A DNA stretch of 64,000 bases. It comes from a virus. The notes under the pieces are model-generated. The model made no database searches, had not been told where the DNA came from, and saw nothing but the letters and a program-made list of their open reading frames with translations. This document shows, in pieces, positions 1-64,000 of this stretch (position 1 is the stretch's first letter; each line of letters starts with the position of its first letter). The stretch is from positions 16,257 through 80,256 of the IMG/VR virus record IMGVR_UViG_3300043411_000704. One strand, 5' to 3'. Both the position numbers and the translations under genes were made by a program.

Positions 1-76
1 CTAATGCTAGTGCGTATCCGGTTGCAACTTGAAACAGTTGATTCCCTAATCCTCCTCTATAGTTTCCTGTAATCAT
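1..76 (-). CDS. Alpha-1,2-fucosyltransferase-like (GT11), N-terminal fragment
   Basis: Only the first 25 codons are inside the window; the gene runs off the left edge. The peptide begins with ATG at 76 and contains GGLGNQLFQ, followed by an A-rich Y-A-L-A helix. This is the well-known N-terminal GDP-fucose-binding signature of GT11 fucosyltransferases. It would be the last visible gene of the glycan-modification run that reads leftward from 7,059. A TAAATA lies only 2 nt before the ATG, so it does not fit the usual late-promoter spacing. The family call rests on this one strong motif. Confidence 0.7.
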   Translation of the reverse strand, partial: MITGNYRGGLGNQLFQVATGYALAL

Positions 77-109
77 AATATTTATTAATATGCATAACGC
101 AATCTTTAG

Positions 110-679
110 TTATTTACGAATATAAATTGATAATGTGGGCTTAATCCACTTGGCGGTCGATATTTTTCTCAATTCTTTGGAATATTCGGCTTCCCATTTA
201 AATCCAATAGAATCTAATTTTTCGTTCCAATAATTCTGATCCCTACAATTTACATGGTGATAACCACCAGTTGACCATTGGGGTTCGGAATATGTCATAA
301 AAATGAAATCGGCACAATTAAATGTTGCCAAAAAATTCTCCACATATTTTTCTTCAACATGTTCAACGAACTCACATGTCCAAACCGCATCAAAATCTTG
401 AGATGGAACATATGGTCCTGATGTATAATCGTGTCGAATAAGCAAATCTTTATTGGGACTTCCATCAATGACTAATTGAGATCCCTCAACTCCGACAGCA
501 TTCAATCCCTTTTCTTTGAAATATTTGATTGACCATCCTTCACCACAACCCACATCAATGATTGATCTTACTCCGTATTTTTCGATCAAAATATCCCAAA
601 TATTAGTATCCCATGTATCGGAGTCGCCGCCTTTTACACAACCGCCTAGATGCCCGTCCCTAATTAATTCGTATGCCAT
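110..679 (-). CDS. Class I SAM-dependent methyltransferase
   Basis: A 189-aa protein with a clear motif I, DVGCGEGW, near residue 43, followed by an acidic residue ending strand 2 (GVEGS). This is the Rossmann fold that binds S-adenosylmethionine. The acceptor is unknown. The length suits a single catalytic domain without a target-recognition domain, so a small molecule, sugar or protein acceptor is more likely than DNA. It follows the gene at 682 by 2 nt and sits in the glycosyltransferase run, so methylation of a sugar or of a glycan precursor is a reasonable inference. Confidence 0.8.
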   Translation of the reverse strand: MAYELIRDGHLGGCVKGGDSDTWDTNIWDILIEKYGVRSIIDVGCGEGWSIKYFKEKGLNAVGVEGSQLVIDGSPNKDLLIRHDYTSGPYVPSQDFDAVWTCEFVEHVEEKYVENFLATFNCADFIFMTYSEPQWSTGGYHHVNCRDQNYWNEKLDSIGFKWEAEYSKELRKISTAKWIKPTLSIYIRK

Positions 680-681
680 TT

Positions 682-1350
682 CTATATTAATCCTTCTGTT
701 CTCAATAAATCAAGTTCTTCCACAGTCACTTGCTGTATATACCAATGTTTATCGTTGATATTAAATGGTCGATCTCGATCATAACCAAAACTCAATTTAG
801 AATGATTATGAAGTCTTGTAAATTTATATTCTGGTAAAACATCTTTATCATCATCTTGTGCAAGGCTCGCAATGATGGCAGGAATAGCATTTCTCTTAAC
901 CAAGAATAATGATTGTGCTACACCTATCAGCTTACATGATCCAACAACAATATCACTATTTCCAATATCTTGATATAACTGATCGACGATACCTTCACCA
1001 AACCATAAGCAATCTTGTTCCTTGTAAAGAAAATCAACATTGTTGAGATATGCGTGCATCATACCAAAAACTACACCGGCTGTCCAGCCACACCATTTAC
1101 CTTGACGAGAGCCATTTAAATAATCTCCTACATGACCTAAATTTGGGTAATCTGCTATCTGTCGAATCCATAGAAATCTATCATCTGATGGAATATCAGG
1201 ACCAAATAGGTTGATTTGAGTGTTCTTTGAAAACTTTTGTGTGTTTGAATACCAAATATTTAGCCACTGATCAGAGCCTAATCCTCCGTATTGCGTATTT
1301 GATATATGGGGATTGGGATTTCTGTAAAATCCCGAGTATATATTATACAT
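682..1350 (-). CDS. Putative GT-A-like glycosyltransferase of unknown specificity
   Basis: A 222-aa protein not assignable by eye to a named family. A hydrophobic strand ending in DFLYKEQDCLWFG (around residues 107-120) resembles the acidic metal/nucleotide-sugar site of GT-A enzymes, and the N-terminus has NPNPHI and GGLGSDQW. It overlaps the next gene by 8 nt and lies between two methyltransferase-like genes, which supports a glycan-processing role. No signal peptide or membrane segment is visible. The function is an inference from context plus a weak motif. Confidence 0.45.
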   Translation of the reverse strand: MYNIYSGFYRNPNPHISNTQYGGLGSDQWLNIWYSNTQKFSKNTQINLFGPDIPSDDRFLWIRQIADYPNLGHVGDYLNGSRQGKWCGWTAGVVFGMMHAYLNNVDFLYKEQDCLWFGEGIVDQLYQDIGNSDIVVGSCKLIGVAQSLFLVKRNAIPAIIASLAQDDDKDVLPEYKFTRLHNHSKLSFGYDRDRPFNINDKHWYIQQVTVEELDLLRTEGLI

Positions 1351-1984
1351 ATTTTTTATTTATGAAAATAGCGAATCCGTTTCTAACGCTTTCATTTTCT
1401 CGAAGCAATTCCCAATCTTCATTATCTTTAAGTTCACGATATATTTGATAACATTTGAATGCATGATGAACATCATCCAAAAAGAAAACCTTTGTTCTAT
1501 CTTTCAATAAAAGATACTCGGAATAACCCACAAATTCTCCACCGTCTATCAATACACCATCATATAATGTAGCATCAGTTTCTAAAAATCCGGTAGTTTC
1601 TTGAAGGGCTTTGCAATCATAATCAAACCAAGTTTTTACTAGGTCTTTGTCATATTGGTTTCTCGTTTTATTGAAAGGTGAAGACCAAATCTTGTCAAAA
1701 TCTTTATAAACTAAACTATTATATCCTATACTTGACTGGTTGACGCATTTAATGTAAGGGATTTCCCTATATCGGTCTGACAATGTTTTAAATTTTTCTT
1801 CATTTATTTCTATACATGTCAACTTAACAGGAGTATCTATAGTATTCATGGCCTTTACAAAACATGCAGTGGAACCTTCGCCGTCCCATGATCCAATTTC
1901 CAGATTGTTGGACAATTTATAAGTTACTATAGTATTATAGATGGCTTGGCCAAAGGGTTCGTTTAAATGTATTTCTGCGTTCAT
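1343..1984 (-). CDS. SAM-dependent methyltransferase-like protein
   Basis: A 213-aa protein with a Rossmann-type start (NLEIGSWDGEGST, near residue 26), an acidic strand-2 end (CIEINEEKF) and a later hydrophobic D-containing strand (GVLIDGG), the layout of the cephalosporin-hydroxylase/class I methyltransferase group. Late motifs FLDDVHHAF could contribute metal or acceptor contacts. The start ATG at 1984 overlaps the upstream stop as ATGA. The acceptor cannot be predicted; the position among glycosyltransferases suggests sugar modification. Confidence 0.6.
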   Translation of the reverse strand: MNAEIHLNEPFGQAIYNTIVTYKLSNNLEIGSWDGEGSTACFVKAMNTIDTPVKLTCIEINEEKFKTLSDRYREIPYIKCVNQSSIGYNSLVYKDFDKIWSSPFNKTRNQYDKDLVKTWFDYDCKALQETTGFLETDATLYDGVLIDGGEFVGYSEYLLLKDRTKVFFLDDVHHAFKCYQIYRELKDNEDWELLRENESVRNGFAIFINKKYV

Positions 1985-2760
1985 TTTATTTTTATTACTT
2001 GACTATGATCATTTACCCAAGGGAAATAATCTCTTAAATTTACTGGAAAATCCGTTTCATTCTGCAAGCGCTTCCAATTATTTACCGCTCCTATGTATCC
2101 ATAATAGTTTTCTTTAAATTCCAATTGTTTTTCTAGTGCATATGCATAATGATCGAAAATCCATCCCTTTTCTTGTGTAAAATCATTCGATAAAAAATTA
2201 TGCAACCCGTGGATTCTTGGTGGTTCATGTGTTCTCCAACTAGTTTTGTTCCTGACTTTCCATAATCTACACCATTCATCTGCTTTATTTCCATAGCAAT
2301 TTTCACCCCGTGTAATTAGGTTTGGACCAACATAATAATTACATTTGAAAAGCATCCCATCAAAGCCATCATTTGTTTCCGCATAATTCAAAACATCTGT
2401 CAATATTTCAGGCTTCCAGATTTCATCCACATCAAATTCCATTAGAATAGAATTCTCGACCCTATCCATGAATGAATTACACATCTCAGTCTTACCATTC
2501 CAAAATTCACCAGGATTTTTCCTAATAACTGTCACGTTATCGTCGCTCAACGAGTCTAAGAATTCTGTTGTTCCATCATTAGACCAACCGTTGTCTGTGA
2601 ATTTAGTTATATCAATATTCTTACACCATGCTGTATCTTTAACTGGTAGAGAATATCCTTCGATAATATACCATTTATCAAAAATCTTGGGAATGATCTT
2701 TGCTTGTTGTTCGATATAAGGCTGTCCATTAAGGACTATTGTAAATGCTACCTTTTTCAT
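1981..2760 (-). CDS. Glycosyltransferase, GT2-like
   Basis: A 259-aa protein with an N-terminal strand typical of GT-A enzymes (KKVAFTIVLNGQPYI) and an internal ILMEFDVDEIW block near residue 110. The D-x-D would coordinate the divalent metal and the nucleotide-sugar diphosphate. There is no membrane anchor. It is translationally coupled (ATGA) to the methyltransferase-like gene that follows. It starts 6 nt after the previous gene's stop with no Shine-Dalgarno sequence. Donor and acceptor sugars are not predictable from sequence alone. Confidence 0.65.
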   Translation of the reverse strand: MKKVAFTIVLNGQPYIEQQAKIIPKIFDKWYIIEGYSLPVKDTAWCKNIDITKFTDNGWSNDGTTEFLDSLSDDNVTVIRKNPGEFWNGKTEMCNSFMDRVENSILMEFDVDEIWKPEILTDVLNYAETNDGFDGMLFKCNYYVGPNLITRGENCYGNKADEWCRLWKVRNKTSWRTHEPPRIHGLHNFLSNDFTQEKGWIFDHYAYALEKQLEFKENYYGYIGAVNNWKRLQNETDFPVNLRDYFPWVNDHSQVIKIK

Positions 2761-2766
2761 TAGAAT

Positions 2767-3027
2767 TCAATAATTTCCATACCTCAATTCAATAAAATTT
2801 TTCATATTATTATATTCACAATAAGGTTTTGGTGTTTTTATCTTTTGATGAGAACATTCAAACCCATCAATTTTCAAATTTTCAACTAATTTTAAAAAAC
2901 TCACCCAATCGGCCCGGTGTCGTATTACATTATGGTTTTGAACGTCTGAGATTTCAGCATCAGTTGTTAATTCAAAATAATCATCAGTATAACCTAATTG
3001 TGATTCTCTGCATATAAATGTGTTCAT
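2767..3027 (-). CDS. Small hypothetical protein
   Basis: An 86-aa, soluble, charged protein without recognisable motifs. An upstream in-frame ATG exists at 3039, but ATG 3027 gives the ATGA overlap with the stop of the preceding gene that is used throughout this run, so 3027 is preferred. It may be an accessory subunit of the neighbouring glycosyltransferases; nothing in the sequence confirms this. Confidence 0.6.
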   Translation of the reverse strand: MNTFICRESQLGYTDDYFELTTDAEISDVQNHNVIRHRADWVSFLKLVENLKIDGFECSHQKIKTPKPYCEYNNMKNFIELRYGNY

Positions 3028-3752
3028 ATTTGTTTCCAATCTAATTTTAATCTAGGAATTCCTTTAAGGTGCCCATCTTTCAATGTATCACCATAATATC
3101 CGTGCTTCAATAACAAAATTTGTTCAGGAACTTTAATTTGCAATTGATCTACTAAATTAGAGAAACAACTTTCAATCAAATAATGTCCTACCATATTTTC
3201 GAGTGTTGTAATCCAATCAAACACACTAAGAGAATCGGGCGTCAGAAATCTAGTATCATGACGGTTACAATAACCTTCCAATTTTTCAAATGATAGTTTA
3301 GTATCAGATGAGTGCATCTGTGCTATTTTCTTCAAATTATTATATGCTAATATATTTTTTTCAACATCTAAATCTCTATTAGTAATCTGTAAATTCCACT
3401 TTTCTTCAAATGGAACTTCTGCGATCTCATACTTCATTTCATCAAATGAAAGACTATCATTGTGATTCAAATACCAGTCTGTATTATGACTATTTGCACC
3501 GGGGAGCGTGAATGCTAGATCAATAACTCGGTTACAACTATTTTGGAAACAAATCTGATGTGCTGCCATACAGTTAAAATCGTTTAGAGGAATAAATTGA
3601 ACATAATCAACATATCCAATAAAGTTGTTTATAATGTCTTTGTGAACAGGCCAAATGACTGTCCATCCACGGTCAGCATACCATTTAGCAATGGGCAAAC
3701 ATATAATAATGTCTCCTATTTTTCCAGGTTGAATGATACCCAATTTTTTCAT
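3024..3752 (-). CDS. GT9/heptosyltransferase-like glycosyltransferase
   Basis: A 242-aa protein starting KKLGIIQPGKIGDIII, the N-terminal signature of the GT-B heptosyltransferase (ADP-heptose:LPS) group, where G-x-I/L-GD-I precedes the first helix. It is shorter than bacterial WaaC/WaaF (about 320-350 aa), so the C-terminal donor-binding half appears reduced. The reading frame is open back to 3857, but that would overlap the upstream gene by over 100 nt; ATG 3752, 1 nt after the upstream TAA, is chosen. Its presence suggests that the phage-encoded glycan chemistry resembles LPS-core assembly. Confidence 0.6.
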   Translation of the reverse strand: MKKLGIIQPGKIGDIIICLPIAKWYADRGWTVIWPVHKDIINNFIGYVDYVQFIPLNDFNCMAAHQICFQNSCNRVIDLAFTLPGANSHNTDWYLNHNDSLSFDEMKYEIAEVPFEEKWNLQITNRDLDVEKNILAYNNLKKIAQMHSSDTKLSFEKLEGYCNRHDTRFLTPDSLSVFDWITTLENMVGHYLIESCFSNLVDQLQIKVPEQILLLKHGYYGDTLKDGHLKGIPRLKLDWKQI

Positions 3753-3753
3753 G

Positions 3754-4614
3754 TTATGCATTATAACGCAAATGATTTTCCGTTTCAAGAGAAAAGATGT
3801 TAAAAAACTCTTGTGAGAACTCTTTTTCACCCGGTTGCGGTTCCATAAATGCACCAAATGGTTTACGATTTACCAAGTTTTTTTGTAAATGGTAGTGCAT
3901 CATATTATAACACAAGTGGTCGAATGGTGTGGATTTCCGTAAATTAGTATTCCATTGCAACTCTGGAGTATCGTCTTTCCATTGAATCTCATGTCTAATA
4001 TGAAATAATATGGGAAAAGTTGGGGCATTAAATATCTGTCCACCAGTGACCGATATTATACCTGCAAAAATTTGATCAAATTGAGAAATCCCTAAAATAT
4101 AATCTTGTAAAAGATGATTATATTTCTTCCACCACTCTTTGGTTACAACCAAAAAATCATATCCAGCGATTTCTAGGCGTAAAACACCAACATTTCCACT
4201 AGCTAACTCATCAAATGAATTAACATCTTGTATATCCAGTCTAGACACTGCAATTGCAGGTGGTTGTATTTTATTGTAAAGTTCATGTATAAGTGATGTG
4301 ATAATACAATCCGAATTTACCCATCCTATATGAGTGACTGACTCATCGTTTTCCACACTTTTATAAACTTCTTCTAGAATGTCCCGCACAATTGGAAGTT
4401 TTTTAGTTCCATGTGGAACTATATCTAATGATGATCTACTTAATTTTGGCAAAACTTCTATACCATCATATTCTATAGTGGGTTCATCTTCAAATTGAAC
4501 AGCCTTTATCTGAACAAAATCTGGATATTTTTTCATCAGATGTTTCCATGAATCAACCGCCACATCTTGTCGATGATATTTACCAAAAATATTTGATCCC
4601 AACACTATTTTCAT
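3754..4614 (-). CDS. Glycosyltransferase-like protein, tandem paralogue A
   Basis: A 286-aa protein paralogous to its neighbour at 4611-5456. Shared blocks, in order: RQDVAV.SW near the N-terminus, QFEDE, KKLP, an N-[SN]-D in a hydrophobic strand (HIGWVNSDCII, about residue 100), SR.DI, AG[YF]D, H[IE].HE and a terminal QWN. The N-S/N-D block in a beta strand resembles the D-x-D region of GT-A folds. No named family is recognised. ATGA coupling joins the two copies, so the pair arose by tandem duplication and diverged. Their products may act on successive sugars. Confidence 0.5.
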   Translation of the reverse strand: MKIVLGSNIFGKYHRQDVAVDSWKHLMKKYPDFVQIKAVQFEDEPTIEYDGIEVLPKLSRSSLDIVPHGTKKLPIVRDILEEVYKSVENDESVTHIGWVNSDCIITSLIHELYNKIQPPAIAVSRLDIQDVNSFDELASGNVGVLRLEIAGYDFLVVTKEWWKKYNHLLQDYILGISQFDQIFAGIISVTGGQIFNAPTFPILFHIRHEIQWKDDTPELQWNTNLRKSTPFDHLCYNMMHYHLQKNLVNRKPFGAFMEPQPGEKEFSQEFFNIFSLETENHLRYNA

Positions 4615-5456
4615 ACTAAATTTCTATCCATTCGCATATAATCAAAGAAATCGCGTTCTTTCTCTTTTTCCTTATCTGCTAAATTTTGAAACGTATTTTT
4701 TGGCATCCGATTAATCAAATTTGTTTTGAAATTATAATCCATTAGATTAAACATCATTTTATTCAATGGTCTGCTGTCAGCAATTTCTAAGTTCCATTGA
4801 CGCTCTGGACAGTCTTCTAATACACTATTTGATTCATGTTCAATATGAAAAATTGATGGTGGATAATCGTTACCAATCGGAAAATTTCCACCAAAAGCCT
4901 TTGCATAACCCGCAATCACAATATCCCATACGGCTTTACCTAAAACAAATTTTTGGGCCAAATGTTGATGGTTTGCTAGTGCAAATAACCGGTTGAAACA
5001 AAACAAATCAAATCCTGCACAATAGAAGTCTAGAGGTTCTATTTGACGGTCAACAATACTCTGATATCCATTCACCGGTTGCCTTATATCAAATCGACTA
5101 CAAACAAAGGCTTGTGGTTTCTTTTCTAGGATAGTATCGACACATATTTTGTTAATTATCACATCGTTGTTTATCACAATAAAATGATCGCCATCTAATT
5201 GCAGACCATATTCATATAATTCGGAAAAGAAAGGTAGTTTTTTACTCGCACCTTTAATCACCGCAGTTGAATCACTTAAAACAAAAACAGGTTCCAATGA
5301 CGGATATGGATTTATGAAATCTGATTTTTCATCTTCAAATTGTAGATTATGAATACGAATCTTATCGGGGAATAATTTTTGCATGTGAAGCCATGACTGG
5401 ACTGCCACATCCTGACGTGGATTTGATTTATATGTGTTTACTATAATGTCAATCAT
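4611..5456 (-). CDS. Glycosyltransferase-like protein, tandem paralogue B
   Basis: A 281-aa paralogue of the gene at 3754-4614, with the same order of blocks: RQDVAVQSW, LQFEDE, KKLPF, VINNDVII, CSRFDI, AGFDLF, HIEHE, ERQWN. It begins IDIIVNTYKSNPRQD, a beta strand followed by a loop as in GT-A enzymes. The N-N-D triad near residue 95 is the best candidate for nucleotide-sugar or metal contact. It is coupled by ATGA overlaps on both sides, so it is likely made together with the GT2 genes upstream. Family assignment is uncertain. Confidence 0.5.
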   Translation of the reverse strand: MIDIIVNTYKSNPRQDVAVQSWLHMQKLFPDKIRIHNLQFEDEKSDFINPYPSLEPVFVLSDSTAVIKGASKKLPFFSELYEYGLQLDGDHFIVINNDVIINKICVDTILEKKPQAFVCSRFDIRQPVNGYQSIVDRQIEPLDFYCAGFDLFCFNRLFALANHQHLAQKFVLGKAVWDIVIAGYAKAFGGNFPIGNDYPPSIFHIEHESNSVLEDCPERQWNLEIADSRPLNKMMFNLMDYNFKTNLINRMPKNTFQNLADKEKEKERDFFDYMRMDRNLV

Positions 5457-6247
5457 TTTGCGTTTCGTATAGACTTCAATTTGTCAACCGTATTTTCTGT
5501 TCCTATATCAGGAATATGTGAAATAGGTATTCCATGTTTCTGCATAAAATATAGATAATCAGGTTTAAGCCGTTCTAACCGTTTACCATCAGCATCCAAT
5601 CTAGACGTTGCATCAGGATTATTCATGATCAGATCATCAGAATTAGATAGATCAGCAAAGTATCTAAAAGGGGCCACAAATTTGGTGTCAGTCGCTCTTT
5701 TAACCCATTCCACATCAAACCCATTGACCATTTTTTCATCATACAATCCTACCAATTCATGGAGTTTACGGGTCCGGTAGGATGCTTCGTTACACATCTC
5801 ACCATGAAAGGATACGACGGTGTTCGGGTCATAATGAACATCTAATTTTGGTGTCCTGTTACCAGGATGTCCAGTGTTCCATGCATAACTCACAAAATGT
5901 AGATATTGTAAGCCCGTAATTTTACTGACCCTTATATATTCATCAAATATATCATCGTTTTTTACAATCAAATCATCTTCAAAAATAAAGATGTGGTCAC
6001 ATCCTTTACTATAAAGGTAATTTAGTGCATCATTACGCGACCGAGCAGACCCTAAATTAGTCTCATGTTGTATCCAGTGCATATTGCCATACATTCGTTT
6101 ATACGTCGTTTCGTATGGGTTTCCACCATTGACAACCACCAGTTCATCATATCTATGATCTGGTAATGATTCAAATAGTTTTTTGAAATAGTTCTCGGAA
6201 TTGAATGTGATAATTCCTAAACCTATTTTTTCATCATTGTATATCAT
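5453..6247 (-). CDS. Family 2 glycosyltransferase
   Basis: A 264-aa GT-A protein. It has the classical N-terminal strand GLGIITFNSENYF, a second strand (ELVVVNGG), NLGSARSRND and the catalytic-region HIFIFEDDLIV near residue 100, whose EDD serves as the D-x-D motif. It is soluble and has no transmembrane polymerase domain, so it probably transfers a single residue. ATGA overlaps tie it to its neighbours. Related in outline to the next gene (6244-7059), probably an older duplication. Confidence 0.8.
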   Translation of the reverse strand: MIYNDEKIGLGIITFNSENYFKKLFESLPDHRYDELVVVNGGNPYETTYKRMYGNMHWIQHETNLGSARSRNDALNYLYSKGCDHIFIFEDDLIVKNDDIFDEYIRVSKITGLQYLHFVSYAWNTGHPGNRTPKLDVHYDPNTVVSFHGEMCNEASYRTRKLHELVGLYDEKMVNGFDVEWVKRATDTKFVAPFRYFADLSNSDDLIMNNPDATSRLDADGKRLERLKPDYLYFMQKHGIPISHIPDIGTENTVDKLKSIRNAK

Positions 6248-7059
6248 TTAATCGAATATTTCTGTTCAATTTCTTCCAACCGAGTCATCAAATATTCTCT
6301 TGTTGGGACAGGTAGTTCATGTGGAAACATCCCATACTTTGACTTAAATGTTTGCCAACCAGCTATAAAATTCTGTCTAAAGTTCGTATCATTACGAATA
6401 ACACTTCGCTGATGATCTTTATCTTGATCCTTGATGTATAAATACGACTGGCTAGCGTCAGGGAAATATCTCCACGGAACACCACCTTGTAAAAATGCAC
6501 GATAATAGTGGTCTAGATGTTCTGCTGCATTTACATATGTTTCATCCATATATCCTACGGTTGAAAAATGTTTACCACTATACAGTGTGAAGGCCGCAAA
6601 ACTTTCTTGGTAAAAATCTACCTTTGTCGTTGAATATTCAACCGACTCCTTCACTTTTGGATCACCGTATGCATCTACATTTCCGCCAGCTTCACCACCG
6701 TGGCAACCATAACTTAATTGCCATACAATACCTGAATCATTCATAGTATCAATGTATTTCTCCCAAACAGTATTATCTATGATCTCCACATCGTCCTCTA
6801 ACAAGAAATAATATCCTTCTGGATTATTTTTACGAACCTCTCTGAAAAATTTATTCTTTCCTAATCCCACAGGAGTCGGATTTCTGTTTGATTGTAAAAC
6901 CTCATACCCATCATATACATCTGATAACGGAGCACCGTTATTGATAATATATCTTCTGGTAAAACACTGGGGCTCAATGCTGTTCACCAACACCTTCAAC
7001 ATATCTTCTCGGTTACATGTTACGATGCCTAACACCGTATTATCTTTATATTTGTTCAT
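6244..7059 (-). CDS. Family 2 glycosyltransferase, first gene of the glycan run
   Basis: A 271-aa GT-A protein with TVLGIVTCNREDML, YIINNG, PVGLGKNKFF and YYFLLEDDVEI (EDD as D-x-D, about residue 95). Later aromatic-rich segments would form the acceptor site. It is first in a run of eleven genes reading leftward. The upstream region carries a TAAACT at 7066-7071 exactly 6 nt before the ATG, matching the -10 spacing seen at other unit-leading genes, though the -35 is poor. Confidence 0.8.
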   Translation of the reverse strand: MNKYKDNTVLGIVTCNREDMLKVLVNSIEPQCFTRRYIINNGAPLSDVYDGYEVLQSNRNPTPVGLGKNKFFREVRKNNPEGYYFLLEDDVEIIDNTVWEKYIDTMNDSGIVWQLSYGCHGGEAGGNVDAYGDPKVKESVEYSTTKVDFYQESFAAFTLYSGKHFSTVGYMDETYVNAAEHLDHYYRAFLQGGVPWRYFPDASQSYLYIKDQDKDHQRSVIRNDTNFRQNFIAGWQTFKSKYGMFPHELPVPTREYLMTRLEEIEQKYSIK

Positions 7060-7065
7060 TATTAG

Positions 7066-7071
7066 AGTTTA
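7066..7071 (-). promoter_or_regulatory. Candidate -10 element for the glycosyltransferase run
   Basis: TAAACT followed by 6 nt and the ATG at 7059. The -35 position has only TTTGGT at 16 bp, so this is weaker than the other early-type sites. Transcription would begin at the start codon. Confidence 0.35.
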
Positions 7072-7095
7072 ATTTAATGTGAATCAGACCAAAAA

Positions 7096-8100
7096 TCAAT
7101 AGGAATTGAATAAATTTGTGACTGATTTTGCAACTTCTTTTTGTTCAGCCATATCTAAATCAGGTAAGTTTAGGCAAAAAGATGATATTGCATCTGGTAT
7201 GTCCACGACTTTGAATTCTTTTATTTCTTCTTGATGAACATTCAGAACTTTAAATTCATCAACTATCTCAATCCTTACGCTGAGCGGTTGACATATATTC
7301 ACCTTATCAATCAATTCTTTATCAGTAGATATGACAGATATGAAATTACCCTGAATATCTAACAAATCTTTTTCAGTTTGAACATATTTAAATTTAGGAG
7401 AAATCGTGTTTTCGATACGTTCAATTTCTCCAGTATTGGTGTCCAATATATGTAAATACTTAGGGGAATCCACATCATTAAAAGATAATGGATATGCAGA
7501 CCCTGTGTAAATGAGAGGCTTGCCATCATATAATCTTTTTTGCCAAATATGGTAGTGCCCGGAAAAACTACCCTGGTAAACTCTCTTCATCAAGTCCACA
7601 CCCTTGAAACCATGATTAGAGATCTTACCTTTTGTCAATTCATAACCAACTATATCAAAGTGTCCAAATACAAATTCACTTGGAGGAATATCTTCTAATT
7701 TTGTTGCCCACGGACAAAAGGTTAGGTTCCCTCTTTTACAAACTTTTTCATGGATCGTAATATTTGGATGATTTTTGAAAGATGCAAGAGAATGAATTTC
7801 AGTCGAATCGTTGAAAAATACGTCGTGGTTGCCCAATATGGTATCAACATTAAAGGTTTCAAATAAATTAAAAAATTCAGTAGCATAATGTAATGATTCT
7901 AATGTGATGGCAGTTCGTGAATCAAATATATCTCCAAGGAAAATTAAATCCTTGATCATATGTTCGTCACAAATATTTTTTAACCATTTTCCATAATCCA
8001 ACAAGGTCTTATGGAAAATTTGATTTACCATATGTTTTTCAATACCTAAACTGCTGCTAGTCTGTCCGATATGGAGATCCCCTACAATTATATATTTCAT
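7096..8100 (-). CDS. 47: gp47-like recombination nuclease subunit (SbcD/Mre11 type)
   Basis: A 334-aa calcineurin-like phosphoesterase. Metal-binding motifs appear in order: GDLHIG (residues 7-12), GDIFDSR (56-62), GNHDVF (90-95), FGHFD and SGHYHIW (about 180-190). In T4, gp47 pairs with the ATPase gp46 to resect DNA ends for UvsX-dependent recombination and recombination-primed replication, and the length matches T4 gp47 (about 340 aa). No gp46-type SMC ATPase is adjacent here. The start ATG overlaps the upstream stop as ATGA. Confidence 0.9.
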   Translation of the reverse strand: MKYIIVGDLHIGQTSSSLGIEKHMVNQIFHKTLLDYGKWLKNICDEHMIKDLIFLGDIFDSRTAITLESLHYATEFFNLFETFNVDTILGNHDVFFNDSTEIHSLASFKNHPNITIHEKVCKRGNLTFCPWATKLEDIPPSEFVFGHFDIVGYELTKGKISNHGFKGVDLMKRVYQGSFSGHYHIWQKRLYDGKPLIYTGSAYPLSFNDVDSPKYLHILDTNTGEIERIENTISPKFKYVQTEKDLLDIQGNFISVISTDKELIDKVNICQPLSVRIEIVDEFKVLNVHQEEIKEFKVVDIPDAISSFCLNLPDLDMAEQKEVAKSVTNLFNSY

Positions 8101-8933
8101 AATGGGTAATTCTTCCTATACCAATACACTTGGTCAACAAACTTTTCAATCGCTTTGTCAGGATCAGATTCAGCAGATGTTTGACTGCGTAAACCGTCTT
8201 CTCCACAATTATAATCTGTCGTTCCTTTACCTGGATGTGGGACTTGACCACCATTGGCAACCTCAACATTAGTTCTGGTTATTATTAATGGTTTTAAAAA
8301 TCTTTTCCAAGACCATTTAGATTCAAAAACTTTACATATTAAATCATATTCTTGATCTGGATACTTATGGTCCCCTTTAACTGAGACCCGTCGATTAACG
8401 GTCGCTTTATCAGTCTCTTCATATTTTGTTTTTCCACATAAAAATGTTTTGGGTGTGAAGCTAAAGGAATACCACCACGGATCTCTAGACGACCAATCAT
8501 GTAATTTTCCACCAAAACTACACTTAAAACTTCCGCCATCCACTGAACCATATGCAGGTAGCCAACCAAATTCAAATTTGCGACTTCCAAATTTACTTCT
8601 TATTCTGCACAAATTTTTCCACCAATCAGTATATCCAAATGATGCATCCAGACTAAAATACCAAGAAAACAAAAAGGGAATTGCCATATGAAAGGCTACA
8701 CAACCTTCCGAGTCATGCCTAAACGACAGTGCTATATCAAAATATTTTTTAAACAAATAAAATTCGTTTCGTATAGTAATTCTTCCGTTATAACCAAAGG
8801 GCTCAAACCAACTTCGCCATCCATATTTTTCTTCTTTGTATATACGGAATCGCATTTTTTTACCGTCAATCTGATCACGTAATATTTGATCTTTTGATTT
8901 TTCTTCGATGTATTGATCTGTTATCATACTCAT
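8097..8933 (-). CDS. Hypothetical aromatic-rich protein
   Basis: A 278-aa protein very rich in W, Y, F and G. The middle (about residues 30-180) is a series of short amphipathic strands with G-x-F/W turns, suggesting a beta-sandwich or barrel, while the C-terminal 70 residues look like linker plus helix. No family is recognised. It overlaps gp47 by ATGA and follows a GNAT-like gene, so it is co-expressed with the gp55-gp47 block. No signal peptide. Function unknown. Confidence 0.6.
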   Translation of the reverse strand: MSMITDQYIEEKSKDQILRDQIDGKKMRFRIYKEEKYGWRSWFEPFGYNGRITIRNEFYLFKKYFDIALSFRHDSEGCVAFHMAIPFLFSWYFSLDASFGYTDWWKNLCRIRSKFGSRKFEFGWLPAYGSVDGGSFKCSFGGKLHDWSSRDPWWYSFSFTPKTFLCGKTKYEETDKATVNRRVSVKGDHKYPDQEYDLICKVFESKWSWKRFLKPLIITRTNVEVANGGQVPHPGKGTTDYNCGEDGLRSQTSAESDPDKAIEKFVDQVYWYRKNYPL

Positions 8934-9487
8934 TTGCTAGCTAATTTGTAAATGTATTTCATTTTAGTTTCGTCACCAAAATATTGTTCCAATTCTTCAC
9001 CATTTTTGACCAAAATTTGTGTATTACTTGGATCAGTTTCGTCTAATACATATACTTGTAGTTTAGAATCATCTGCAAACGATTTCCATAACAAAAACCC
9101 TTTTGGGGTGTGAATACTATCAGATTTGACGTATTCAAAATTATCCAACAAGAATTCAGTATATATCTTATACATTATAGAACCTATTTGTCCCGAATTC
9201 CAAATATACATTATAGTAACACCACCATCATCTTGGACCTCTAATTCAATATATCCAATGACCAAGGAATTATCCTGAACTAGGTAAAATTCTATATAAG
9301 AATCAAACTGAAACATTTGCACATTAATGGTGTTACCATTAATGTGCAAATCCTCTACTGGCTGCAAATTGTCGTGATGTTTATGCCATTTATTCTGGAA
9401 GTCAGATGCATTAACTTTGATTGGTCGCGCCCTTGTTGACATCTCCATTAATATCTTTTTAATCAGTTTATCAAATTTTTCGGTCAT
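8930..9487 (-). CDS. GNAT-like protein with MTxKFDxL leader
   Basis: A 185-aa protein beginning TEKFDKLIKKILMEM, one of six window proteins that share this leader. The leader is followed by an L-M-E/M site compatible with a T4-type prohead protease (L/I-x-E). The rest resembles an acetyltransferase-like fold: an acidic strand, GGVTIMYIWNSGQIG in the acyl-CoA loop position, then SDSIHTPKGFLLWKSF, the S-D/T/L-W pattern common in phage GNAT-like proteins. A divergent paralogue is at 63300-63836. It overlaps the gp55-like gene by 1 nt (TAATG). Confidence 0.6.
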   Translation of the reverse strand: MTEKFDKLIKKILMEMSTRARPIKVNASDFQNKWHKHHDNLQPVEDLHINGNTINVQMFQFDSYIEFYLVQDNSLVIGYIELEVQDDGGVTIMYIWNSGQIGSIMYKIYTEFLLDNFEYVKSDSIHTPKGFLLWKSFADDSKLQVYVLDETDPSNTQILVKNGEELEQYFGDETKMKYIYKLASK

Positions 9488-10497
9488 TATTCAGCCACTT
9501 CCTCCACAGTGTTTTCACCATCATCGTCATATACAATTCGTTGTCTACGAACGTTTCTCCATGCTTCAGACGAGTGCATATTTTCGTAAACATCCTCTTG
9601 ATAGGCTTGTAAAGTCGCATGATCTTGTTTTTCTTTTTTGATTCGATTAATAAAACAGTGCCATACAATCTGAGAATAAAACCCGAACGGATTTGATTTA
9701 TATGTTATGTATTTTCTAGGATTTGTATTACCAGACAGAATCAGTGCAAGTGCAACATGTGCATTATTCAACACTTTTTGATATAAATGAACCACCGTTC
9801 CTTCATGTAATTCCTTCAATTTCAGATTATTATCATCGTGCATTATACGAGTATCTGAATTTACGACATAAACCGAATCTACACCATTAACATTCAATGT
9901 TATCAGATTTTTCTTTTTAGTGTCCACAATTATAGCCCGAACCGGTGATATGATTTCTACTTCATCAGAGTCTTCCATGTGCCTAGATGAAATGTCGGGT
10001 TTTTTCTTTTTAGTCGTCCAGAAAAATATAGACTTTCCTACGTTTCTAATAATATCATCTTTATCAATAATTATCTTTGACAATTCATCAATATCATCAT
10101 ACACTTCATTACATTTATAATGTTTGAATGCCCTATCTGCAACTGCCTTGAATACTTTAACCTTTGCATCACCAATCATGTCTACCATCCAATTTGAATG
10201 TTGAACATAGTTACTAAAATTAGGTCGATGCGACATATTAGTCACAATATCATCTATCATTCGTGCAAGTTCTAGTGGAATACCCATCTGTGGGTTCGCA
10301 TCAGATTTTTCATAGTAATCCTTCAGTGCAACCCACATTTTTTCTTTATTGACGTATTCTTCTAAAATACGTTCTTTCTTTTCCAGCTTCTTTAGTCTCC
10401 TACGTTCTTTTGCATCTAATTCCAATTCAGAAAAATCAGGAATTTCTTCCTCAACATTAATTATTTCATCCAATTCATCTTCTTCAAGGTTTATCAT
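9487..10497 (-). CDS. 55: gp55-like sigma factor for late transcription, with a large insertion
   Basis: 336 aa, compared with about 185 in T4 gp55. An acidic N-terminus is followed by a basic helix, then the conserved core: ALKDYYEKSDA, GIPLELARMID, RPNFSNYVQHSNWMVDMIGDA (split across about residues 57-111), and later NPFGFYSQIVWHCFINRIKKEK (269-290). The latter corresponds to the T4 segment with NPHAYITQ and FVQRIKKERK. These form sigma regions 2.x that bind core polymerase and read the late promoter TAAATA. Residues about 129-267 are inserted between the two halves. They include an alternating-strand segment (EIISPVRAIIV to VVHLYQKV) like a small beta barrel. No T4-style clamp-binding tail is obvious at the C-terminus. 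Confidence 0.85.
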   Translation of the reverse strand: MINLEEDELDEIINVEEEIPDFSELELDAKERRRLKKLEKKERILEEYVNKEKMWVALKDYYEKSDANPQMGIPLELARMIDDIVTNMSHRPNFSNYVQHSNWMVDMIGDAKVKVFKAVADRAFKHYKCNEVYDDIDELSKIIIDKDDIIRNVGKSIFFWTTKKKKPDISSRHMEDSDEVEIISPVRAIIVDTKKKNLITLNVNGVDSVYVVNSDTRIMHDDNNLKLKELHEGTVVHLYQKVLNNAHVALALILSGNTNPRKYITYKSNPFGFYSQIVWHCFINRIKKEKQDHATLQAYQEDVYENMHSSEAWRNVRRQRIVYDDDGENTVEEVAE

Positions 10498-10565
10498 TTT
10501 GTTGTTTTTTTGCTAAATTCAATATCGTCAGTCACATCGTCTAACAATACTCTTAGGTTTTCCAT
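10494..10565 (-). CDS. Possible 23-codon peptide upstream of the gp55-like gene
   Basis: ATG at 10565 encodes MENLRVLLDDVTDDIEFSKK and three further residues, ending in a TGA that overlaps the gp55-like ATG as ATGA. The overlap is the same coupling used by real genes here and would deliver ribosomes to the sigma factor start. The peptide is too short to assign. It may serve mainly as a translational bridge. Confidence 0.4.
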   Translation of the reverse strand: MENLRVLLDDVTDDIEFSKKTTK

Positions 10566-10574
10566 ACTATTGAT

Positions 10575-11045
10575 TCACTGCTTCCATTCATATTCAAAAA
10601 AGCTGAGCGCTAAACTCATTTCAGGAAATTCCTCTACTGTTACTGCACACCAACTACCAGCAGGTGATATTGTTTTGATGGTATATTCTTTTCCTACTTC
10701 TAAATTTTCTTCCGCATTTTTAATGATATTAGTGAACCAAAAAGTATGTGTTCCTTTATATCTAATTATAGTTCCTGGGAGTGGCCAAAAAATACCAGCC
10801 TCTCCGTAAAATTCTTCATATGGATTATCATAACCCAGTGGTTTAGGAATCTGGACATAATCATGCTGGTCTAAATTTAGAACCGTATAAATTTCATGTT
10901 CATTCTCGCCTTCCCATTTTATATTTTTTTCACCATCATTTTGATCATAAATGACATGACCTAATAATCCAGTTGATTTACATCGAACCACGTTTGCCTC
11001 TATACGTCGTATGATTTGCCCGTCTTCTGTTTTAATAATCTTCAT
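10575..11045 (-). CDS. Hypothetical protein
   Basis: A 156-aa protein. ATG 11045, 1 nt after the upstream TAG, is preferred over the in-frame ATG at 11072 inside the upstream gene. The C-terminal half has GTIIRYKGTHTFWFT and GKEYTIKTISPAGSWCAVTV, a compact beta-rich domain resembling a small SH3-like or OB-like fold. It ends EYEWKQ; the upstream gene ends QYEWKATNQ, and the DNA around both junctions is similar. Role unknown. Confidence 0.6.
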   Translation of the reverse strand: MKIIKTEDGQIIRRIEANVVRCKSTGLLGHVIYDQNDGEKNIKWEGENEHEIYTVLNLDQHDYVQIPKPLGYDNPYEEFYGEAGIFWPLPGTIIRYKGTHTFWFTNIIKNAEENLEVGKEYTIKTISPAGSWCAVTVEEFPEMSLALSFFEYEWKQ

Positions 11046-11046
11046 A

Positions 11047-12093
11047 CTATTGATTTGTGGCCTTCCATTCATATTGCGTCTCAGATTTAGGTCCGTTCAT
11101 TTCAGTCAGTCCATAAGAACGAGACCACCTATATAACCTTACATAATCCCAAATATTATATTTGTTTCCTGTCAGATCTTCTGGATAATAGTCGGTATAT
11201 ACTTCTCTCACATCTTTCTCTGAAGGTTCCCAATGAAAAACCTTCAATATATCACCACCACGAGTTTTTAAAATATAGATGTATTCTTTATCCCGTTTCC
11301 AACTTTGATGATCCCAACCACACATGATAGCATTGGCCATCCAGCTATGAACCCATTCATGGTCAATATCAGTCTTATACAGATGTTCGAATGTTTTACA
11401 AAATTCTGATGCCCATATAGATGCATCTGTTGTCTGGTGTAGATCAATTTCTACTTTCTTACATGGAACTGCACGTAAATCATCTATCCAAATATTTGAT
11501 TCATCATAAGATTTTTCTATCTTAGCACAATCTTTGAAATATTCAATCATTGGGTCAGACTTTTCTTCGGTCTCTTCAGGAAAAAGATCTCTAGGAAAGA
11601 CCGCATATCCATCAGACCACATGTAATTGTTTTTCTCTCTCACTTTTTTCATCACATAATGAGAATATTTCGATTTTTCTGGTTTATAATGATCAGATAC
11701 AGTGTCAATATCATCCAAAATTTTATACAGTCCATATGATATATCTTTCCACATATTTTTTTGTTCTATAACCCATTTAACAGCATCTACAGTTTTACCT
11801 GCACACACCATTTCTGCATCATCTGCTATCAATATATCTATGTCTGTCATTTTTACTGGATCGTGTAATACGGTGCAATCAATCCCATGAGAACATTCTC
11901 CACTTGGATGTATTAAATTATGGTGCCATCCTTCTCTTGGATCACCAAGTTTATTTTCTTTTACAAATCGGTTCACTAAATCAGCCATCCGTGCGCAATC
12001 AGTAGTATCTACACCGTTTGATTGTGATGATAACCATCCAGCAAATCCGTATAGTGCTTCGCTTGCAATTAATTTATCAATATCGTTCGTCAT
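11047..12093 (-). CDS. Hypothetical protein, 348 aa
   Basis: A soluble protein with an N-terminal helical segment (DKLIASEALYGFAGWL), then a Cys/His-containing stretch (HPSGECSHGIDCTVLH, about residues 61-76) that could bind a metal. Later parts are rich in W and D/E. The middle repeats an acidic-tryptophan pattern (IWIDDLRAVPCKKVEID) suggestive of an alpha/beta domain. It is coupled by ATGA to the uvsW-like gene, so it belongs to the uvsY-uvsW transcription unit. No family is recognised. Confidence 0.6.
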   Translation of the reverse strand: MTNDIDKLIASEALYGFAGWLSSQSNGVDTTDCARMADLVNRFVKENKLGDPREGWHHNLIHPSGECSHGIDCTVLHDPVKMTDIDILIADDAEMVCAGKTVDAVKWVIEQKNMWKDISYGLYKILDDIDTVSDHYKPEKSKYSHYVMKKVREKNNYMWSDGYAVFPRDLFPEETEEKSDPMIEYFKDCAKIEKSYDESNIWIDDLRAVPCKKVEIDLHQTTDASIWASEFCKTFEHLYKTDIDHEWVHSWMANAIMCGWDHQSWKRDKEYIYILKTRGGDILKVFHWEPSEKDVREVYTDYYPEDLTGNKYNIWDYVRLYRWSRSYGLTEMNGPKSETQYEWKATNQ

Positions 12094-13628
12094 AATTTTT
12101 GTTTTATACTTTTATATTCAATCTTTTCCTTAACATATAGTTCGAGACGTTCTTTCAAATGTGCTTTTGCATAGGTAGTATCGTCCGCAATATCAAATAC
12201 GGTTGCCAAATTCTTAGACTCGTGTAATCGCATAGAACGCCCAATAGATTGCATAATTTTAATCCCACTCTTTCCAACCCCTGGGAGGACCAACCAATGA
12301 AGATTATTGATTGAAATACCGGTTGAAAAACATTTTGACATTGCAATACAAATAATTCCAGTCTGGTTTTCCATCTGGTCAATAATCTTTGCACGTTCTT
12401 CGCTCTTAACATCACTCCAAATAAAATAAACTATACGATCTGTCGTTTCAAGAATTTTTTTTAAAATCTCTCCTTGTTCTATATTATCTATCAGAATCAT
12501 ACCATTACCGGTCATTTTAGTGCAAATTTTTCTTATCAACCCGTTTCTTTTTTCACACCGATACAAGAATTTTCGTTCTTCATTATACTTTGCACTTGGC
12601 CTTTTATCTAAAACTTGTGAGATCGTCCCATCCTCATTCTGAACCTCTATAAAGGGCTCTGGAACCTCATCTGTATGTTGACAGTAGATAACTTTAATCG
12701 CCACCTCTGTCACCGTTCCTTGCTGCCGCCCTTCATATGATGACTTCATATACAAAACGGGTCCTATCTTACCCAGAATATTCCAACAGGCTTCTTTATT
12801 TTTTACAGGTAAAGTTGCGGTCAAGCCAAATTTATGTGGTGTAGGAATATTATGTAATATTTTACTGATCTGGTGCTGGTCCTTTGTTACAAATCTTTTT
12901 TTACCATCAGAATCTTCAACCAACACTCTTCTCTTCTTTTCCTTTTCTCCAACCAAATGACATTCATCAATTATCACATAGTCGTATTCTTTTAATACAG
13001 AAACCGTATAATTTATATCCTGCCACATTATATTATGACCAACTACTAATACTGGTTTTGTGAATTCTGGTATATGACCGTCTCCCCACCGTTCAATTAT
13101 TGGTAAATCAAACTTCTGATTAAAATCATTATATAATTGGTTTAGCAACCCTGTGGTTGGGACCATTACCACTATCTTAGCATCTGGTTTGACCGCTAAT
13201 AAAGATCTGGTCATACCCGCAACACAAAGGGACTTACCACCACCGGTAAAGATTAGGCATATACCACGACCATTTTTAAAAAAATGTTGTATTGCTTCTA
13301 TCTGATAATCATAATAGTTATATCCGTTAATGGATAGAATTGGAACATTTTTTAGCGACGGTCTATATACTTTTTTAAACTGGTCAGAAAATGTGATATC
13401 AAATTGTTTGTTTAGTGTCAGTATAAACGAATTTATTTCGTGCCATAACCCAACTTCAAATGCACCTGCTGGTGTAATCACATATTTTCTGATATTGAAA
13501 TTACGTGTTTTATAATTTGGTGTTGGAACCGAAAAATGTTCGCGAATCAACCGAAAAGTCTGTGGATTACTACATTTGAGAATCCCACTTTTATTCAAAT
13601 AATCTATTTCTATTTTTTCTCGGACCAC
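12090..13628 (-). CDS. uvsW: UvsW-like superfamily 2 helicase
   Basis: A 512-aa helicase. The N-terminal 100 residues form a small DNA-binding domain. Motif I is FTGGGKSL (127-134), motif II is IIDECHLVG with a DECH box (219-227), motif III is LTATLP and motif VI is QSIGRSMRL near residue 460. T4 UvsW unwinds branched DNA and R-loops and turns off origin-dependent replication late in infection. The length matches T4 UvsW (503 aa). It lies downstream of uvsY with one YopX gene between, close to the T4 uvsY-uvsW neighbourhood. Confidence 0.9.
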   Translation of the reverse strand: MVREKIEIDYLNKSGILKCSNPQTFRLIREHFSVPTPNYKTRNFNIRKYVITPAGAFEVGLWHEINSFILTLNKQFDITFSDQFKKVYRPSLKNVPILSINGYNYYDYQIEAIQHFFKNGRGICLIFTGGGKSLCVAGMTRSLLAVKPDAKIVVMVPTTGLLNQLYNDFNQKFDLPIIERWGDGHIPEFTKPVLVVGHNIMWQDINYTVSVLKEYDYVIIDECHLVGEKEKKRRVLVEDSDGKKRFVTKDQHQISKILHNIPTPHKFGLTATLPVKNKEACWNILGKIGPVLYMKSSYEGRQQGTVTEVAIKVIYCQHTDEVPEPFIEVQNEDGTISQVLDKRPSAKYNEERKFLYRCEKRNGLIRKICTKMTGNGMILIDNIEQGEILKKILETTDRIVYFIWSDVKSEERAKIIDQMENQTGIICIAMSKCFSTGISINNLHWLVLPGVGKSGIKIMQSIGRSMRLHESKNLATVFDIADDTTYAKAHLKERLELYVKEKIEYKSIKQKL

Positions 13629-14047
13629 TAATTTTTCATATTCAATAACTCAGGATTTTCATTGATATTTCCTATAATTTCCACACCATATTCATCAACT
13701 GCATATCTTTCGTCTAATGCCAAGTCTGATATAGCTTCATTTGACGATAAATACCAACCATAATGAGAATCCCGGCGCTCAAATCCCGTGAAGTATTGAC
13801 CCATACAAACTGGTAGTTTTTGACCATCACAATATTCTACAATATCACCCTCATAAATTTCTTGCCCATTTACGTCTTTTAATCCAGTAAATTGTTCGAC
13901 CACATATTCATTCCCACCACTTCCATTCTGTAGATTATGAAATTTACCATCTAAGTCTAAAACATAATGATGTTTTGACAACGGTGTAATTTTGAGATAA
14001 CGTTTTTCAAGTTTATCCCATACTCTAAATTTTAATTCTCTATTCAT
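13628..14047 (-). CDS. YopX family protein
   Basis: A 139-aa protein with the hallmarks of the phage YopX family: an N-terminal RELKFRVWDKLEKRYL, the central EQFTGLKDVNGQEIYEGDIV and a C-terminal VEIIGNINENPELL. The family has a barrel-like fold and no established function. It overlaps uvsW by 1 nt and uvsY by ATGA. A second, frameshifted copy is at 43261-43655 and shows the same three blocks, which makes this copy the intact one in the window. Confidence 0.85.
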   Translation of the reverse strand: MNRELKFRVWDKLEKRYLKITPLSKHHYVLDLDGKFHNLQNGSGGNEYVVEQFTGLKDVNGQEIYEGDIVEYCDGQKLPVCMGQYFTGFERRDSHYGWYLSSNEAISDLALDERYAVDEYGVEIIGNINENPELLNMKN

Positions 14048-14439
14048 AGTGTTTCTAATTTTATCATCTCAACCAAATTTTTCATAATATATCCCATGTC
14101 TATTAGATTCTTATTATTTGATTCTAAATATGAGATCAAAGTAGTATAATCATGTAGTTCTTTCTCCAATTTCTTATAATTTGGATCGTTCTCAACTTTC
14201 TTAGTGATCTTAACCTTTGATAATTCGACTGGTGAACTACCTATGTGTTGTTCAACAATCTCATTCTTTGCTTTTTCCAGTGCATGATAATTTTTCTCAC
14301 ACTGTCGTAACCTCATCAACCATTTATTTCTAATGTTTGGTAACGAATACATTTTATCCGTCAAATTAGTTATATCTACATGTGTATCAACATCTAATTC
14401 TTTAGAATATTTCTCAAAAAGTTCGTCTGCGGTTTCCAT
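14044..14439 (-). CDS. uvsY: UvsY-like recombination mediator
   Basis: A 131-aa, mostly helical protein with heptad-like segments. KYSKELDVD.HVD, NIRNKWLMRLRQCEKNYHAL and the C-terminal DYTTLISYLES...NLIDMGYIMKN correspond to the layout of T4 UvsY (137 aa), which loads UvsX onto gp32-covered ssDNA. It is first in the uvsY-YopX-uvsW unit and has its own sigma70-like promoter. The assignment rests on length, helical pattern and synteny with uvsW, because UvsY sequences diverge quickly. Confidence 0.75.
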   Translation of the reverse strand: METADELFEKYSKELDVDTHVDITNLTDKMYSLPNIRNKWLMRLRQCEKNYHALEKAKNEIVEQHIGSSPVELSKVKITKKVENDPNYKKLEKELHDYTTLISYLESNNKNLIDMGYIMKNLVEMIKLETL

Positions 14440-14445
14440 CAGATT

Positions 14446-14474
14446 ATTTTAAACTTTATGATCGTCTATTGCAA
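14446..14474 (-). promoter_or_regulatory. Early-type promoter of the uvsY unit
   Basis: On the minus strand TTGCAA (14474-14469), a 17-bp spacer and TAAAAT (14451-14446) end 6 nt before the uvsY ATG. The predicted +1 is the start codon. The -35 hexamer is a palindrome just upstream of the late promoter of the divergent gene at 14488. Confidence 0.65.
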
Positions 14475-14475
14475 G

Positions 14476-14481
14476 TAAATA
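14476..14481 (+). promoter_or_regulatory. Late-type promoter core (TAAATA) for 14488
   Basis: TAAATA followed by 6 nt and the GTG start. Placement matches the other late units, so the mRNA would begin at the GTG. Confidence 0.6.
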
Positions 14482-14487
14482 ATGTAA

Positions 14488-14658
14488 GTGACTGAAAAAT
14501 TCGATAAATTGATTGCCGACCTAATGAAAGAAAACATGATGGCGGTTAATGTTCTTGGGCAAGCGAGTTCAGAACCATATGATATATCTGATGTTAGAAC
14601 GCCAAAGGTAATGGGAATGCGCCGACGTTTGAAAATTAGAAAGAAAAAATCTAAGTAG
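14488..14658 (+). CDS. Small basic protein with MTxKFDxL leader
   Basis: A 56-aa protein translated from GTG. TEKFDKLIADLMKEN is nearly identical to the leader of the GNAT-like protein at 8930-9487. A short linker and a strongly basic tail (MRRRLKIRKKKSK) follow, suggesting nucleic-acid contact. The GTG start is supported twice: by the leader match from residue 2 and by the TAAATA exactly 6 nt upstream. A packaged DNA-binding peptide is a plausible but untested role. Confidence 0.65.
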   Translation: MTEKFDKLIADLMKENMMAVNVLGQASSEPYDISDVRTPKVMGMRRRLKIRKKKSK

Positions 14659-14666
14659 AAATGGAA

Positions 14667-14695
14667 TTGCAATACGACTAGACATGTAGTATAGT
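14667..14695 (+). promoter_or_regulatory. Early-type promoter for 14701
   Basis: TTGCAA (14667-14672), 17-bp spacer, TATAGT (14690-14695), then 5 nt to the GTG start at 14701. The expected +1 falls on the start codon. Confidence 0.65.
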
Positions 14696-14700
14696 TTTGT

Positions 14701-15165
14701 GTGAACTACACATTTATATCATTCGATGATCTTCTAAAATCATGTGAGACAAAGATCATTAATTTCTTATACGATTACCAATTATTAGAAAAATATTCTC
14801 CAGATGTGAAAAAAGTTCTTTTATATTTTCTGATAAAAGAATTTAATGAGAAATTACATGATAGAAAATTACTAATTTATCATACACATACTATTTCTGG
14901 TGATCATGAATTATTAGAAATTTATCCAAAAGAAGAATTGGATAAATTTTTCAATAAACTCTGTTTGAAAATCAAGAAAATCACTAAAAGATTGTTTTTT
15001 ATATCAAAAGACACTAAATTACCAGTAAAAGGTGAGATTCATCTATTGGATGGTTCTATAATTGATGAGATCGTGTTGTTAAACAATGAACAACCAGATT
15101 TAAAACAACTTAAAACATTTTTGTCCAAACATAAATTAGGTGAAATGTTCACTTCAATTCATTAG
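14701..15165 (+). CDS. Hypothetical protein
   Basis: A 154-aa, lysine-rich, mainly helical protein starting at GTG. A single-gene unit: its own early-type promoter abuts the start, and it ends 2 nt from the convergent SprT-like gene. A strand-turn segment (LPVKGEIHLLDGSIIDEIVLL, about 103-123) interrupts the helices. No family is recognised. Early expression as an isolated gene would suit a host-interaction protein, but this is only an inference. Confidence 0.6.
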   Translation: MNYTFISFDDLLKSCETKIINFLYDYQLLEKYSPDVKKVLLYFLIKEFNEKLHDRKLLIYHTHTISGDHELLEIYPKEELDKFFNKLCLKIKKITKRLFFISKDTKLPVKGEIHLLDGSIIDEIVLLNNEQPDLKQLKTFLSKHKLGEMFTSIH

Positions 15166-15167
15166 AT

Positions 15168-15755
15168 TCATTTATGAATATCAAATAATTCTAGTAATTT
15201 ACTATAATCCTTGGTCAGACTTTTCTTTGTTAAATGATTGGCTGGTAAAATGTTTAATATATCTGGATGGGTATAATTTACGGGAAAATCTTTATAGTCT
15301 CGTTTTTTCCATACTTGTAGAAAAGTCATGACATATGCATTGCTAGCTTTAACATATTTTTCAATATCTATGTTCAGCTTATGTTTTTTGACCAATTTAA
15401 CAACTCTACGATCAGCATCTAATTCTAGTGCCTGAATATTAATCAGATGATATTTTGGACAAGTTTTATATTTTTTAGCTAACCAATCATAGAAATAATT
15501 CAATGATTGTATACCTTTTTGCCACAGTTTAGTGTTGGTTTTCCATTGTAAAAAATGACAATATTCGTGTAAAAATATCTCAAAATCCAATTCAGTATCA
15601 AAATAATTAATCATGAATGTAGGTTTAGTAGGTTTTTCTACTGAAAAATAATTTGCAGAATGTTTGCTATTATTTTTTCGTTTATTGAATAAAATAGTGA
15701 CTTCGTGCTGGACCATATCTTTGATCGCCTGTCCTATGAAGTGTTCTTCCGTCAC
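15168..15755 (-). CDS. SprT-like zinc metallopeptidase domain protein
   Basis: A 195-aa protein with the zinc-peptidase motif HEYCH (residues 63-67, HExxH) inside a hydrophobic helix (EIFLHEYCHFLQW) and a downstream ALELDADRRVV helix whose glutamate could be the third ligand. This layout resembles SprT/WSS1-type or gluzincin-like proteases. It starts at GTG, and a TAAATA lies exactly 6 nt upstream, so it appears to be a late gene with leaderless mRNA. Substrate unknown; DNA-protein crosslinks or virion-protein processing are possibilities. Confidence 0.65.
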   Translation of the reverse strand: MTEEHFIGQAIKDMVQHEVTILFNKRKNNSKHSANYFSVEKPTKPTFMINYFDTELDFEIFLHEYCHFLQWKTNTKLWQKGIQSLNYFYDWLAKKYKTCPKYHLINIQALELDADRRVVKLVKKHKLNIDIEKYVKASNAYVMTFLQVWKKRDYKDFPVNYTHPDILNILPANHLTKKSLTKDYSKLLELFDIHK

Positions 15756-15761
15756 GACACA

Positions 15762-15767
15762 TATTTA
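15762..15767 (-). promoter_or_regulatory. Late-type promoter core for the SprT-like gene
   Basis: Minus-strand TAAATA (in GATAAATA), 6 nt from the GTG start at 15755. It overlaps the tail of the hsp20 terminator. Confidence 0.65.
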
Positions 15768-15801
15768 TCAAATAAAAATGCCGGTGGATTAATCCACCGG
15801 C
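15768..15801 (-). terminator. Rho-independent terminator of hsp20
   Basis: A perfect palindrome GCCGGTGGATT/AATCCACCGGC at 15780-15801 lies 20 bp after the hsp20 stop. It is followed on the minus strand by ATTTTTATTT. The strong GC stem is conspicuous in this AT-rich DNA. Confidence 0.8.
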
Positions 15802-15820
15802 ACTACCTTATGTATAAAGG

Positions 15821-16273
15821 CTATTGAACTTCAATCTTTTTGATCACTGGTTCAACCTTTTGTGTCTTGGGAATCGTAATTTTCAACATCCCATCCTCAA
15901 ATTTAGAACTCAGACCATTTTCTTCACCTTTATCAATAATATCCCATTTCCATTTACGGGATTTATGTGAAATACTTTGCTTGAAATACTTCACATCGTC
16001 CCGTTTAGTTGTGCCATTGACTTCGACATTAAGATAACCGTCTTGAACAGTTACTACAATATCCTCTTTCTTATGACCTGCAAGGGGGATATCAATATAA
16101 AATTCTTTATCTGTTTCAGATAAAGAATAATCCATTGGATAATCCACCTTTACGTTCAAGAATCTATCCAGATAGGAATCTGAAAAGAAACTATCAAATA
16201 CTTTATCTAATTCCCCAAAAACCCCAAAACCGGATGTCTTCGGCCAATATGTTGTGTTTATTAGTTTACTCAT
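15821..16273 (-). CDS. hsp20: Small heat shock protein, Hsp20/alpha-crystallin family
   Basis: A 150-aa protein. The N-terminal arm (FGVFGELDKVFDSFF) precedes an alpha-crystallin domain (about residues 45-145) containing YIDIPLAGHKKEDI, DGYLNVEVNG and FEDGMLKITIPK. The typical C-terminal I-x-I anchor is reduced to EPVIKKIEVQ. Hsp20 proteins hold unfolding proteins as large oligomers. Similar genes are known in T4-like cyanophages, where a role in scaffold or virion folding has been suggested. It is the only gene between the inverted repeat at 16294 and the terminator at 15780, so probably a single-gene unit. Confidence 0.9.
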   Translation of the reverse strand: MSKLINTTYWPKTSGFGVFGELDKVFDSFFSDSYLDRFLNVKVDYPMDYSLSETDKEFYIDIPLAGHKKEDIVVTVQDGYLNVEVNGTTKRDDVKYFKQSISHKSRKWKWDIIDKGEENGLSSKFEDGMLKITIPKTQKVEPVIKKIEVQ

Positions 16274-16293
16274 TTTGTGTGTCTGTTTATATC

Positions 16294-16322
16294 AAGTTCT
16301 GGCCATTTCTGCACCAGAACTT
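16294..16322. repeat. Inverted repeat upstream of hsp20
   Basis: AAGTTCTGG (16294-16302) and CCAGAACTT (16314-16322) form a 9-bp perfect stem with an 11-nt loop. It sits just upstream of TATAAA (minus strand, 16291-16286) and downstream of the gene ending at 16341. No U-run follows, so an operator or a 3' hairpin is as likely as a terminator. Confidence 0.5.
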
Positions 16323-16340
16323 AAATCGTTTTATATTTAT

Positions 16341-16562
16341 TCAAAATCCGTCACATGCATCAGTCCAAAATATATCCTTCAACAAATCTTCTAAAACCAT
16401 GAAATTTATAACCTGATCATTTGCAAACACCGGCCATCTAGTTTCTTTATATGCAACATCAGTATTTATAAAATATTTTTCTTTCAACAATTTGGTGATG
16501 TCTGCCAGTGCAGCTTTCGCTTCGTGGTGTGCAAATTCTTGTGATGGTCCCATGCAAGCCAT
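16341..16562 (-). CDS. Small hypothetical protein
   Basis: A 73-aa protein with an N-terminal helix (EFAHHEAKAALADITKLLKE) and an acidic C-terminus. Starts 1 nt after the stop of the P-loop ATPase gene and ends before the hsp20 inverted repeat, so it is the last gene of the 19434-16341 unit. No motif is recognised. Confidence 0.55.
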   Translation of the reverse strand: MACMGPSQEFAHHEAKAALADITKLLKEKYFINTDVAYKETRWPVFANDQVINFMVLEDLLKDIFWTDACDGF

Positions 16563-16563
16563 A

Positions 16564-17367
16564 TCAAATTTTTCCTAAATATTTTTTAATCAGTTTTTTA
16601 TTGTTTGTTGTAAAATCCGGTGTCATATCAACATAATTTATCTTTTTATTATTTTTATGTAATAAAATGAAAGGACTATGACTGACCATGATCACCTGGA
16701 AGTATTTGGCAAGTTCGTCCAGAGTATCAAACAATTCAAGTTGTTTTTCAAGTGAAAGTGCTTTTTCTGGTTCATCCAATAGGACAGTCATAGGTCCAGT
16801 TCGTGGTAAACTATTGATATAATTAACTTCAAATTGGGCGATTGCTCGTTCTTCGGGCGATATAATATTTTCAGGCACGTTGGTCAAACTTGGGGGGTTT
16901 TGTAACATTTGCATGATCTTATTAATCTTAGTTATCCTATACTGTCCTGAACTAGGTTTGGACGCCATTACATCCATTTGTTCGGCTTCTGTAGAAATAC
17001 CGTCTGATGATTGATCAGGGTTTATAAACCATGTCATATCATTCTTCCCCATTTGGTCTGAATCGTTGTAAAAAGTTGGTGTGCCGTCCCATTCAATGAC
17101 CGCATGAGATTTACCCGGTGCATATACATGATAGCAAAACGGATAGTGTGACTGATATTGGGACCCAATTTTTGACGGTTCAGAAATTCGGGAAAATCCA
17201 CCTTTATCAATACCACAATATGCGGCCAGTGTTTTTAATAAAGATGTTTTGTTTGTTCCATTCCCACCAACAATCACATTCAATCCTGGTTTGAACTCAA
17301 ATATTCGATCTTTAATGTTGGGATTATTCATCATAAATCCCGATTTAATCATTGCTCGTTTAATCAT
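16564..17367 (-). CDS. ABC/AAA-type P-loop ATPase (RecF/OLD-like small ATPase)
   Basis: A 267-aa protein with Walker A GGNGTNKTS (residues 34-42), Walker B TVLLDEPEKAL (about 190) and a switch/H-loop VIMVSHSPFIL (about 225). This is the ATP-binding head of the RecF/SMC/OLD group with no inserted coiled coil, too short to be gp46. ATG 17367 is preferred because it overlaps the preceding stop by 8 nt; an upstream in-frame ATG lies within that gene. It follows two unknown genes with coiled-coil character, suggesting a multi-subunit complex acting on DNA or in phage defence, but this is inference. Confidence 0.75.
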   Translation of the reverse strand: MIKRAMIKSGFMMNNPNIKDRIFEFKPGLNVIVGGNGTNKTSLLKTLAAYCGIDKGGFSRISEPSKIGSQYQSHYPFCYHVYAPGKSHAVIEWDGTPTFYNDSDQMGKNDMTWFINPDQSSDGISTEAEQMDVMASKPSSGQYRITKINKIMQMLQNPPSLTNVPENIISPEERAIAQFEVNYINSLPRTGPMTVLLDEPEKALSLEKQLELFDTLDELAKYFQVIMVSHSPFILLHKNNKKINYVDMTPDFTTNNKKLIKKYLGKI

Positions 17368-18802
17368 TTTTAGGTAGATCCTTACCAATTTTTCGCCAGT
17401 CAACGAATGCATTTTTATATAAATCGGACAATTTTACTTCTTTTTCGTCAAATTGGAAGTTGGTAATACTAAAATTTGGACGATTGTTCTTAATCGGGGT
17501 AGGATTATATAGTTTCAACAGACTTTGTGGATTCGCTATGAATTGAGATTTAATCGTTTCTGCTAATTCTTTATTATCTACAGTTCCTACAATTATAGTA
17601 TCTGCTTTGCCAAAAAGCCTAGCACTAATAGTCCATTTACCATTCACTTCTTCAAGTTTAATATCAAACTTATATGCAAATGTTGGATCGACTTCAAGTA
17701 ACTTTTTATAGTTACTTTTAAATGTCGATCTCAGTCTACCAATGTCTAAATAACGACTAAAATCAACTACATCAACTTCAGGTGTCGGACATTCGTCTAA
17801 TATTTTGGTATTGGCATCAATGATATATGCACACTCCAATTCAAATTCCCAATCAGCATGATCTCTATTAATTGCCAAAATCTTATCTGATCCTGGACAA
17901 GTTAGATATAACATTTTAGATTCGTCCATGATATTTTCTGCTATAATAGTGGTCGTCAAATGTGACAACTTTCCGAACCGTGATCCAATAAAACTATATA
18001 ATTGATCTACTGTTGTGAATTCCATGTCCGAACCTACGTGATAGGTTCCTGATAGATTTAACAAGTCAATCTCATATGCTGCATTGAATCGCAGATCTGT
18101 TAGATTTTTAAATATTTCCTTCAGTTGTTTGAAATCCAGAGCGATAACATCTTTCTTGTTATCTGTTGGTTGAATAACGTAAAAACCCTGTTTCACATCG
18201 TAAAATTGTATAAACGGAACTACATATTTCTTCAAATATTCTTCTTTTTCCTGTGCAATCTTTTTAGTATTTTCCGCATCAAGTTCAGCCTTCTTTATAA
18301 GAAAGTGTTTTTCTTGCTCATATGCTTCTTGTTCTCTACGAGAATATTCAGATAATGCATTTCCACATGCTTTGATTGAATCAGATAAAACCAACTTTTC
18401 AACCAAAAATTCACTCTGTGGTATAACTTTAATATTAATTGGTATTACTGGATTAATTTTGTCATAACCTGATTTTTTTGATGGCATAATTCCACCTAAT
18501 TGTAATGAAGATTGATTTCCTAGTCTAGTTCTAAAGTAATCATTTGTCGATTCAACTACTTCACTGATTTCTTTGTTAATTTCTTGGACTACTGTATTTC
18601 TAGTATCCAGCCAAGCACTATATTCAGTTTTTAATTCTTCACTCAATTTTGTTGGTTTATTGATGAATTCATGTAAAAATTCCTTATATGTTCGTTCTCT
18701 GACATCAACATATTCTACTGTCGGGGTCTTTGATGATGATTCAAAATGTGCTAATAATTTCGTAACACCATTACTATCGGTTAATTCTATTGTTTTTTCC
18801 AT
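17360..18802 (-). CDS. Hypothetical coiled-coil protein, 480 aa
   Basis: Residues about 35-95 are helical. A strongly charged coiled coil (EQEKHFLIKKAELDAENTKK region, about 160-200) is followed by a large alpha/beta C-terminal half ending FVDWRKIGKDLPKND. No membrane segment or known motif is visible. The downstream gene is a P-loop ATPase starting inside this gene's stop region, so the two products are probably made in a fixed ratio and may interact. Function unknown. Confidence 0.6.
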   Translation of the reverse strand: MEKTIELTDSNGVTKLLAHFESSSKTPTVEYVDVRERTYKEFLHEFINKPTKLSEELKTEYSAWLDTRNTVVQEINKEISEVVESTNDYFRTRLGNQSSLQLGGIMPSKKSGYDKINPVIPINIKVIPQSEFLVEKLVLSDSIKACGNALSEYSRREQEAYEQEKHFLIKKAELDAENTKKIAQEKEEYLKKYVVPFIQFYDVKQGFYVIQPTDNKKDVIALDFKQLKEIFKNLTDLRFNAAYEIDLLNLSGTYHVGSDMEFTTVDQLYSFIGSRFGKLSHLTTTIIAENIMDESKMLYLTCPGSDKILAINRDHADWEFELECAYIIDANTKILDECPTPEVDVVDFSRYLDIGRLRSTFKSNYKKLLEVDPTFAYKFDIKLEEVNGKWTISARLFGKADTIIVGTVDNKELAETIKSQFIANPQSLLKLYNPTPIKNNRPNFSITNFQFDEKEVKLSDLYKNAFVDWRKIGKDLPKND

Positions 18803-18828
18803 AAATTTTTATTTAGATGAATTATATT

Positions 18829-19434
18829 TTACATTAATTCTTTTGCTTGCTCAAACTCAGATTCATCAACTCCTTCCATACTGAAGTTTAATTTACTCAT
18901 TACATCATCCATTTCAAAAATACCGGTTGATACAGGTCGGTCAATTCGTGCCTGCCAATTATGCCATTGAAAATAACTAATTCGGTTATCAAATTCTGTC
19001 ATGTCACCAACAGGTCGCTCTTTAATAAACGTAAAATTAGATTCAACTATTTTTACATATTCAGCCGCATTATCTTGATCCATATTAATCACAACCAAAA
19101 AATGTTGGTCGTCGTGACCAACATCAAATGTTCTAAAATTTAATTGTGGTTTAGTATCTGGCACTTTTAACTGCGGAACTTCTTGATCCGCAATTTTATA
19201 ACTTTGTCCAAACCCCGGTTCTGAGATTTCAGCATTGACCTGTGATACTGAGTTCTTATATTCTTCCAGACCTTTAGATATATATTCTGCCGCATTTAAT
19301 GCCATTTCGGTATCACCTTTTACTGGACTGTTCAACACTACGGTATGTTTCCATAGTTCCATATCTGGGACATCAGACAATCCGATCTCCATTTTCAATT
19401 TCTGTTTAATAGTTTCTTCGTCAAACTTGATCAT
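18829..19434 (-). CDS. Hypothetical protein, first gene of the ATPase unit
   Basis: A 201-aa, acidic, soluble protein (ends EFEQAKELM). The N-terminus IKFDEETIKQKL is not the MTxKFD leader, because it lacks the spacing. A strand-rich central part (FLVVINMDQDN) suggests an alpha/beta domain. It has its own early-type promoter, whose -35 lies in the palindrome of the upstream terminator. It leads the unit of this gene, the 480-aa coiled-coil gene, the ATPase and the 73-aa gene. Confidence 0.6.
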   Translation of the reverse strand: MIKFDEETIKQKLKMEIGLSDVPDMELWKHTVVLNSPVKGDTEMALNAAEYISKGLEEYKNSVSQVNAEISEPGFGQSYKIADQEVPQLKVPDTKPQLNFRTFDVGHDDQHFLVVINMDQDNAAEYVKIVESNFTFIKERPVGDMTEFDNRISYFQWHNWQARIDRPVSTGIFEMDDVMSKLNFSMEGVDESEFEQAKELM

Positions 19435-19439
19435 GTTCT

Positions 19440-19468
19440 ATATTAAACCATAAAAAAACCGATTTCAA
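19440..19468 (-). promoter_or_regulatory. Early-type promoter embedded in a terminator palindrome
   Basis: Minus-strand TTGAAA (19468-19463), 17-bp spacer, TAATAT (19445-19440), 5 nt to the ATG at 19434. The -35 lies in the right half of the terminator stem at 19457-19488, so termination and re-initiation are physically coupled. Confidence 0.5.
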
Positions 19469-19488
19469 CTAATTAGTTGAAATCGGTT
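19451..19488 (-). terminator. Strong terminator after the candidate ncRNA
   Basis: A perfect palindrome AACCGATTTCAACTAA/TTAGTTGAAATCGGTT (19457-19488), followed on the minus strand by a run of T (19458-19452). It closes the transcript that covers the structured stretch at 19.5-19.7 kb. Confidence 0.8.
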
Positions 19489-19703
19489 CAAGTTTCCTAT
19501 TCAAAGAGTTATGTAGACAAAATCTAAAACAAAATCAAAGACGCCATTTTTCTCAAAGACCTAATCAAAATCAAAGACTGGTAATCAATAAATTCCGAAA
19601 AATGGCCGATAGTTGTTAGTGGATTACCACCATTTTATTTCATTCCAAGAAAGCGCTCTATCCAGAGCAAGGTTTTGTATTTTTATGTTCTTTGAATAGG
19701 AAT
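19457..19703 (-). ncRNA. Candidate structured RNA with pseudoknot
   Basis: A 300-nt non-coding gap. A 14-bp closing helix pairs TTCCTATTCAAAGA (19494-19507) with TCTTTGAATAGGAA (19689-19702). Inside are a GCTCT/AGAGC hairpin (19655-19668) and two interleaved helices: GCCATTTTTC (19543-19552) with GAAAAATGGC (19597-19606), and TGGTAATC (19579-19586) with GATTACCA (19622-19629). The interleaving means a pseudoknot. Minus-strand GTCTTTGA occurs three times. An intrinsic terminator follows immediately on the minus strand, which sets the direction. It may be transcribed by read-through of the terminator at 19706 or processed from it; no good promoter of its own is seen. Confidence 0.6.
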
Positions 19704-19705
19704 AA

Positions 19706-19733
19706 AGAAAAACTGGTTAGCCAAATTAACCAA
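19706..19733 (-). terminator. Terminator after the gene at 19753
   Basis: On the minus strand TGGTTA (19732-19727), a 7-nt loop, TAACCA (19719-19714), then GTTTTTC. It lies 20 bp after the stop of the 19753-20709 gene. The short stem may allow read-through into the structured RNA. Confidence 0.6.
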
Positions 19734-19752
19734 CCGAATTTTTCACCTTAAA

Positions 19753-20709
19753 TTATTTACCTAGATTATCAATTTCCTGATAAATGTCTGCCAGTGCATT
19801 AGGAATCACAATTTTATATGCCGAGACTTCTCTAATCTTCTCCAGACGACGAGTTTGAAGAACTGAATTCAGGGATTCTAATTCATTCTGATATTTCTGG
19901 AATCGCATATTATATTCTCGCGAAATAGTATCAAACTCATTACTAGCTTTAACGGATGCTAGGGTAAATTCCCTTTGTAGTTCTGCATTCTTTTCAGTTA
20001 CCCGATTCTGAATACGTGCCTTATATGAATTCAACTTAGATTCATATTCCCGATGTTTGGCTTGAAGATCAAAATATTCCTTATTAATTCGATCTTGGTC
20101 GAAATTAGACTTTGCAAACATCGGAATCTCTGTTTGCTGTCCATTTTGAAGAATCTTATGGAATCCCACGACTGGCCCACCAGCAAGATCATTCTTGATG
20201 TTAGACATCACACCACCCGTATGGATATACTTCCCTATATGGGAAGCCTGTGCCTCTAGCGCATAATATTCGGCTCTTTCTGCAATGGAAAGTTCACCAA
20301 CCGCATCGGTTTCAGTCCATGCCTTGACACCAAGAGGTTTATTAAACACTGGTGCGGTCTCTGTGAATTCTGGAATCTTTTCCTCATCAGTAAGAAATTC
20401 AGATGCATCGCATGTTCGATAAAACTCTAGTAATGTTGTCTTTGCCTTAATTGCTTCTTTAAGCCATGCAGACAGTGCAAAATATCGTCCTTCCTTTGTC
20501 CAATCATCAACCTCAACTTGAGTCGAGGTCGTAACCCAATGGGGCTTGCCATCAAGGACCACATTATAGTTAAATGCTCTTGCACCAGAAAGGCGTTTAC
20601 TAATGATCGTGTTTTGTTCCTTCAACAAATTACTAATATGATTAGCATGTGAAGATGAAATTCCTTCTTTTGCGAAGAAAACTAGATTGTGTTTTTGGTT
20701 TGTTTTCAT
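19753..20709 (-). CDS. Hypothetical protein, single-gene early unit
   Basis: A 318-aa protein. The first half is globular (WVTTSTQVEVDDW; YFALSAWLKEAIKAKTTLLE). Residues about 215-300 form a long coiled coil (EYFDLQAKHREYESKLN to NELESLNSVLQTRR). It has the best consensus promoter of the window (TTGACA-17-TATAAT) and its own terminator, so it should be abundant early. No catalytic motif is recognised. Confidence 0.65.
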   Translation of the reverse strand: MKTNQKHNLVFFAKEGISSSHANHISNLLKEQNTIISKRLSGARAFNYNVVLDGKPHWVTTSTQVEVDDWTKEGRYFALSAWLKEAIKAKTTLLEFYRTCDASEFLTDEEKIPEFTETAPVFNKPLGVKAWTETDAVGELSIAERAEYYALEAQASHIGKYIHTGGVMSNIKNDLAGGPVVGFHKILQNGQQTEIPMFAKSNFDQDRINKEYFDLQAKHREYESKLNSYKARIQNRVTEKNAELQREFTLASVKASNEFDTISREYNMRFQKYQNELESLNSVLQTRRLEKIREVSAYKIVIPNALADIYQEIDNLGK

Positions 20710-20718
20710 AAGTTATTG

Positions 20719-20747
20719 ATTATAGTCTATGTGTTTTAGTGTGTCAA
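20719..20747 (-). promoter_or_regulatory. Consensus sigma70-type promoter
   Basis: Minus-strand TTGACA (20747-20742), 17-bp spacer, TATAAT (20724-20719); both hexamers match the bacterial consensus exactly. Nine nt separate it from the ATG at 20709, leaving at most a 2-3-nt leader. Confidence 0.85.
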
Positions 20748-20754
20748 GTTAAAT

Positions 20755-20961
20755 TTAGATGAATATTGATCCTTCTTGTCCTGGTTCATTACTATTGGTG
20801 CAATTCAACGTGTGGTCCGATGCTTTTGGGCATCTTTTATTTCCGCATAAAGGACATATAACCATCCACCAAACATACTGGTCCCGTTCACCCACATTAG
20901 GATAATTTAATGCATTACACCTGTGGCAATCACACCAATGATATTTTTGTTCGGTCTTCAT
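20755..20961 (-). CDS. Small zinc-ribbon protein
   Basis: A 68-aa protein with CDCHRC (residues 10-15) and CPLCGNKRC (about 36-44), plus a further cysteine near residue 53. The paired C-x2-C knuckles make a zinc ribbon or rubredoxin-like fold. It starts 1 nt after the Dda-like helicase stop, so it is co-transcribed. Possible roles are nucleic-acid or RNA-polymerase binding; nothing more specific can be said. Confidence 0.6.
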   Translation of the reverse strand: MKTEQKYHWCDCHRCNALNYPNVGERDQYVWWMVICPLCGNKRCPKASDHTLNCTNSNEPGQEGSIFI

Positions 20962-20962
20962 T

Positions 20963-22297
20963 TCACATTATATATAGCATTTCTCGTGGTCTTGTGCAAG
21001 AGGTATAAAAAATACGTTTTTGTTCATCAATATTCTGATTTAATCTGATGTCTGTATAGACAACAAAACAATTGGTGTAGGTGCTCCCTTGGGCTCGATG
21101 CCCAGTGATTGAATAATTGAATCCCACGTCTGAGAAATTATCTTGGAAGCCGAAATATTTACCCCATTTTTGACCTCTACGAACCGCTTCTTTTTCACTT
21201 TTTGCATCGTCCGCCAGTTTTTTCAATACCTGTTGGTATATTTTTTGAGACTTTTCATGTAAAATATGAATATTATGTGCCTCTTCTTCGGATTCAACTG
21301 CTGCATCATAATAATGAAACTGATGCCCGTATAATTCTTTCTGGCTAACGGTTAATCCTAATACTTCAAGGTCTTCATTTGTATTATATAATATTTCATC
21401 TGGTGAATCTCCTTTGATCGGTCGATTCACCACCAGTTTTTCACCGATCACAATTTTGGGTGCATTCATACCGTATTTCATACCCCGTATAAGTTGGTTA
21501 AAATTATCAACCACCACATTTCTCCAACTAATGACCTTACAATGATCTGCATTGTTATCAAATTCGGTTGAACAGAAATAATGTTTTAACAACGTGTTAA
21601 TAACCTCTGGTTGATTTTTATTCAAAATCGCAACACCTTGGTGATCAATCACATTTTTTTGTCCAATATTAAACTGAAATTCATTTTTTAAAATTTGTTG
21701 AGAAGTCTCAATAATAGGATTACCCTTTGCCTGTCTAACAATTTCAGTCAATTCATATTGTTTAATCCCATATTTTTCTCTCTGATCCTCCAACATAGGA
21801 ATCGAATGTTCGTGATTAACCGGATTAATCTGATTTTTATCACCAATGAATATAATTTTCACACCCCGATAATTCTGATCTTCCATCTCATGGAACAATT
21901 CGTCTGCCAACATAGAAGACTCGTCTACAAAGATAATATCATATAGTGCAAATTTTGATGGACTACTTTTATCTCTTTCATACACTTCTTTACCGTTGTT
22001 AGTGATCTTATGTTTTAGACCTAGTAATGAATGAACTGTTGTGAACTTGACCCGTGCCTGATCTTCTGGAGAAAACATCTGTTTAATCACACGCAGGGCT
22101 TTATTTGTGGGGGAAATCACTGCAATATTATTATGAGCCGCCTCATTGATAATTTTACTAACTAATTGAGTAGTTAGTAACGATTTACCGCTACCAGCAG
22201 GTCCATTTAATAGTGCCTTATGGTAGTCTTGATCACCCTGGACAAATTTCCAAAGGTTATCAAATATCGGTTGTTGATGTTCTGTTAGTTTTATCAT
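20963..22297 (-). CDS. dda: Dda-like superfamily 1B DNA helicase
   Basis: A 444-aa helicase, close to T4 Dda (439 aa). Walker A is NGPAGSGKS (31-39), Walker B is IIFVDESSM, motif III is IFIGDKNQINPV, and the C-terminal SITGHRAQGSTY and YTSCTRPRE are the late SF1 (RecD/Pif1-type) motifs. T4 Dda moves 5' to 3' on ssDNA, clears bound proteins and assists origin initiation. ATG 22297 is chosen; the frame is open to 22360, but that would run into the upstream gene. It sits 5 nt after that gene's stop. Confidence 0.9.
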   Translation of the reverse strand: MIKLTEHQQPIFDNLWKFVQGDQDYHKALLNGPAGSGKSLLTTQLVSKIINEAAHNNIAVISPTNKALRVIKQMFSPEDQARVKFTTVHSLLGLKHKITNNGKEVYERDKSSPSKFALYDIIFVDESSMLADELFHEMEDQNYRGVKIIFIGDKNQINPVNHEHSIPMLEDQREKYGIKQYELTEIVRQAKGNPIIETSQQILKNEFQFNIGQKNVIDHQGVAILNKNQPEVINTLLKHYFCSTEFDNNADHCKVISWRNVVVDNFNQLIRGMKYGMNAPKIVIGEKLVVNRPIKGDSPDEILYNTNEDLEVLGLTVSQKELYGHQFHYYDAAVESEEEAHNIHILHEKSQKIYQQVLKKLADDAKSEKEAVRRGQKWGKYFGFQDNFSDVGFNYSITGHRAQGSTYTNCFVVYTDIRLNQNIDEQKRIFYTSCTRPREMLYIM

Positions 22298-22302
22298 GTC
22301 GT

Positions 22303-22599
22303 TCACCAAGAAATTGTGGTGTAAGTTAATCCGTTGATAGTATGTGTTGTTATATAACAAACTATTCTCAATTTAATATATTTTTTAATATAATTAAATT
22401 CATCTATTGAGAAATCACACTCGACCGCTTTCAGCTTTTCAAGATACCATCTACCATCGGATAGGGCATCATATTCCATACTATTAGTAATCAGTTGAAT
22501 ACTGCATTCATTATTAATTGAAATTCTCTTTATCATTCGGATAATAGTGTTTGCATAATCTTGCAATTCTATTATTTGATCAGCCTTTAAACGTTTCAT
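22303..22599 (-). CDS. Hypothetical protein
   Basis: A 98-aa helical protein (RLKADQIIELQDYANTIIRM). No family recognised. It lies 5 nt upstream of dda and 28 nt downstream of the nucleotidyltransferase-like gene; no clear promoter of its own is visible. Confidence 0.55.
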   Translation of the reverse strand: MKRLKADQIIELQDYANTIIRMIKRISINNECSIQLITNSMEYDALSDGRWYLEKLKAVECDFSIDEFNYIKKYIKLRIVCYITTHTINGLTYTTISW

Positions 22600-22627
22600 A
22601 TAAATTTTGAAATTAATAGTAATCTAA

Positions 22628-23242
22628 CTATGATATGCACCCATTCATATGTTTAGCTAACCATGTCATTGATGGTTCGTCAAGAAGATCTGCCGCCACT
22701 GATTCGGCTGATAAATCATCAACCACATCTAAATCCATTTTATTCTTGATCTTCGGTATATAATACTCCACCCTCTCACGACCATCAATGGCGGTCGTCT
22801 TTTTAGCTGCTTCAACGACATCATCAAAATATTGAACAGGTTGTCTGTGCCAGAAAAATTGACGAATTGGTTTATCCAAAACCATCACACAAATAGGAAG
22901 CCAGAACGGAACGACAATTCTATAGTGACGTTTAACACCTTCTAAACAATGAGCAGTCTCATTATTAATCCTCATATTATAATAAGTGTTCTTTCTATTG
23001 TTTAGAAACCTAGTTATTCTGTTCACAAAGTCTTCTGCTTTACTCTGATCATCAGTGAATAAATCTAAATCACCTGGAATTTTGATCGCTTTCTTTCTAG
23101 TGATTGCCATTGCAATACTTCCACCAAGTGCAACACCAGACTGTTGTGCAATTTTTAAAACCAAAGAATTCTTTATAATCCATTCATTTCCTACAGACCC
23201 ATAAATTTCTTGTAATGCTGTTATTTTTTTAGGTATAGTCAT
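22628..23242 (-). CDS. Nucleotidyltransferase-fold protein
   Basis: A 204-aa protein with GGSIAMAITR (40-49) followed by GDLDLF (57-62). This is the G-G-S...D-x-D signature of the DNA polymerase beta/minimal nucleotidyltransferase superfamily, with D58 and D60 as metal ligands. A third acidic residue is not obvious. Such enzymes transfer nucleotides to RNA ends, proteins or small molecules, and include toxin-type MenT/AbiEii proteins; the substrate here is unknown. It is followed by an unknown gene and dda on the same strand. Confidence 0.6.
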   Translation of the reverse strand: MTIPKKITALQEIYGSVGNEWIIKNSLVLKIAQQSGVALGGSIAMAITRKKAIKIPGDLDLFTDDQSKAEDFVNRITRFLNNRKNTYYNMRINNETAHCLEGVKRHYRIVVPFWLPICVMVLDKPIRQFFWHRQPVQYFDDVVEAAKKTTAIDGRERVEYYIPKIKNKMDLDVVDDLSAESVAADLLDEPSMTWLAKHMNGCIS

Positions 23243-23245
23243 ATT

Positions 23246-23626
23246 TTAATGGTAATGTGATAGGATAAATAATTTATTGTGCCAAACTTTTTCATCTGAC
23301 TTGATGAATCTGAGCAAACCCTTTTCGTTCAACCATTTACAAGTGTTTTCCATATATTGATCATCAATTTTATGCGGTGATAATTCTGTAAAGTCTAACA
23401 TTTCGTCACCCCATTCAGACCCAACTGCAATACAATATCCGGCAATACAATAATCATTATTCATTCCATCATATAAAATGCCCATCGTATTTTTTGCACC
23501 TTTTCCACACCATGGGAATTTTAGAGGCTCGATAAGATTATTATAAATCTCGTCATCACAAGTTTCAATTTTATCCAAATCTAATTGGACACCGTAAATT
23601 ATATATGTTTCTGCTAGTGTGCCCAT
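23246..23626 (-). CDS. Hypothetical protein
   Basis: A 126-aa protein with a beta-rich N-terminal half and several cysteines (C23, C40, C60, C65) not arranged as a zinc site. AIAGYCIAVGSEWGDE-like strand-turn-strand segments suggest a compact domain. It is separated by 3 nt from its downstream neighbour. No family recognised. Confidence 0.55.
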   Translation of the reverse strand: MGTLAETYIIYGVQLDLDKIETCDDEIYNNLIEPLKFPWCGKGAKNTMGILYDGMNNDYCIAGYCIAVGSEWGDEMLDFTELSPHKIDDQYMENTCKWLNEKGLLRFIKSDEKVWHNKLFILSHYH

Positions 23627-23628
23627 AT

Positions 23629-24081
23629 TTATTCACTTTTAATTCTTTTTGTATCGTCCAAAAATTCGGTTAAAAATTTCTTATTTCGTTCTAATTCTCG
23701 TAATTGTGCAGCTTCTTGATAGGGAATATAAAATGCATTATAAAGTCTTTCCATATCCTTTTCTGAAAAAAAGGTATACCCATATTGAAACATATAAACT
23801 TCGTTATAAGAAATTTTCTGCAACGAATATGACAAACATTTATGTTCATATAAACTAAAGACAGATGAATTAACAACCCATTCAGATGGAGGAAATTTTT
23901 TTAGATCCTCGATAACAGTATCAACTATTTGTTTAGATAATTTATCTTTCTCTGATAATTCGGGTATATTAATTTTTACTTCTGGTATATCGTTAGAATA
24001 ATCAGATTCAGTTTGTGAACAACATTGTGGATTTCCAATTATCGAATCCCATACTAGTTTCAATTTTTGTTTTATACTCAT
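23629..24081 (-). CDS. Hypothetical protein
   Basis: A 150-aa soluble, charged protein with a helical C-terminus (QEAAQLRELERNKKFLTEFL). It ends 2 nt before the start of the gene at 23626. No motif recognised. Confidence 0.55.
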   Translation of the reverse strand: MSIKQKLKLVWDSIIGNPQCCSQTESDYSNDIPEVKINIPELSEKDKLSKQIVDTVIEDLKKFPPSEWVVNSSVFSLYEHKCLSYSLQKISYNEVYMFQYGYTFFSEKDMERLYNAFYIPYQEAAQLRELERNKKFLTEFLDDTKRIKSE

Positions 24082-24085
24082 ATAA

Positions 24086-24712
24086 TTATGATTTGATCAT
24101 GATTTTTTGACCACGAATGGGTTGGTTTTCCTCATATAGTTTCTTAAACTTATCTTTTCCGATTCGATAAAATTTCATTGCTTCTTTTTTAGAATTGAAT
24201 TCCTTACAAATTCCTTTGGTATAAATCGAATATGTGCTAGATGGTAGAAGTTTGCCACTATCTAGATAGTGTCTGACGACATGGGACGGAACACTTAAAT
24301 CAACCAATAAGTGCTGTCTCTTCCTATAAAATTTCTCTTCCCCTTTCTCTGAAACAACAACAAATTCTTTATCAGAAGATATAGAATTATATTGCACAGT
24401 TAGCAATGTTTCGGATGAAACATATTGATAATAATGTTTATACCATCGTCTACCATCGTGCATACTATTATATAGTGCTCCGTTATAACTCACATATTTT
24501 TGTATAATGGTTTTTTTATTAGAAAACCCTTTTTTGATAAAAAAATCTCGCACTGCTTGATTTCTATTTTTATAAACGGCAATTACATTGCCGTTATCGT
24601 CTAATTTAGCAACATGATACTGGTCCAAACAACCAGATTTTTCGGCCTCATGGTTAGCTTTAATCACTTTGTTTTTTATTTCGTTCATATAATTATGTTG
24701 GAATTCCTCCAA
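24086..24712 (-). CDS. NUMOD-like DNA-binding protein (no nuclease motif)
   Basis: A 208-aa basic protein with three short repeats of the form strand-basic loop-helix. The last (ICKEFNSKKEAMKFYRIGKD, about 170-189) resembles the NUMOD1-type helix-turn-helix that follows homing nucleases. Another is VIAVYKNRNQAVRDFF. No HNH or GIY-YIG catalytic motif is present, so it may be a nuclease-free relic or a regulator. The frame opens at TTG 24712; ATG 24688 is an alternative start. Confidence 0.5.
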   Translation of the reverse strand: MEEFQHNYMNEIKNKVIKANHEAEKSGCLDQYHVAKLDDNGNVIAVYKNRNQAVRDFFIKKGFSNKKTIIQKYVSYNGALYNSMHDGRRWYKHYYQYVSSETLLTVQYNSISSDKEFVVVSEKGEEKFYRKRQHLLVDLSVPSHVVRHYLDSGKLLPSSTYSIYTKGICKEFNSKKEAMKFYRIGKDKFKKLYEENQPIRGQKIMIKS

Positions 24713-24753
24713 TTTTATTCTTTTAGTTAAATCTTTTTCTGGAATTCATATAT

Positions 24754-25185
24754 TTAACATAAATCAATGGGTATTTCACCGGTTTTAGTTGATTTTGATG
24801 CTAATTTATCACAATAATTATTCCAATGGTTGAGTGGATCATGACCCTTCAACCAGCACAGTCTAATATTTTCATTAATCATCGGACATAATTCATCCCA
24901 CATATCTATGTTCGCTCTTTTCTTCCAGCCTTCCATAATAGTATTCACCACATATTTTGAATCACTGTAAATTGTTGTATCCCAATCATGTTCAATCTTT
25001 TTGATTGCCTCCATAACTGCCTTGATCTCCATTCGATTGTTAGTCGTATTCTTCATCCTACCATATCCATCAACTATCAGTTGATCATTATCATCAACAA
25101 TAGCATATGCATACCCACCTATATTATGGGCTCCTCTGGTGTTGAAATCACATGCACCATCTGTATAAATTTTTACTTTCTTCAT
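24754..25185 (-). CDS. rnh: Ribonuclease HI
   Basis: A 143-aa protein with the four-acid RNase HI active site: YTDGAC (D9), NRMEIKAVMEAI (E53), IYSDSKYVVN (D75) and a C-terminal NHWNNYCDKLA, with the basic-loop equivalent WLKGHDPLNHW. It removes RNA primers from Okazaki fragments and from R-loops. It differs from T4 Rnh, which is a FEN/5'-nuclease family protein, so the phage uses a bacterial-type enzyme. An early-type promoter ends 6 nt before the ATG. Confidence 0.9.
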   Translation of the reverse strand: MKKVKIYTDGACDFNTRGAHNIGGYAYAIVDDNDQLIVDGYGRMKNTTNNRMEIKAVMEAIKKIEHDWDTTIYSDSKYVVNTIMEGWKKRANIDMWDELCPMINENIRLCWLKGHDPLNHWNNYCDKLASKSTKTGEIPIDLC

Positions 25186-25191
25186 TATCTA

Positions 25192-25220
25192 AATTTAACC
25201 CAATCTAAACAACAAATCAA
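25192..25220 (-). promoter_or_regulatory. Early-type promoter of the RNase H gene
   Basis: Minus-strand TTGATT (25220-25215), 17-bp spacer, TAAATT (25197-25192), 6 nt to the ATG at 25185. The predicted +1 is the start codon. Confidence 0.6.
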
Positions 25221-25289
25221 GCAAAATCTTCAAATTCAGCATCAAAAACACGCTTTTTCAGCTTAATATTTAGTAAAAGATTGTAAATA

Positions 25290-25295
25290 TATAAT
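25290..25295 (+). promoter_or_regulatory. -10-like element for the 25.3-kb RNA
   Basis: TATAAT at 25290-25295, overlapping a late-type TAAATA (25284-25289). Seven nt downstream begins the 5' arm of the closing stem of the structured RNA. No good -35 is seen. Confidence 0.4.
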
Positions 25296-25297
25296 TG

Positions 25298-25512
25298 TTA
25301 TCAGGTGGTTATGAGGAAGAGAGAATAGGAATTCCCTTCCTGGCGAAACTCTTTGAGTTTTTATAGACAAGAAGTTATCCTACTCTCTTCCAAATGTAAC
25401 CTGATAAATCAGTATGGCCCCATCGGAATCCAGTCTAAGTTTTGATGGGTAAATTTGGAAATCCCCTTGACCAGTCGAGCGGTTGATCCCCTTCCGTATC
25501 AACACTAAATTT
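25298..25512 (+). ncRNA. Candidate multi-hairpin structured RNA
   Basis: This 460-nt gap between divergent genes has no good ORF but dense pairing. Outer stem TTATCAGGT (25298-25306)/ACCTGATAA (25399-25407) encloses GGAAGAGAG (25315-25323)/CTCTCTTCC (25383-25391), continued after a bulge by TAGGA (25326-25330)/TCCTA (25378-25382), with an AAACTC-TTT-GAGTTT hairpin (25346-25360) at the top. A second part has CCCATC/GATGGG (25419-25449) and GTTGAT/ATCAAC (25482-25503). The motif ATCCCCTT occurs at 25461 and 25486. Strand is inferred from the TATAAT at 25290. No tRNA cloverleaf was found. Nothing further is seen between 25513 and 25630. Confidence 0.55.
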
Positions 25513-25630
25513 ATATGTAAACTAATGGTGATCCATTTTATTGGACGAAGTATTAGTTAAGTTCTATTTAAACAGATTCGAAATACGATTGCAAGTTTTT
25601 TCTTCATCCATTGTAAACTTTTTTTCTCTG

Positions 25631-25638
25631 TATAAATA
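25631..25638 (+). promoter_or_regulatory. Late promoter, full TATAAATA
   Basis: The only perfect T4-type octamer upstream of a gene in the window; 7 nt to the ATG at 25646. Confidence 0.8.
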
Positions 25639-25645
25639 AATTTCG

Positions 25646-26092
25646 ATGACACCAAAATTTGACGAATTATATACCCAATTAATGGAAGACCTTTCACAAC
25701 AAGGAAAAGGATTGTTGGCCAATCAGGGAGGTGGAGGATCACCAGCCAATAATTCGTCAAAGCCTATTACAGCGCCTTCTACTAGTTCCGCACCAGCAGT
25801 CAAGCCTGCAACCAATCTATCAGGTCAAAAGCCTTTAAACAGCACACAGCAAGATTTTGGGGTATTGTTACAAGATCCGAACGATAATACAGCAGCAGAT
25901 GCGGTATTGAATCATTTGACTACTAATAATATTGATTTTAACGATCCTAAATTTGCAGAAACACCTGAAGGACAGGCAATAGGACAAAGAATTCAAAAAA
26001 ATCCTAAATTTGCAGATGCACTAGATCAGGCACAACAGCGATTGATTGCCGGTGCATCAGATGCAACTAAACAAGCATTTGCAACACAATAA
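25646..26092 (+). CDS. Low-complexity protein with MTxKFDxL leader (candidate capsid core/internal protein)
   Basis: A 148-aa protein. TPKFDELYTQLMEDL is followed by a G/S/P/A-rich linker (about residues 20-65) and an alpha-helical, Q/A-rich C-terminal half (ADALDQAQQRLIAGASDATK). The leader has an L-M-E site at residues 12-14, like T4 prohead protease substrates. The composition suits an internal head or scaffold component that is trimmed on maturation. The role is inference; the gene is late by its promoter. Confidence 0.6.
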   Translation: MTPKFDELYTQLMEDLSQQGKGLLANQGGGGSPANNSSKPITAPSTSSAPAVKPATNLSGQKPLNSTQQDFGVLLQDPNDNTAADAVLNHLTTNNIDFNDPKFAETPEGQAIGQRIQKNPKFADALDQAQQRLIAGASDATKQAFATQ

Positions 26093-26120
26093 TATCATAC
26101 ATAATCCACTATCATTTTGT

Positions 26121-26126
26121 TAAATA
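26121..26126 (+). promoter_or_regulatory. Late-type promoter core for 26133
   Basis: TAAATA (in GTTAAATA), 6 nt before the ATG. Confidence 0.65.
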
Positions 26127-26132
26127 ATGTGA

Positions 26133-26807
26133 ATGACCAAGAATTTTGACGTATTATATAATAGAATAATTGCAGAAGCAGCAGATGATTCTGAATTACC
26201 GGATTTTGGTCAGCAACAAGATCAAGGTGGTGATACCCAAATGGATCAAGGATTGGCCGATCTTTCGCCTGATGAATTAGGTATGGACGAATCCAAACCA
26301 GTTCCACCCGAAGAACTAGAATTGGCACATTTGGCAATCAGGGCAGTAAATTTTGACATTAAATCTAAAGATGTTCATCAATATGGATTTCAGGATAATA
26401 CGGGCAATAGAATATCATTTGAACAGATTCCTTCATATTTCGAAGAAACCAAAGACTGGAGACGTGTATTAAAGTTTATTGAATGGTTGATCAATAAATT
26501 TGAAGGTGTTAATTCTCAATGGGCAGAAGAACAGGAATTAAAAGGGAAGAATATTTTACAAAAAATAAGTATTATTAATCGAAAGAATAAGGCAAATCCT
26601 GAACTACAGTTGGATAATTCTAAACGGCTGGTTTGGACTCGTATTATTTTGAATGCACTCATTAATTCAGATTCTTCTATGAACATTATTGGTTCGGATA
26701 TTGATGAAAAGAGTTTACCTGATATATTCAATCAACTTAAACAGAATTTTATGCACAGTTCAACCGGATTATTCGCCAATAAACCAGTTCACCCAATCAA
26801 CAATTAA
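26133..26807 (+). CDS. MTxKFDxL-leader protein with acidic linker and globular C-terminus
   Basis: A 224-aa protein. TKNFDVLYNRIIAEA contains I-A-E/A, which is exactly the T4 gp21 cleavage consensus, at residue 15. Residues 16-70 are acidic and Q-rich. From residue 75 a folded helical domain follows (FEETKDWRRVLKFIEWLINKF; KRLVWTRIILNALI). It sits next to the other late leader protein, so both may be virion-internal. No enzymatic motif is seen. Confidence 0.6.
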   Translation: MTKNFDVLYNRIIAEAADDSELPDFGQQQDQGGDTQMDQGLADLSPDELGMDESKPVPPEELELAHLAIRAVNFDIKSKDVHQYGFQDNTGNRISFEQIPSYFEETKDWRRVLKFIEWLINKFEGVNSQWAEEQELKGKNILQKISIINRKNKANPELQLDNSKRLVWTRIILNALINSDSSMNIIGSDIDEKSLPDIFNQLKQNFMHSSTGLFANKPVHPINN

Positions 26808-26816
26808 AAAAAGTTC

Positions 26817-26845
26817 TTGACATACACGTCAATCACATTTAAACT
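26817..26845 (+). promoter_or_regulatory. Early-type promoter for 26855
   Basis: TTGACA (26817-26822), 17-bp spacer, TAAACT (26840-26845), 9 nt to the ATG. Predicted leader 1-3 nt. Confidence 0.75.
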
Positions 26846-26854
26846 AATCTTGAT

Positions 26855-27142
26855 ATGAAGAAACAAACGTATACAATGATACAAGCGGATATTGATGGTG
26901 CAACAAAAGACTCTTTCGAGAATAATCCGATCACTAGAGCGATTAAAAGAAAAATTCATAGAAGTGCCAATTCATCCGCATATTTTAGAGATGTATATTA
27001 CCAAACATCGGCTGGATACACCCGAAGTTTCTGGCTTCCAGAAAAAGCAATAGACCTGATTAACAAATTTGATGCGGGCAAAAAGGTTAAACCAATTACA
27101 TTCACTATTGAAGAAAAGGCTGGCGATTCTATTTTGCGCTGA
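26855..27142 (+). CDS. Small basic hypothetical protein
   Basis: A 95-aa, basic, mixed alpha/beta protein (AIKRKIHRSANSSAYF; SAGYTRSFWLPEKAIDLI). Early by its promoter. No family is recognised; the basic surface and size suit nucleic-acid binding, but this is not shown. Confidence 0.6.
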   Translation: MKKQTYTMIQADIDGATKDSFENNPITRAIKRKIHRSANSSAYFRDVYYQTSAGYTRSFWLPEKAIDLINKFDAGKKVKPITFTIEEKAGDSILR

Positions 27143-27145
27143 TTG

Positions 27146-27151
27146 TAAATA
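27146..27151 (+). promoter_or_regulatory. Late-type promoter core for 27158
   Basis: TAAATA (in TTGTAAATA), 6 nt before the ATG. Confidence 0.6.
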
Positions 27152-27157
27152 ACCTAC

Positions 27158-28459
27158 ATGTCCAACAATTCATTTGAAATGGGTAAAAAGTATACATATA
27201 ATGCTTCATCTGGAAAAATAACATTTCTATCTGAAGAAAAGTTTGGAAAAAATTTGGTTTATGATCGAAGCACAGTTAAAAAAATACTAGAATTGTATTC
27301 TGATTTTGATGGTGTTCCGCACACCGTAACCGAAATAAGTCAAAAAACAGGGGTTCCAAAAGATAGGGTGTTGTTTGTTGTTAAAGCATTAGGAAAAACT
27401 CACAGTTGTTTACCTGTGATTCCAGAAGAACTTGATGTTCATCCGGTTGAACAAATTGTAGATGATTTAGTTGAATCTAAAGAACATGTGGTAAAAGCAA
27501 AATTTGAAAAAGTATGCTTACAAAAAACAAAAGAAGATGCAGCAAATTGGTTGGAATTAAAATCGGGCAAACTTTCGCTGGTTAAGGACTATCTGAAAAA
27601 TTTGAAAATCAGTTCTCCCGTTATATACAAACCGATTTTCACACCAGTAAAATCAGGTGATGTATACCTTGCATCAGTATCAGATATCCATTTTGGTATT
27701 CAGCATTATGCCGAGAATGCATTTAACGGCAAACCATATGAATTTGAAGATATTAAGGAAATAATTGAAAACTATATTCATGATATTATTCGAGATGTGA
27801 ATAATCGTAAAACAGGGTTTGAAAAATGTGTGTTAGTCAATGCAGGTGATACCCTACATTCACTTTCAGGATTTACTTCAAAAGGGACTAAATTACAGGA
27901 TGGAGTATGGGGACATAAACAGTTTGTGCTTGCATTCGAAACGCTTACATTTTTAATCCAAAGTCTGAACAATATATTTGGAACAGTAGAAGTTAAATCG
28001 GTCGGGGGGAACCATGCATTTATAGAAGATTACATTCTCTTTTATTCACTAGAGAAATACTTTGACAAGAACAACAAAATACTGTTTGATATATCAACCG
28101 CTCGATGGATGGATTTTGTGATTAAAAACACGCTATTTGTGGTAGATCATGGTAGTAGTGCAACCATTAAATCAGTTCTTCCCGAAGGCAGTAAACAACG
28201 TGAAGCATTTATTCAAAATATTTTTATGAACGTCAACACATCTAAGTATGATACGATTGATCATCGGGTGTATATCTGTGGGGACAAACATAATATTCAG
28301 TATGGTGAATATGCAAACTTTGAATTCGTGCGGTTTAGCACACCAGTAAAAGGTGAAAGCTATTCAGATCAATTAGGTCTTAAAAATAGACCGAGGTTTA
28401 ATGCATTGGTAATCAATGATGATGGTATAAAAGAAATTCTAAATTATTACGTGAAGTGA
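27158..28459 (+). CDS. Calcineurin-like phosphoesterase with N-terminal winged-helix-like domain
   Basis: A 433-aa protein. Residues about 50-90 (HTVTEISQKTGVPKDRVLFV) look like a helix-turn-helix. The metallophosphoesterase domain starts near 170: SDIHFG (174-179), NAGDTLHS (about 227), GGNHAF (about 287), VDHGSS and a final CGDKHNIQYG. The set matches the D-x-H, G-D, G-N-H and H-x-H metal ligands, though the last motif is G-D-K-H instead of G-H-x-H. It is distinct from the gp47-type gene. A DNA- or nucleotide-directed nuclease is plausible. Confidence 0.75.
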   Translation: MSNNSFEMGKKYTYNASSGKITFLSEEKFGKNLVYDRSTVKKILELYSDFDGVPHTVTEISQKTGVPKDRVLFVVKALGKTHSCLPVIPEELDVHPVEQIVDDLVESKEHVVKAKFEKVCLQKTKEDAANWLELKSGKLSLVKDYLKNLKISSPVIYKPIFTPVKSGDVYLASVSDIHFGIQHYAENAFNGKPYEFEDIKEIIENYIHDIIRDVNNRKTGFEKCVLVNAGDTLHSLSGFTSKGTKLQDGVWGHKQFVLAFETLTFLIQSLNNIFGTVEVKSVGGNHAFIEDYILFYSLEKYFDKNNKILFDISTARWMDFVIKNTLFVVDHGSSATIKSVLPEGSKQREAFIQNIFMNVNTSKYDTIDHRVYICGDKHNIQYGEYANFEFVRFSTPVKGESYSDQLGLKNRPRFNALVINDDGIKEILNYYVK

Positions 28460-29271
28460 AAATAAAATTCGTAGGACATAGTGGTGCTTTTGCACCGATA
28501 GAAAAAGGTAATAGTAATATGCTATTCATTTCTGATAGTGGAAAAATGTTGGCATTTGATATGGGGACCACATGGCCATATATCTATCGCGATGAATGGA
28601 AAGCAGATTTTAAAGATATAGATGCACTTTATATTTCGCATTTGCACTCAGATCATGCGGCGATTGAACAATTTGCATTCTCCCGATTTTTTATGCCTAA
28701 AAAGGATAATAATGGGACAATCATCAAACCTAAATTGTTTATGGTCAAGTCTCTAATGAAAGAGGCATGGGAGACCACATGGAAAGGAGGACTCGAATCT
28801 TTACAAGGCAAGATTATGAATCTGACAGATTATTTTGAGTGTTGTCCAGTGTCAGATAATAAGTCGTTTATATGGGAAGGGTATTCATTTACACCGATTC
28901 AAACAGTTCATGTTAGATCTGGTTATATAATCAAACATTCATATGGATTGGGTATTAGGAAACTGCCGGAAAAAATTACGGGCGGAACAACCAGACTTGT
29001 GGATGAATCGACATATGATTGTTATGTGACATCCGACACTATGTTTGATCCACAATTAGCTGAATTTTATAAAAAATCTAAAATAATTTTTAGTGATTGT
29101 GAGGTGTCACCATTTAGATCACATGTGCATCCCAATTATGATGATCTAAAAACACTTGTGCCCGAATATAAGAAAAAAATGTGGTTATATCATTATAATA
29201 ATGAGGCACCTACATGGGTGGAAGATGGATTTGCAGGATTTGTCAAAAAAGGACAGGAATTCGTTTTCTAA
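28456..29271 (+). CDS. Metallo-beta-lactamase fold hydrolase (RNase Z-like)
   Basis: A 271-aa protein starting at GTG, overlapping the upstream stop as GTGA. The signature HLHSDH (62-67) is preceded by FDMG, and later there are TSDTMFD and FSDCEVSPF with H-x-H (RSHVHP). This gives a two-metal site as in RNase Z/PhnP-like enzymes. Adjacent to the phosphoesterase, it may process RNA or cyclic nucleotides. Cyclic-nucleotide hydrolysis would be anti-defence, but no specificity motif decides this. Confidence 0.75.
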   Translation: MKIKFVGHSGAFAPIEKGNSNMLFISDSGKMLAFDMGTTWPYIYRDEWKADFKDIDALYISHLHSDHAAIEQFAFSRFFMPKKDNNGTIIKPKLFMVKSLMKEAWETTWKGGLESLQGKIMNLTDYFECCPVSDNKSFIWEGYSFTPIQTVHVRSGYIIKHSYGLGIRKLPEKITGGTTRLVDESTYDCYVTSDTMFDPQLAEFYKKSKIIFSDCEVSPFRSHVHPNYDDLKTLVPEYKKKMWLYHYNNEAPTWVEDGFAGFVKKGQEFVF

Positions 29272-29774
29272 TGAAAAATAAATTTACAATTTTACTTAAA
29301 ACCGTGGAGATTCCGTTGAAAACCATAGTAAAAAACGGAGTGAATCCATGTGATCGAACTGGATTTCAAAAATTATATGCACATCACTTATGCAAACCAT
29401 CAACACATGTGATTTTGGATAAGGTTTTAGAATTATCTAATTCACAAGGTATAGAGTTTGCTACACATAATTGTCGATGGATAGACACTATTGGTGAACA
29501 GACTGAAACAAAGTTTAGATCAACAAATGGTGAGGACGCTATTGATCTACCTATAAGTCATTATATCAACTATATTTTGAAGGCACGACAGAAATTAGAA
29601 ATTGCTCACAATGAACGGAACAGTGTTAAGTGGTATCATTTTGACAGAAAATCAGACATCCAGAAAAGAATATATGAAGCTGAGTTCATGATTGGATATT
29701 GTTCCAAATTTAGAGCCGCAGATATCACATTTCCATCGTTCAAACGTCAGTGGTTTTTAGATCTTTATTATTAA
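29271..29774 (+). CDS. Hypothetical protein
   Basis: A 167-aa protein starting at the TAATG overlap (29271); the frame is open 57 nt further upstream but inside the preceding gene. It has a mixed fold with several histidines (FQKLYAHHLCKPSTH; FATHNCRWID) but no recognised metal motif. It ends in a TAATG overlap with the oxygenase gene, so the two are coupled. Confidence 0.6.
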   Translation: MKNKFTILLKTVEIPLKTIVKNGVNPCDRTGFQKLYAHHLCKPSTHVILDKVLELSNSQGIEFATHNCRWIDTIGEQTETKFRSTNGEDAIDLPISHYINYILKARQKLEIAHNERNSVKWYHFDRKSDIQKRIYEAEFMIGYCSKFRAADITFPSFKRQWFLDLYY

Positions 29775-30265
29775 TGAATGACAAAATTAAAATTCATCCA
29801 CATTTCGTTCGCAATACCGATCAAATTGTTTCGTATGTAAAAAAACATTTTGATACGAAGTTCAAACCTCGGATTGGAGACGACCGACATACAGGTATTA
29901 TACCAAAAGTATATTCAGATTTCTGCACTTTAAAGGATGTGGATATGGATAAACAGTTGATAGATCTCATTTTTTCAGATAATGATTTTGATCCTGATTT
30001 GAAAGATTTTTATAATTTTATTCAAATTCAACGATACCTACCTGGACAATTCATATGTCCCCACTATGACCAGTATTCCATTCGTAAATTACATTTGATA
30101 ACATTGACATCAAGTGATTATGACGGTTTATATATCGAAGATGGATTTGGTGGCATTAAATTTGCACCAGATGTTGCAGGACAGTATATAGATTTTGATA
30201 ATTCATTGATTCATTGGGTTGGACCAGTTAGAGAAGAGCGGTATTCTATGGTTATAGGTGAATAA
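29774..30265 (+). CDS. 2-oxoglutarate/Fe(II) dioxygenase
   Basis: A 163-aa protein with the facial triad H97-x-D99 (CPHYDQ) and H147 (SLIHWVG), and R156 (REERYSMVIG) for 2-oxoglutarate binding, in a jelly-roll pattern (IQIQRYLPGQF; LHLITLTS; YIDFDNS). The length matches single-domain prolyl-hydroxylase-type phage enzymes. Substrate unknown: a protein side chain, a sugar or a nucleobase. Starts at ATG 29774, 1-nt overlap with the previous gene. Confidence 0.8.
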   Translation: MNDKIKIHPHFVRNTDQIVSYVKKHFDTKFKPRIGDDRHTGIIPKVYSDFCTLKDVDMDKQLIDLIFSDNDFDPDLKDFYNFIQIQRYLPGQFICPHYDQYSIRKLHLITLTSSDYDGLYIEDGFGGIKFAPDVAGQYIDFDNSLIHWVGPVREERYSMVIGE

Positions 30266-30268
30266 CAC

Positions 30269-30298
30269 TTGAAATCCTATATTTGGTGTTATCAATAT
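30269..30298 (+). promoter_or_regulatory. Early-type promoter for 30305
   Basis: TTGAAA (30269-30274), 18-bp spacer, CAATAT (30293-30298), 6 nt to the ATG. The -10 is imperfect, but the spacing to the start matches the other sites. Confidence 0.45.
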
Positions 30299-30304
30299 TA
30301 GATA

Positions 30305-31633
30305 ATGCCTAAATTTGTAAAACCTGAGATTGAAAAAAAGTTTGTCCCTAAATTTGAACCGCCCAAGTTTTTAATCGACCCCTTTTATAATCCGTGGAAG
30401 GACAATGTTTTTAAAAGAACAAACCTTTCCAGGATAATTCATAATGCTAAATTAAAGTCTATTAAACTACCACCTCCTGGTGAAAATCTTCCACGAGTTT
30501 TACACTATTGTGCAGACCAAGGTGGATGTGCATTTTGGAGGCTTATTTTTCCAGGTAATGAATTGCTGGCAAATAATAAAGCCGTGGTTCAGACAATGTA
30601 TCAAATGCTGGCTGATCCTAGCGTATATAATGGGCTGTCTGCAATCCGTTTACAACGGCAATGTAGTGATATTCAATTAGACTTCATTAAACATCTAAGG
30701 AATATCTCAGACTCGTTTAAACAACAGGGTAAAGAAGGATTCAAAATTATATATGAAGTTGATGACCTGATTTCCAATTCTGAAATAACCGACTTCAATC
30801 TGTGCAAAGCAGGATTCACTGATCCTAAGATTGTAGAAAATGTTAAAAACGTTATTCAGTATTGTCACGAAATGGTAGTCCCTTCACAATATATGGCGGA
30901 TTATTATCGTAAACTACTTAATTACGATAAAATTTCGGTCATACCAAATTATGTTCCAAAATATTGGTTTGATAAAGGTGTGACTGTCGAACATTCGGTA
31001 AACCGATATATTAAAAATAAAGAAAAACCTCGTATTCTATATGCAGGTAGTTCGACGCATTTTGATGTTGCAAACCTTAATGGTATGGTTGATGATTTTT
31101 ATCATGTGAACGACGTAATCCTTCGGGATATTGAAATAGATAAAAAATATCAATGGATTTTTGTCGGTGGATATCCATATAGACTCAAAAAATATGTGGA
31201 TGATAAAACTATTAAATATCATAATTGGACCTCCATGACCGAATACCCATCATTATTGAACAGCACTGATGCACAGATTATGCTAGCACCGCTGATGAAT
31301 AATTCGTTCAATAAAGCAAAGGCGAATATTAAACTAACTGAAGGTGCTGCACTAGGGATTCCTACGGTTGCTCAGAATCTTGAGTGTTATAATTCAGATG
31401 GGTGGAAATATTTGTTTACTACTGGTGAGCAAATGATGGAACAAATTACGGCTATATTAGCATCAGAAGACAGTTATAGAAGTGCGGTTACTAATGCTAA
31501 ACAATATGTCGATAGATATTGGTTAGGAGATCACCTAGATGAATGGACTAAGCTCTACACCACACCGTATGGAGACAGTTCAAGAAAAGAACTTACTGAT
31601 TTTTATGAACGAAACAAAAAACAATTTGAATGA
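30305..31633 (+). CDS. GT-B glycosyltransferase (GT4/GT1-like)
   Basis: A 442-aa protein. The N-terminal half has CADQGGCAFWRL and IIYEVDDLI. The second Rossmann half has ISVIPNYV, RILYAGSSTHF, WIFVGGYPY and the donor-site NIKLTEGAALGIPTVAQN, with E-G-A-A-L-G as the GT4 E-x7-E-like region. It transfers a nucleotide-sugar residue, probably onto phage DNA, virion or host glycans. It is separate from the left-end run and has its own promoter, so it may act at a different time. Confidence 0.8.
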   Translation: MPKFVKPEIEKKFVPKFEPPKFLIDPFYNPWKDNVFKRTNLSRIIHNAKLKSIKLPPPGENLPRVLHYCADQGGCAFWRLIFPGNELLANNKAVVQTMYQMLADPSVYNGLSAIRLQRQCSDIQLDFIKHLRNISDSFKQQGKEGFKIIYEVDDLISNSEITDFNLCKAGFTDPKIVENVKNVIQYCHEMVVPSQYMADYYRKLLNYDKISVIPNYVPKYWFDKGVTVEHSVNRYIKNKEKPRILYAGSSTHFDVANLNGMVDDFYHVNDVILRDIEIDKKYQWIFVGGYPYRLKKYVDDKTIKYHNWTSMTEYPSLLNSTDAQIMLAPLMNNSFNKAKANIKLTEGAALGIPTVAQNLECYNSDGWKYLFTTGEQMMEQITAILASEDSYRSAVTNAKQYVDRYWLGDHLDEWTKLYTTPYGDSSRKELTDFYERNKKQFE

Positions 31634-31634
31634 T

Positions 31635-31874
31635 ATGAAAGCAAAACCACCTATATTTCCTCCGAATAGAGTATTCCAAAATCATTGGTTGAATGGTATG
31701 ACTGAAACCCCTGAATCTATTTTGGCGACTAAAGAATGGAGCGATGCAATGAATCACTGTGATACCAAAGCTGTAGAAGCACGTAAAAATCTGGTGTTGG
31801 GCTCGTTAATGCAATTGAAACCTGGGACACATGGTGCCAGAATATATTCAGAATCTGACCAAAAAACAATTTGA
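31635..31874 (+). CDS. Small hypothetical protein
   Basis: A 79-aa protein. ATG 31635 (MKAKPPIFPPNR), 1 nt after the upstream stop, is preferred; in-frame starts inside the glycosyltransferase gene are less likely. Helical, with no recognised motif. It overlaps the next gene by 4 nt (TTGA). Confidence 0.55.
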   Translation: MKAKPPIFPPNRVFQNHWLNGMTETPESILATKEWSDAMNHCDTKAVEARKNLVLGSLMQLKPGTHGARIYSESDQKTI

Positions 31875-32464
31875 CTGATAAATTTATGATAAAAGCACCT
31901 AGAATATATAAAAAAGAAGAACTAACTTTCGCCAATGTTGATGGTAAAGTAGAGGTTTCAGCCGCAGATAATAGTGCAATTCCTATTCTAACATCATTTC
32001 AATATGAGGATTTGCAGTTTCCTAAAGTTGATGACATGGTGGTCGATGAATTCAATATAAAATTTCACCAAGAACAATACCTTCCAAGTATTCTACATAA
32101 ATTGGCTGACACAGCAGAAGAAATAGCATCACCATTGACATGGAAACGTGATTTTGATAATGTAGACGCCGATTACATGTCTGAATTGATAGGTGATGCA
32201 ACCTTTGTGATTGCAACACCGAAAATATGCATAATGATACAACTCCGAAGAGATTTTGAGCCTCTTGTTATAAACTGCTATCGTCACATACATGAAGTTG
32301 GTATGTTATCAACTAAAACCCAAGTGTATAGGGATGTCTTGTATCAAGAAATCATCTCCTTTGATAAATCAGATAGTCCGCCCGAATTTTTGATAACCGA
32401 TACAAAAATGTATTGGATAAGAAAACCTTATAGTGTGTTTGAGAATTTGATAAAACCTTTATAA
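31871..32464 (+). CDS. Hypothetical protein
   Basis: A 197-aa protein. TTG 31871 gives a TTGA overlap; ATG 31886 (MIKAPRIYKKEE) is an alternative start. Strand-rich C-terminal half (FVIATPKICIMIQLRRDFEPLVI split across strands). It precedes a small basic ORF and the polymerase gene. No family recognised. Confidence 0.55.
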   Translation: MTDKFMIKAPRIYKKEELTFANVDGKVEVSAADNSAIPILTSFQYEDLQFPKVDDMVVDEFNIKFHQEQYLPSILHKLADTAEEIASPLTWKRDFDNVDADYMSELIGDATFVIATPKICIMIQLRRDFEPLVINCYRHIHEVGMLSTKTQVYRDVLYQEIISFDKSDSPPEFLITDTKMYWIRKPYSVFENLIKPL

Positions 32465-32608
32465 ATGATCATAAAAAAGACTGATTTGAATGATATTAAA
32501 TCCTGGAAGACCCGAGATTTATTGAGTGGTAAAATTAAATTTAAAGATAATCCAGCGCTTTTGTTGAAGATCAAAAAGGAAATTAGAAGAAGAACTAGAC
32601 AAGGGTGA
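32465..32608 (+). CDS. Small basic protein upstream of the DNA polymerase
   Basis: A 47-aa ORF starting directly after the previous stop (TAAATG). Sequence MIIKKTDLNDIKSWKTRDLL is followed by a strongly basic helix (KIKKEIRRRTRQG). It ends inside the polymerase promoter region. Composition supports a real DNA- or RNA-binding peptide. Confidence 0.5.
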   Translation: MIIKKTDLNDIKSWKTRDLLSGKIKFKDNPALLLKIKKEIRRRTRQG

Positions 32609-32624
32609 TCAGATGTGGTAGATT
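32596..32624 (+). promoter_or_regulatory. Early-type promoter of the DNA polymerase
   Basis: TAGACA (32596-32601), 17-bp spacer, TAGATT (32619-32624), 6 nt to the ATG at 32631. The -35 is in the end of the upstream small gene. Confidence 0.55.
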
Positions 32625-32630
32625 GATCAA

Positions 32631-35183
32631 ATGAGTTACCGCAATTGCTATTTTTGTAGAAAACATTCGACCATCCATCTTTGGAATTACCAATCCGATG
32701 GAACGCCTGTAAAAAACGAGTATTTCTTTAAGCCGTATATCTATTTACCTGCTGGTAAACCTGATGAGGCACAAATGTGGGGTATTGATGGTGTTCCATT
32801 GGTAAAAAAAGAATTTAACTATGAATGGGAGAGACGTAAATTTGTTGAAGGATATAAAGGAACTGTATATTTTAATTTACCCCCAACACAACAATATTTG
32901 TTGGAAAATTATCACCACAAGGATATTAGTGAACTTACACAGTTTCCGCTAAGAACCTTCTTTTTTGATATCGAAGTTATTGCCGACGAATTTCCGACTG
33001 CAAGCGAATCTAAATTTCCATTGACTTCTGTTACAGTATATGATTCACAGGCAAAAAAATATTATGTGTGGGGAATCAAACGCTATGATGAATATTCTTG
33101 TAAAGATCATTTAGAAGGCATTGAACCTGATGAAATTGTATACGAATATTGTGCGGATGAGAAATATCTGTTGGTTAAATTTCTAAAATTTTGGAGACGT
33201 AATTTTCCAGATTTGATAGTTGGATATAACTCCTCAAGTTTTGATGTGCCATATATAGTAGGACGTATTGAAAAGGTTTTGGGTGAAGGAAAGAGTGCCA
33301 AACTGTCTCCTGTGGATAGCATATATGGCAAGGAACAGACGAATAAATTTGGCCAGTCATATCAAGAATTTTCTATTGGGGGTATTTCTCACATAGACTA
33401 TATGGTTCTATACAAAACCTTTACTCCAGGCGAACGGGAAAGTGATGCACTAGATTATGTGTGTAATGAGGAATTAGGAATTGGTAAACTAGACTATACA
33501 GGTGAATCACTATCATCATTAATGCACCGGGATTGGAACAAGTTCATTAATTACAATATTTGGGATGTAAAACTAATGATTTTGTTGGATGATAAAAGAA
33601 AATATTTAGAAATTGCCAAGTTTTCTGCTTTTTCAGGGTTCTGTAATGTGGATAAAGCATTAGGAAAAGTCGCAATCATTACTGGAGTTCTGGCTAAGCA
33701 AGCATTATCAGATGGTAAAATAATCACCACCCAAGATGAAGGTGAACATGAAACTATTCCTGGTGGATTTGTGAAAATTCCTAAACCTGGAATGTATGAA
33801 AGTGTTACAAGTATAGATCTCAATAGTTTGTATCCAAATGTAATCATTACACTTAACATTTCCCCTGAGACTAAGCGTGCTAAAGTTGTCAAAAAAGTGG
33901 GGGATGACCTAACAGTTTTTTTGTTCCTTGAAAAAAAATATATCAACTTAAAAATCAATGAATTAATCGTATTTGCTAAAAATAAGGGCTGGTCCATGTC
34001 TGCATCAGGAGTGTTATTTGACCAAAAAGTGCAGAGTGTGTGCTCTAAGTTCGTGGACGGATTATATCAGAAACGAAAAGCGGTCAAAGCTAAAATGCTC
34101 AGGCTTGAAGCAGAAAAAAATCAGGATAAAAAGCTGATTTCTCAATTAGATACCGAACAATACTTGTATAAAATTCTTTTAAATTCTACATATGGAGTGT
34201 TGGCGAACCGTTTTTTTGCATTATATGATATTGATTGTGCCAAATCAATCACCACCACAGGACAGGCACTTATCAAAGAATCGGAAAGGCTAACAAATAA
34301 AATAATAAATGAAAAATATGATCTAGACCATGATCATGTTTGCGCAGGTGATACGGATAGTTTATATTTAACACTTGTTAAAGTTCTGGAGAAGTTAGAT
34401 ATTAAAATTGCGGACAGTGAAGGCAATCTGACACCTGAATTTGAAGAAGTTGAGAATTATATTGTAGATTCCATTAATGACGGTGTTACCGAATGGGCAA
34501 AGACTAAATTGAATTCTACTGATCCTCGTTTTGAATTCAAACGAGAATCGGTATGCCCCAAAGCCATATGGGTTGGAAAAAAACACTATATTCTTCGTAT
34601 CATCAATAAGGAAGGAGTGAAGATGGATAAGATCAAATACTCTGGTTTGTCTGTAGTTAAAGCCACATTTTCGGATCAAGTCAAAGCTGTGACTAAGGGC
34701 ATTGTGAAACAGATAATGGCTGATAATACCAAATCGCAATGTGATGCGCTTTTTATTAAAGAATATGAGAATTTTAACAGTTTGGATACCAAATATATTG
34801 CTACTAGATCATCTATGAAAGTTCTAGATAAATGGGGCTCACAGTGTGTTGGATTAAAATCAGTTAAAGGGTGTCCGCGTCATGCCAAGTGGTCGGTTTA
34901 TCATAACCACCTCAGAAAAGAACTTGGTTTGGAACATAAATACCCTGAAATTGAAGATGGCAAGAAAATCAAATTGATATATGTAGAACCCAATAAATAT
35001 AATATTGATGGAATTGCATACCTTGATGAATTTCCTACAGAATTCGGTTTAAATCCTGATAAAGATAAAATGTTTGAAATATGTGTAATCAAATGTTTAC
35101 AACCAATTTATGAGGCTATTGGCTGGAAGATTCCCAACCCACATATTCAATATGACAATACGGAGGATGAAGTATTTGGCTAA
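32631..35183 (+). CDS. 43: Family B DNA polymerase (gp43-like)
   Basis: 850 aa, slightly shorter than T4 gp43 (898). Exonuclease motifs: FFDIEVIAD (Exo I, D113/E115), VGYNSSSFDVPYI (Exo II) and YNIWDVKLM (Exo III). Polymerase motifs: SIDLNSLYPNV (motif A, about 394-404), ILLNSTYGVLANRF (motif B, about 515-528) and CAGDTDSLYL (motif C, about 570-579). All catalytic acids are present, so both synthesis and proofreading should work. It replicates the phage genome with the gp45-type clamp encoded at 45469. No intron or intein interrupts it. Confidence 0.97.
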   Translation: MSYRNCYFCRKHSTIHLWNYQSDGTPVKNEYFFKPYIYLPAGKPDEAQMWGIDGVPLVKKEFNYEWERRKFVEGYKGTVYFNLPPTQQYLLENYHHKDISELTQFPLRTFFFDIEVIADEFPTASESKFPLTSVTVYDSQAKKYYVWGIKRYDEYSCKDHLEGIEPDEIVYEYCADEKYLLVKFLKFWRRNFPDLIVGYNSSSFDVPYIVGRIEKVLGEGKSAKLSPVDSIYGKEQTNKFGQSYQEFSIGGISHIDYMVLYKTFTPGERESDALDYVCNEELGIGKLDYTGESLSSLMHRDWNKFINYNIWDVKLMILLDDKRKYLEIAKFSAFSGFCNVDKALGKVAIITGVLAKQALSDGKIITTQDEGEHETIPGGFVKIPKPGMYESVTSIDLNSLYPNVIITLNISPETKRAKVVKKVGDDLTVFLFLEKKYINLKINELIVFAKNKGWSMSASGVLFDQKVQSVCSKFVDGLYQKRKAVKAKMLRLEAEKNQDKKLISQLDTEQYLYKILLNSTYGVLANRFFALYDIDCAKSITTTGQALIKESERLTNKIINEKYDLDHDHVCAGDTDSLYLTLVKVLEKLDIKIADSEGNLTPEFEEVENYIVDSINDGVTEWAKTKLNSTDPRFEFKRESVCPKAIWVGKKHYILRIINKEGVKMDKIKYSGLSVVKATFSDQVKAVTKGIVKQIMADNTKSQCDALFIKEYENFNSLDTKYIATRSSMKVLDKWGSQCVGLKSVKGCPRHAKWSVYHNHLRKELGLEHKYPEIEDGKKIKLIYVEPNKYNIDGIAYLDEFPTEFGLNPDKDKMFEICVIKCLQPIYEAIGWKIPNPHIQYDNTEDEVFG

Positions 35184-35186
35184 ATA
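35181..35186 (+). promoter_or_regulatory. Late-type promoter core for 35194
   Basis: TAAATA overlapping the polymerase stop codon, 7 nt before ATG 35194. It lies in a small GTATTT/AAATAC hairpin (35172-35187). Confidence 0.5.
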
Positions 35187-35193
35187 CCTAGTG

Positions 35194-35478
35194 ATGAAGA
35201 AAAAATGGGAAAATTATATATCTAAAATAAAAAGGATATATAATATCATCTTTGAGACCCGTGATTTGGAAGAAATTCGTGCAGATTATTATGCAGCAAA
35301 GTGGATTTCTAAAGAAGAATTACGAAGACTGATGAAATATGAGATTGAACAACTTACAAATTTGTTAATTGCCGAAAAAGATAGTAGTAAAATATTGTTT
35401 GAGAATTTTAATCTGGCAACCATGAGAAATAGTTTTGATATAGAAGAAAAAACGATAAAAAGTGGAAGAAAATATTGA
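35194..35478 (+). CDS. Small helical hypothetical protein
   Basis: A 94-aa, highly charged, helical protein (WENYISKIKRIYNIIFETRD; ISKEELRRLMKYEIEQL). ATG 35194 follows the TAAATA by 7 nt; longer in-frame starts lie inside the polymerase gene. It is coupled to the next gene by TGATG. No family recognised. Confidence 0.55.
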   Translation: MKKKWENYISKIKRIYNIIFETRDLEEIRADYYAAKWISKEELRRLMKYEIEQLTNLLIAEKDSSKILFENFNLATMRNSFDIEEKTIKSGRKY

Positions 35479-35645
35479 TGCAAAAGAGAAATATAAAATT
35501 GATTATGGATGATACCTGTTACGTGTTGAATGACCATGAACCACCATTCAGTCTTCTACCAGAAGAAATAAAAGAATTATACCGATTATGTGTAAAATTT
35601 AAATACATGCTAGAACCCTGTGATTTTTTTGTGAAAATCACTTGA
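35478..35645 (+). CDS. Small hypothetical protein
   Basis: A 55-aa ORF whose ATG (35478-35480) overlaps the upstream TGA by 1 nt. It reads QKRNIKLIMDDTCYVL, then an acidic middle and an aromatic/cysteine-containing C-terminus. The last codons form a hairpin that borders the next promoter. Confidence 0.5.
   Translation: MQKRNIKLIMDDTCYVLNDHEPPFSLLPEEIKELYRLCVKFKYMLEPCDFFVKIT
35620..35641 (+). repeat. Hairpin at the end of the 55-aa gene
   Basis: GTGATTTT/AAAATCAC, 8-bp perfect stem with a 6-nt loop, overlapping the stop codon region. The TTGAAA of the next promoter starts immediately after it. Possible weak terminator or insulator. Confidence 0.5.
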
Positions 35646-35670
35646 AATCATGTTTTTCGTTGTTTAATAA
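35642..35670 (+). promoter_or_regulatory. Early-type promoter for 35677
   Basis: TTGAAA (35642-35647), 17-bp spacer, TAATAA (35665-35670), 6 nt to the ATG. Confidence 0.65.
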
Positions 35671-35676
35671 AAGACA

Positions 35677-36036
35677 ATGAGCAAAATAATAGCAATTTAT
35701 GAAGATGTGGCAAGATTAGTCGTTGGTGAAGTGGTTGAAGAAACACCAGAGTTTTATAAACTTAAAAATCCGGTGATCGCAATGGCAAAATCACCGCAAC
35801 CCGGACAATTTCAAACTGAATTTATTCCGTATGAAATGGTGAGTGTTGAACCTCAACCTTTGCCTCTCAGGGCAATGTGTGAAGAATCATATAATGGTAT
35901 TATGACCTTTCAGAAAAAGGGGTTACGAATGGATAATGTTCCACTTAGAGCAGATCTATTGGATGGATATAAGCAAAAAATTGCGGGTCAACCTGTTCAA
36001 AAAGCACCTGAAAAGAATATAGTTAAATTATTTTAA
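35677..36036 (+). CDS. Hypothetical small beta-rich protein
   Basis: A 119-aa protein. Residues 1-60 alternate short strands (IIAIYEDVARLVVGEVVEET; YKLKNPVIAMAK; FIPYEMVSVEP) like an Sm/SH3-type barrel; the C-terminus is a flexible basic tail (QPVQKAPEKNIVKLF). No family is recognised. A nucleic-acid-binding barrel is a reasonable guess. Confidence 0.6.
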   Translation: MSKIIAIYEDVARLVVGEVVEETPEFYKLKNPVIAMAKSPQPGQFQTEFIPYEMVSVEPQPLPLRAMCEESYNGIMTFQKKGLRMDNVPLRADLLDGYKQKIAGQPVQKAPEKNIVKLF

Positions 36037-36060
36037 TACACAAAACCGCAAAAACAATAC

Positions 36061-36066
36061 TAAATA
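36061..36066 (+). promoter_or_regulatory. Late-type promoter core for 36076
   Basis: TAAATA, 9 nt before the ATG, so slightly further away than at other late genes. Confidence 0.5.
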
Positions 36067-36075
36067 GAAAATCTC

Positions 36076-36342
36076 ATGGCAGAAGAAACAGAAAATACAG
36101 AAAATACCGTCAGCGCCAATTCAGTGGTAGCTGAACTATATGCAGCATATACCGCAGATTATGCAAAGTTCACTGATAAAGGAACTGCACAAGCTGCTGC
36201 TCGTGCTCGAAAGGCTCTTTCAGCACTAGGAAAAGCAGTTAAACCCGCTCGTAAAGAACTTCAACTTGCAAAGGTTGAGGCGGTCGCAAAGAAACGTGCG
36301 GCAAAGGCTGCTGCAAAAGCAGCTACACCGGTTGCAGAATAA
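36076..36342 (+). CDS. Histone H1-like (Hc1-type) nucleoid protein
   Basis: An 88-aa protein with an acidic N-terminus and a K/A-rich C-terminal half (ARARKALSALGKAVKPARKE; AKKRAAKAAAKAATP). The composition and helix pattern match bacterial and phage histone H1-like proteins, which bind and compact DNA non-specifically. As a late gene ending in a strong terminator it may be abundant and could help condense phage DNA or coat host DNA. Confidence 0.7.
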   Translation: MAEETENTENTVSANSVVAELYAAYTADYAKFTDKGTAQAAARARKALSALGKAVKPARKELQLAKVEAVAKKRAAKAAAKAATPVAE

Positions 36343-36370
36343 TAAGCATATACAAATAATAAAGTTAAAA

Positions 36371-36400
36371 CGCAAAGAAGTCAAATTCTTTGCGTTTTTT
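36371..36400 (+). terminator. Rho-independent terminator of the H1-like gene
   Basis: CGCAAAGAA (36371-36379), loop GTCAAA, TTCTTTGCG (36386-36394), then TTTTTT. A textbook intrinsic terminator on the plus strand. Confidence 0.9.
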
Positions 36401-36401
36401 C

Positions 36402-36430
36402 TTGAAACGGACTTGACGATTTGTTAAATT
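36402..36430 (+). promoter_or_regulatory. Early-type promoter of uvsX
   Basis: TTGAAA (36402-36407), 17-bp spacer, TAAATT (36425-36430), 11 nt to ATG 36442. A leader of about 5 nt is predicted, with no Shine-Dalgarno. Confidence 0.55.
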
Positions 36431-36441
36431 GTGCTCTATAT

Positions 36442-37521
36442 ATGGCAGTCAACAAAGCATTAATTGAAAAAATCAAGAAAAATTCATCAATCAAAGATGT
36501 AACGATACTTTCAAATTCCAAATTTTATAACGAAAAAACATTTGTAAATACAAAAATACCAGCACTCAATATTCTTTTGTCAGGTGACTTGGATAAAGGA
36601 TGGGGATCAGGATTAACATTTTGGGCAGCAGACTCAAAACATTTTAAGACCGCATTTGTGCTAACACTGGTGAAAGCATACTTAGATGCAAACGAAGATT
36701 CGGTTATTGTGTTTTATGATTCTGAATTTGGTGCGCCTCCACCATATTTTACTGCCTTTGGAATTGATACAGATCGTGTTATACACTGTCCCATAACTTG
36801 TATAGAGGATTTAAAGTTTGATTTAGTTAAACAACTAAAGGACTTCAGTAGGGATGATAAAGTTGCGATAATGATTGATTCGATTGGCAATTTGGCATCA
36901 ACCAAAGAAGTGCAAAATGCAGAGGAACATAATCAGGCTAAAGATATGACTCGTGCCCAAGAATTGAAGAGTCTGTGGAGAATGATTACGCCGCATCTAA
37001 CGATTAAAGATGTGCCAATGGCAGCAATTAATCATGTATACGAGGAACAGAAGATGTATGGTAAATCAATCATGAGTGGCGGTAAAGGTGGGATCTTGTC
37101 ATCAGACAATATTTTCTTTATCAGTAAATCACAAGAAAAAGATAAAACAACCAATGAATTATTGGGTAATAATTTCACCGTAACGGCAGAAAAGAGTAGG
37201 TTAATTAAAGAACGATCAAAAATCACCTTCAATGTAACCTTTGAAGGTGGTATCAACCGTTGGAGCGGTCTGCTAGATATTGCACTGGATTCTGGTCATG
37301 TAGTTAAACCTAAAATGGGGTGGTATGCAAGAGTCCTGAACGGTAAACAAGAGGAAACTCTATACAGAGAGAAAAATACCAATACGGAAGATTTTTGGAA
37401 ACCAATTCTTGCAGATCCAACCTTTAAGGAATTTGTGAAGGAAAGTTTCTCATTAGGACAAGTTGAAATGATTCAGGATAAATCCGCAACCGAAATCGCA
37501 GAAGAATTGGGCGAAGAATAA
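36442..37521 (+). CDS. uvsX: UvsX-like RecA-family recombinase
   Basis: 359 aa, starting MAVNKALIEK (a TTG further upstream at 36421 is unlikely). The core has FWAADSKHFKTAF in place of the Walker A of T4 UvsX (62-70), VIVFYDSEFGAPPPYF, VAIMIDSIGNLAS (Walker B, about 145) and a later INHVYEEQKMYGK. It catalyses strand exchange on gp32-covered ssDNA with UvsY. The P-loop begins A-A-D instead of the usual G-P, though the lysine and threonine of H-F-K-T are kept. The C-terminus is acidic (EIAEELGEE). Confidence 0.92.
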   Translation: MAVNKALIEKIKKNSSIKDVTILSNSKFYNEKTFVNTKIPALNILLSGDLDKGWGSGLTFWAADSKHFKTAFVLTLVKAYLDANEDSVIVFYDSEFGAPPPYFTAFGIDTDRVIHCPITCIEDLKFDLVKQLKDFSRDDKVAIMIDSIGNLASTKEVQNAEEHNQAKDMTRAQELKSLWRMITPHLTIKDVPMAAINHVYEEQKMYGKSIMSGGKGGILSSDNIFFISKSQEKDKTTNELLGNNFTVTAEKSRLIKERSKITFNVTFEGGINRWSGLLDIALDSGHVVKPKMGWYARVLNGKQEETLYREKNTNTEDFWKPILADPTFKEFVKESFSLGQVEMIQDKSATEIAEELGEE

Positions 37522-37538
37522 GTAAAAAGAACATTAAT

Positions 37539-37841
37539 ATGATAAAAGCGACATTAAAATCAACAGGATGGCGGGCAGACGAACCAAAAACAAATGAATA
37601 TCTGATCGAAGAAGATAAAGTAGCATTTGATAAATTAGAAAACAACGGAACAAAAACACCCGTCACCTTTGGCGAACTGTATAATGTGTATAAAGATAGA
37701 AAATCTTATACTAAAGTGGATGCAGGATATGAAAAGACTGTTCTTAACGTTGAAATGTTTGAAAATTGGTTTTTTAAAACATATGTTCCTAAAGGATTAT
37801 ATGACAGAATGATCTCCGTAAAATTTGAAAAAGTAGGATGA
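37539..37841 (+). CDS. Small hypothetical protein, tandem paralogue 1
   Basis: A 100-aa protein paralogous to the next gene. The shared scheme is: short N-terminal strand, PKT.E.L, V.FG(E/Q)L(Y/F)..YK.R..Y, MFE.WFF and a terminal strand RMISVKFEKV. Probably a small alpha/beta subunit. Follows uvsX by 17 nt. Overlaps the second copy by ATGA. A fragment of a third copy (the terminal strand) lies at 39579. Confidence 0.6.
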   Translation: MIKATLKSTGWRADEPKTNEYLIEEDKVAFDKLENNGTKTPVTFGELYNVYKDRKSYTKVDAGYEKTVLNVEMFENWFFKTYVPKGLYDRMISVKFEKVG

Positions 37842-38143
37842 TTAAATCTGTAATAACATTATCGTCAATGTTTGTTGATAAACCTAAAACAATAGAAATT
37901 CTGTTGAACGATAATGATGTGGCAATGGAACATCTGGATGAAGCAACGGGTTCAAAAGTAAAAACTACGGTTGGTCAACTGTTTGACCTTTACAAACGAC
38001 GGAGTGTGTATTACAATGATGGCCGCGAAGTGGATTCACAGATAACGCCTGATGTTTTTGAACAATGGTTTTATTTCAAACATATAAACGGAAAAGCATT
38101 TAGTCAAAGAATTTTAAAAATTGAACATCAACGAATAAAATGA
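37838..38143 (+). CDS. Small hypothetical protein, tandem paralogue 2
   Basis: A 101-aa paralogue of the preceding gene, with TTVGQLFDLYKRRSVYY, DVFEQWFYFKH and the terminal strand RILKIEHQRIK. Coupled by ATGA on both sides. The two genes keep the same length although the sequences have diverged strongly, so both are likely functional. Function unknown. Confidence 0.6.
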   Translation: MIKSVITLSSMFVDKPKTIEILLNDNDVAMEHLDEATGSKVKTTVGQLFDLYKRRSVYYNDGREVDSQITPDVFEQWFYFKHINGKAFSQRILKIEHQRIK

Positions 38144-38553
38144 AAGCACAAAATAAATTACGTAGAGAAATAATGTTGTATGCAGCAACAGATGCCAATT
38201 ACTTACCATATAAAGATGTATCAAATTATACGACTGATATAGATGTTGAAAATACTTGGACGCATTTTATCGAAGAACACCATTCTTATGGCCCACAAGA
38301 TGTGATAACTGATTTTAGATATCAGGGCGAAGATTCAAATTGTAATTCCAAAGAATGGTCTCGACACTATGACCATGAAGAACGAGCAGTTCAGTGTTGC
38401 GATGGATCATGGGTAGGTTACACTTTTTGGTCAGGCGGCGGCAATCATGGAACACCTGAAGAAATTGATTATATATCAGATGCATATGATATTGTGGTAG
38501 AAAAAGAATATAAAATTATTAAACGCGAATTTAAAAGAGTTGATGAAAAATAA
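38140..38553 (+). CDS. Hypothetical protein
   Basis: A 137-aa, acidic, aromatic-rich protein (TWTHFIEEHHSYGPQDVITD; SWVGYTFWSGGGNHGTPEE). A G-G-G-N-H-G loop and paired cysteines (QCCDG) are notable, but no family is recognised. ATGA-coupled to the preceding paralogue. Confidence 0.55.
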   Translation: MKAQNKLRREIMLYAATDANYLPYKDVSNYTTDIDVENTWTHFIEEHHSYGPQDVITDFRYQGEDSNCNSKEWSRHYDHEERAVQCCDGSWVGYTFWSGGGNHGTPEEIDYISDAYDIVVEKEYKIIKREFKRVDEK

Positions 38554-38737
38554 ATATTTCTTTGACCAAGATGATGATTGTCATTGGTATTTGATTGACA
38601 ACGATATGCGATTTGAATGGTTCCAATGGAAGGAATTAGCAAGTAACACAACAGAAAGTCTAAGCACCCCTTATTTTGCACAGGCACTAGGTTGTAATCC
38701 ATCTAGATATGTGTTTGAAAACCCTGATAAGTTATGA
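38543..38737 (+). CDS. Small hypothetical protein
   Basis: A 64-aa acidic, aromatic protein (YFFDQDDDCHWYLIDNDMRF). ATG 38543 is preferred to the TTG 3 nt upstream. The reading frame overlaps the previous gene by 11 nt and is joined to the next by ATGA. The alternating W/Y/F and D pattern is typical of small phage inhibitor-like proteins, without further evidence. Confidence 0.55.
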   Translation: MKNKYFFDQDDDCHWYLIDNDMRFEWFQWKELASNTTESLSTPYFAQALGCNPSRYVFENPDKL

Positions 38738-38931
38738 AAACCGAAACTGTAGAACAGAGCTTAGACCATGCTATATGGGATGCAAAATGTGATTTTGAGG
38801 AATCAATGATGTTGCGACGAGTTTATAAAAAACTTGGTAATACCACAATATCTGACTTTTGCGAAAAAGGTGCAAGAAAATACTTACAAAGAATTAGAAA
38901 TTTTAAAAAACTAAAACAATTAATAAAATGA
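38734..38931 (+). CDS. Small helical hypothetical protein
   Basis: A 65-aa protein with two or three helices (EQSLDHAIWDAKCDFEESMM; KGARKYLQRIRNFKKLKQLI), acidic in front and basic at the end. Overlaps both neighbours by ATGA. No family recognised. Confidence 0.55.
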   Translation: MKTETVEQSLDHAIWDAKCDFEESMMLRRVYKKLGNTTISDFCEKGARKYLQRIRNFKKLKQLIK

Positions 38932-39284
38932 ATAAATTCAAATGTGTAAATTGTGGATATATTGGTGAAACAGATAATAATTTCTTTATCTTATGTCCTA
39001 AATGTCTTGTCGTGACAGAAAAACAAGAGGCGGAGTTATCAACTATGAATAATGGTGTGACAGGGCTAGTATATAAGTGTCCTGACTATGATCAACATCA
39101 ATTGAATGATGAAGAAAAATCGTTGATAGATAATGGTCGAAAAATTGATGCAATCAAATTACTACGAAATAGGTATTATAATGAAGGGCGTTCGTTGGGA
39201 TTGGCCGAGGCTAAAGCCGTGTGTGATGCATATGATGGTCCATCACTAAGTTACTCAACTAAATTCGGAGGTTTAAGCGGTTAG
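38928..39284 (+). CDS. Zinc-ribbon protein with bL12 C-terminal-like domain
   Basis: A 118-aa protein. Residues 1-30 hold C6-x2-C9 and C23-x2-C26, a zinc ribbon. Residues about 65-102 (EKSLIDNGRKIDAIKLLRNR, then GLAEAKAVCDAY) resemble the helix pair of ribosomal protein bL12's C-terminal domain, where K-x-x-A-I-K...LGLxEAK contacts translation factors. This pairing suggests a host translation- or transcription-binding adaptor. Similar zinc-ribbon/L12-like fusions are known in bacteria, but the function is unproven. Confidence 0.6.
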   Translation: MNKFKCVNCGYIGETDNNFFILCPKCLVVTEKQEAELSTMNNGVTGLVYKCPDYDQHQLNDEEKSLIDNGRKIDAIKLLRNRYYNEGRSLGLAEAKAVCDAYDGPSLSYSTKFGGLSG

Positions 39285-39285
39285 T

Positions 39286-39525
39286 ATGGAATGGACCCAA
39301 GAAGAAATATTGGATTGGTTGTCTAAAAAAGATCGACTGATACGCATTGGATGGGGTGTGCATCATTTTAATGGATCTGGTGATATTCTATATAATGTGG
39401 AACATACGGGTAATGTATATGAAATATGGTGTGTATATACGCCATGGGAAACTCCTTCAGAATTTTGGCTTACACCTAAGTTAAAAAGTATTGGAATTCA
39501 ACTGGAACTAAATTTTAATGTCTAA
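39286..39525 (+). CDS. Small hypothetical protein ending in a duplicated segment
   Basis: A 79-aa, tryptophan-rich protein (EWTQEEILDWLSKKDRLIRI; VYEIWCVYTPWETPSEFW). Its last three codons (AAT GTC TAA) lie in a segment duplicated from the helicase start (see 39518). The present C-terminus may therefore have been created by recombination. No family recognised. Confidence 0.55.
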   Translation: MEWTQEEILDWLSKKDRLIRIGWGVHHFNGSGDILYNVEHTGNVYEIWCVYTPWETPSEFWLTPKLKSIGIQLELNFNV

Positions 39526-39571
39526 AATAGACCTAGATTTTGTAAGCACTGGTTCTCACATGAACACCTAA
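39518..39571 (+). pseudogene. Duplicated 5' fragment of the gp41-like helicase gene
   Basis: ATG-TCT-AAAATAGACCTAGATTTT at 39518-39541 matches the helicase start at 39976 at 22 of 24 positions, including the start codon. It reads MSKIDLDF, then diverges to a stop at 39571. It is a scar of a duplication or homologous exchange, not a gene. Confidence 0.7.
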
Positions 39572-39578
39572 TAGTTTA

Positions 39579-39620
39579 ATGCAAAGAATGCTCTCAGTAA
39601 AATATCAAAAAGTAAAATAA
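39579..39620 (+). pseudogene. 3' fragment of a third tandem paralogue
   Basis: ATG at 39579 reads MQRMLSVKYQKVK and then TAA. This matches the terminal strand of the paralogues at 37539 (RMISVKFEKV) and 37838 (QRILKIEHQRIK). Together with the scar at 39518 it marks a former recombination junction within about 100 bp. Confidence 0.6.
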
Positions 39621-39623
39621 TTT

Positions 39624-39983
39624 ATGTTCAAAATGTTTGACAACCTGTTCTATTCTGTATTAGAAAAAACTAAACATTCACAAAAGGATCGGATACCATC
39701 GGCGAGGCTCCCCTCTACGCTAATACAACACCAATGCAAAAATTGTGGTGCAAGTCTAAATGATTTGAATACCAGTATAATTGTTTGCGAATATTGTAAA
39801 TCTAGGTATGAAAATAATAAGATTACTGATAAATTTTACAGTGCTCATGTAGGAACAGATGCAGGAAGGTTATCAGGATTATGTCAAAAAGATTTAAGCG
39901 CAACAGAATTTGCACTAAGCGGGAATTACTATGATCCTAAACAAATGTTAGAAAATTACTGGTTCCCAAAAAATAATGAGTAA
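39624..39983 (+). CDS. Zinc-ribbon hypothetical protein
   Basis: A 119-aa protein with CKNCGAS (C38, C41) and CEYCKS (C55, C58), a zinc ribbon. An N-terminal amphipathic helix (KMFDNLFYSVLEKTKH) precedes it. The C-terminal third is a flexible acidic/aromatic region. ATG 39633 is a second start. It lies between the recombination scar and the helicase gene and overlaps the latter by 8 nt, so it may have been inserted there. Confidence 0.55.
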   Translation: MFKMFDNLFYSVLEKTKHSQKDRIPSARLPSTLIQHQCKNCGASLNDLNTSIIVCEYCKSRYENNKITDKFYSAHVGTDAGRLSGLCQKDLSATEFALSGNYYDPKQMLENYWFPKNNE

Positions 39984-41331
39984 AATAGACCTAGATTTTT
40001 TCGAAAAAATTCTATTTCAACAAATCTTAAAGAAGGATAATACGTTCCTTGCTGCATGTGTTGATCATCTGGATAAAGAGTTGTTTAAAAATAAAGATAT
40101 TGGTGTAATAGTCGGTATCATCAAAGATTTTTATTTGGAACGCGATGCGATTCCTACGCATACGGAATTAAAAGTTCGGATCAATGAGTCCAAGGTGAGA
40201 GACCACTTAGAAAAAGCGGTTAAAGAAATACGAGACCTTGATAAGGAATATGATGAAGATGAATTGATTGCTAATACCGAATACTTTCTAAAACAACGTA
40301 AAACCGAATTAGTTTTAACCAAGGCAGTTGAAGAAAAGGTTGCAAACAAAGCGGTTGATCTAGATGAATATCAGAAAGAAAATGAGAAAATTAGTAATAT
40401 CTGTCTGATAGACAACCTGGGGTTGGACTACTTCGGAGACAATCATCGTGTGGTTTCATATCTGGAAGAAGTTGACACTTTGATTTCTACAGGTTTTAAG
40501 GGATTAGACAATGCAATTGGTGGTGGATTGATGGCTGAAGGCAGGGCACTATATTGTATTTCAGGTGAAACAAATGCCGGTAAAAGTGTCGTGTTAGCTA
40601 ATATTGCGGTAAACCTATTACTACAAAATAAAAATGTAGTGCTGTATACGCTTGAAATGAGTGAGAAAAGGTATGCTAAGCGTATTTCTGGCATATTGAC
40701 TGGTATTGCCATAGCATCACTAAAAGATAATATCAATTCCTACAAAGAATATATACGTGATTTTGTAGAAAAATATAGATCGAAGTTAATAATTAAAGAG
40801 TTTCCGACCAAAAGCATAACCGCAAAAAACATTTATGCTTATACAATGAAGTTGATGAGGCACAAAAAATGTAGATTTGATGTAATGCTATTTGATTATC
40901 ATACATTGCTTAAACCAAGCCTTAAACAACCTAGCAAACACGACGAATTACAATTTATTACACAAGAATGTCGGGGTCTCACATATACCCTTGAATGTCC
41001 GGGTATAACAGTTGCTCAGCTTAATAGAGGATCACATAAACAGCAAAAACCTGGATTAGACAATGCTGCCGGTTCATGGAACCAGATTTCGGATTTTGAT
41101 GCATGGGTTACGTTAGCCCAAACAGACGAAGATAGAGAAGCAAATATTTTACGATTCTATGGTGACAAATGTCGCGACGGAATGAAAGGAAATACTGGAA
41201 TATTCAATGTTGATTATAATACTTTAAGATTGACTGATCCAGACAATATGATTGTTGAATCCATACACACTATAAATGAAATAGACAGTGATACAATTTC
41301 CGAAATTGATTTACTGGATTACACGGACTGA
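39976..41331 (+). CDS. 41: Replicative DnaB-type helicase (gp41-like)
   Basis: 451 aa (T4 gp41: 475). The N-terminal helical domain (1-140) would bind primase. The RecA-like C-terminal domain has ISGETNAGKSVVL (Walker A, 195-207), MLFDYHTLL (Walker B, about 312), TVAQLNRG and FYGDKCRDGMKG (arginine-finger/hairpin region, about 395). It forms the hexameric 5' to 3' helicase of the primosome. No gp61-like primase or gp59-like loader is seen nearby. It starts 8 nt inside the upstream gene. Confidence 0.92.
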   Translation: MSKIDLDFFEKILFQQILKKDNTFLAACVDHLDKELFKNKDIGVIVGIIKDFYLERDAIPTHTELKVRINESKVRDHLEKAVKEIRDLDKEYDEDELIANTEYFLKQRKTELVLTKAVEEKVANKAVDLDEYQKENEKISNICLIDNLGLDYFGDNHRVVSYLEEVDTLISTGFKGLDNAIGGGLMAEGRALYCISGETNAGKSVVLANIAVNLLLQNKNVVLYTLEMSEKRYAKRISGILTGIAIASLKDNINSYKEYIRDFVEKYRSKLIIKEFPTKSITAKNIYAYTMKLMRHKKCRFDVMLFDYHTLLKPSLKQPSKHDELQFITQECRGLTYTLECPGITVAQLNRGSHKQQKPGLDNAAGSWNQISDFDAWVTLAQTDEDREANILRFYGDKCRDGMKGNTGIFNVDYNTLRLTDPDNMIVESIHTINEIDSDTISEIDLLDYTD

Positions 41332-41402
41332 ACAATTTAGATTCAAATATTGAACTTGGGACGAATAAACAGAATCAATTAGATATTCCAAGAGAAAAAA
41401 GA

Positions 41403-41636
41403 ATGGAACTTTCGATGAAAATGCGAAATCGTAAACGTTCTCCACAAGAAGAAGAAAATTATAGAAAAGCTGTTAGAGAAAAATTATGCAAATATAAAGA
41501 AGAACATGTATACGAAATGCGTCGATTATATGCAGAAGGGCTATGTTATGAACATATATCAAGAAAAATGGGAATTCCTGGTGGGATAATACGAAATATA
41601 ATTTTGCGTAAAACATACAATCACATTCCACTATAA
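41403..41636 (+). CDS. Small helix-turn-helix-like protein
   Basis: A 77-aa, strongly basic protein. RRLYAEGLCYEHISRKMGIP (about residues 40-59), followed by GGIIRNIILRKTYNHI, fits a helix-turn-helix like the phage DNA-binding modules that read A-E-G-x-S-x-x-E-I-A. The reading frame stays open upstream to near 41331 without an ATG; non-ATG starts there cannot be excluded. Candidate transcription regulator. Confidence 0.55.
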   Translation: MELSMKMRNRKRSPQEEENYRKAVREKLCKYKEEHVYEMRRLYAEGLCYEHISRKMGIPGGIIRNIILRKTYNHIPL

Positions 41637-41666
41637 AATTCTAATTGAATTGAGAACATCACATCG

Positions 41667-41672
41667 TAAATA
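41667..41672 (+). promoter_or_regulatory. Late-type promoter core for 41679
   Basis: TAAATA (in CGTAAATA), 6 nt before the ATG. Confidence 0.6.
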
Positions 41673-41678
41673 TTTCGA

Positions 41679-41972
41679 ATGATAGTCATCAATGATTCAT
41701 ATACTCATCCATCCGCAGCAGAAATCATAAACCAAGAAGAACTTGAAAAGACGGTCAATACATTTGGAAGTTTTTTTACTATGGTAACTAACAAACCAAT
41801 TTCATGTGTGACTTTTTTTCTTCTACTGAACCAAAATCCTGAAATTAGATCTTGCATAGAACGCATTGCTGATGTATCATGGTATGAACTGGTTAATTAT
41901 CTGGCAAAACGCTATCCAGTTTTAAATAAATCCAAAAAAATCAAATACGAGCATGATTTATCAGAATTTTAA
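41679..41972 (+). CDS. Hypothetical protein, related to its neighbour
   Basis: A 97-aa helical protein. The C-terminal WYELVNYLAKRYPVLNKSKK resembles KTEDVVAHFLKKRYPSHKRS in the next gene, so the two probably share a domain. It overlaps that gene by 20 nt. Late by its promoter. No family recognised. Confidence 0.55.
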   Translation: MIVINDSYTHPSAAEIINQEELEKTVNTFGSFFTMVTNKPISCVTFFLLLNQNPEIRSCIERIADVSWYELVNYLAKRYPVLNKSKKIKYEHDLSEF

Positions 41973-42399
41973 CTTTGACCAGTGGTTGGCTGAATACTAC
42001 CTAACATATTTGTTCTTTTCACATAAAGAACCTGATGTTGATCTGATGGAATCCGAGTTTTCTAATTTAGAGGAGATGAGAGAACTGTTCTATGCACAAC
42101 ATCACAATGAAAATGATGATATATGGTGTGGGTGTTGTCAATATCTAAATATTTTGACAGGGTTTAATGAACTATGTGCTGTCATATCCCAAAAAGAATG
42201 GAAGACAGAGGATGTGGTTGCCCATTTTTTGAAAAAACGATATCCTTCACATAAAAGAAGTAAAAGCATTGCACATGCACTTACAAAAGGTATCAAATCT
42301 TATATTTCAGTTGATGAAAACGGAAACGAGTTCGAATTTCAAAAGTATATGGTGAAAAATATTGAAAAGTTTTTAACAGAATTGGGAGTAAAACAATGA
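41953..42399 (+). CDS. Hypothetical protein
   Basis: A 148-aa protein with an acidic N-terminal half (FDQWLAEYYLTYLFFSHKE), a W-C-G-C-C segment (about residues 58-62) and the shared KRYP-x4-RSK-x-I helix. The cysteine cluster may bind a metal, but no partner ligands are clear. Joined to the next gene by ATGA. Confidence 0.55.
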   Translation: MIYQNFNFDQWLAEYYLTYLFFSHKEPDVDLMESEFSNLEEMRELFYAQHHNENDDIWCGCCQYLNILTGFNELCAVISQKEWKTEDVVAHFLKKRYPSHKRSKSIAHALTKGIKSYISVDENGNEFEFQKYMVKNIEKFLTELGVKQ

Positions 42400-42590
42400 A
42401 ATTTATATACAAATGGATATCAGGACTAGAGTGGTTCACTACTGGAACAATATTAATTAGATGTGGGAACCATATAGCAAAAATGGATCAATATCCTGAT
42501 CTAATGCACCACGCATCAAATCTAACCCAGGCAACAACACATGCAATTTGTGCATATCTATTGTGGTATGCAAGTGATAGAATAAAGTGA
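42396..42590 (+). CDS. Small hypothetical protein
   Basis: A 64-aa, weakly hydrophobic protein (EWFTTGTILIRCGNHIAKMD; ATTHAICAYLLWYASD). The segments are long enough for shallow membrane association but contain polar residues, so membrane insertion is uncertain. ATGA and GTGA overlaps tie it to both neighbours. Confidence 0.5.
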   Translation: MKFIYKWISGLEWFTTGTILIRCGNHIAKMDQYPDLMHHASNLTQATTHAICAYLLWYASDRIK

Positions 42591-43246
42591 TAACCGAAAC
42601 ACAACAACAGATATATAATTTTTATCTTCGTTCTCTAGCAGAAGGATCGGCTCGACCTTATAAAGTTCGAAAAAATTTCGATAATATCAAACCCGAATAT
42701 GTGGTAGAATTAGAAAAATTAGAAACATTTTTCAACAAATACCCACATTTATTACGATACGAATTTTTTGTTGCGCCCTACAAGTTATACACTGATGACA
42801 AGAAATTTTATTCTCTAAAATTTTATTCTAGTTATAAAGGTATGTCAACGTGTATTGCATACTTCAAATCATTAAAAGAATCCGCACCAGATGAGCAACT
42901 GGACTATCTCAAAGAATCACTTAAATTTATAACCAATTTTTGTGTTGAGAAACAGATTGAACTGGATGCATATCCTTCTTACCGATCCATAGCACAATAT
43001 GATTTTATTATACATTTGAAACAACATAAAGTATCTTTCTATGCCATATTTGCACTTCCTAATACATATTATTGTTTGCTTAATTTACCTATTGATGAGT
43101 TTCAGTTGTATTTTGGCACTGATGTCAATCTGGATGATATGCACAATCGTTATCATTCTAGTAGAGAAGCTAAAAAGTGGTTGGAAGAGAATGTGCAGAA
43201 AATTCGCAAATACATCACAAATAAGTTGAAATCAAAATCTGAATAG
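42587..43246 (+). CDS. Hypothetical protein
   Basis: A 219-aa, mainly helical protein with many K, Y and F residues (YLKESLKFITNFCVEKQIEL; HNRYHSSREAKKWLEENVQK). It starts at GTG with a GTGA overlap. A single alpha/beta fold is likely, but no family or motif is recognised. Confidence 0.55.
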   Translation: MITETQQQIYNFYLRSLAEGSARPYKVRKNFDNIKPEYVVELEKLETFFNKYPHLLRYEFFVAPYKLYTDDKKFYSLKFYSSYKGMSTCIAYFKSLKESAPDEQLDYLKESLKFITNFCVEKQIELDAYPSYRSIAQYDFIIHLKQHKVSFYAIFALPNTYYCLLNLPIDEFQLYFGTDVNLDDMHNRYHSSREAKKWLEENVQKIRKYITNKLKSKSE

Positions 43247-43260
43247 ACGAATATGAACAT

Positions 43261-43655
43261 ATGCATAGAGAATTAAAATTTAGAGTTTGGTCTAAAAAAT
43301 TGAATAGGTATGTAATGGAAGATTGTGATCTGTGTAATTGGGACCATGAAATCGGTGATGCTCCTATTAATTCATATGGACCTGGATTATATGACGAATG
43401 TATTATTGAGCAATATACGGGTCTGAAGGATAGAAATGGGATAGAAATGGGAAAGAAATCTATGAAGGTGACATTCTTGAATATTCATGGTCATGTCCTA
43501 TAATGACTTCAAACTCTGGAAAAGTAATTGGAGAAACCGTCTATATTGACGGACGATATTGTATCAATCAATCATATGTATTAGGGAATTATACAGATTC
43601 TACGTTTGAAGTGATTGGAAATGTCCATGAAAATCCTGAACTACTAATTAAATGA
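43261..43655 (+). pseudogene. YopX family gene frameshifted by an 11-bp tandem duplication
   Basis: The first half reads HRELKFRVWSKKLNRYV and EQYTGLKDRNG, the YopX signature. The frame then breaks and ends early (43503). In another frame the rest continues KEIYEGDILEYSWS to STFEVIGNVHENPELLIK, ending at 43655. Removing one copy of the 11-bp repeat (43428-43449) restores ...GLKDRNGKEIYEGD... exactly. The restored stop overlaps the next gene's ATG as ATGA, evidence that the intact frame was once normal. A complete homologue is at 13628-14047. Confidence 0.8.
43428..43449 (+). repeat. 11-bp perfect tandem duplication
   Basis: GGATAGAAATG occurs twice in direct succession (43428-43438 and 43439-43449). 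It lies in the YopX-type gene and causes its frameshift. Such a short perfect duplication can revert by slippage. Confidence 0.9.
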
Positions 43656-43843
43656 CGCACAAACTTAAAGAACAGATTAGACGTTGGTTGCACTGTAGCG
43701 GTAATTATGCACGTCCAAATCATTCGGACAGTATTATGACTTATAATCATATTTGTAATCATAATGATGGTCATATGTGTCAATGTAGAGTTGAAAAATT
43801 GATTGAATCAATAGAAGAATTTGAGAATTCCTCAGATAAATAG
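43652..43843 (+). CDS. Small hypothetical protein
   Basis: A 63-aa protein rich in His and Cys (HICNHNDGHMCQCRVE), which could form a small zinc site. Its ATG overlaps the stop of the restored YopX frame, so translation may drop in the frameshifted version. It ends next to the late promoter of the gp32-like gene. Confidence 0.5.
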   Translation: MTHKLKEQIRRWLHCSGNYARPNHSDSIMTYNHICNHNDGHMCQCRVEKLIESIEEFENSSDK

Positions 43844-43911
43844 AATTTTGATATCAAATGAGTAGTTTGATATCATTTAAAAACAAACAAACAAACAAAA
43901 ATAAAAAATAT
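43837..43911 (+). promoter_or_regulatory. Late promoter, 5' hairpin and A-rich operator of the gp32-like gene
   Basis: TAAATA (43837-43842) predicts a +1 near 43848-43849. The mRNA would then begin with TGATATCAAA (43849-43858), loop TGAGTAG and TTTGATATCA (43866-43875), a perfect 10-bp hairpin. After it comes an unstructured A-rich tract with ACAA repeats to ATG 43912. T4 gp32 represses its own mRNA by nucleating at a 5' fold and coating an unstructured A/U-rich leader over the start. The arrangement here is the same in outline. Confidence 0.7.
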
Positions 43912-44835
43912 ATGTTAAACCTAGATGATATCCTGAATAAAGTAAAAGAAGATAGAGAAAAAGATGTGGTAATGGCAACCTCATCGAATTATAAAGCACC
44001 CGAAGAATTGTTTAAACCAAAAGCAGGAAATACATATTATTTCCGATTTCTACCAGAACATCCAGAAACCGTGAAGGATTGGCGAGCACGTCGTTCTTAT
44101 GCAGAACACAGTTTCAATTCAAGAACTACCGGGCAATTCATTTTTCTTGGTCGGTCATTGACAGATTCACTGTCTGATCAGACGGTTAAAAATGACCCAG
44201 TTAAAATTGCTCAGATTGAGACGTATACAAAAGCTAAGAAGGAAAAGGATCAGGAATTGCACGATGTGGCAAAAAACCTGTTTCCTCGTCGTAAAGAACT
44301 TATGAATATCTATGTTCACAAGGTTGATGGTCCAGACCAAGAAGTTGTTGGAAAGGTATTGGTTTGGAAGTATAATGCGACTCTTGGAAAAGAGGGTGAA
44401 CCCAAGGGCGATATTTATCCTATCATTGTCGAGGCCCTGACCGGTAGTAAACAAAAGAACATTGGTTCTAAGGCATTTGACTTGTCTGAAAACGGTCGTT
44501 CATTTGCACTCAAGGTGTCGGTTGCAAAGCTCCCTAATGGGACAGAAATCCCTAATTTTAAGGGTTCTGCATTTGAAGATGCTGAAGATATTGGATTGAA
44601 TAAGAAACAGATTGATGCGATTCAAAAACAATCATATGATTTGTCCAAATACATTCCAGAAGTCAAACCAACGGATGAAGTTAAGAAACTACTTGACGAA
44701 CATTGGTTTGGTCTGGTTGCAAGTCCAGAAGATGAAATTGAGCCACAGAATGTTAAGTCTGATTTGAAAGATGATGACGATGAGATTCCAATGGGTGACG
44801 ATGATGCAGACCTAGATGCATTGTTAAATCAATAA
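43912..44835 (+). CDS. 32: Single-stranded DNA-binding protein (gp32-like)
   Basis: 307 aa (T4 gp32: 301). It has an N-terminal basic/helical arm, an OB-fold core with YYFRFLPEHPET and NIYVHKVDGPD.EVVGKVLVWKY, and an acidic tail that ends DDDDEIPMGDDDADLDALLNQ-like, matching T4's DLDDLLN end. That tail contacts partner replication proteins. There are no cysteines, so the zinc site of T4 gp32 is absent. ATG 43912 is chosen; an ATG at 43858 lies inside the 5' hairpin and would add 18 unrelated residues. Confidence 0.88.
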   Translation: MLNLDDILNKVKEDREKDVVMATSSNYKAPEELFKPKAGNTYYFRFLPEHPETVKDWRARRSYAEHSFNSRTTGQFIFLGRSLTDSLSDQTVKNDPVKIAQIETYTKAKKEKDQELHDVAKNLFPRRKELMNIYVHKVDGPDQEVVGKVLVWKYNATLGKEGEPKGDIYPIIVEALTGSKQKNIGSKAFDLSENGRSFALKVSVAKLPNGTEIPNFKGSAFEDAEDIGLNKKQIDAIQKQSYDLSKYIPEVKPTDEVKKLLDEHWFGLVASPEDEIEPQNVKSDLKDDDDEIPMGDDDADLDALLNQ

Positions 44836-44850
44836 AAATTGAAACTCCTG

Positions 44851-44916
44851 TGTTAGCCGCTAAATAAAAAACAATGAATCCTGATGAATTTGAAGATTTG
44901 AAATTAGCGGCTAACA
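44851..44916 (+). repeat. 13-bp inverted repeat bracketing a late promoter and start codon
   Basis: TGTTAGCCGCTAA (44851-44863) and TTAGCGGCTAACA (44904-44916) pair perfectly; the outer ends extend by two wobble pairs and one G-C. The loop holds most of the late promoter (44861-44866) and ATG 44874. Read-through mRNA from gp32 has both arms; mRNA from the late promoter lacks the 5' arm. Confidence 0.8.
44861..44866 (+). promoter_or_regulatory. Late-type promoter core for 44874
   Basis: TAAATA (in GCTAAATA), 7 nt before the ATG; its first bases are in the 5' arm of the inverted repeat. Confidence 0.65.
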
Positions 44917-45491
44917 TGGCCAACAATGCCAAGGGTTATTTCCGTGAAAGATTTGCTGGAAATGACCCTAGATATCTTGCCAATATTTTACCTGATCCTA
45001 AAATACAGGTGGACCCTAGAAAAATCATTGCACGAGATTGGAGGCAGTCGGTTGAACAAGTTCAACAACTACCTCAGTTTCAACCACAAGCACCCCAACA
45101 GGTCATTCCATACGGAATGAACATACCAGATCCTAATCAAATTGGATCAAAACCGTTGATTCAACGGATTCCCAAGGGAATGGACGAACATGGGAATACT
45201 ATTTACGAAGAAGTTAGCCCGACCCAAATTTTAGGTATTCCTAATCAACAACCGGTTTATCAACAACCACCAAATTTTCAATCTACGGGTTTTCAACTTC
45301 CACAATTTGGAACACCAAAACAAGTGGAAACTAAACCTACTATGGATATTGAAGAAAAATTTGACTGGCTGGTAAAAGAGATCAAATCACTTAGATCTTC
45401 GATAAATAAGTTGACACGGCAGTTATCACCTGTTAAATTAAAGGACAAACCATCAACATCAGACTCTCTTGAGACTACAGATCAATCCTAA
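44874..45491 (+). CDS. Hypothetical P/Q-rich protein
   Basis: A 205-aa protein. A helical N-terminus (EFEDLKLAANMANNAKGYF) is followed by a long P/Q-rich linker (about residues 60-150) and a C-terminal coiled coil (EEKFDWLVKEIKSLRSSINK), then a flexible tail. The pattern suits a scaffold, structural or adaptor role. It overlaps the clamp gene by 23 nt, so its translation should feed gp45 synthesis. Confidence 0.6.
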   Translation: MNPDEFEDLKLAANMANNAKGYFRERFAGNDPRYLANILPDPKIQVDPRKIIARDWRQSVEQVQQLPQFQPQAPQQVIPYGMNIPDPNQIGSKPLIQRIPKGMDEHGNTIYEEVSPTQILGIPNQQPVYQQPPNFQSTGFQLPQFGTPKQVETKPTMDIEEKFDWLVKEIKSLRSSINKLTRQLSPVKLKDKPSTSDSLETTDQS

Positions 45492-46191
45492 AACATTCCA
45501 AACAGACTTTATTAAACCTTTTCTGGAGGTTAATAAAAACGGAAGGTGTGCTATTCAAACCGAAGATGATTATGTCTTTTCTAATCAACGGACAGAAGAT
45601 GGCCAGACTGGTATTCATGTTCGGTATCAAACAAAGTTTCTTGAGCCGTTACCAAGATTTAATATTGACCTAACTCAATTAGAAGCGGCTCTTAAATGTG
45701 TGGCAGATAAAGAACTAGTTGAATTAGAAATAACTAAACAATCTATTTCATATGCAGATGAAAAGATTAAGTTCAAGATCAGAACTATAGAAGATGTGAT
45801 GGTTCCGTTGTTCAAGTTTGATCATAAAAAACATGCGGATATTCCAGGGTTTTTAGTTTTTGATTTGCCCCCAAAAATAACGATTGACATTAAAAAAGCA
45901 ATGGACTTTGCATCAACCAGTTTAAAGTTCTATCTTTATTCGGATGATAAAAAATTGTTTATCCACTTTGGCGATAAAAAACAAAAACATTTGAATAATG
46001 TGGACATCCTTATTAAAGATAATTTGGACAAAGATGTGGAAGAACGAATCTATAATGTGGCGTTCATGCGATTGATTTTATCACAGAAAAATCTGATGTC
46101 TCTAAAATTAGAAGAATCAGGTGTATTACAAGCATCATCCGTAGACGGCCCTAATAAGGTAATTTACCGAACAGCAAAACTAAAAGACTAA
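45469..46191 (+). CDS. 45: DNA polymerase sliding clamp (gp45-like)
   Basis: 240 aa (T4 gp45: 228). Two-domain clamp layout: RLQINPKTFQTDFIKPFLEV near the start, EPLPRFNIDLTQLEAALKCV, and a C-terminal GVLQASSVDGPNKVIYRTAKL strand pair. The trimer encircles DNA for gp43. In T4 it also activates late transcription through gp55 and gp33. Start is TTG 45469, inside the preceding gene. No clamp-loader genes (gp44/62) are in the window. Confidence 0.85.
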   Translation: MRLQINPKTFQTDFIKPFLEVNKNGRCAIQTEDDYVFSNQRTEDGQTGIHVRYQTKFLEPLPRFNIDLTQLEAALKCVADKELVELEITKQSISYADEKIKFKIRTIEDVMVPLFKFDHKKHADIPGFLVFDLPPKITIDIKKAMDFASTSLKFYLYSDDKKLFIHFGDKKQKHLNNVDILIKDNLDKDVEERIYNVAFMRLILSQKNLMSLKLEESGVLQASSVDGPNKVIYRTAKLKD

Positions 46192-46490
46192 TGAGAATAT
46201 ATAATAATACCTTATCAATTGAAGATTTTAAGAAAAATCTTTCTAATGTGGATGTAAAAGTAGTAGAATCAGGGTTCTACTATAACCGAGCCGACAGCCG
46301 ATGCTGGACACTCAGGTTGAATCCTGACACCGACAATATTTGGGTCACGTATCATGTGAATAAAGAATATCTGGGAGATCAATCAGTAGATATTCTATCA
46401 TCTGAAAAAACAATGATCGGGATTGAACCTGAATATGTTTATGACATTATTGACGAGATTATTACAAATACTGACACACAAGAAGACTAA
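46191..46490 (+). CDS. Small hypothetical protein
   Basis: A 99-aa protein starting with a TAATG overlap to the clamp gene. It is beta-rich in the middle (RCWTLRLNPDTDNIWVTYHV), with an acidic C-terminal helix (EYVYDIIDEIITNTDTQED). Clamp-linked position is compatible with a replication or late-transcription accessory, but no homology to gp33 was recognised. Confidence 0.55.
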   Translation: MRIYNNTLSIEDFKKNLSNVDVKVVESGFYYNRADSRCWTLRLNPDTDNIWVTYHVNKEYLGDQSVDILSSEKTMIGIEPEYVYDIIDEIITNTDTQED

Positions 46491-46492
46491 TT

Positions 46493-46876
46493 ATGGAAAA
46501 AACTAATAAAATTACTACAAAGTCATATTTCATTCATCGCATGAAGGATGCGGGGTATAATGTGGATAAACTGGAGAATGTGAAATATTCGAAAGAAGAT
46601 AAACGATCATTTTCTATTATGGTGGATAAAGGTGGAATGGCAATTTTGATCACAGTTTATAAAGATGAGATTGTAAATGGTAATAGACGTAATGGTAAAA
46701 TTCAATTCTACGATGGTGGTCATAATTATAATTCACATCTGCCGCTTAGAACCGACTCAATGGAGGTCATTTGGGAAACCATGCACTATGCAGGTTCCAC
46801 CAATAAACATTGGGAATATAATGCTAGAAAACCAATTTATAATACTGACGGAACTTACATTCAATTCGATAAATAA
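46493..46876 (+). CDS. Hypothetical protein
   Basis: A 127-aa, basic, strand-rich protein (SFSIMVDKGGMAILITVYKD; NGKIQFYDGGHNYNSH) with a C-terminal aromatic patch. Starts 2 nt after the previous stop. No family recognised. Confidence 0.55.
   Translation: MEKTNKITTKSYFIHRMKDAGYNVDKLENVKYSKEDKRSFSIMVDKGGMAILITVYKDEIVNGNRRNGKIQFYDGGHNYNSHLPLRTDSMEVIWETMHYAGSTNKHWEYNARKPIYNTDGTYIQFDK
46870..46875 (+). promoter_or_regulatory. Late-type promoter core for 46883
   Basis: TAAATA overlapping the upstream stop, 7 nt before ATG 46883. An ATG at 46877, 1 nt from the motif, is judged too close. Confidence 0.5.
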
Positions 46877-46882
46877 ATGATC

Positions 46883-47218
46883 ATGGGAACAAAACGGAAA
46901 GATGCGATCTCCAAAAAAGAGATGAATCATATTGATGCTGAATTAGAAAAAGTTGGTAGCATCACTGTTCCTCGTCAAAAGGGAAAGGCTCTTAAACAAG
47001 AGGATAAGAATAAAAGGCTTTTGGCCGCAAAACAAATACTATCCGAATATATTGGTGCCTTTATTCTGATTGGTTATGATTTGGAAGAAGACCCTGTGGT
47101 TATGCTCAATGCTGAAACTGTTTATCAACAAAAAGCCGTATTGGGTTTAATGGCTGATGTGGCAGATGATATTCTTGGTGATGGTCCTAGTATGATAAAT
47201 GGTAGCGGATTCGACTAA
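46883..47218 (+). CDS. Hypothetical protein
   Basis: A 111-aa, helical protein with a basic N-terminal half (GTKRKDAISKKEMNHIDAEL; RQKGKALKQEDKNKRLLAAK) and an acidic-hydrophobic C-terminus (GAFILIGYDLEEDPVVML; LMADVADDILGDG). Late by its promoter. Its last codons carry the 5' arm of the hairpin at 47198. Confidence 0.55.
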   Translation: MGTKRKDAISKKEMNHIDAELEKVGSITVPRQKGKALKQEDKNKRLLAAKQILSEYIGAFILIGYDLEEDPVVMLNAETVYQQKAVLGLMADVADDILGDGPSMINGSGFD

Positions 47219-47241
47219 ATAGTTTTGATGGTCCTACCATT
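47198..47241 (+). repeat. Inverted repeat around the endolysin start
   Basis: AATGGTAG (47198-47205) and CTACCATT (47234-47241), an 8-bp perfect stem whose loop holds the late promoter (47216-47221) and ATG 47228. Only transcripts that started further upstream contain both arms. A direct repeat GATGGTCCTA also occurs at about 47180 and 47227. Confidence 0.6.
47216..47221 (+). promoter_or_regulatory. Late-type promoter core of the endolysin gene
   Basis: TAAATA (in ACTAAATA) overlapping the upstream TAA, 6 nt before ATG 47228. Confidence 0.65.
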
Positions 47242-47911
47242 AGAAACTTGTAAAAAAATCTGGAGCATCGTCAACTGCATTGAGACTGGAACATCATTTT
47301 TTGATTATTCACAGATAACTATTTTACCTGATGGGCCAAATAAAATCCGACAATTGACCCTCAGTGTGGGCTTTACGCAGTCGTCTACTAATTTAGAAAA
47401 AGTAATAAGATTATATCTTGATAAGAAAGGCAAGTATTCTAATAGATTTGCCCCATATTTAAAACGTATTTCCACTGATTTTAGTTTGGTTAATGATAAA
47501 AATTTTATTGATGCACTAGTCACATCATCAAAAAATGATCAGCTAATGCGTGATGCACAGGACGAAATATTTGATCAAGTGTATTTTGGTCCGGCACTAA
47601 AGTGGTGTGAAAAAGAAGGTATTAAAACTCCTTTGGGTATATTAGTGGTTTATGATTCGCTGCTCCACTCGGGACAGATATTCACATTTCTCCGTAATAA
47701 ATTTTCAGAAAGAACGCCTACACATGGCGGTGATGAAAAAAAATGGATTACATCCTATGTGAATGTGCGCAATAATTGGTTGTCAAATCATTCAAACAAG
47801 GCAGTTAGAAATTCTGCATATAGAACACGAACATACATCAAATTGATAGAAGCCAATAACTGGGATTTGAAAGGTCCGATTGAAACTCTAAACGGATGCA
47901 ATGTTGTCTAA
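47228..47911 (+). CDS. GH46 chitosanase-fold endolysin
   Basis: A 227-aa lysozyme-superfamily hydrolase. The order of motifs follows GH46 chitosanases: NCIETGTS with the general acid E19, LPDGPNK with D35, LTLSVGFTQ, AQDEIFDQVYFGPAL (helix), VVYDSLLHSG, RTPTHGGDE and YIKLIEANNWDL at the end. It would cut the glycan backbone of peptidoglycan at lysis, or serve as the tail lysozyme, because the split gp5 spike has no lysozyme domain. No signal peptide, so a holin would be needed. Convergent with the spike gene (24-nt overlap). Confidence 0.75.
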   Translation: MVLPLETCKKIWSIVNCIETGTSFFDYSQITILPDGPNKIRQLTLSVGFTQSSTNLEKVIRLYLDKKGKYSNRFAPYLKRISTDFSLVNDKNFIDALVTSSKNDQLMRDAQDEIFDQVYFGPALKWCEKEGIKTPLGILVVYDSLLHSGQIFTFLRNKFSERTPTHGGDEKKWITSYVNVRNNWLSNHSNKAVRNSAYRTRTYIKLIEANNWDLKGPIETLNGCNVV

Positions 47912-49975
47912 TTTCTTCTGTAGTTCTATATATTGAGCTTCTAGTTTAGTATTCCATTCAATTGCTTTTTCAATCAGTGCATCTAATTGATTTTCTTTTG
48001 TTCTAATACCCATACCAGACGGTAATTCTTCATCTTTATTAGGTTCGGTCCAATCACCATTGGTCAAAACAATGGGTTCACATTGTCCATTAATGGCCGT
48101 TGCACCACCAAATTTTTCGACCGATGTGAAATTAGTTAGATCATTATGAACGGGATTAGGTAATACTGGTGTAACATAGTTATTCCTTGACCCTATTGCC
48201 CTTACTGCATCATGTGGTGTAAGAGGTTCACCACCCACAGTTTGTCCAACCGTAATATCAAATGGTGTGGTGGTTTCCACAAATTTAGTTGGGGGTAATT
48301 TATATACATGATGATGTGCATGAACCATCACCGAATTTTCGGCCAAAACTGAATATACAGGGAAACAACCTGCACAATCACCGCACTCAACTAAACAATA
48401 GCCTATTAAATGCCCAGCCAATATATCTGCATGAGTTGGGATCTTAGGCGGTTCAGATGTTTGACAAGGAAAATCTTTGTCAACCGTTGGATCAGCCGTT
48501 ACATTTGATCCAATACATGGACCACTTACTAGTGGTTGTATATCTTTACCATATTCAAAATCTGATTCTGTTATATGAAATTCTGATGGACAAGTCTGAC
48601 TATGAAATGACATATTTCCTTCCGCATGGAGTCCGCCTTTAATAATAGTGTTGCCTGTGATGCCTAGATTACCATCAATCAGAAGTTGTCCATCAATTTC
48701 GGTTTCCTCTTTAGAATTTAATGGTAATAATGCGGGTTCACCTTGTTCATCCTCAATAATTCTAGATATTTTATTAGGTCTTATTGAGATGATATCTGCG
48801 GATAAATCTATTCGTTCGGCTTTTAGACCAATATCTGCACTAGAATTGAGTTCATAATTCTCGGTCGTTACTGTCATCTGACTTGCATATTGCTCCAATG
48901 GACCAACAGTTTTTATCTCAATTCCATTAGCACCGACGATTAATCGGTATTCATCAGATGCAGTGACGTGATATTTGCCTCCCAACATACTATCGGGTGA
49001 AACAGTTTCTACCAATGTTGAAGGCACATATTGGGTATAAACGCTTTTACCTAACGGATCAATTTTAACACTTGCAGGCACTAGTTTTCCATGTGGATCT
49101 TTTCTAAAAGTTTCAAAATCATTGAATGCCAGTCCTACAACTTCTATTTTATCCTTTGCAGTTTTTATTATATTGGTCCCGCTATCTGGATGTTTGTTTT
49201 GCCCGCACTGGCATTCCACATCAAACAGTTGTTCCTGTATTTTAACCCGTTCTTCAACAATCTTATCCTTTTGGGTTTCTTTATCCCATTTACCATCTTG
49301 AGTAGATGGGCTTCTACCTAGTCCATAGGATGTAAAATCAGACCATCCAGCACTTGCCGCAACATCCTGATATTCGTCTACTGGTTGTTGTGTTATCTTA
49401 AATATTGTTCTATTAGGCCCTGCCTTAGTTGCACATTCGTATTCTACGGGTGTTTTTGTAACCAATACTTTGTTTATAATTTCGTCTGATGGATTGGGTG
49501 CAAATACACCAGATTTTTTTTGTTCTGGTGCTTGATCAATCGGATTATGGTTTTTAGTCCTACGAATTTCAAACAATCTTTTAATCGCATGAAGGGGTCT
49601 TAATAATTTTTTATATAATTCATGATATTTCTGTTGTTTATCAACATCTCCGATTTTGGTATATTGATTTCCATAGATCACCGTGTCCTTGTCTTTATCA
49701 ACAACCTCCACACTATTTCCATTGATTTGATTAAATGCATCACCTTGAGTTTGTTCTCTACGATCATTCATATTCAAATGATCGGTTGAAAATTTATTGA
49801 ACTTAATGAACGACCCATCTATATAAGAAATATGAAGCATTTCATCGTCCTTCGTTTCCACGAATTCGATTGAACCTGCGGGACTGTTGATTATTGATAA
49901 CCCTCTGGTTGGAAAATTATTAGCACTAGGTTCGTTATTTCTATCACCAGGATATGTTGGACTAGATTTCTGCAT
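47888..49975 (-). CDS. Baseplate central spike protein (gp5 C-terminal type)
   Basis: A 695-aa protein. The N-terminal GLSIINSPAGSIEFV, DDEMLHISYIDGSF and SVEVVDKDKDTVIYGNQYT blocks match the T4 gp5 and VgrG segment preceding the triple-stranded beta helix, with repeated V-x-G-x-x-x-x-x-I steps. Residues about 380-480 hold further helix-like strands (ELNSSADIGLKAERIDLSAD). VMVHAHHHVYKLPP could bind metal, as at spike tips. C-terminal coiled coil (IEWNTKLEAQYIELQKKL). The OB-fold part is a separate gene at 51362-52843. Confidence 0.7.
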   Translation of the reverse strand: MQKSSPTYPGDRNNEPSANNFPTRGLSIINSPAGSIEFVETKDDEMLHISYIDGSFIKFNKFSTDHLNMNDRREQTQGDAFNQINGNSVEVVDKDKDTVIYGNQYTKIGDVDKQQKYHELYKKLLRPLHAIKRLFEIRRTKNHNPIDQAPEQKKSGVFAPNPSDEIINKVLVTKTPVEYECATKAGPNRTIFKITQQPVDEYQDVAASAGWSDFTSYGLGRSPSTQDGKWDKETQKDKIVEERVKIQEQLFDVECQCGQNKHPDSGTNIIKTAKDKIEVVGLAFNDFETFRKDPHGKLVPASVKIDPLGKSVYTQYVPSTLVETVSPDSMLGGKYHVTASDEYRLIVGANGIEIKTVGPLEQYASQMTVTTENYELNSSADIGLKAERIDLSADIISIRPNKISRIIEDEQGEPALLPLNSKEETEIDGQLLIDGNLGITGNTIIKGGLHAEGNMSFHSQTCPSEFHITESDFEYGKDIQPLVSGPCIGSNVTADPTVDKDFPCQTSEPPKIPTHADILAGHLIGYCLVECGDCAGCFPVYSVLAENSVMVHAHHHVYKLPPTKFVETTTPFDITVGQTVGGEPLTPHDAVRAIGSRNNYVTPVLPNPVHNDLTNFTSVEKFGGATAINGQCEPIVLTNGDWTEPNKDEELPSGMGIRTKENQLDALIEKAIEWNTKLEAQYIELQKKLDNIASV

Positions 49976-49982
49976 TTTCTTC

Positions 49983-49988
49983 TATTTA
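49983..49988 (-). promoter_or_regulatory. Late-type promoter core of the spike gene
   Basis: Minus-strand TAAATA (in TTTAAATA), 7 nt before the ATG at 49975. Confidence 0.65.
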
Positions 49989-49992
49989 AAGG

Positions 49993-50020
49993 TTGAATGT
50001 ATTAATTTTGGTGTTATAAT
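49993..50020 (+). promoter_or_regulatory. Early-type promoter for 50027
   Basis: TTGAAT (49993-49998), 16-bp spacer, TATAAT (50015-50020), 6 nt to ATG 50027. Confidence 0.65.
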
Positions 50021-50026
50021 ATGTTT

Positions 50027-50539
50027 ATGAAAAAAGAATTAAAAGAAGGTGATATTGTCGAAGGTTTTGGGTTTGATCCAACTCCATTATCACTATATGA
50101 TAAGATCTATATCAAAGTTAAATTCGGTTGGAAAGACTTCATTTATTGGTGGAAAAAGCAATACCAGAAAATTAGATATGGGTTCTCATTAGAAGAATCT
50201 TGGGACTTTCATTCTGCACTATGTAAATGGTCATTGCCAAGACTCAGACACTTGAAGAATAATATGCAAGGCCATCCTATGGAATTAACATCAGATGAAT
50301 GGTCACAAGTATTGACCGATATTATTTGGTCTATGGAAAACCATGATGAAACTGTTATGCCTATATATCCAACTAATTATGACCATCACCAACGAGTTGT
50401 GAAATATAATGATTTTGGAATCTCGTTTGAAAATGTTGATAAACGACCCCTAGATTGGACTCCTGTGACTGAACATGCAGAAAGAGTTCAAAAAGGATTT
50501 GACTTATTGGGTAAATGGATGTTACATTTATGGGATTAA
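50027..50539 (+). CDS. Hypothetical protein, conserved phage type
   Basis: A 170-aa protein. ATG 50027, 6 nt from TATAAT, is preferred over ATG 50021. FSLEESWDFHSALCKWSLPR, then LRHLKN, and RVQKGFDLLGKWMLHLWD form the pattern of a small helical protein common in T4-like phages of unknown function. Basic N-terminal part with Y/W (KDFIYWWKKQYQKIRYG). Confidence 0.6.
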   Translation: MKKELKEGDIVEGFGFDPTPLSLYDKIYIKVKFGWKDFIYWWKKQYQKIRYGFSLEESWDFHSALCKWSLPRLRHLKNNMQGHPMELTSDEWSQVLTDIIWSMENHDETVMPIYPTNYDHHQRVVKYNDFGISFENVDKRPLDWTPVTEHAERVQKGFDLLGKWMLHLWD

Positions 50540-50543
50540 AAAT

Positions 50544-50777
50544 ATGAAGAGAACGGAAAATAAAACAAACATTTTGATTATTAAAGCTGAACGATTTCCA
50601 GATACTTGGGAATATTACAATTTTGGAAAATACAAACTTAATAAAAAAGAATTGCTTAAATGGTTTTCTGATAATGAAGAGGCGGTGGGCAATAAATGGT
50701 GGATCATGAGTAACGATTATGAATGGCTTTCATTGGAAAACATAGACTTGGCCTCCGAATTTGATAAATTGTTATGA
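50544..50777 (+). CDS. Small hypothetical protein
   Basis: A 77-aa protein. ATG 50544, 4 nt after the preceding stop, is preferred over an in-frame start within that gene. It reads TNILIIKAERFPDTWEYYNF and ends in an acidic helix. The final TGA overlaps the next ATG. No family recognised. Confidence 0.55.
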   Translation: MKRTENKTNILIIKAERFPDTWEYYNFGKYKLNKKELLKWFSDNEEAVGNKWWIMSNDYEWLSLENIDLASEFDKLL

Positions 50778-50908
50778 ATGAAACTGAAGAAGAATATTGG
50801 GCTAGATATAAAGACGAACAAAACCGTCGCCAACCATTTATGATTTCGAAGCCGCATGGAAGTATACAAGTGGTTGTGGTCCAGAAAAACGAATTGTTTA
50901 TAAAATAG
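50774..50908 (+). CDS. Small hypothetical protein
   Basis: A 44-aa ORF with ATGA overlap to the previous gene: NETEEEYWARYKDEQNRR, then a strand-like SIQVVVVQKNELFIK. Too small to assign. Confidence 0.45.
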   Translation: MNETEEEYWARYKDEQNRRQPFMISKPHGSIQVVVVQKNELFIK

Positions 50909-50909
50909 T

Positions 50910-51086
50910 ATGAAAAAGTTTAAACAACAGATAAAACGGAAAGAAGAAAAATTTTCCATGGGATATCGAGATACCTATATTTTTAATTGCGGTTATGTAG
51001 AAGCATTAAAAACCAATAAGTTGATAACCAATCAACAATATGAAAAATACATGGACCAATTGACTAGAATTTGTAACTATACCTGA
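50910..51086 (+). CDS. Small basic hypothetical protein
   Basis: A 58-aa ORF starting 1 nt after the previous stop: KKFKQQIKRKEEKFSMGYRD, then a helical segment NQQYEKYMDQLTRIC. No family recognised. Confidence 0.45.
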   Translation: MKKFKQQIKRKEEKFSMGYRDTYIFNCGYVEALKTNKLITNQQYEKYMDQLTRICNYT

Positions 51087-51101
51087 ACATCGTGAAACGT
51101 T

Positions 51102-51365
51102 ATGAAAATTCTTAATTATCTAGGCATTTATAAAATGAGGGTCAAATGGATCTGTCGATTAACACCACAACAGATACAGGGATATAAATCATCATTTAAA
51201 TTATTTTTCCCATATAAAACTTTTGTTGAACTTGATGATAAAATTCGAACACAATGGTGTTTAACATTTTTTAAAAATCCTAGAGATGTTGCCATATCAT
51301 GGAATCAATTCTTTAATAGGAATTTGAATAAAACACATCTATGTGTAACCGCATGGTATAACTAA
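51102..51365 (+). CDS. Small hypothetical protein
   Basis: An 87-aa, basic, aromatic-rich protein (RVKWICRLTPQQIQGYKSSF; TQWCLTFFKNPRDVAISW). Last gene of the 50027 unit; overlaps the convergent hub gene by 4 nt. No family recognised. Confidence 0.5.
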   Translation: MKILNYLGIYKMRVKWICRLTPQQIQGYKSSFKLFFPYKTFVELDDKIRTQWCLTFFKNPRDVAISWNQFFNRNLNKTHLCVTAWYN

Positions 51366-52843
51366 GATTCCTGAACATCATGAATTCCCATAAAGTCTTC
51401 TTGGTTGTAGAACACACCATCAACTACCGGGAATAGTGGATCACCGTTCTCAAAATAGACGCTCACATGGCTACCCACCGCTGGAATACTGAGCATTCCT
51501 TTAACTTTATCCCCCTGTGTTGAACTTCTAAGTTCTTGGGGATTTTTATCAGGAATCTGTGTATTTGGGTTCTTTGTTTTTTTAGGATCGGTTTGTGAAT
51601 CTGGTTCAGTTTTTTGGGTCTGCCTAAAAATAGACATTGGGTTACTTCCACCAAAAATACTTTTTTTGATCGCATTAAAAGGTAATATATTGGAATAACT
51701 CAGGGTATTCATTTCTGCCCCACTGCCACCAGCATTATAGGTTGGCTGTGATATTATTTGGGGCGGAATTATAGGATTTCCCATAATTTGGGTAGGCACA
51801 GCCGTATATTCTGCAAACAATGATGAAAGTCCACCTAATCTAGTGCTGTTGAAATCTATAGGACTACTGGCATCTACTGGAGTAATAACGATATTTTTTA
51901 TATCAGACGAATCAATAGATATATGAGTATCCTTGCGAACAGTTGCACCGGTCGAATCAGTGGTGTATATATCTTTAGACACAATTTTTCCATCTTTATA
52001 AACTACTAATTCTGCACGGGTTGTAAATTTCCGAGGCTTGATCACACCGGTTGTAATCGGAACAAAACTTATTTCTATAGGTGTTTTGGAAGTCACGGTT
52101 TTATTTGTCGGCAGATCATATGTAATCGGTGGTAAAATAACCAGTGGTATATTTGATGTTGATGAATATGTATTAACTTGTTTGGTTCCAGATTCATCTA
52201 TAAAACCTGTGACTGATCCTGTTGAATCAGTGATCGAAAAGGAGGAATTGAATAAACGAGTTCTGTTATTGATGCCCACAAATTTAGGATCGACATAAGA
52301 TATGGTGACTCCCACAATATTATCAGACTTAACATCAGTAGACACTGGAACGGCTGATATAGGATTTGATGTGGTGGCCGTGCTGTTACGGACATAATCA
52401 GGTAATGTTGGTGTATAGGTGGATTGAACATCTGGTGATACACTACTATCAGCTTTCAGTGCATCAAGTAGGGTGGTTGTATTATCCGTTTCTGGTAGAG
52501 TTTTATTGATATCCGTATGTTGTTTGGCCGTATCCGAATCATTTTTAGATTCTGAAAAATTTCGATCATTATGATACGTCAAACTAGAACCCATACCAAA
52601 GATTGGATATTTTATAATATTCCAGGGAAGACAGTCCTTCAATCTCTGAATCAATTCGGGTGTTAATGATGAATCAAGGTTGTCACCTAATCCAGTAAAT
52701 TTCTTATCCTGATCTCTGTTTTTAGTAAATCCTTCTAATAGTGCAGCATTAACTTCTGGAACGAACGTTTTTATTCGGCCTGATTGCTCAGGATCGTCAT
52801 TCTGGATCACCAATCCCTTGTATCTACCTGTATACTTGATCAT
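51362..52843 (-). CDS. Baseplate hub protein with split gp5-type OB fold
   Basis: A 493-aa protein. The N-terminus (YTGRYKGLVIQNDDPEQSGR, ending KTFVPEVN) and C-terminus (GMLSIPAVGSHVSVYFENGD; VVDGVFYNQEDF) together form the gp5/VgrG N-terminal OB fold, with a long insertion of about 370 residues between them. The insertion is S/T-rich and beta-like (IGVTISYVDPKF; IEISFVPITTG). No lysozyme residues are seen. It should sit at the hub between the gp27-type ring and the spike. Confidence 0.65.
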   Translation of the reverse strand: MIKYTGRYKGLVIQNDDPEQSGRIKTFVPEVNAALLEGFTKNRDQDKKFTGLGDNLDSSLTPELIQRLKDCLPWNIIKYPIFGMGSSLTYHNDRNFSESKNDSDTAKQHTDINKTLPETDNTTTLLDALKADSSVSPDVQSTYTPTLPDYVRNSTATTSNPISAVPVSTDVKSDNIVGVTISYVDPKFVGINNRTRLFNSSFSITDSTGSVTGFIDESGTKQVNTYSSTSNIPLVILPPITYDLPTNKTVTSKTPIEISFVPITTGVIKPRKFTTRAELVVYKDGKIVSKDIYTTDSTGATVRKDTHISIDSSDIKNIVITPVDASSPIDFNSTRLGGLSSLFAEYTAVPTQIMGNPIIPPQIISQPTYNAGGSGAEMNTLSYSNILPFNAIKKSIFGGSNPMSIFRQTQKTEPDSQTDPKKTKNPNTQIPDKNPQELRSSTQGDKVKGMLSIPAVGSHVSVYFENGDPLFPVVDGVFYNQEDFMGIHDVQES

Positions 52844-52850
52844 TATCAGT

Positions 52851-52856
52851 TATTTA
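52851..52856 (-). promoter_or_regulatory. Late-type promoter core for the hub gene
   Basis: Minus-strand TAAATA (in CTTAAATA), 7 nt before the ATG at 52843; it overlaps the upstream gene's stop region. Confidence 0.6.
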
Positions 52857-53822
52857 AGCTATTTGAACCACATCATCTGCTTTTGCAACAGGTGTTGGAA
52901 CATGTCGGGTCATAGGACGATTAAGCCTATCCACAATAGATGTTCCATTTTCAGTCTGAATATCAAAGTATTGAGGTTCAAGTTTTATCTGGTAATCAAC
53001 CGGGAAGTAGGCGTCCAGCAATTGTAGCGTCGGTCCAAATCTTTGTGCAGATTTTACTAAACATGGGGCCACAGATTTTTTATTTCTTTCGCTGTTCAAA
53101 ACATCCATTGCACCTGGATAACCATGACTGGCCGATGTATTGGAATCATTTAATAAAATAGCATTATTTCCCTCTGGACGTTGGGCTCGCAAAAACAAAC
53201 AATTTACTAATGATGTTGATATATCAATTTGGTGCCCAACATTTTTAAACATTTTAGTATCCACATTTCTCCTTAGTGGATAATCAGTGCTCATCATATT
53301 TTTACCATCAATTTCTATTCTTTTTAACGGATGAATATCTTTAGAAGTTAATACGATTTGGCCCAGACTTCCTACTTGTTCGGAAATTTGTTGAAAGTGT
53401 GGAAATTTTCCTATATTATTTTGGATATATGCATTAACCGATGGATGAATTGCTTGTGCTCTTGAGATAAATTCTCTATACATCGGAATATCCATATCAT
53501 TTGCCGTCACCGTATTTTGTCTACCTATGGTAGAATTATTGGAAATAGAATTCAGGACGTTTAAGGCAGTTTTTACTTGATTGCTGATTCCTTTATTTTG
53601 TTTATCACTATATAAGGACAACAAGGACAGTAATAGATTGGCAACCGCACTGTTGGTTCCTACCCAAACACCGTGCATTTCAGATATTAATTGTAATACT
53701 TGTTCTAAAGGTTTTTGAGAGTGTTGGGTTGCATGGCGGAATTCGTCAAAAACCGTGAGTTTTTTACGTTCTCCAGACGGAATCGCATATAAGTTTTTGA
53801 CAAAATCTTCTTTAACCACCAT
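52854..53822 (-). CDS. Hypothetical late structural protein
   Basis: A 322-aa protein between two baseplate genes. An N-terminal helical part (LEQVLQLISEMHGVWVGT; VANLLLSLLSLYSDKQ) precedes a mixed domain (GSLGQIVLTSKDIHPLKRIE; LLDAYFPVDYQIKLEPQYFD). Position and late promoter suggest a baseplate or tail component. No family recognised. Confidence 0.55.
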   Translation of the reverse strand: MVVKEDFVKNLYAIPSGERKKLTVFDEFRHATQHSQKPLEQVLQLISEMHGVWVGTNSAVANLLLSLLSLYSDKQNKGISNQVKTALNVLNSISNNSTIGRQNTVTANDMDIPMYREFISRAQAIHPSVNAYIQNNIGKFPHFQQISEQVGSLGQIVLTSKDIHPLKRIEIDGKNMMSTDYPLRRNVDTKMFKNVGHQIDISTSLVNCLFLRAQRPEGNNAILLNDSNTSASHGYPGAMDVLNSERNKKSVAPCLVKSAQRFGPTLQLLDAYFPVDYQIKLEPQYFDIQTENGTSIVDRLNRPMTRHVPTPVAKADDVVQIA

Positions 53823-53828
53823 TTTGTT

Positions 53829-53834
53829 TATTTA
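53829..53834 (-). promoter_or_regulatory. Late-type promoter core for 53822
   Basis: Minus-strand TAAATA (in GTTAAATA), 6 nt before the ATG. Confidence 0.65.
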
Positions 53835-53845
53835 ACTCTTGACTT

Positions 53846-54166
53846 ATGTATCATCGAATAGTAATATTGGATATGCAAGACCATACTAAACAACATCTGT
53901 TGAAAATTATTGATTTACTGTATAATGAATGCAAACGTTCTGGTGGAGATGGTGATGCAATTTGGTTTATAAAATATTATAAATTAGAAGATATAATACC
54001 TTTAGTCGAAGAGTATAATTCAAAATTAAAATTCCCATTCACTTTCCAAAAAATATCCGATAAAACTATGAATTGGGGAGATAATCAAGAATGGGTGACA
54101 TTTACCACTGACGAAGAGATTTACAATAATTTACCTGGATGGGAACAGATGGTAATTAAGAACTAA
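53846..54166 (+). CDS. Hypothetical protein
   Basis: A 106-aa alpha/beta protein (YHRIVILDMQDHTKQHLLKI; DEEIYNNLPGWEQMVI). It faces the minus-strand late genes on both sides. No convincing promoter was found, only a weak TTAACT 8 nt upstream. No family recognised. Confidence 0.5.
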   Translation: MYHRIVILDMQDHTKQHLLKIIDLLYNECKRSGGDGDAIWFIKYYKLEDIIPLVEEYNSKLKFPFTFQKISDKTMNWGDNQEWVTFTTDEEIYNNLPGWEQMVIKN

Positions 54167-55724
54167 TTATAGGAACATCTTCACCATCCTGCATTCTATT
54201 AATTTCTTGATAGGTATGAACTTTTACGCCTATTAATTCGGTAGAATATGAGCGGTTAGATGTAGAAAAATTATGGATTACTGATGTCAGAAAATACTGC
54301 CCTTCCAATTTCGAGTCATGTTCTTGATCATTTTGGGTTTGTTTACTGAGTCCAAAAAAACGTCCGGGGTTACGATGTGTTAATCCTCTAAGTTGCAAAG
54401 AAATGCACAAGTTTGTAAACAAATAATGTTGTAGTATTTTATTCCGTCCTTCAACCAACCGTTGTTTATCGTTATAATACGGGGAATATACATAATCAGT
54501 ATTATATCCTTCCTTAATATATCTAGTTACGGGTAATCTATCATCAGACTCTTGTGTCAATATATTAGGTGCCACACTGTTCTTATAAAACTCTTTATAT
54601 TTTTCAGACACATGTTCTTTTGATTCGATATTAAACTGTCCCTTTTTTTGGTTGTATGATACGATCACTTTATTAGACAAATTAATTGCATAATCTAAAC
54701 CTGACATGTCAATTAATTGATAATTTGAGGTCTTAGTATAATTATCAGCCTTGACCTCTCCTTCAAACGAATTTTTACCCAACGGTGCTTTAGGTATAAT
54801 CACATCAAATTCATTACTGTTTGATGTTTGTGATCCTTCTTCTAGGAAAATATGTTCTATCTGATATTCCCCAGGAGTAGTCGCCTCTTTACCTGCTTTT
54901 TCAAAATATTTTTTAAACGGTAATAAAGAAAACTGTTTAGGTTGTCCTGTTTCTGCCCGTTCTAATTTCAAAATACATGGTTGAAATTGATTTGATTCGG
55001 ACGATGTATGACGATCATGAATATAGTTCAGGTCTTCAATAAAGCGCGTATTGGTTGCTGATGTATAAAATATTTTATTTTGTGGATCACCTTTATCCCA
55101 AAATTCTTCATCGTCTACTAGTTCCGCATGTTTTGAAAAATCTGTATCCGATTTTAATAATTCTGCAAGTGCTTCTCCAGTCTTCAGTGACCGATCTTCG
55201 TTGTTTAATTTATGTATATTAGACTTACCCTTGTTTTCACCTGTGTTGGCAGTCGTAAATTCCACGTTTTTTTCCTGCATTAACTGATAAAGTTTTTCAT
55301 GAAAATATAAAACCTTAGATTTTTTGGACATGTCAGTATGTTGATTATCCTTTACATCGTAAATAACAGCTTCCAATTCAATTCTCCATCTTTTTTCTTC
55401 AAATTCTCCAAAATCAATTTCCAAGTCTTCTTTTTTTGGCAAGACCGAGATGAAAAGGGTGTCACGACCATCATTACGGAATTTATAAATGACTTTTGTA
55501 TTATCTGCCGCAATGAGTGCCACTTCAGCAGAACTTCTTTCTAATGAATCGAACGGCGAACTTATTTCAATAGAACCGCGCATCCACCATTCAAATATAT
55601 CCTCCTCAATATACAGGTTGTCCCATCCTTCAGGTCTTAGTTCCACCTCATTTATACCATTTTTTAACACTATTTTAAAATAGTAATCGTGCTGGTTGAA
55701 TGAATAAATTGAAGTATCTGCCAC
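54156..55724 (-). CDS. 27: Baseplate hub protein (gp27-like)
   Basis: A 522-aa protein starting at GTG. N-terminal strands (YYFKIVLKNGINEVELRPEG) and the C-terminal SKLEGQYFLTSVIHNFSTSN, then YSTELIGVKVHTY are the G-x-Y-x-I/L-x-x-V-x-H-x-F-x...Y-x-T-x-L pattern of gp27/gpD-type hub domains. The trimer would join the spike to the tail tube. It is larger than T4 gp27 (391 aa). Confidence 0.7.
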   Translation of the reverse strand: MADTSIYSFNQHDYYFKIVLKNGINEVELRPEGWDNLYIEEDIFEWWMRGSIEISSPFDSLERSSAEVALIAADNTKVIYKFRNDGRDTLFISVLPKKEDLEIDFGEFEEKRWRIELEAVIYDVKDNQHTDMSKKSKVLYFHEKLYQLMQEKNVEFTTANTGENKGKSNIHKLNNEDRSLKTGEALAELLKSDTDFSKHAELVDDEEFWDKGDPQNKIFYTSATNTRFIEDLNYIHDRHTSSESNQFQPCILKLERAETGQPKQFSLLPFKKYFEKAGKEATTPGEYQIEHIFLEEGSQTSNSNEFDVIIPKAPLGKNSFEGEVKADNYTKTSNYQLIDMSGLDYAINLSNKVIVSYNQKKGQFNIESKEHVSEKYKEFYKNSVAPNILTQESDDRLPVTRYIKEGYNTDYVYSPYYNDKQRLVEGRNKILQHYLFTNLCISLQLRGLTHRNPGRFFGLSKQTQNDQEHDSKLEGQYFLTSVIHNFSTSNRSYSTELIGVKVHTYQEINRMQDGEDVPIISS

Positions 55725-55730
55725 TTTTGA

Positions 55731-55736
55731 TATTTA
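55731..55736 (-). promoter_or_regulatory. Late-type promoter core of the gp27-like gene
   Basis: Minus-strand TAAATA (in CATAAATA), 6 nt before the GTG at 55724. Confidence 0.65.
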
Positions 55737-55738
55737 TG

Positions 55739-56056
55739 TTATAAACTAGCTAATATTTGTGAAATAACTGGTTGTTTTAGTATTTTCAATTTTGTCCCAG
55801 GTTGTATATCATCAAACGGATTGATGATATTATTTGCAATCAATATGACCCACCATAATCTAGTGGTGTTATAATATTGATATGAAAGATGGTAAAAATT
55901 ATCGGTGATAGACCACGGATGTTCAGTATATAAAGTTGGATCTATATCACCTTCAATATTAATTGATTGAAAAAGATTATAGAACTCTAGTCCGTCTTCA
56001 TCTGTATACACATCGAAGATGTTTGCAAGGTCAAATTGATGTAATGTATTAGCCAT
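55739..56056 (-). CDS. 53: Baseplate wedge protein, gp53/LysM-type
   Basis: A 105-aa protein. The C-terminal NFYHLSYQYYNTTRLWWVIL and NIINPFDDIQPGTKLKIL form the LysM-like domain of gp53-type baseplate proteins, which clamp the inner baseplate. Shorter than T4 gp53 (196 aa), with a reduced N-terminal part. Overlaps the upstream tube-cap-type gene by 1 nt. Confidence 0.7.
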   Translation of the reverse strand: MANTLHQFDLANIFDVYTDEDGLEFYNLFQSINIEGDIDPTLYTEHPWSITDNFYHLSYQYYNTTRLWWVILIANNIINPFDDIQPGTKLKILKQPVISQILASL

Positions 56057-57069
56057 TAGGTTCGTGGTCTATTATTTTGACTCAATACAAATTCACCTGC
56101 ACTTCTAAGTGAAGGATTTTCTGCAATAAATTGTTCTAAACTATCAACAGCCTGTATTCTCTCACCTGTATCTAATCCATTCATAATATTTCGTGTATCC
56201 ATCAACAATGAAGTAAACGTCATGTTAAATCTATATGCTTCGGGAATTATTCGTTTGACTCCATCACCATATAGTTGCATCTGATAGGTATTTCCTAAAT
56301 TAGTTATTTCCAAAGAAGAAACATAACATGCAGGCATAGAAATAATATCTGGTATGTGCATATCATATATTACTGGCGGGTCTACAATAAATGCGGACCT
56401 ACGAGCCGGACTATTTTGATATGCCAAAATATATGCTAAATTTCTATTGTTTGCAATATCCTCTACTGTTCCGGTATTGAATAAATCAAACGTGACGGAA
56501 AAAGTAGGAGGAGTTGAATTTACCCAACTTTGCGGATTTTCTAAATTTATTTTTCCTGGTAAAAGAGTGTTTAAAATACCAACCGCAGTTTCTGTTCCGG
56601 CCAAAATTTTTCCCAGAAAACCCATACCGCTAGTCTTACCACGAATTGCGGCAAGAGATGCGGAATTATTTGCCAGTTCAATCAAATTGTTGAACGGGTT
56701 TTCATTATCTCCATACCCAAAGTCATTTGTTTTTGAATGTTTTTTTGGATTGAAATATGGAATTTTATAGGTAAATCCAGTGGGTTCTGCAAAATATTTG
56801 TATTTGTATATACTACGATCATCCGCCGCACCTCCAATAAGACTGTCCGTTCCATTAACAATATTATCTGCAGCCTTAGTATAAAATATAGCAGCACTTA
56901 TCAACTGACCTACGTTTTGTTGATATTCGGTTAGATATATACATGGAACATTCACTCTACCTGATTGCGGTGTTTTAGTCCAGGCCATGCGAGTTACATC
57001 CACAGCAGAATCCCCAGTAGGAACAAGAAACCTACTAGATTTATCAGACTGTTTATATGTTATTGCCAC
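56056..57069 (-). CDS. Baseplate tail-tube cap protein (gp48/gp54-like)
   Basis: A 337-aa protein starting at GTG. The C-terminal half holds the tube-like fold: FSVTFDLFNTGTVEDI, VDPPVIYDMHIPDIISMPAC, YVSSLEITNLGNTYQM and IPEAYRFNMTFTSLLMDTRN. The last block (I-P-E/D-A-x-x-x-x-x-L/F-x-x-L-L) is typical of baseplate tube initiator/cap proteins that connect hub and tube. It lies between the gp53-type and tape-measure genes. Confidence 0.65.
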   Translation of the reverse strand: MAITYKQSDKSSRFLVPTGDSAVDVTRMAWTKTPQSGRVNVPCIYLTEYQQNVGQLISAAIFYTKAADNIVNGTDSLIGGAADDRSIYKYKYFAEPTGFTYKIPYFNPKKHSKTNDFGYGDNENPFNNLIELANNSASLAAIRGKTSGMGFLGKILAGTETAVGILNTLLPGKINLENPQSWVNSTPPTFSVTFDLFNTGTVEDIANNRNLAYILAYQNSPARRSAFIVDPPVIYDMHIPDIISMPACYVSSLEITNLGNTYQMQLYGDGVKRIIPEAYRFNMTFTSLLMDTRNIMNGLDTGERIQAVDSLEQFIAENPSLRSAGEFVLSQNNRPRT

Positions 57070-57075
57070 AACAGT

Positions 57076-57081
57076 TATTTA
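57076..57081 (-). promoter_or_regulatory. Late-type promoter core for 57069
   Basis: Minus-strand TAAATA (in ATTAAATA), 6 nt before the GTG; overlaps the end of the tape-measure gene. Confidence 0.65.
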
Positions 57082-57082
57082 A

Positions 57083-59287
57083 TTAGCGTCTAAGCCTGTC
57101 CAGTGCCTTTGCACGGAAGTCTGCACCAGGATTTCTATTGCTCTGTTGTGTCCCACCAGAAGCCGCACCTGCGGTCGCAACAACCGCATTAGTCACATTG
57201 TTAGACCCCATTAATGTTGCTTCAGCAAGTATCGTAAATCCGTGGCTTAAAATCTGAATTTCTTCATCCATTTTCTCAATCATTTTCTTTAGTGCTAAAT
57301 CAAATGGTCCACCATTTTTAGCCATTAGAATTTGATCTTTAGAATGTGGTTGGACAACAACCGCATCCTTGGTCGCAGGAAATTTATCAGAAATACCTAG
57401 TTTATCTGCAAACCAATCACCAATTTCAGTTCCATGTGATGTTAGTTTCGATGATGCGGATTCAAAAATATTTTTTAAATTGTCTAGTATAGATTTAAAA
57501 AACCCGCCTGCATATGATACTAAATTTTCTACAAATTTATCAGGATTAAGCATCTGTTTGTTCGCATCTGGTATGGCAGAGGATGTTTTCCCACCATCCA
57601 GAGTATCAATCAATCCGAGTAATCCACCTAGATACGGTAATGGGGTAAACCATCCAATGGCATTCATCAAAGATTTTAGTCCACCACTGATATCACCGTC
57701 CATAAACTGTTTACCCGCATCATACATTCTCATTAGACCGCCAATAACAGGCACCTTTTTCAAATTTTCAGCCGATAATTTGGTGCCCAACCATTTTGTT
57801 AGTGGACTGAAGAAATCGCTTATCATTTGTCCTTTAGTTTGACCACCTTTTTGTTTGTAATCTAGGAATGCATTGAATACGTCTAGACCAACAGATATAG
57901 CAGTTCCAATACCAGGAAATAGCGTTGCTATTCCAGATGCAATATCTAGAACCCCACCAAATACATCATTCTTCTTAAATCTATCATGTGCAGAATAAAA
58001 GGATATTATAGTTCCTATAAGAGGAACGAATTTAATAACCTTTAATAATTTTGCACCAAATTTCAATCCAGATCCGGTTAAAATTTTAAGGAAATTCGTA
58101 GGTTTAAATTTTTGTAAAATTTTGGACCCCGCCATTCCTTTTAACAAGGATTCGCCTGATTTTTCAAAAAAATTGGCCATCAATTTTGGTATATAACCAA
58201 GTAGATTATCAAGACCGCCCATGACCTTACCGAATATTTTTCCAGTCAGTTTATTACCAATTCCTAATATCAGAGATGTTATACTTTTGAAAATACCTTT
58301 GGTCAATATTGTTGCAATACCTGATCCTTCGTCACCCAGACGTTCTTTCAGACCAAAAAAGGAAAAAGTGGTTTTGAAAAATTTGGTAATAACATTGAAT
58401 GTCCCGCTAATTGCATCATCCATCAATTGTGTGATTGATTTTTTATGTGTAATCAGAAAATTAGTGGTGCCTGTAATCAGATAATCAAATATTTTGCTAA
58501 AAGTGTGACCTATTAATCGAAAGACTCTCTGTATTTTACCGGACTCTAATAATTCACCTGCCCAACCACTTATGGCACTGCCTATTTTTCTGATCGTCTG
58601 TTTAATAGTCTTACCTAATTCAGTTTTCTCAATCAAATATGATATACCCGCAAGACCCGCAAACATAGTCAATCCGCTGGTAATAAAGCCTAATATACTC
58701 GAAAGAACACCCCCTTTTTCTTTATCATTGTTCTCTATTACTACATTTGTCAAACCTTTTTTAATTGTTTCCAACAAACTTTTATCCATGGTCTTGACAT
58801 TAACATCCATAGAATGGATTCGGTGTGAATGACCAGATACGTCAGGTTTTGATAAAACCGATTCGGATGAAAATCTTTTTTGAAAATGTTGAAAGAACGT
58901 ATCATATACTGAGTCTTTTATATGCACCAGATTTACATCTATTGCATGAACTCTATATTCACCACCTTCCTCTTTTTTATGTCGTGTAAAGGTTGATGAA
59001 AAATTGGACTGTAATTTGGTAAAGAATGCATTAAGTGAATTTAATGTATTTTTACCAGAAAATGCATACTCTATATTTTTAGAGATCTTTTCTATCTTCG
59101 ATGAAAATTTATCAATATTTTGAGTCAGTTTTTTAACAACTCCATCCTTTACATTGAATGGTGATTCATCACTTTCGAAAAAGTCACCCATCTTTTTTGC
59201 CAAATATTTTGTGCCCTTACCATTGCTTTTCATATATGCATCAATAGCAGTAAGTAACTCACTCATGGTATTCGTATTATTTGGCAC
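57083..59287 (-). CDS. 29: Tail tape-measure protein (gp29-like)
   Basis: A 734-aa protein starting at GTG. An N-terminal helical coiled region (KKLTQNIDKFSSKIEKISKN) is followed by hydrophobic segments (LGFITSGLTMFAGLAGISYL near residue 210) and several G/I/L-rich amphipathic stretches (VPLIGTIISFYSAHDRF; GIATLFPGIGTAISVGLDVF). These are typical of tape measures, which fill the tube, set tail length and may help DNA pass the membrane. T4 gp29 is 590 aa, so the tail may be longer. Confidence 0.7.
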   Translation of the reverse strand: MPNNTNTMSELLTAIDAYMKSNGKGTKYLAKKMGDFFESDESPFNVKDGVVKKLTQNIDKFSSKIEKISKNIEYAFSGKNTLNSLNAFFTKLQSNFSSTFTRHKKEEGGEYRVHAIDVNLVHIKDSVYDTFFQHFQKRFSSESVLSKPDVSGHSHRIHSMDVNVKTMDKSLLETIKKGLTNVVIENNDKEKGGVLSSILGFITSGLTMFAGLAGISYLIEKTELGKTIKQTIRKIGSAISGWAGELLESGKIQRVFRLIGHTFSKIFDYLITGTTNFLITHKKSITQLMDDAISGTFNVITKFFKTTFSFFGLKERLGDEGSGIATILTKGIFKSITSLILGIGNKLTGKIFGKVMGGLDNLLGYIPKLMANFFEKSGESLLKGMAGSKILQKFKPTNFLKILTGSGLKFGAKLLKVIKFVPLIGTIISFYSAHDRFKKNDVFGGVLDIASGIATLFPGIGTAISVGLDVFNAFLDYKQKGGQTKGQMISDFFSPLTKWLGTKLSAENLKKVPVIGGLMRMYDAGKQFMDGDISGGLKSLMNAIGWFTPLPYLGGLLGLIDTLDGGKTSSAIPDANKQMLNPDKFVENLVSYAGGFFKSILDNLKNIFESASSKLTSHGTEIGDWFADKLGISDKFPATKDAVVVQPHSKDQILMAKNGGPFDLALKKMIEKMDEEIQILSHGFTILAEATLMGSNNVTNAVVATAGAASGGTQQSNRNPGADFRAKALDRLRR

Positions 59288-59293
59288 AAAACA

Positions 59294-59299
59294 TATTTA
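59294..59299 (-). promoter_or_regulatory. Late-type promoter core of the tape-measure gene
   Basis: Minus-strand TAAATA (in ATTAAATA), 6 nt before the GTG at 59287. Divergent from the plus-strand site at 59305. Confidence 0.65.
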
Positions 59300-59304
59300 A
59301 TTGT

Positions 59305-59310
59305 TAAATA
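59305..59310 (+). promoter_or_regulatory. Late-type promoter core for 59317
   Basis: TAAATA (in TGTTAAATA), 6 nt before the ATG. Confidence 0.65.
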
Positions 59311-59316
59311 AGTTTC

Positions 59317-59823
59317 ATGACAAATCTTGAACTGTTATATGAATCCCGATTTACCACTATTCGTCCATCTTTAATAAATTCGATATTGAATGCTGAAAAA
59401 AATAAAAATTATTCTGTGATCGAAGGTTATGTGAAGGCACTAAATGAACATGAAAAACAACATTTGGTGGAAGAAGGATTTTTGGATAGAATGCAAGAAG
59501 TTATAGAAGAGGCCCCACAATTTTGGGGTGGTCTTAAAAATGCATTTTCGGGAATTAAACAAAATTATCAGGCTGGTAAACAACAGCAGGCCCAGAAAAA
59601 TTTGATTAATCAAATTAATCAATATATGCAAAATGGACAGAAATTGTTTAATCAATTACCAACGGTTTTCCCTAATGATGTGCAAATGCAACAATTAGTG
59701 AAGGATATTGGTCAATGGGTTACGAATCTAAATGCCCATGCTATGCCACAACAACCAGTGGCTCCATCGACTACACAACAGCAATCAACCCCACCACCGA
59801 TACCAACCACACAGACACCTTAA
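59317..59823 (+). CDS. Late Q-rich protein (virion-associated candidate)
   Basis: A 168-aa protein. The N-terminal NLELLYESRF has an L-Y-E site, then helices (HEKQHLVEEGFLDRMQEVIE), a Q-rich part (QAGKQQQAQKNLINQINQYM) and a P/T/Q tail. It differs from the MTxKFD group in its leader but has the same general build. It is flanked by baseplate-assembly genes on the opposite strand. Function unknown. Confidence 0.55.
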   Translation: MTNLELLYESRFTTIRPSLINSILNAEKNKNYSVIEGYVKALNEHEKQHLVEEGFLDRMQEVIEEAPQFWGGLKNAFSGIKQNYQAGKQQQAQKNLINQINQYMQNGQKLFNQLPTVFPNDVQMQQLVKDIGQWVTNLNAHAMPQQPVAPSTTQQQSTPPPIPTTQTP

Positions 59824-60641
59824 TTTAGAAACAAAACGGGTGATAGTTCTACTTCACCTGTGTATTCTATATCATTAATCGTAACTTTAATTTGATTGAT
59901 TTTTGTGAGTTGTTTGCCGAACACAGTATCTATTTTGGTAGTAATTTGGTTGAATACTGATGCCGGTAGTGCTTCAGTTATAGCAAGTCTATCAGCGATT
60001 TTTTTATCAACTAAATCTATTATTTGATCCCCTATTTTAACTTGCTTAACATATTGGGCCACCGCATTAATGAACATTGGTGCAAATAATGATTTGATAG
60101 AGTCCACGTTTTTCTGATCAAGTCCTTGAATACGAGTTTTATATAAATTGTTTTCAAATTGATATTCTTCTTCTATCGAAGGATAGTTCAGCACCACTTT
60201 GTATTGTTCGTTACCAACCTCAACATCAGTAAATGACAATTTCATTTTTTTAATTTTGTTCAGCAATGCCGGTATTTCAACCGTGGTCGTGGTATCTCCT
60301 TTTTCAGACCTTACATGCACAACTAATTCCGAACTAATATTTTTTGATCGTAGTTCTAATAGTAAAACTACTTTATCCAAGATATTTAGATATGCTAATG
60401 ATATACTTGGGTCTTTGATTTCGTTCAAGACATTATACATCATCAGTGTGAAATGATTTGGGGAAAACACACCTTCTAGTGCAGATTTTGCAATATTTTT
60501 GGTATGAGTCGCATTAAGAGACTTAATATGTATTTCTTTGCCAAGTGATGGAATATAAACATCTTGCTCTAATTTCTTATTAGTGTCCGCAATAAGAGAA
60601 AGAATATCTTTTACTTCCATAGGTTTTTCATTTTCAGCCAT
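59820..60641 (-). CDS. Baseplate hub assembly protein, gp26/gp51 family (member 1)
   Basis: A 273-aa protein. ATG 60641 is chosen because TAAATA lies 7 nt upstream; a TTG 6 nt further up is less likely. The N-terminal YIPSLGKEIHIKSLNATHTK-type block and the middle (FTLMMYNVLNEIKDP; LNILDKVVLLLELRSKNI) match the T4 baseplate-family fold shared by gp26 and gp51. These act in hub assembly in T4 and may not remain in the virion. A related gene follows at 60673. Confidence 0.6.
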   Translation of the reverse strand: MAENEKPMEVKDILSLIADTNKKLEQDVYIPSLGKEIHIKSLNATHTKNIAKSALEGVFSPNHFTLMMYNVLNEIKDPSISLAYLNILDKVVLLLELRSKNISSELVVHVRSEKGDTTTTVEIPALLNKIKKMKLSFTDVEVGNEQYKVVLNYPSIEEEYQFENNLYKTRIQGLDQKNVDSIKSLFAPMFINAVAQYVKQVKIGDQIIDLVDKKIADRLAITEALPASVFNQITTKIDTVFGKQLTKINQIKVTINDIEYTGEVELSPVLFLN

Positions 60642-60648
60642 TTTCAAT

Positions 60649-60654
60649 TATTTA
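60649..60654 (-). promoter_or_regulatory. Late-type promoter core for 60641
   Basis: Minus-strand TAAATA (in TCTAAATA), 7 nt before ATG 60641. Confidence 0.6.
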
Positions 60655-60672
60655 GATGCGATATTATTTGTA

Positions 60673-61626
60673 TCAACTAAATTCTGACGGACTTTCAAAC
60701 ATATCCGTTTGTTTAGGTTCAGATTTTTCAGCAGATGTATTGACTTGTTTTAGGTAATCCATCATTATATTGGATTCCATAGGAGAAATACGCATGATGA
60801 ATTCTGGGTTTATTGCAACAGGTTGAGATGATAGATTGAATATATTCATCAATAACGAGTTAATAGAATTATCTTTAAACAATATTTTTATCAAATCCGA
60901 TATGGTTGTGATTTCGAATTTTAGATCAAATTTCTGTTTACATGAATGGACTGGACAACATGTGTTTAGGAAACTGAGGTCGGACAATGATTGATGAATC
61001 GGATTGAGGAAATCGTTTTTGATATTGTTAATCAATCCTGCGGGTAGTTGTCGAAAAATAAGTTTCCGATCAGACATCTTGAGATCATCAAAAGAAATTA
61101 GATTATCATTGATCATCAATTTTCTTATATGCGATAGAATATAATTATCATATAAGTTATCAAAATCTTTTTTGTTCTCATTATTCAATAATCCGTGTTC
61201 AAATAATTTATATTCGGTGTTAACCGATGGGATATCCATGATGCAAACAAATGTTTCGAACGAGATTCTGGTTGAGAACGACCGATCTATATCAGGACCC
61301 ACATTGGTGATCAATTGATTTAAATCCAAATTTATGTCAAATGGAATACCACATTTATCACAAACCCTACTCAATGATATGGATGGGGAACAACTATATA
61401 ATTTAAGATAAATGCAGATAATAAACCTGTCAATGGTTGTCAACGTGTTGTAATCATAATCCGATACCAAATTATCTTTTAATATCTGATTTAAATGATA
61501 GAAGAACTCAATCTCAGTCTCATCATCAATGACCTTTAATAAACATCTGTATTGGTCATTGGTTAGTTCTTGAAATCTCAGGTAATTCCTTATAGATGGA
61601 ATCCATATTAGATAAGAATTTTTCAT
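60673..61626 (-). CDS. Baseplate hub assembly protein, gp26/gp51 family (member 2)
   Basis: A 317-aa protein. YLIWIPSIRNYLRFQELTND matches the first block of member 1 (IPS, then beta strand, then T-x-x-Q/H), followed by IDRFIICIYLKLYS and RVCDKCGIPFDINLDL, a C-x-x-C knuckle. Later CCPVHSCKQKF could complete a zinc site. The family as a whole provides T4 hub chaperones. It has a TAAGTA element 6 nt upstream. Confidence 0.55.
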   Translation of the reverse strand: MKNSYLIWIPSIRNYLRFQELTNDQYRCLLKVIDDETEIEFFYHLNQILKDNLVSDYDYNTLTTIDRFIICIYLKLYSCSPSISLSRVCDKCGIPFDINLDLNQLITNVGPDIDRSFSTRISFETFVCIMDIPSVNTEYKLFEHGLLNNENKKDFDNLYDNYILSHIRKLMINDNLISFDDLKMSDRKLIFRQLPAGLINNIKNDFLNPIHQSLSDLSFLNTCCPVHSCKQKFDLKFEITTISDLIKILFKDNSINSLLMNIFNLSSQPVAINPEFIMRISPMESNIMMDYLKQVNTSAEKSEPKQTDMFESPSEFS

Positions 61627-61632
61627 AACGGA

Positions 61633-61638
61633 TACTTA
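61633..61638 (-). promoter_or_regulatory. Late-like element (TAAGTA) for 61626
   Basis: Minus-strand TAAGTA, one mismatch to TAAATA, 6 nt before the ATG. The spacing supports it more than the sequence. Confidence 0.4.
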
Positions 61639-62523
61639 TTATGCTAAATTTCTGGTATCTTGATTGATAAATTCTTTATTGGGAGTGGTAGAAAATGTTT
61701 GGGACGACGCCCGCAGATTATTCTGAACTGGCACCGCTCTTTCAACTGTTTGTCCTACAAAGCCTGTTTCATTTCCACACTCGGATTGTTGATCTTGATT
61801 TATTTGATATGATTCATATACAAATTGTGCTTGCCGTTTACCATAGTCTGATGTATCATATACAAGTTGTTCAGGTGATATAAAAGTAGGGGCCGCATTT
61901 TTAAATATCCATGCTTTTCGTATATAATTAGGAACGGTTTCTCCTTGACGTGCTAGTTGATATACATAGATATTGGCTTTAATCGACTGGTTTAGAGGTT
62001 TTGCTAACAATCCTTCGTGTGCAACCAGAATAGACCACGGCCTTAGCACACCATCCACAAATGATTGATGTGTTTCTAAAAATCCGACTTCCAGCGGCTC
62101 AAAATCTGACCTACCATTTATAATTGGTCCATTAATGAACCCTCTTCTTGATCCCTCGGTGATACCCGCACGTTCAACATTTATGGTTTCTCCAGGTAAA
62201 GAAACTCCCTGTGCAAATATACAGCCGACAGTGTTCTGTGTCTGTTCATTCCAGGTATCATAAATTATGTTTTGAGTTCCCCATCTAGGATCTTCCAGTT
62301 TTTGCATAGAAGTTGATAATCTATTGAGTAGATAATCTTTATCATGTGCATCAATGACCAACACCCACATATACTGTAGTGCAGGATTATATGCCCATCT
62401 ACACATCATCTGGTGAACGAACGGAATTTGCGAATGAGTCACATCAGGCACACAATTTACTCTTGGAGTATCCAAAAATAAAGGTTGTCTGATTATACCA
62501 CAATTAGTAAAGATTTCGGTCAC
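61639..62523 (-). CDS. Tail-tube/tube-initiator-like structural protein
   Basis: A 294-aa protein starting at GTG. IFAQGVSLPGETINVERAGI, FEPLEVGFLETHQSFVDGVL, RPWSILVAHEGLLA and IKANIYVYQLARQGE follow the tube-protein plan (strand, P-G-E/D loop, strand, helix at V-D-x-V-L/I-R-P-W, strand). It is similar in outline to gp54- or gp19-type proteins. The last 60 residues are a flexible tail. It may be the second tube-initiator beside the gene at 56056. Confidence 0.6.
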   Translation of the reverse strand: MTEIFTNCGIIRQPLFLDTPRVNCVPDVTHSQIPFVHQMMCRWAYNPALQYMWVLVIDAHDKDYLLNRLSTSMQKLEDPRWGTQNIIYDTWNEQTQNTVGCIFAQGVSLPGETINVERAGITEGSRRGFINGPIINGRSDFEPLEVGFLETHQSFVDGVLRPWSILVAHEGLLAKPLNQSIKANIYVYQLARQGETVPNYIRKAWIFKNAAPTFISPEQLVYDTSDYGKRQAQFVYESYQINQDQQSECGNETGFVGQTVERAVPVQNNLRASSQTFSTTPNKEFINQDTRNLA

Positions 62524-62529
62524 GGTAAT

Positions 62530-62535
62530 TATTTA
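62530..62535 (-). promoter_or_regulatory. Late-type promoter core for 62523
   Basis: Minus-strand TAAATA (in GTTAAATA), 6 nt before the GTG; ACGGT and ACCGT flank it as a short inverted repeat. Confidence 0.65.
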
Positions 62536-62982
62536 ACCGTTCTTTTTCCTAAAATGATCAACAAAAGGTTTTTTAGTTAAATCATATTCCTTTTGATATT
62601 TTGGTCCAATTTTATATAAACCATTTGGATGCACAACTTTTATTTCCATATCACCTTGTTTAGAGTTGACAGATGCCCCAATTTCTTTGGGGTTCGTCCC
62701 ATCTATTTTAATATGACCTGATACACCATTGGCAATCCCAATTTCGTTTGGATCTTTTTTTGATATATTTCTACCTCGTATTTTAGAAACACCGTTACCC
62801 ACATATTGCTGATTACCTAATTTAGTTCGTTGTGATGCAGTTTTATTATTATGACTACGCATATTACGAACAACACTAGATAACCCTGCTTTTCCAGGTT
62901 CCCAATAACGAGATTTATGTTCCTTTCTTTTGGTAGAAGGAGTTAATAGTTCTGTTATTAGACGATCAAACTTTGGAGTCAC
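62533..62982 (-). CDS. MTxKFDxL-leader basic protein
   Basis: A 149-aa protein starting at GTG. TPKFDRLITELLTPS has I-T-E/L at residues 9-11. The rest is very basic and low in hydrophobics (KRKEHKSRYWEPGKAGLSSV; RNMRSHNNKTASQRTKLGN), with a short strand-rich part (GHIKIDGTNPKEIG; DMEIKVVHPNGLYKIG). Overlaps the neighbouring gene by 17 nt and has its own late promoter. DNA- or capsid-associated roles are plausible. Confidence 0.6.
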   Translation of the reverse strand: MTPKFDRLITELLTPSTKRKEHKSRYWEPGKAGLSSVVRNMRSHNNKTASQRTKLGNQQYVGNGVSKIRGRNISKKDPNEIGIANGVSGHIKIDGTNPKEIGASVNSKQGDMEIKVVHPNGLYKIGPKYQKEYDLTKKPFVDHFRKKNG

Positions 62983-63346
62983 TATCCTTATTTAGTTGCG
63001 TTATAATAATGTTGTCCGGAATTTCGCCCATATACAATGGTATAATTTCAGGATCAACCTCTATTACCGAATAATATTTTAACAATATGTTTAATATATC
63101 ATATCCACCATGTATCCAATGCGCAACAGTATCAAATTTTTGTATGATTAAGCCTTCTTTGGTAATAATTCCAGTAATGCAATGTATAACGGTTTTATCT
63201 AGTATAAGAAAATGTGCATCATTATGAATAATTAGGCACAAATCGGGGGTATGCAAATCTGATAATTGATCAGCATTATATGACGCGAATTGTGAAATAT
63301 TAGGCTTTAGGTGGATAGATTTTGATTCTATGAGATAGTGTTGCAT
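62966..63346 (-). CDS. Hypothetical protein
   Basis: A 126-aa, beta-rich protein (LCLIIHNDAHFLILDKTVIH; GIITKEGLIIQKFDTVAHW) with several histidines but no clear metal motif. It overlaps genes on both sides by 17 and 47 nt. No family recognised. Confidence 0.55.
   Translation of the reverse strand: MQHYLIESKSIHLKPNISQFASYNADQLSDLHTPDLCLIIHNDAHFLILDKTVIHCITGIITKEGLIIQKFDTVAHWIHGGYDILNILLKYYSVIEVDPEIIPLYMGEIPDNIIITQLNKDSDSKV
62989..62994 (-). promoter_or_regulatory. Late-type promoter core for 62982
   Basis: Minus-strand TAAATA (in ACTAAATA), 6 nt before the GTG. Confidence 0.65.
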
Positions 63347-63836
63347 AGTTGTTCAATTTGTTAATGTCTATTAATGGAATATCATTGTCCATTCCATGTT
63401 CTTTGTGAACAAAGAATGTATATCCTTCACTGATAAAAATATTAAAGTTCTTTTTCAAGAAGGTAATAGCATCAGTAGATGCAATCATACCTGTTTTTAT
63501 GTATGTGAATCTTGATAATATCCATTTAAGAATACGATACATGAGAGAGAAATTAAATCTGCCTTTTTTAGTATAAATCATTTTAGTTTCTATCCCACCA
63601 TCAGATAATATAAAACCCTCATAAAAGGCGACGGCTTCATCCGCGATAAAGAAGTAATAGTTCCCATTGGTTTCTGATTTTATAATGAAACGGAAACCAT
63701 TTAGATCAAAATTATCCACTATTGGATCATTTACATGATTTTGTGCATTACCCAACCAACGGTCTTCGTTGTTAGGCGTTCTGTCTGACACTGAGCGCAT
63801 TAGCATTTCATAAAGCGCATCGAATTTGGGAAGCAT
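63300..63836 (-). CDS. GNAT-like protein with KFDxL leader, paralogue of 8930
   Basis: A 178-aa protein. ATG 63836 is chosen because the leader LPKFDALYEMLMRSVS then begins at residue 2; the frame is open to 63869. L-Y-E at residues 8-10 is a possible protease site. The remainder parallels the 8930-9487 protein: DGGIETKMIYTKKGRFN, SLMYRILKWILSRFTYIKTG, AITFLKKNF, the acyl-CoA-loop to L-W/F pattern. No acetyl-CoA pyrophosphate loop (R/Q-x-x-G-x-G/A) is intact, so it may be non-catalytic. Confidence 0.55.
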   Translation of the reverse strand: MLPKFDALYEMLMRSVSDRTPNNEDRWLGNAQNHVNDPIVDNFDLNGFRFIIKSETNGNYYFFIADEAVAFYEGFILSDGGIETKMIYTKKGRFNFSLMYRILKWILSRFTYIKTGMIASTDAITFLKKNFNIFISEGYTFFVHKEHGMDNDIPLIDINKLNNYATLSHRIKIYPPKA

Positions 63837-63841
63837 ATTGA

Positions 63842-63847
63842 TATTTA
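63842..63847 (-). promoter_or_regulatory. Late-type promoter core for 63836
   Basis: Minus-strand TAAATA (in TATTAAATA), 5 nt before ATG 63836. Confidence 0.55.
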
Positions 63848-63950
63848 ATATACAAAACGTCATTTTCACTTGTAATACAACACCCTTGTGTTAGCTTTAT
63901 CCGTGGAGATACCGGCATCATATACGATTTCTAAATTTAGGCAGTATTGT

Positions 63951-63983
63951 GGAAAAACTGTTCAGACTTCAAAATATCTGAAC
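63951..63983 (-). terminator. Terminator of a gene beyond the right edge
   Basis: Minus-strand GTTCAGA (63983-63977), 10-nt loop, TCTGAAC (63966-63960), then AGTTTTTCC. It probably ends a minus-strand transcript that enters from the right. Between it and 63870 no convincing gene is seen, only a short open stretch without a good start. Confidence 0.65.
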
Positions 63984-64000
63984 GGTTCATGTCCTATTTG

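Follow-up and report, generated by a model that had tools for sequence, protein, structure and literature searches.

A gene-free stretch of a phage genome raises the question of whether it encodes a structured RNA and, if so, what that RNA works with. The stretch lies in a window of 64,000 nucleotides, the whole of the DNA analyzed, which covers bases 16257-80256 of an 80,256-base IMG/VR virus record and supplies the coordinates used below unless a locus is named. It forms a 318-nt minus-strand gap (19435-19752) directly 3' of the gene for a protein here called P4. A preliminary description based on the window alone had proposed a candidate structured noncoding RNA at this place, with a 14-bp closing helix, a hairpin, helices of 10 and 8 bp, three copies of GTCTTTGA and a strong terminator. 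The minus strand carries all of these elements where they had been placed. The features, read 5' to 3' along the minus strand, are as follows.

20719-20747, minus strand: consensus sigma-70-type promoter of P4, TTGACA-17-TATAAT; presumed to serve the RNA by read-through
19753-20709, minus strand: P4 gene (318-amino-acid protein), directly 5' of the RNA
19715-19735, minus strand: P0 position, a weaker terminator-like hairpin (GGTTGGTTAATTTGGCTAACC and a T-rich stretch) after the P4 stop codon
19689-19702, minus strand: 5' strand of P1, the 14-bp closing helix
19655-19668, minus strand: hairpin GCTCTGGATAGAGC, inside the variable domain
19622-19629, minus strand: 5' strand of the 8-bp pseudoknot helix, unconserved among relatives
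19619-19630, minus strand: alternative local hairpin GTGGTAATCCAC, which takes in the 5' strand of the pseudoknot helix
19597-19606, minus strand: 5' strand of P2, GCCATTTTTC, 10 bp
19579-19586, minus strand: 3' strand of the 8-bp pseudoknot helix, adjoining array A; relatives have the 3' side of the P3 hairpin there
19555-19578, minus strand: hexamer array A, GTCTTT GATTTT GATTAG GTCTTT
19543-19552, minus strand: 3' strand of P2, GAAAAATGGC, immediately followed by array B
19519-19542, minus strand: hexamer array B, GTCTTT GATTTT GTTTTA GATTTT
19494-19507, minus strand: 3' strand of P1
19452-19489, minus strand: intrinsic terminator closing the RNA, 15-bp stem and T-run
18829-19434: next gene beyond the gap (201-amino-acid product)

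Helices and repeats of the window RNA

The closing helix P1 pairs TTCCTATTCAAAGA with TCTTTGAATAGGAA over 14 bp, and the terminator follows it. P2 joins GCCATTTTTC to GAAAAATGGC through ten pairs, all of them standard, and abuts array B, while the 8-bp helix TGGTAATC/GATTACCA is interleaved with it. The three copies of GTCTTTGA are hexamers of the two arrays. The preliminary description had counted these copies correctly but had missed the arrays and their 6-nt period, which are the most distinctive feature of the RNA. The local hairpin P3 was not found before array A in the window, where the strand can pair 5' of P2 instead. The promoter upstream of P4 (20747-20719) matches the full consensus, as had been noted, and the earlier idea of a terminator-bounded RNA that could be reached by read-through from this gene is supported, with co-transcription as the presumed route.

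When folded, the minus strand scored a z of -6.4 against shuffled sequence, with none of 200 shuffles as good, a score to which the terminator hairpin adds. Dinucleotide shuffles of the region from P1 to P1' produced a helix of at least 14 Watson-Crick pairs once in 500, one of at least 10 pairs in 34, one of at least 8 pairs in 245, and three helices of at least 8 pairs in 21. Based on these counts, the 14-bp helix is significant alone and the 10-bp helix weakly so. The 8-bp helix is at chance level in such AT-rich sequence. The claim that perfect helices would be unlikely by chance thus stands for the closing helix, weakly for the 10-bp helix, and not for the 8-bp helix. The repeats also exceed chance.

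A common RNA downstream of P4

Neither blastn in phages nor scans for close relatives through P4, helicase and DNA polymerase found a direct relative of the window phage, and the flanking genes at 17360-18802 and 18829-19434 are without phage homologue. As the phage has no close relative in the phage collection, the helices of the window were tested through distant members only. It is itself distant, carrying a T4-like family-B DNA polymerase along with DnaB-like and Dda-like helicases. The relatives of its genes are found in Bacteroidales and their phages and point to a host in this order. The perfect TTGACA/TATAAT pair, however, is not known as a promoter of the Bacteroidales type, these bacteria and their phages using other promoter sequences, so the host of the window phage may lie elsewhere.

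The link to the upstream P4 gene was absent from the preliminary description and was found through the relatives. Alignment of the first two P4 sequences opened the family, giving 16 and later 22 IMG/VR loci. Homologues of P4 are now known from about 24 phage records and from 48 contigs of bacterial genome assemblies. The bacterial loci belong almost entirely to Bacteroidales, and among them are cultured Muribaculaceae isolates as well as Prevotella sp. 885. A full-length homologue (32%) occurs in bajarodcaudo virus 1, and a human-gut contig carries a partial homologue. Annotation divides the major capsid gene of bajarodcaudo virus 1 into four pieces, separated by intron endonucleases (L022:20068-24155; PQ006092.1).

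P4 relatives are only 23-33% identical to the window P4, and the RNA is still directly downstream in nearly all of them. In almost every relative, the P4 stop codon is followed by a gap with a common layout. The RNA starts a few nucleotides past the stop codon, where P0, the P1 5' strand, a variable domain, the P2 5' strand and P3 are followed by array A, the P2 3' strand, array B, the P1 3' strand and a U-run. P0 takes the form helix-RCUGA-stem-GAAA-helix in 15 of 64 loci, many of them phages, where 0.21 would be expected; the P0 hairpin of the window differs from this form in sequence. Within the first 80 nt after the P4 stop, Bacteroidales loci (e.g., L056, L059, and L073) carry a different recurring P0 hairpin, CC-GATTA-GG, which apparently takes the place of the RCUGA/GAAA hairpin seen in phages. 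P3 is variable and is supported mainly in the Bacteroidales group, so it is not treated as a defining feature.

The preliminary description had named covariation in related phages as a check, and the letters of P1 and P2 do differ from genome to genome while pairing is restored. For P2, each of 42 loci was searched over the 110 nt preceding array A for a complement to the 10 nt before array B, with 1000 shuffles per locus. The pairing was supported over these loci at a Fisher p of 1.5e-31 and in the window alone at p 0.001, while two neighboring 10-mers used as controls gave p 0.21 and 0.95. The corresponding family-wide value for P1 was 2e-20. Swapping helix arms between loci proved too coarse a control, since related loci have P2 letters in common, and was dropped in favor of shuffling and the neighboring 10-mers. 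MAFFT over all members misaligned the P2 5' strands because the loop varies, and on the bacterial subset it aligned them. Applied unaided to 13 Bacteroidales loci, RNAalifold returned all ten P2 pairs and P3. Across these loci 93.5% of cells were paired, double changes occurred in 9 of 13 pairs, and double-changed cells numbered 29 compared with 10.0 in shuffles. None of 500 shuffles was equally high on any measure, and sliding the alignment by one column collapsed the signal.

The covariance model R1 was trained on 13 bacterial loci only, with no window or phage-database locus included. Its best match in the window is at 19519-19609 on the minus strand (25.4 bits, E 0.00029). Outside the training set R1 matched 39 of 52 sources at E <= 0.025, the window among them and 37 right after P4; the 39 are not a count of independent cases, because the 52 include sources that nearly duplicate each other. 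A weak second match in the window (60374-60434, E 0.02) contains GTCTTTGATTTCGTTCAAGAC hexamers, lies antisense to a gene and is probably due to chance, since its P2 pairs are broken.

These results bear on the explanation that the helices and repeats of the window fell together by chance in an AT-rich gap between two terminators. The shuffles lend it the commonness of an 8-bp helix and the fact that a 10-bp one is not very rare, but family-wide covariation makes it extremely improbable, as does the match in the window to R1, whose training loci all came from other genomes. On this comparative evidence, the window RNA is a genuine structured RNA, its family is a hitherto unnamed one common to gut phages and Bacteroidales chromosomes, and the earlier proposal of a structured noncoding RNA is borne out and strengthened by the relatives. 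The pseudoknot fared differently in its two halves. Its 10-bp helix is the conserved P2, rebuilt like P1 by compensating changes, but the interleaved 8-bp helix is unconserved and has no family-wide counterpart. As a family feature the pseudoknot was rejected: pairing of the strand that precedes array A with sequence 5' of P2 gave p 0.19 over the family and p 0.007 in the window alone, and several relatives have a local hairpin in its place.

Hexamer arrays, genomic context and the proposed role of P4

The hexamers follow the consensus G-N-Y-N-U-(U/C), written GNYNUU, and both arrays are present in the window. In most loci two runs of them flank the P2 3' strand, and array B starts at the exact end of P2. 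Array A holds two to four hexamers across the family, and array B mostly holds three to six in-phase units compared with about 1.3 in shuffled sequence. This chain length is the fairer test, as the letter counts are partly circular, the motif having picked the units. The spacing is regular, and positions 1, 3, 5, and 6 are fixed while 2 and 4 are free. Base pairing with a target would constrain positions 2 and 4 as well, so that repeated protein contacts fit this pattern better. The arrays are probably protein-binding sites. A small conserved protein encoded in the arrays was also considered and rejected, as EVLAF-like peptides can be read in several loci but the frames are not kept and many loci contain stops. 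Taken modulo 3, arrays A and B are offset by 0 in 8 loci, by 1 in 13 and by 2 in 21, and no open frame exists in 17 of the 42 loci; together these counts indicate that the RNA is non-coding. To our knowledge, six-nucleotide in-phase arrays set between covarying helices are an RNA design seen nowhere else.

P4 itself gives few clues. Pfam, PHROGs, NCBIfam, and PADLOC gave no family match beyond weak matches of single members, and no match was found among PDB sequences. The AlphaFold2 model is confident and mostly helical, with a 92-residue helix (pLDDT 85, pTM 0.81). A fold search with it returned no PDB match below E 0.1 and, in BFVD, one uncharacterized phage protein at E 5e-15. No recognizable RNA-binding or effector domain emerged from the family libraries or the PDB fold search. 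The strongly conserved parts of P4 are GLTSTSANHIANxAK, IAxLREAIK, GxxIHPxG, R220, N227, and IxIP. Longer P4 proteins of about 372-385 amino acids occur in L037, L078, L082, and L085.

The two components are rare and travel together. Among 295 genomes of the order, strong RNA matches occurred in three, all with P4, and three other matches (E 0.007-0.009) were at chance level. P4 was strong in 4 of 393 genomes, or about 1% of the order, one of the four being the center of the search. Of 13 records searched, 11 carried a single copy and two a tandem pair; the plasmids searched contained no P4. Tandem paralogue pairs with a divergent second copy were seen at L086:3968-6049, L088:4007-6101, and L089:1767-3670, and in L086 the RNA was not found. 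Bacterial cassettes sit among differing, mostly housekeeping genes. Nine bacterial loci have a WYL-domain-like regulator near P4, confirmed by Pfam in all five tested, and at a few loci the cassette has a type I specificity gene or candidate defense genes as neighbors. In the BrxR family, whose members are WYL regulators, about half are located with phage-defense systems (PMC9122601).

Phage cassettes are often near tRNA genes. One phage group carries an intact tRNA-Thr or tRNA-like pieces inside the P1-closed domain (L016:3904-3976, where the tRNA is intact; L015:3969-4021; L037:3310-3442; also L078, L082, and L085), and L037 has two stretches resembling YrlA. Rfam searches of 16 related loci returned only tRNAs and one pistol ribozyme, the latter at L010:612-674 (59 bits) on a phage contig with a P4-RNA cassette.

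Taken together, the window RNA and the upstream P4 seem likely to form a two-part cassette in which the RNA is the partner of P4 and the arrays are repeated binding sites. There is a good probability that P4 binds the arrays. Both would be expressed from one transcript running from the P4 promoter to the strong terminator, and the mature RNA would then act as the partner of P4. Its helices would hold both arrays single-stranded as evenly spaced sites, to which P4, or a protein working with it, may bind in several copies, in a manner like that of TRAP or CsrA on repeated triplets.

An alternative is a cis-acting element of the 3'-UTR, in which the hexamers of the P4 messenger are bound by P4 itself or by a host protein that tunes its stability or translation, with no separate RNA that has its own task. 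The start of the RNA a few nucleotides after the P4 stop and the failure to find a strong promoter of its own agree with this explanation. It is nevertheless unlikely, since the long closing helix, the terminator and the elaborate covarying core look like those of an independent RNA, the RNA lies upstream of the P4 pair in L088 and after the second paralogue in L089, and an intact tRNA is housed inside P1 in L016.

The arrays could instead act as a decoy for a host RNA-binding protein, such as an RRM protein of Bacteroidales of the RbpB type, with P4 merely sharing the transcript. The repeats are regular, U-rich and predicted to be single-stranded, and RbpB prefers single-stranded AU-rich sequence (PMC11697453). 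A decoy sits poorly with the close tie to P4, which is kept across great distances, and it makes less sense in chromosomes, where the family also occurs and the target would be the host's own protein; this explanation is accordingly rated quite improbable.

If P4 were a toxin, the RNA might restrain it by the logic of type III toxin-antitoxin systems, as the pairing of a gene with a repeat-bearing RNA, the patchy distribution and the WYL regulator would suggest. But the RNA is 3' of the gene, and the hexamers lie outside the helices and are not processed pseudoknot units. Furthermore, P4 was without a match of the ToxN, AbiQ, or CptN type in Pfam, PADLOC, and the PDB fold search, or to any other nuclease, and an antitoxin role is very unlikely.

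For the favored P4-RNA cassette, a particle acting in conflict between phage and host or between phages is a more tentative proposal, though one of some plausibility, because P4 is rare, mostly single-copy, scattered, phage-borne as well as bacterial, and accompanied by a WYL-type regulator at several loci. A new ribonucleoprotein system, in which the long-helix P4 assembles in register along the two hexamer arrays of its own RNA as a defense or counter-defense module spread between Bacteroidales chromosomes and phages, is possible but rather doubtful. The cultured carriers, the Muribaculaceae isolates and Prevotella sp. 885, make direct tests feasible.

Comparison with known RNA families and systems

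As the preliminary description had suggested, the RNA resembles no known family. Rfam 15 gave no family at the gathering threshold in the window, and relaxed searches of the RNA gave nothing relevant. ARAGORN and Rfam found no tRNA or tmRNA in the window RNA, and the FopS sRNA (RF04319) aligned with nothing but the P0 hairpin, at 22.2 bits against a threshold of 56 (E 0.3). The open-access papers searched contained nothing on the P4-RNA family, leaving aside the unnamed candidates of large microbiome RNA surveys such as PMC8040213. Both families are new relative to the libraries and open-access papers searched. An RNA and a protein that both lack a known family in these libraries stay together over very large distances.

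GOLLD, ROOL, and other large phage RNAs are likewise structured, carried by phages of gut bacteria and often near tRNA genes, but they span several hundred nucleotides, whereas the P4 RNA is 200-300 nt and has no Rfam match. The bacterial Y RNA YrlA shares the long closing helix and, in the phage group of L037, a tRNA-like module, L037 reaching 37.9 bits, below the threshold of 69. YrlA (RF02553) had no match in the window, no Ro/Rsr protein was found beside the P4 RNA, and most members are without the tRNA-like module. We know of no hexamer arrays in YrlA.

Retrons and type III ToxIN systems also combine a compact, scattered protein gene with a structured RNA in bacteria and phages. In contrast, the P4 cassette has no ToxN-like nuclease, and no reverse transcriptase was found among the window neighbors or the conserved neighbors of relatives. 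Its RNA is 3' of the gene, and its repeats are hexamers outside the helices. A likeness in design also exists to the trp leader bound by TRAP and to CsrB and RsmZ bound by CsrA, in which a short motif recurs at regular spacing in unpaired RNA. The motifs differ, GNYNUU with a 6-nt period in the P4 RNA and (G/U)AG or GGA in the others, but the shared regular spacing suggests binding by an oligomeric protein, and in-phase arrays between covarying helices point to ordered, multi-copy protein binding as the candidate function.
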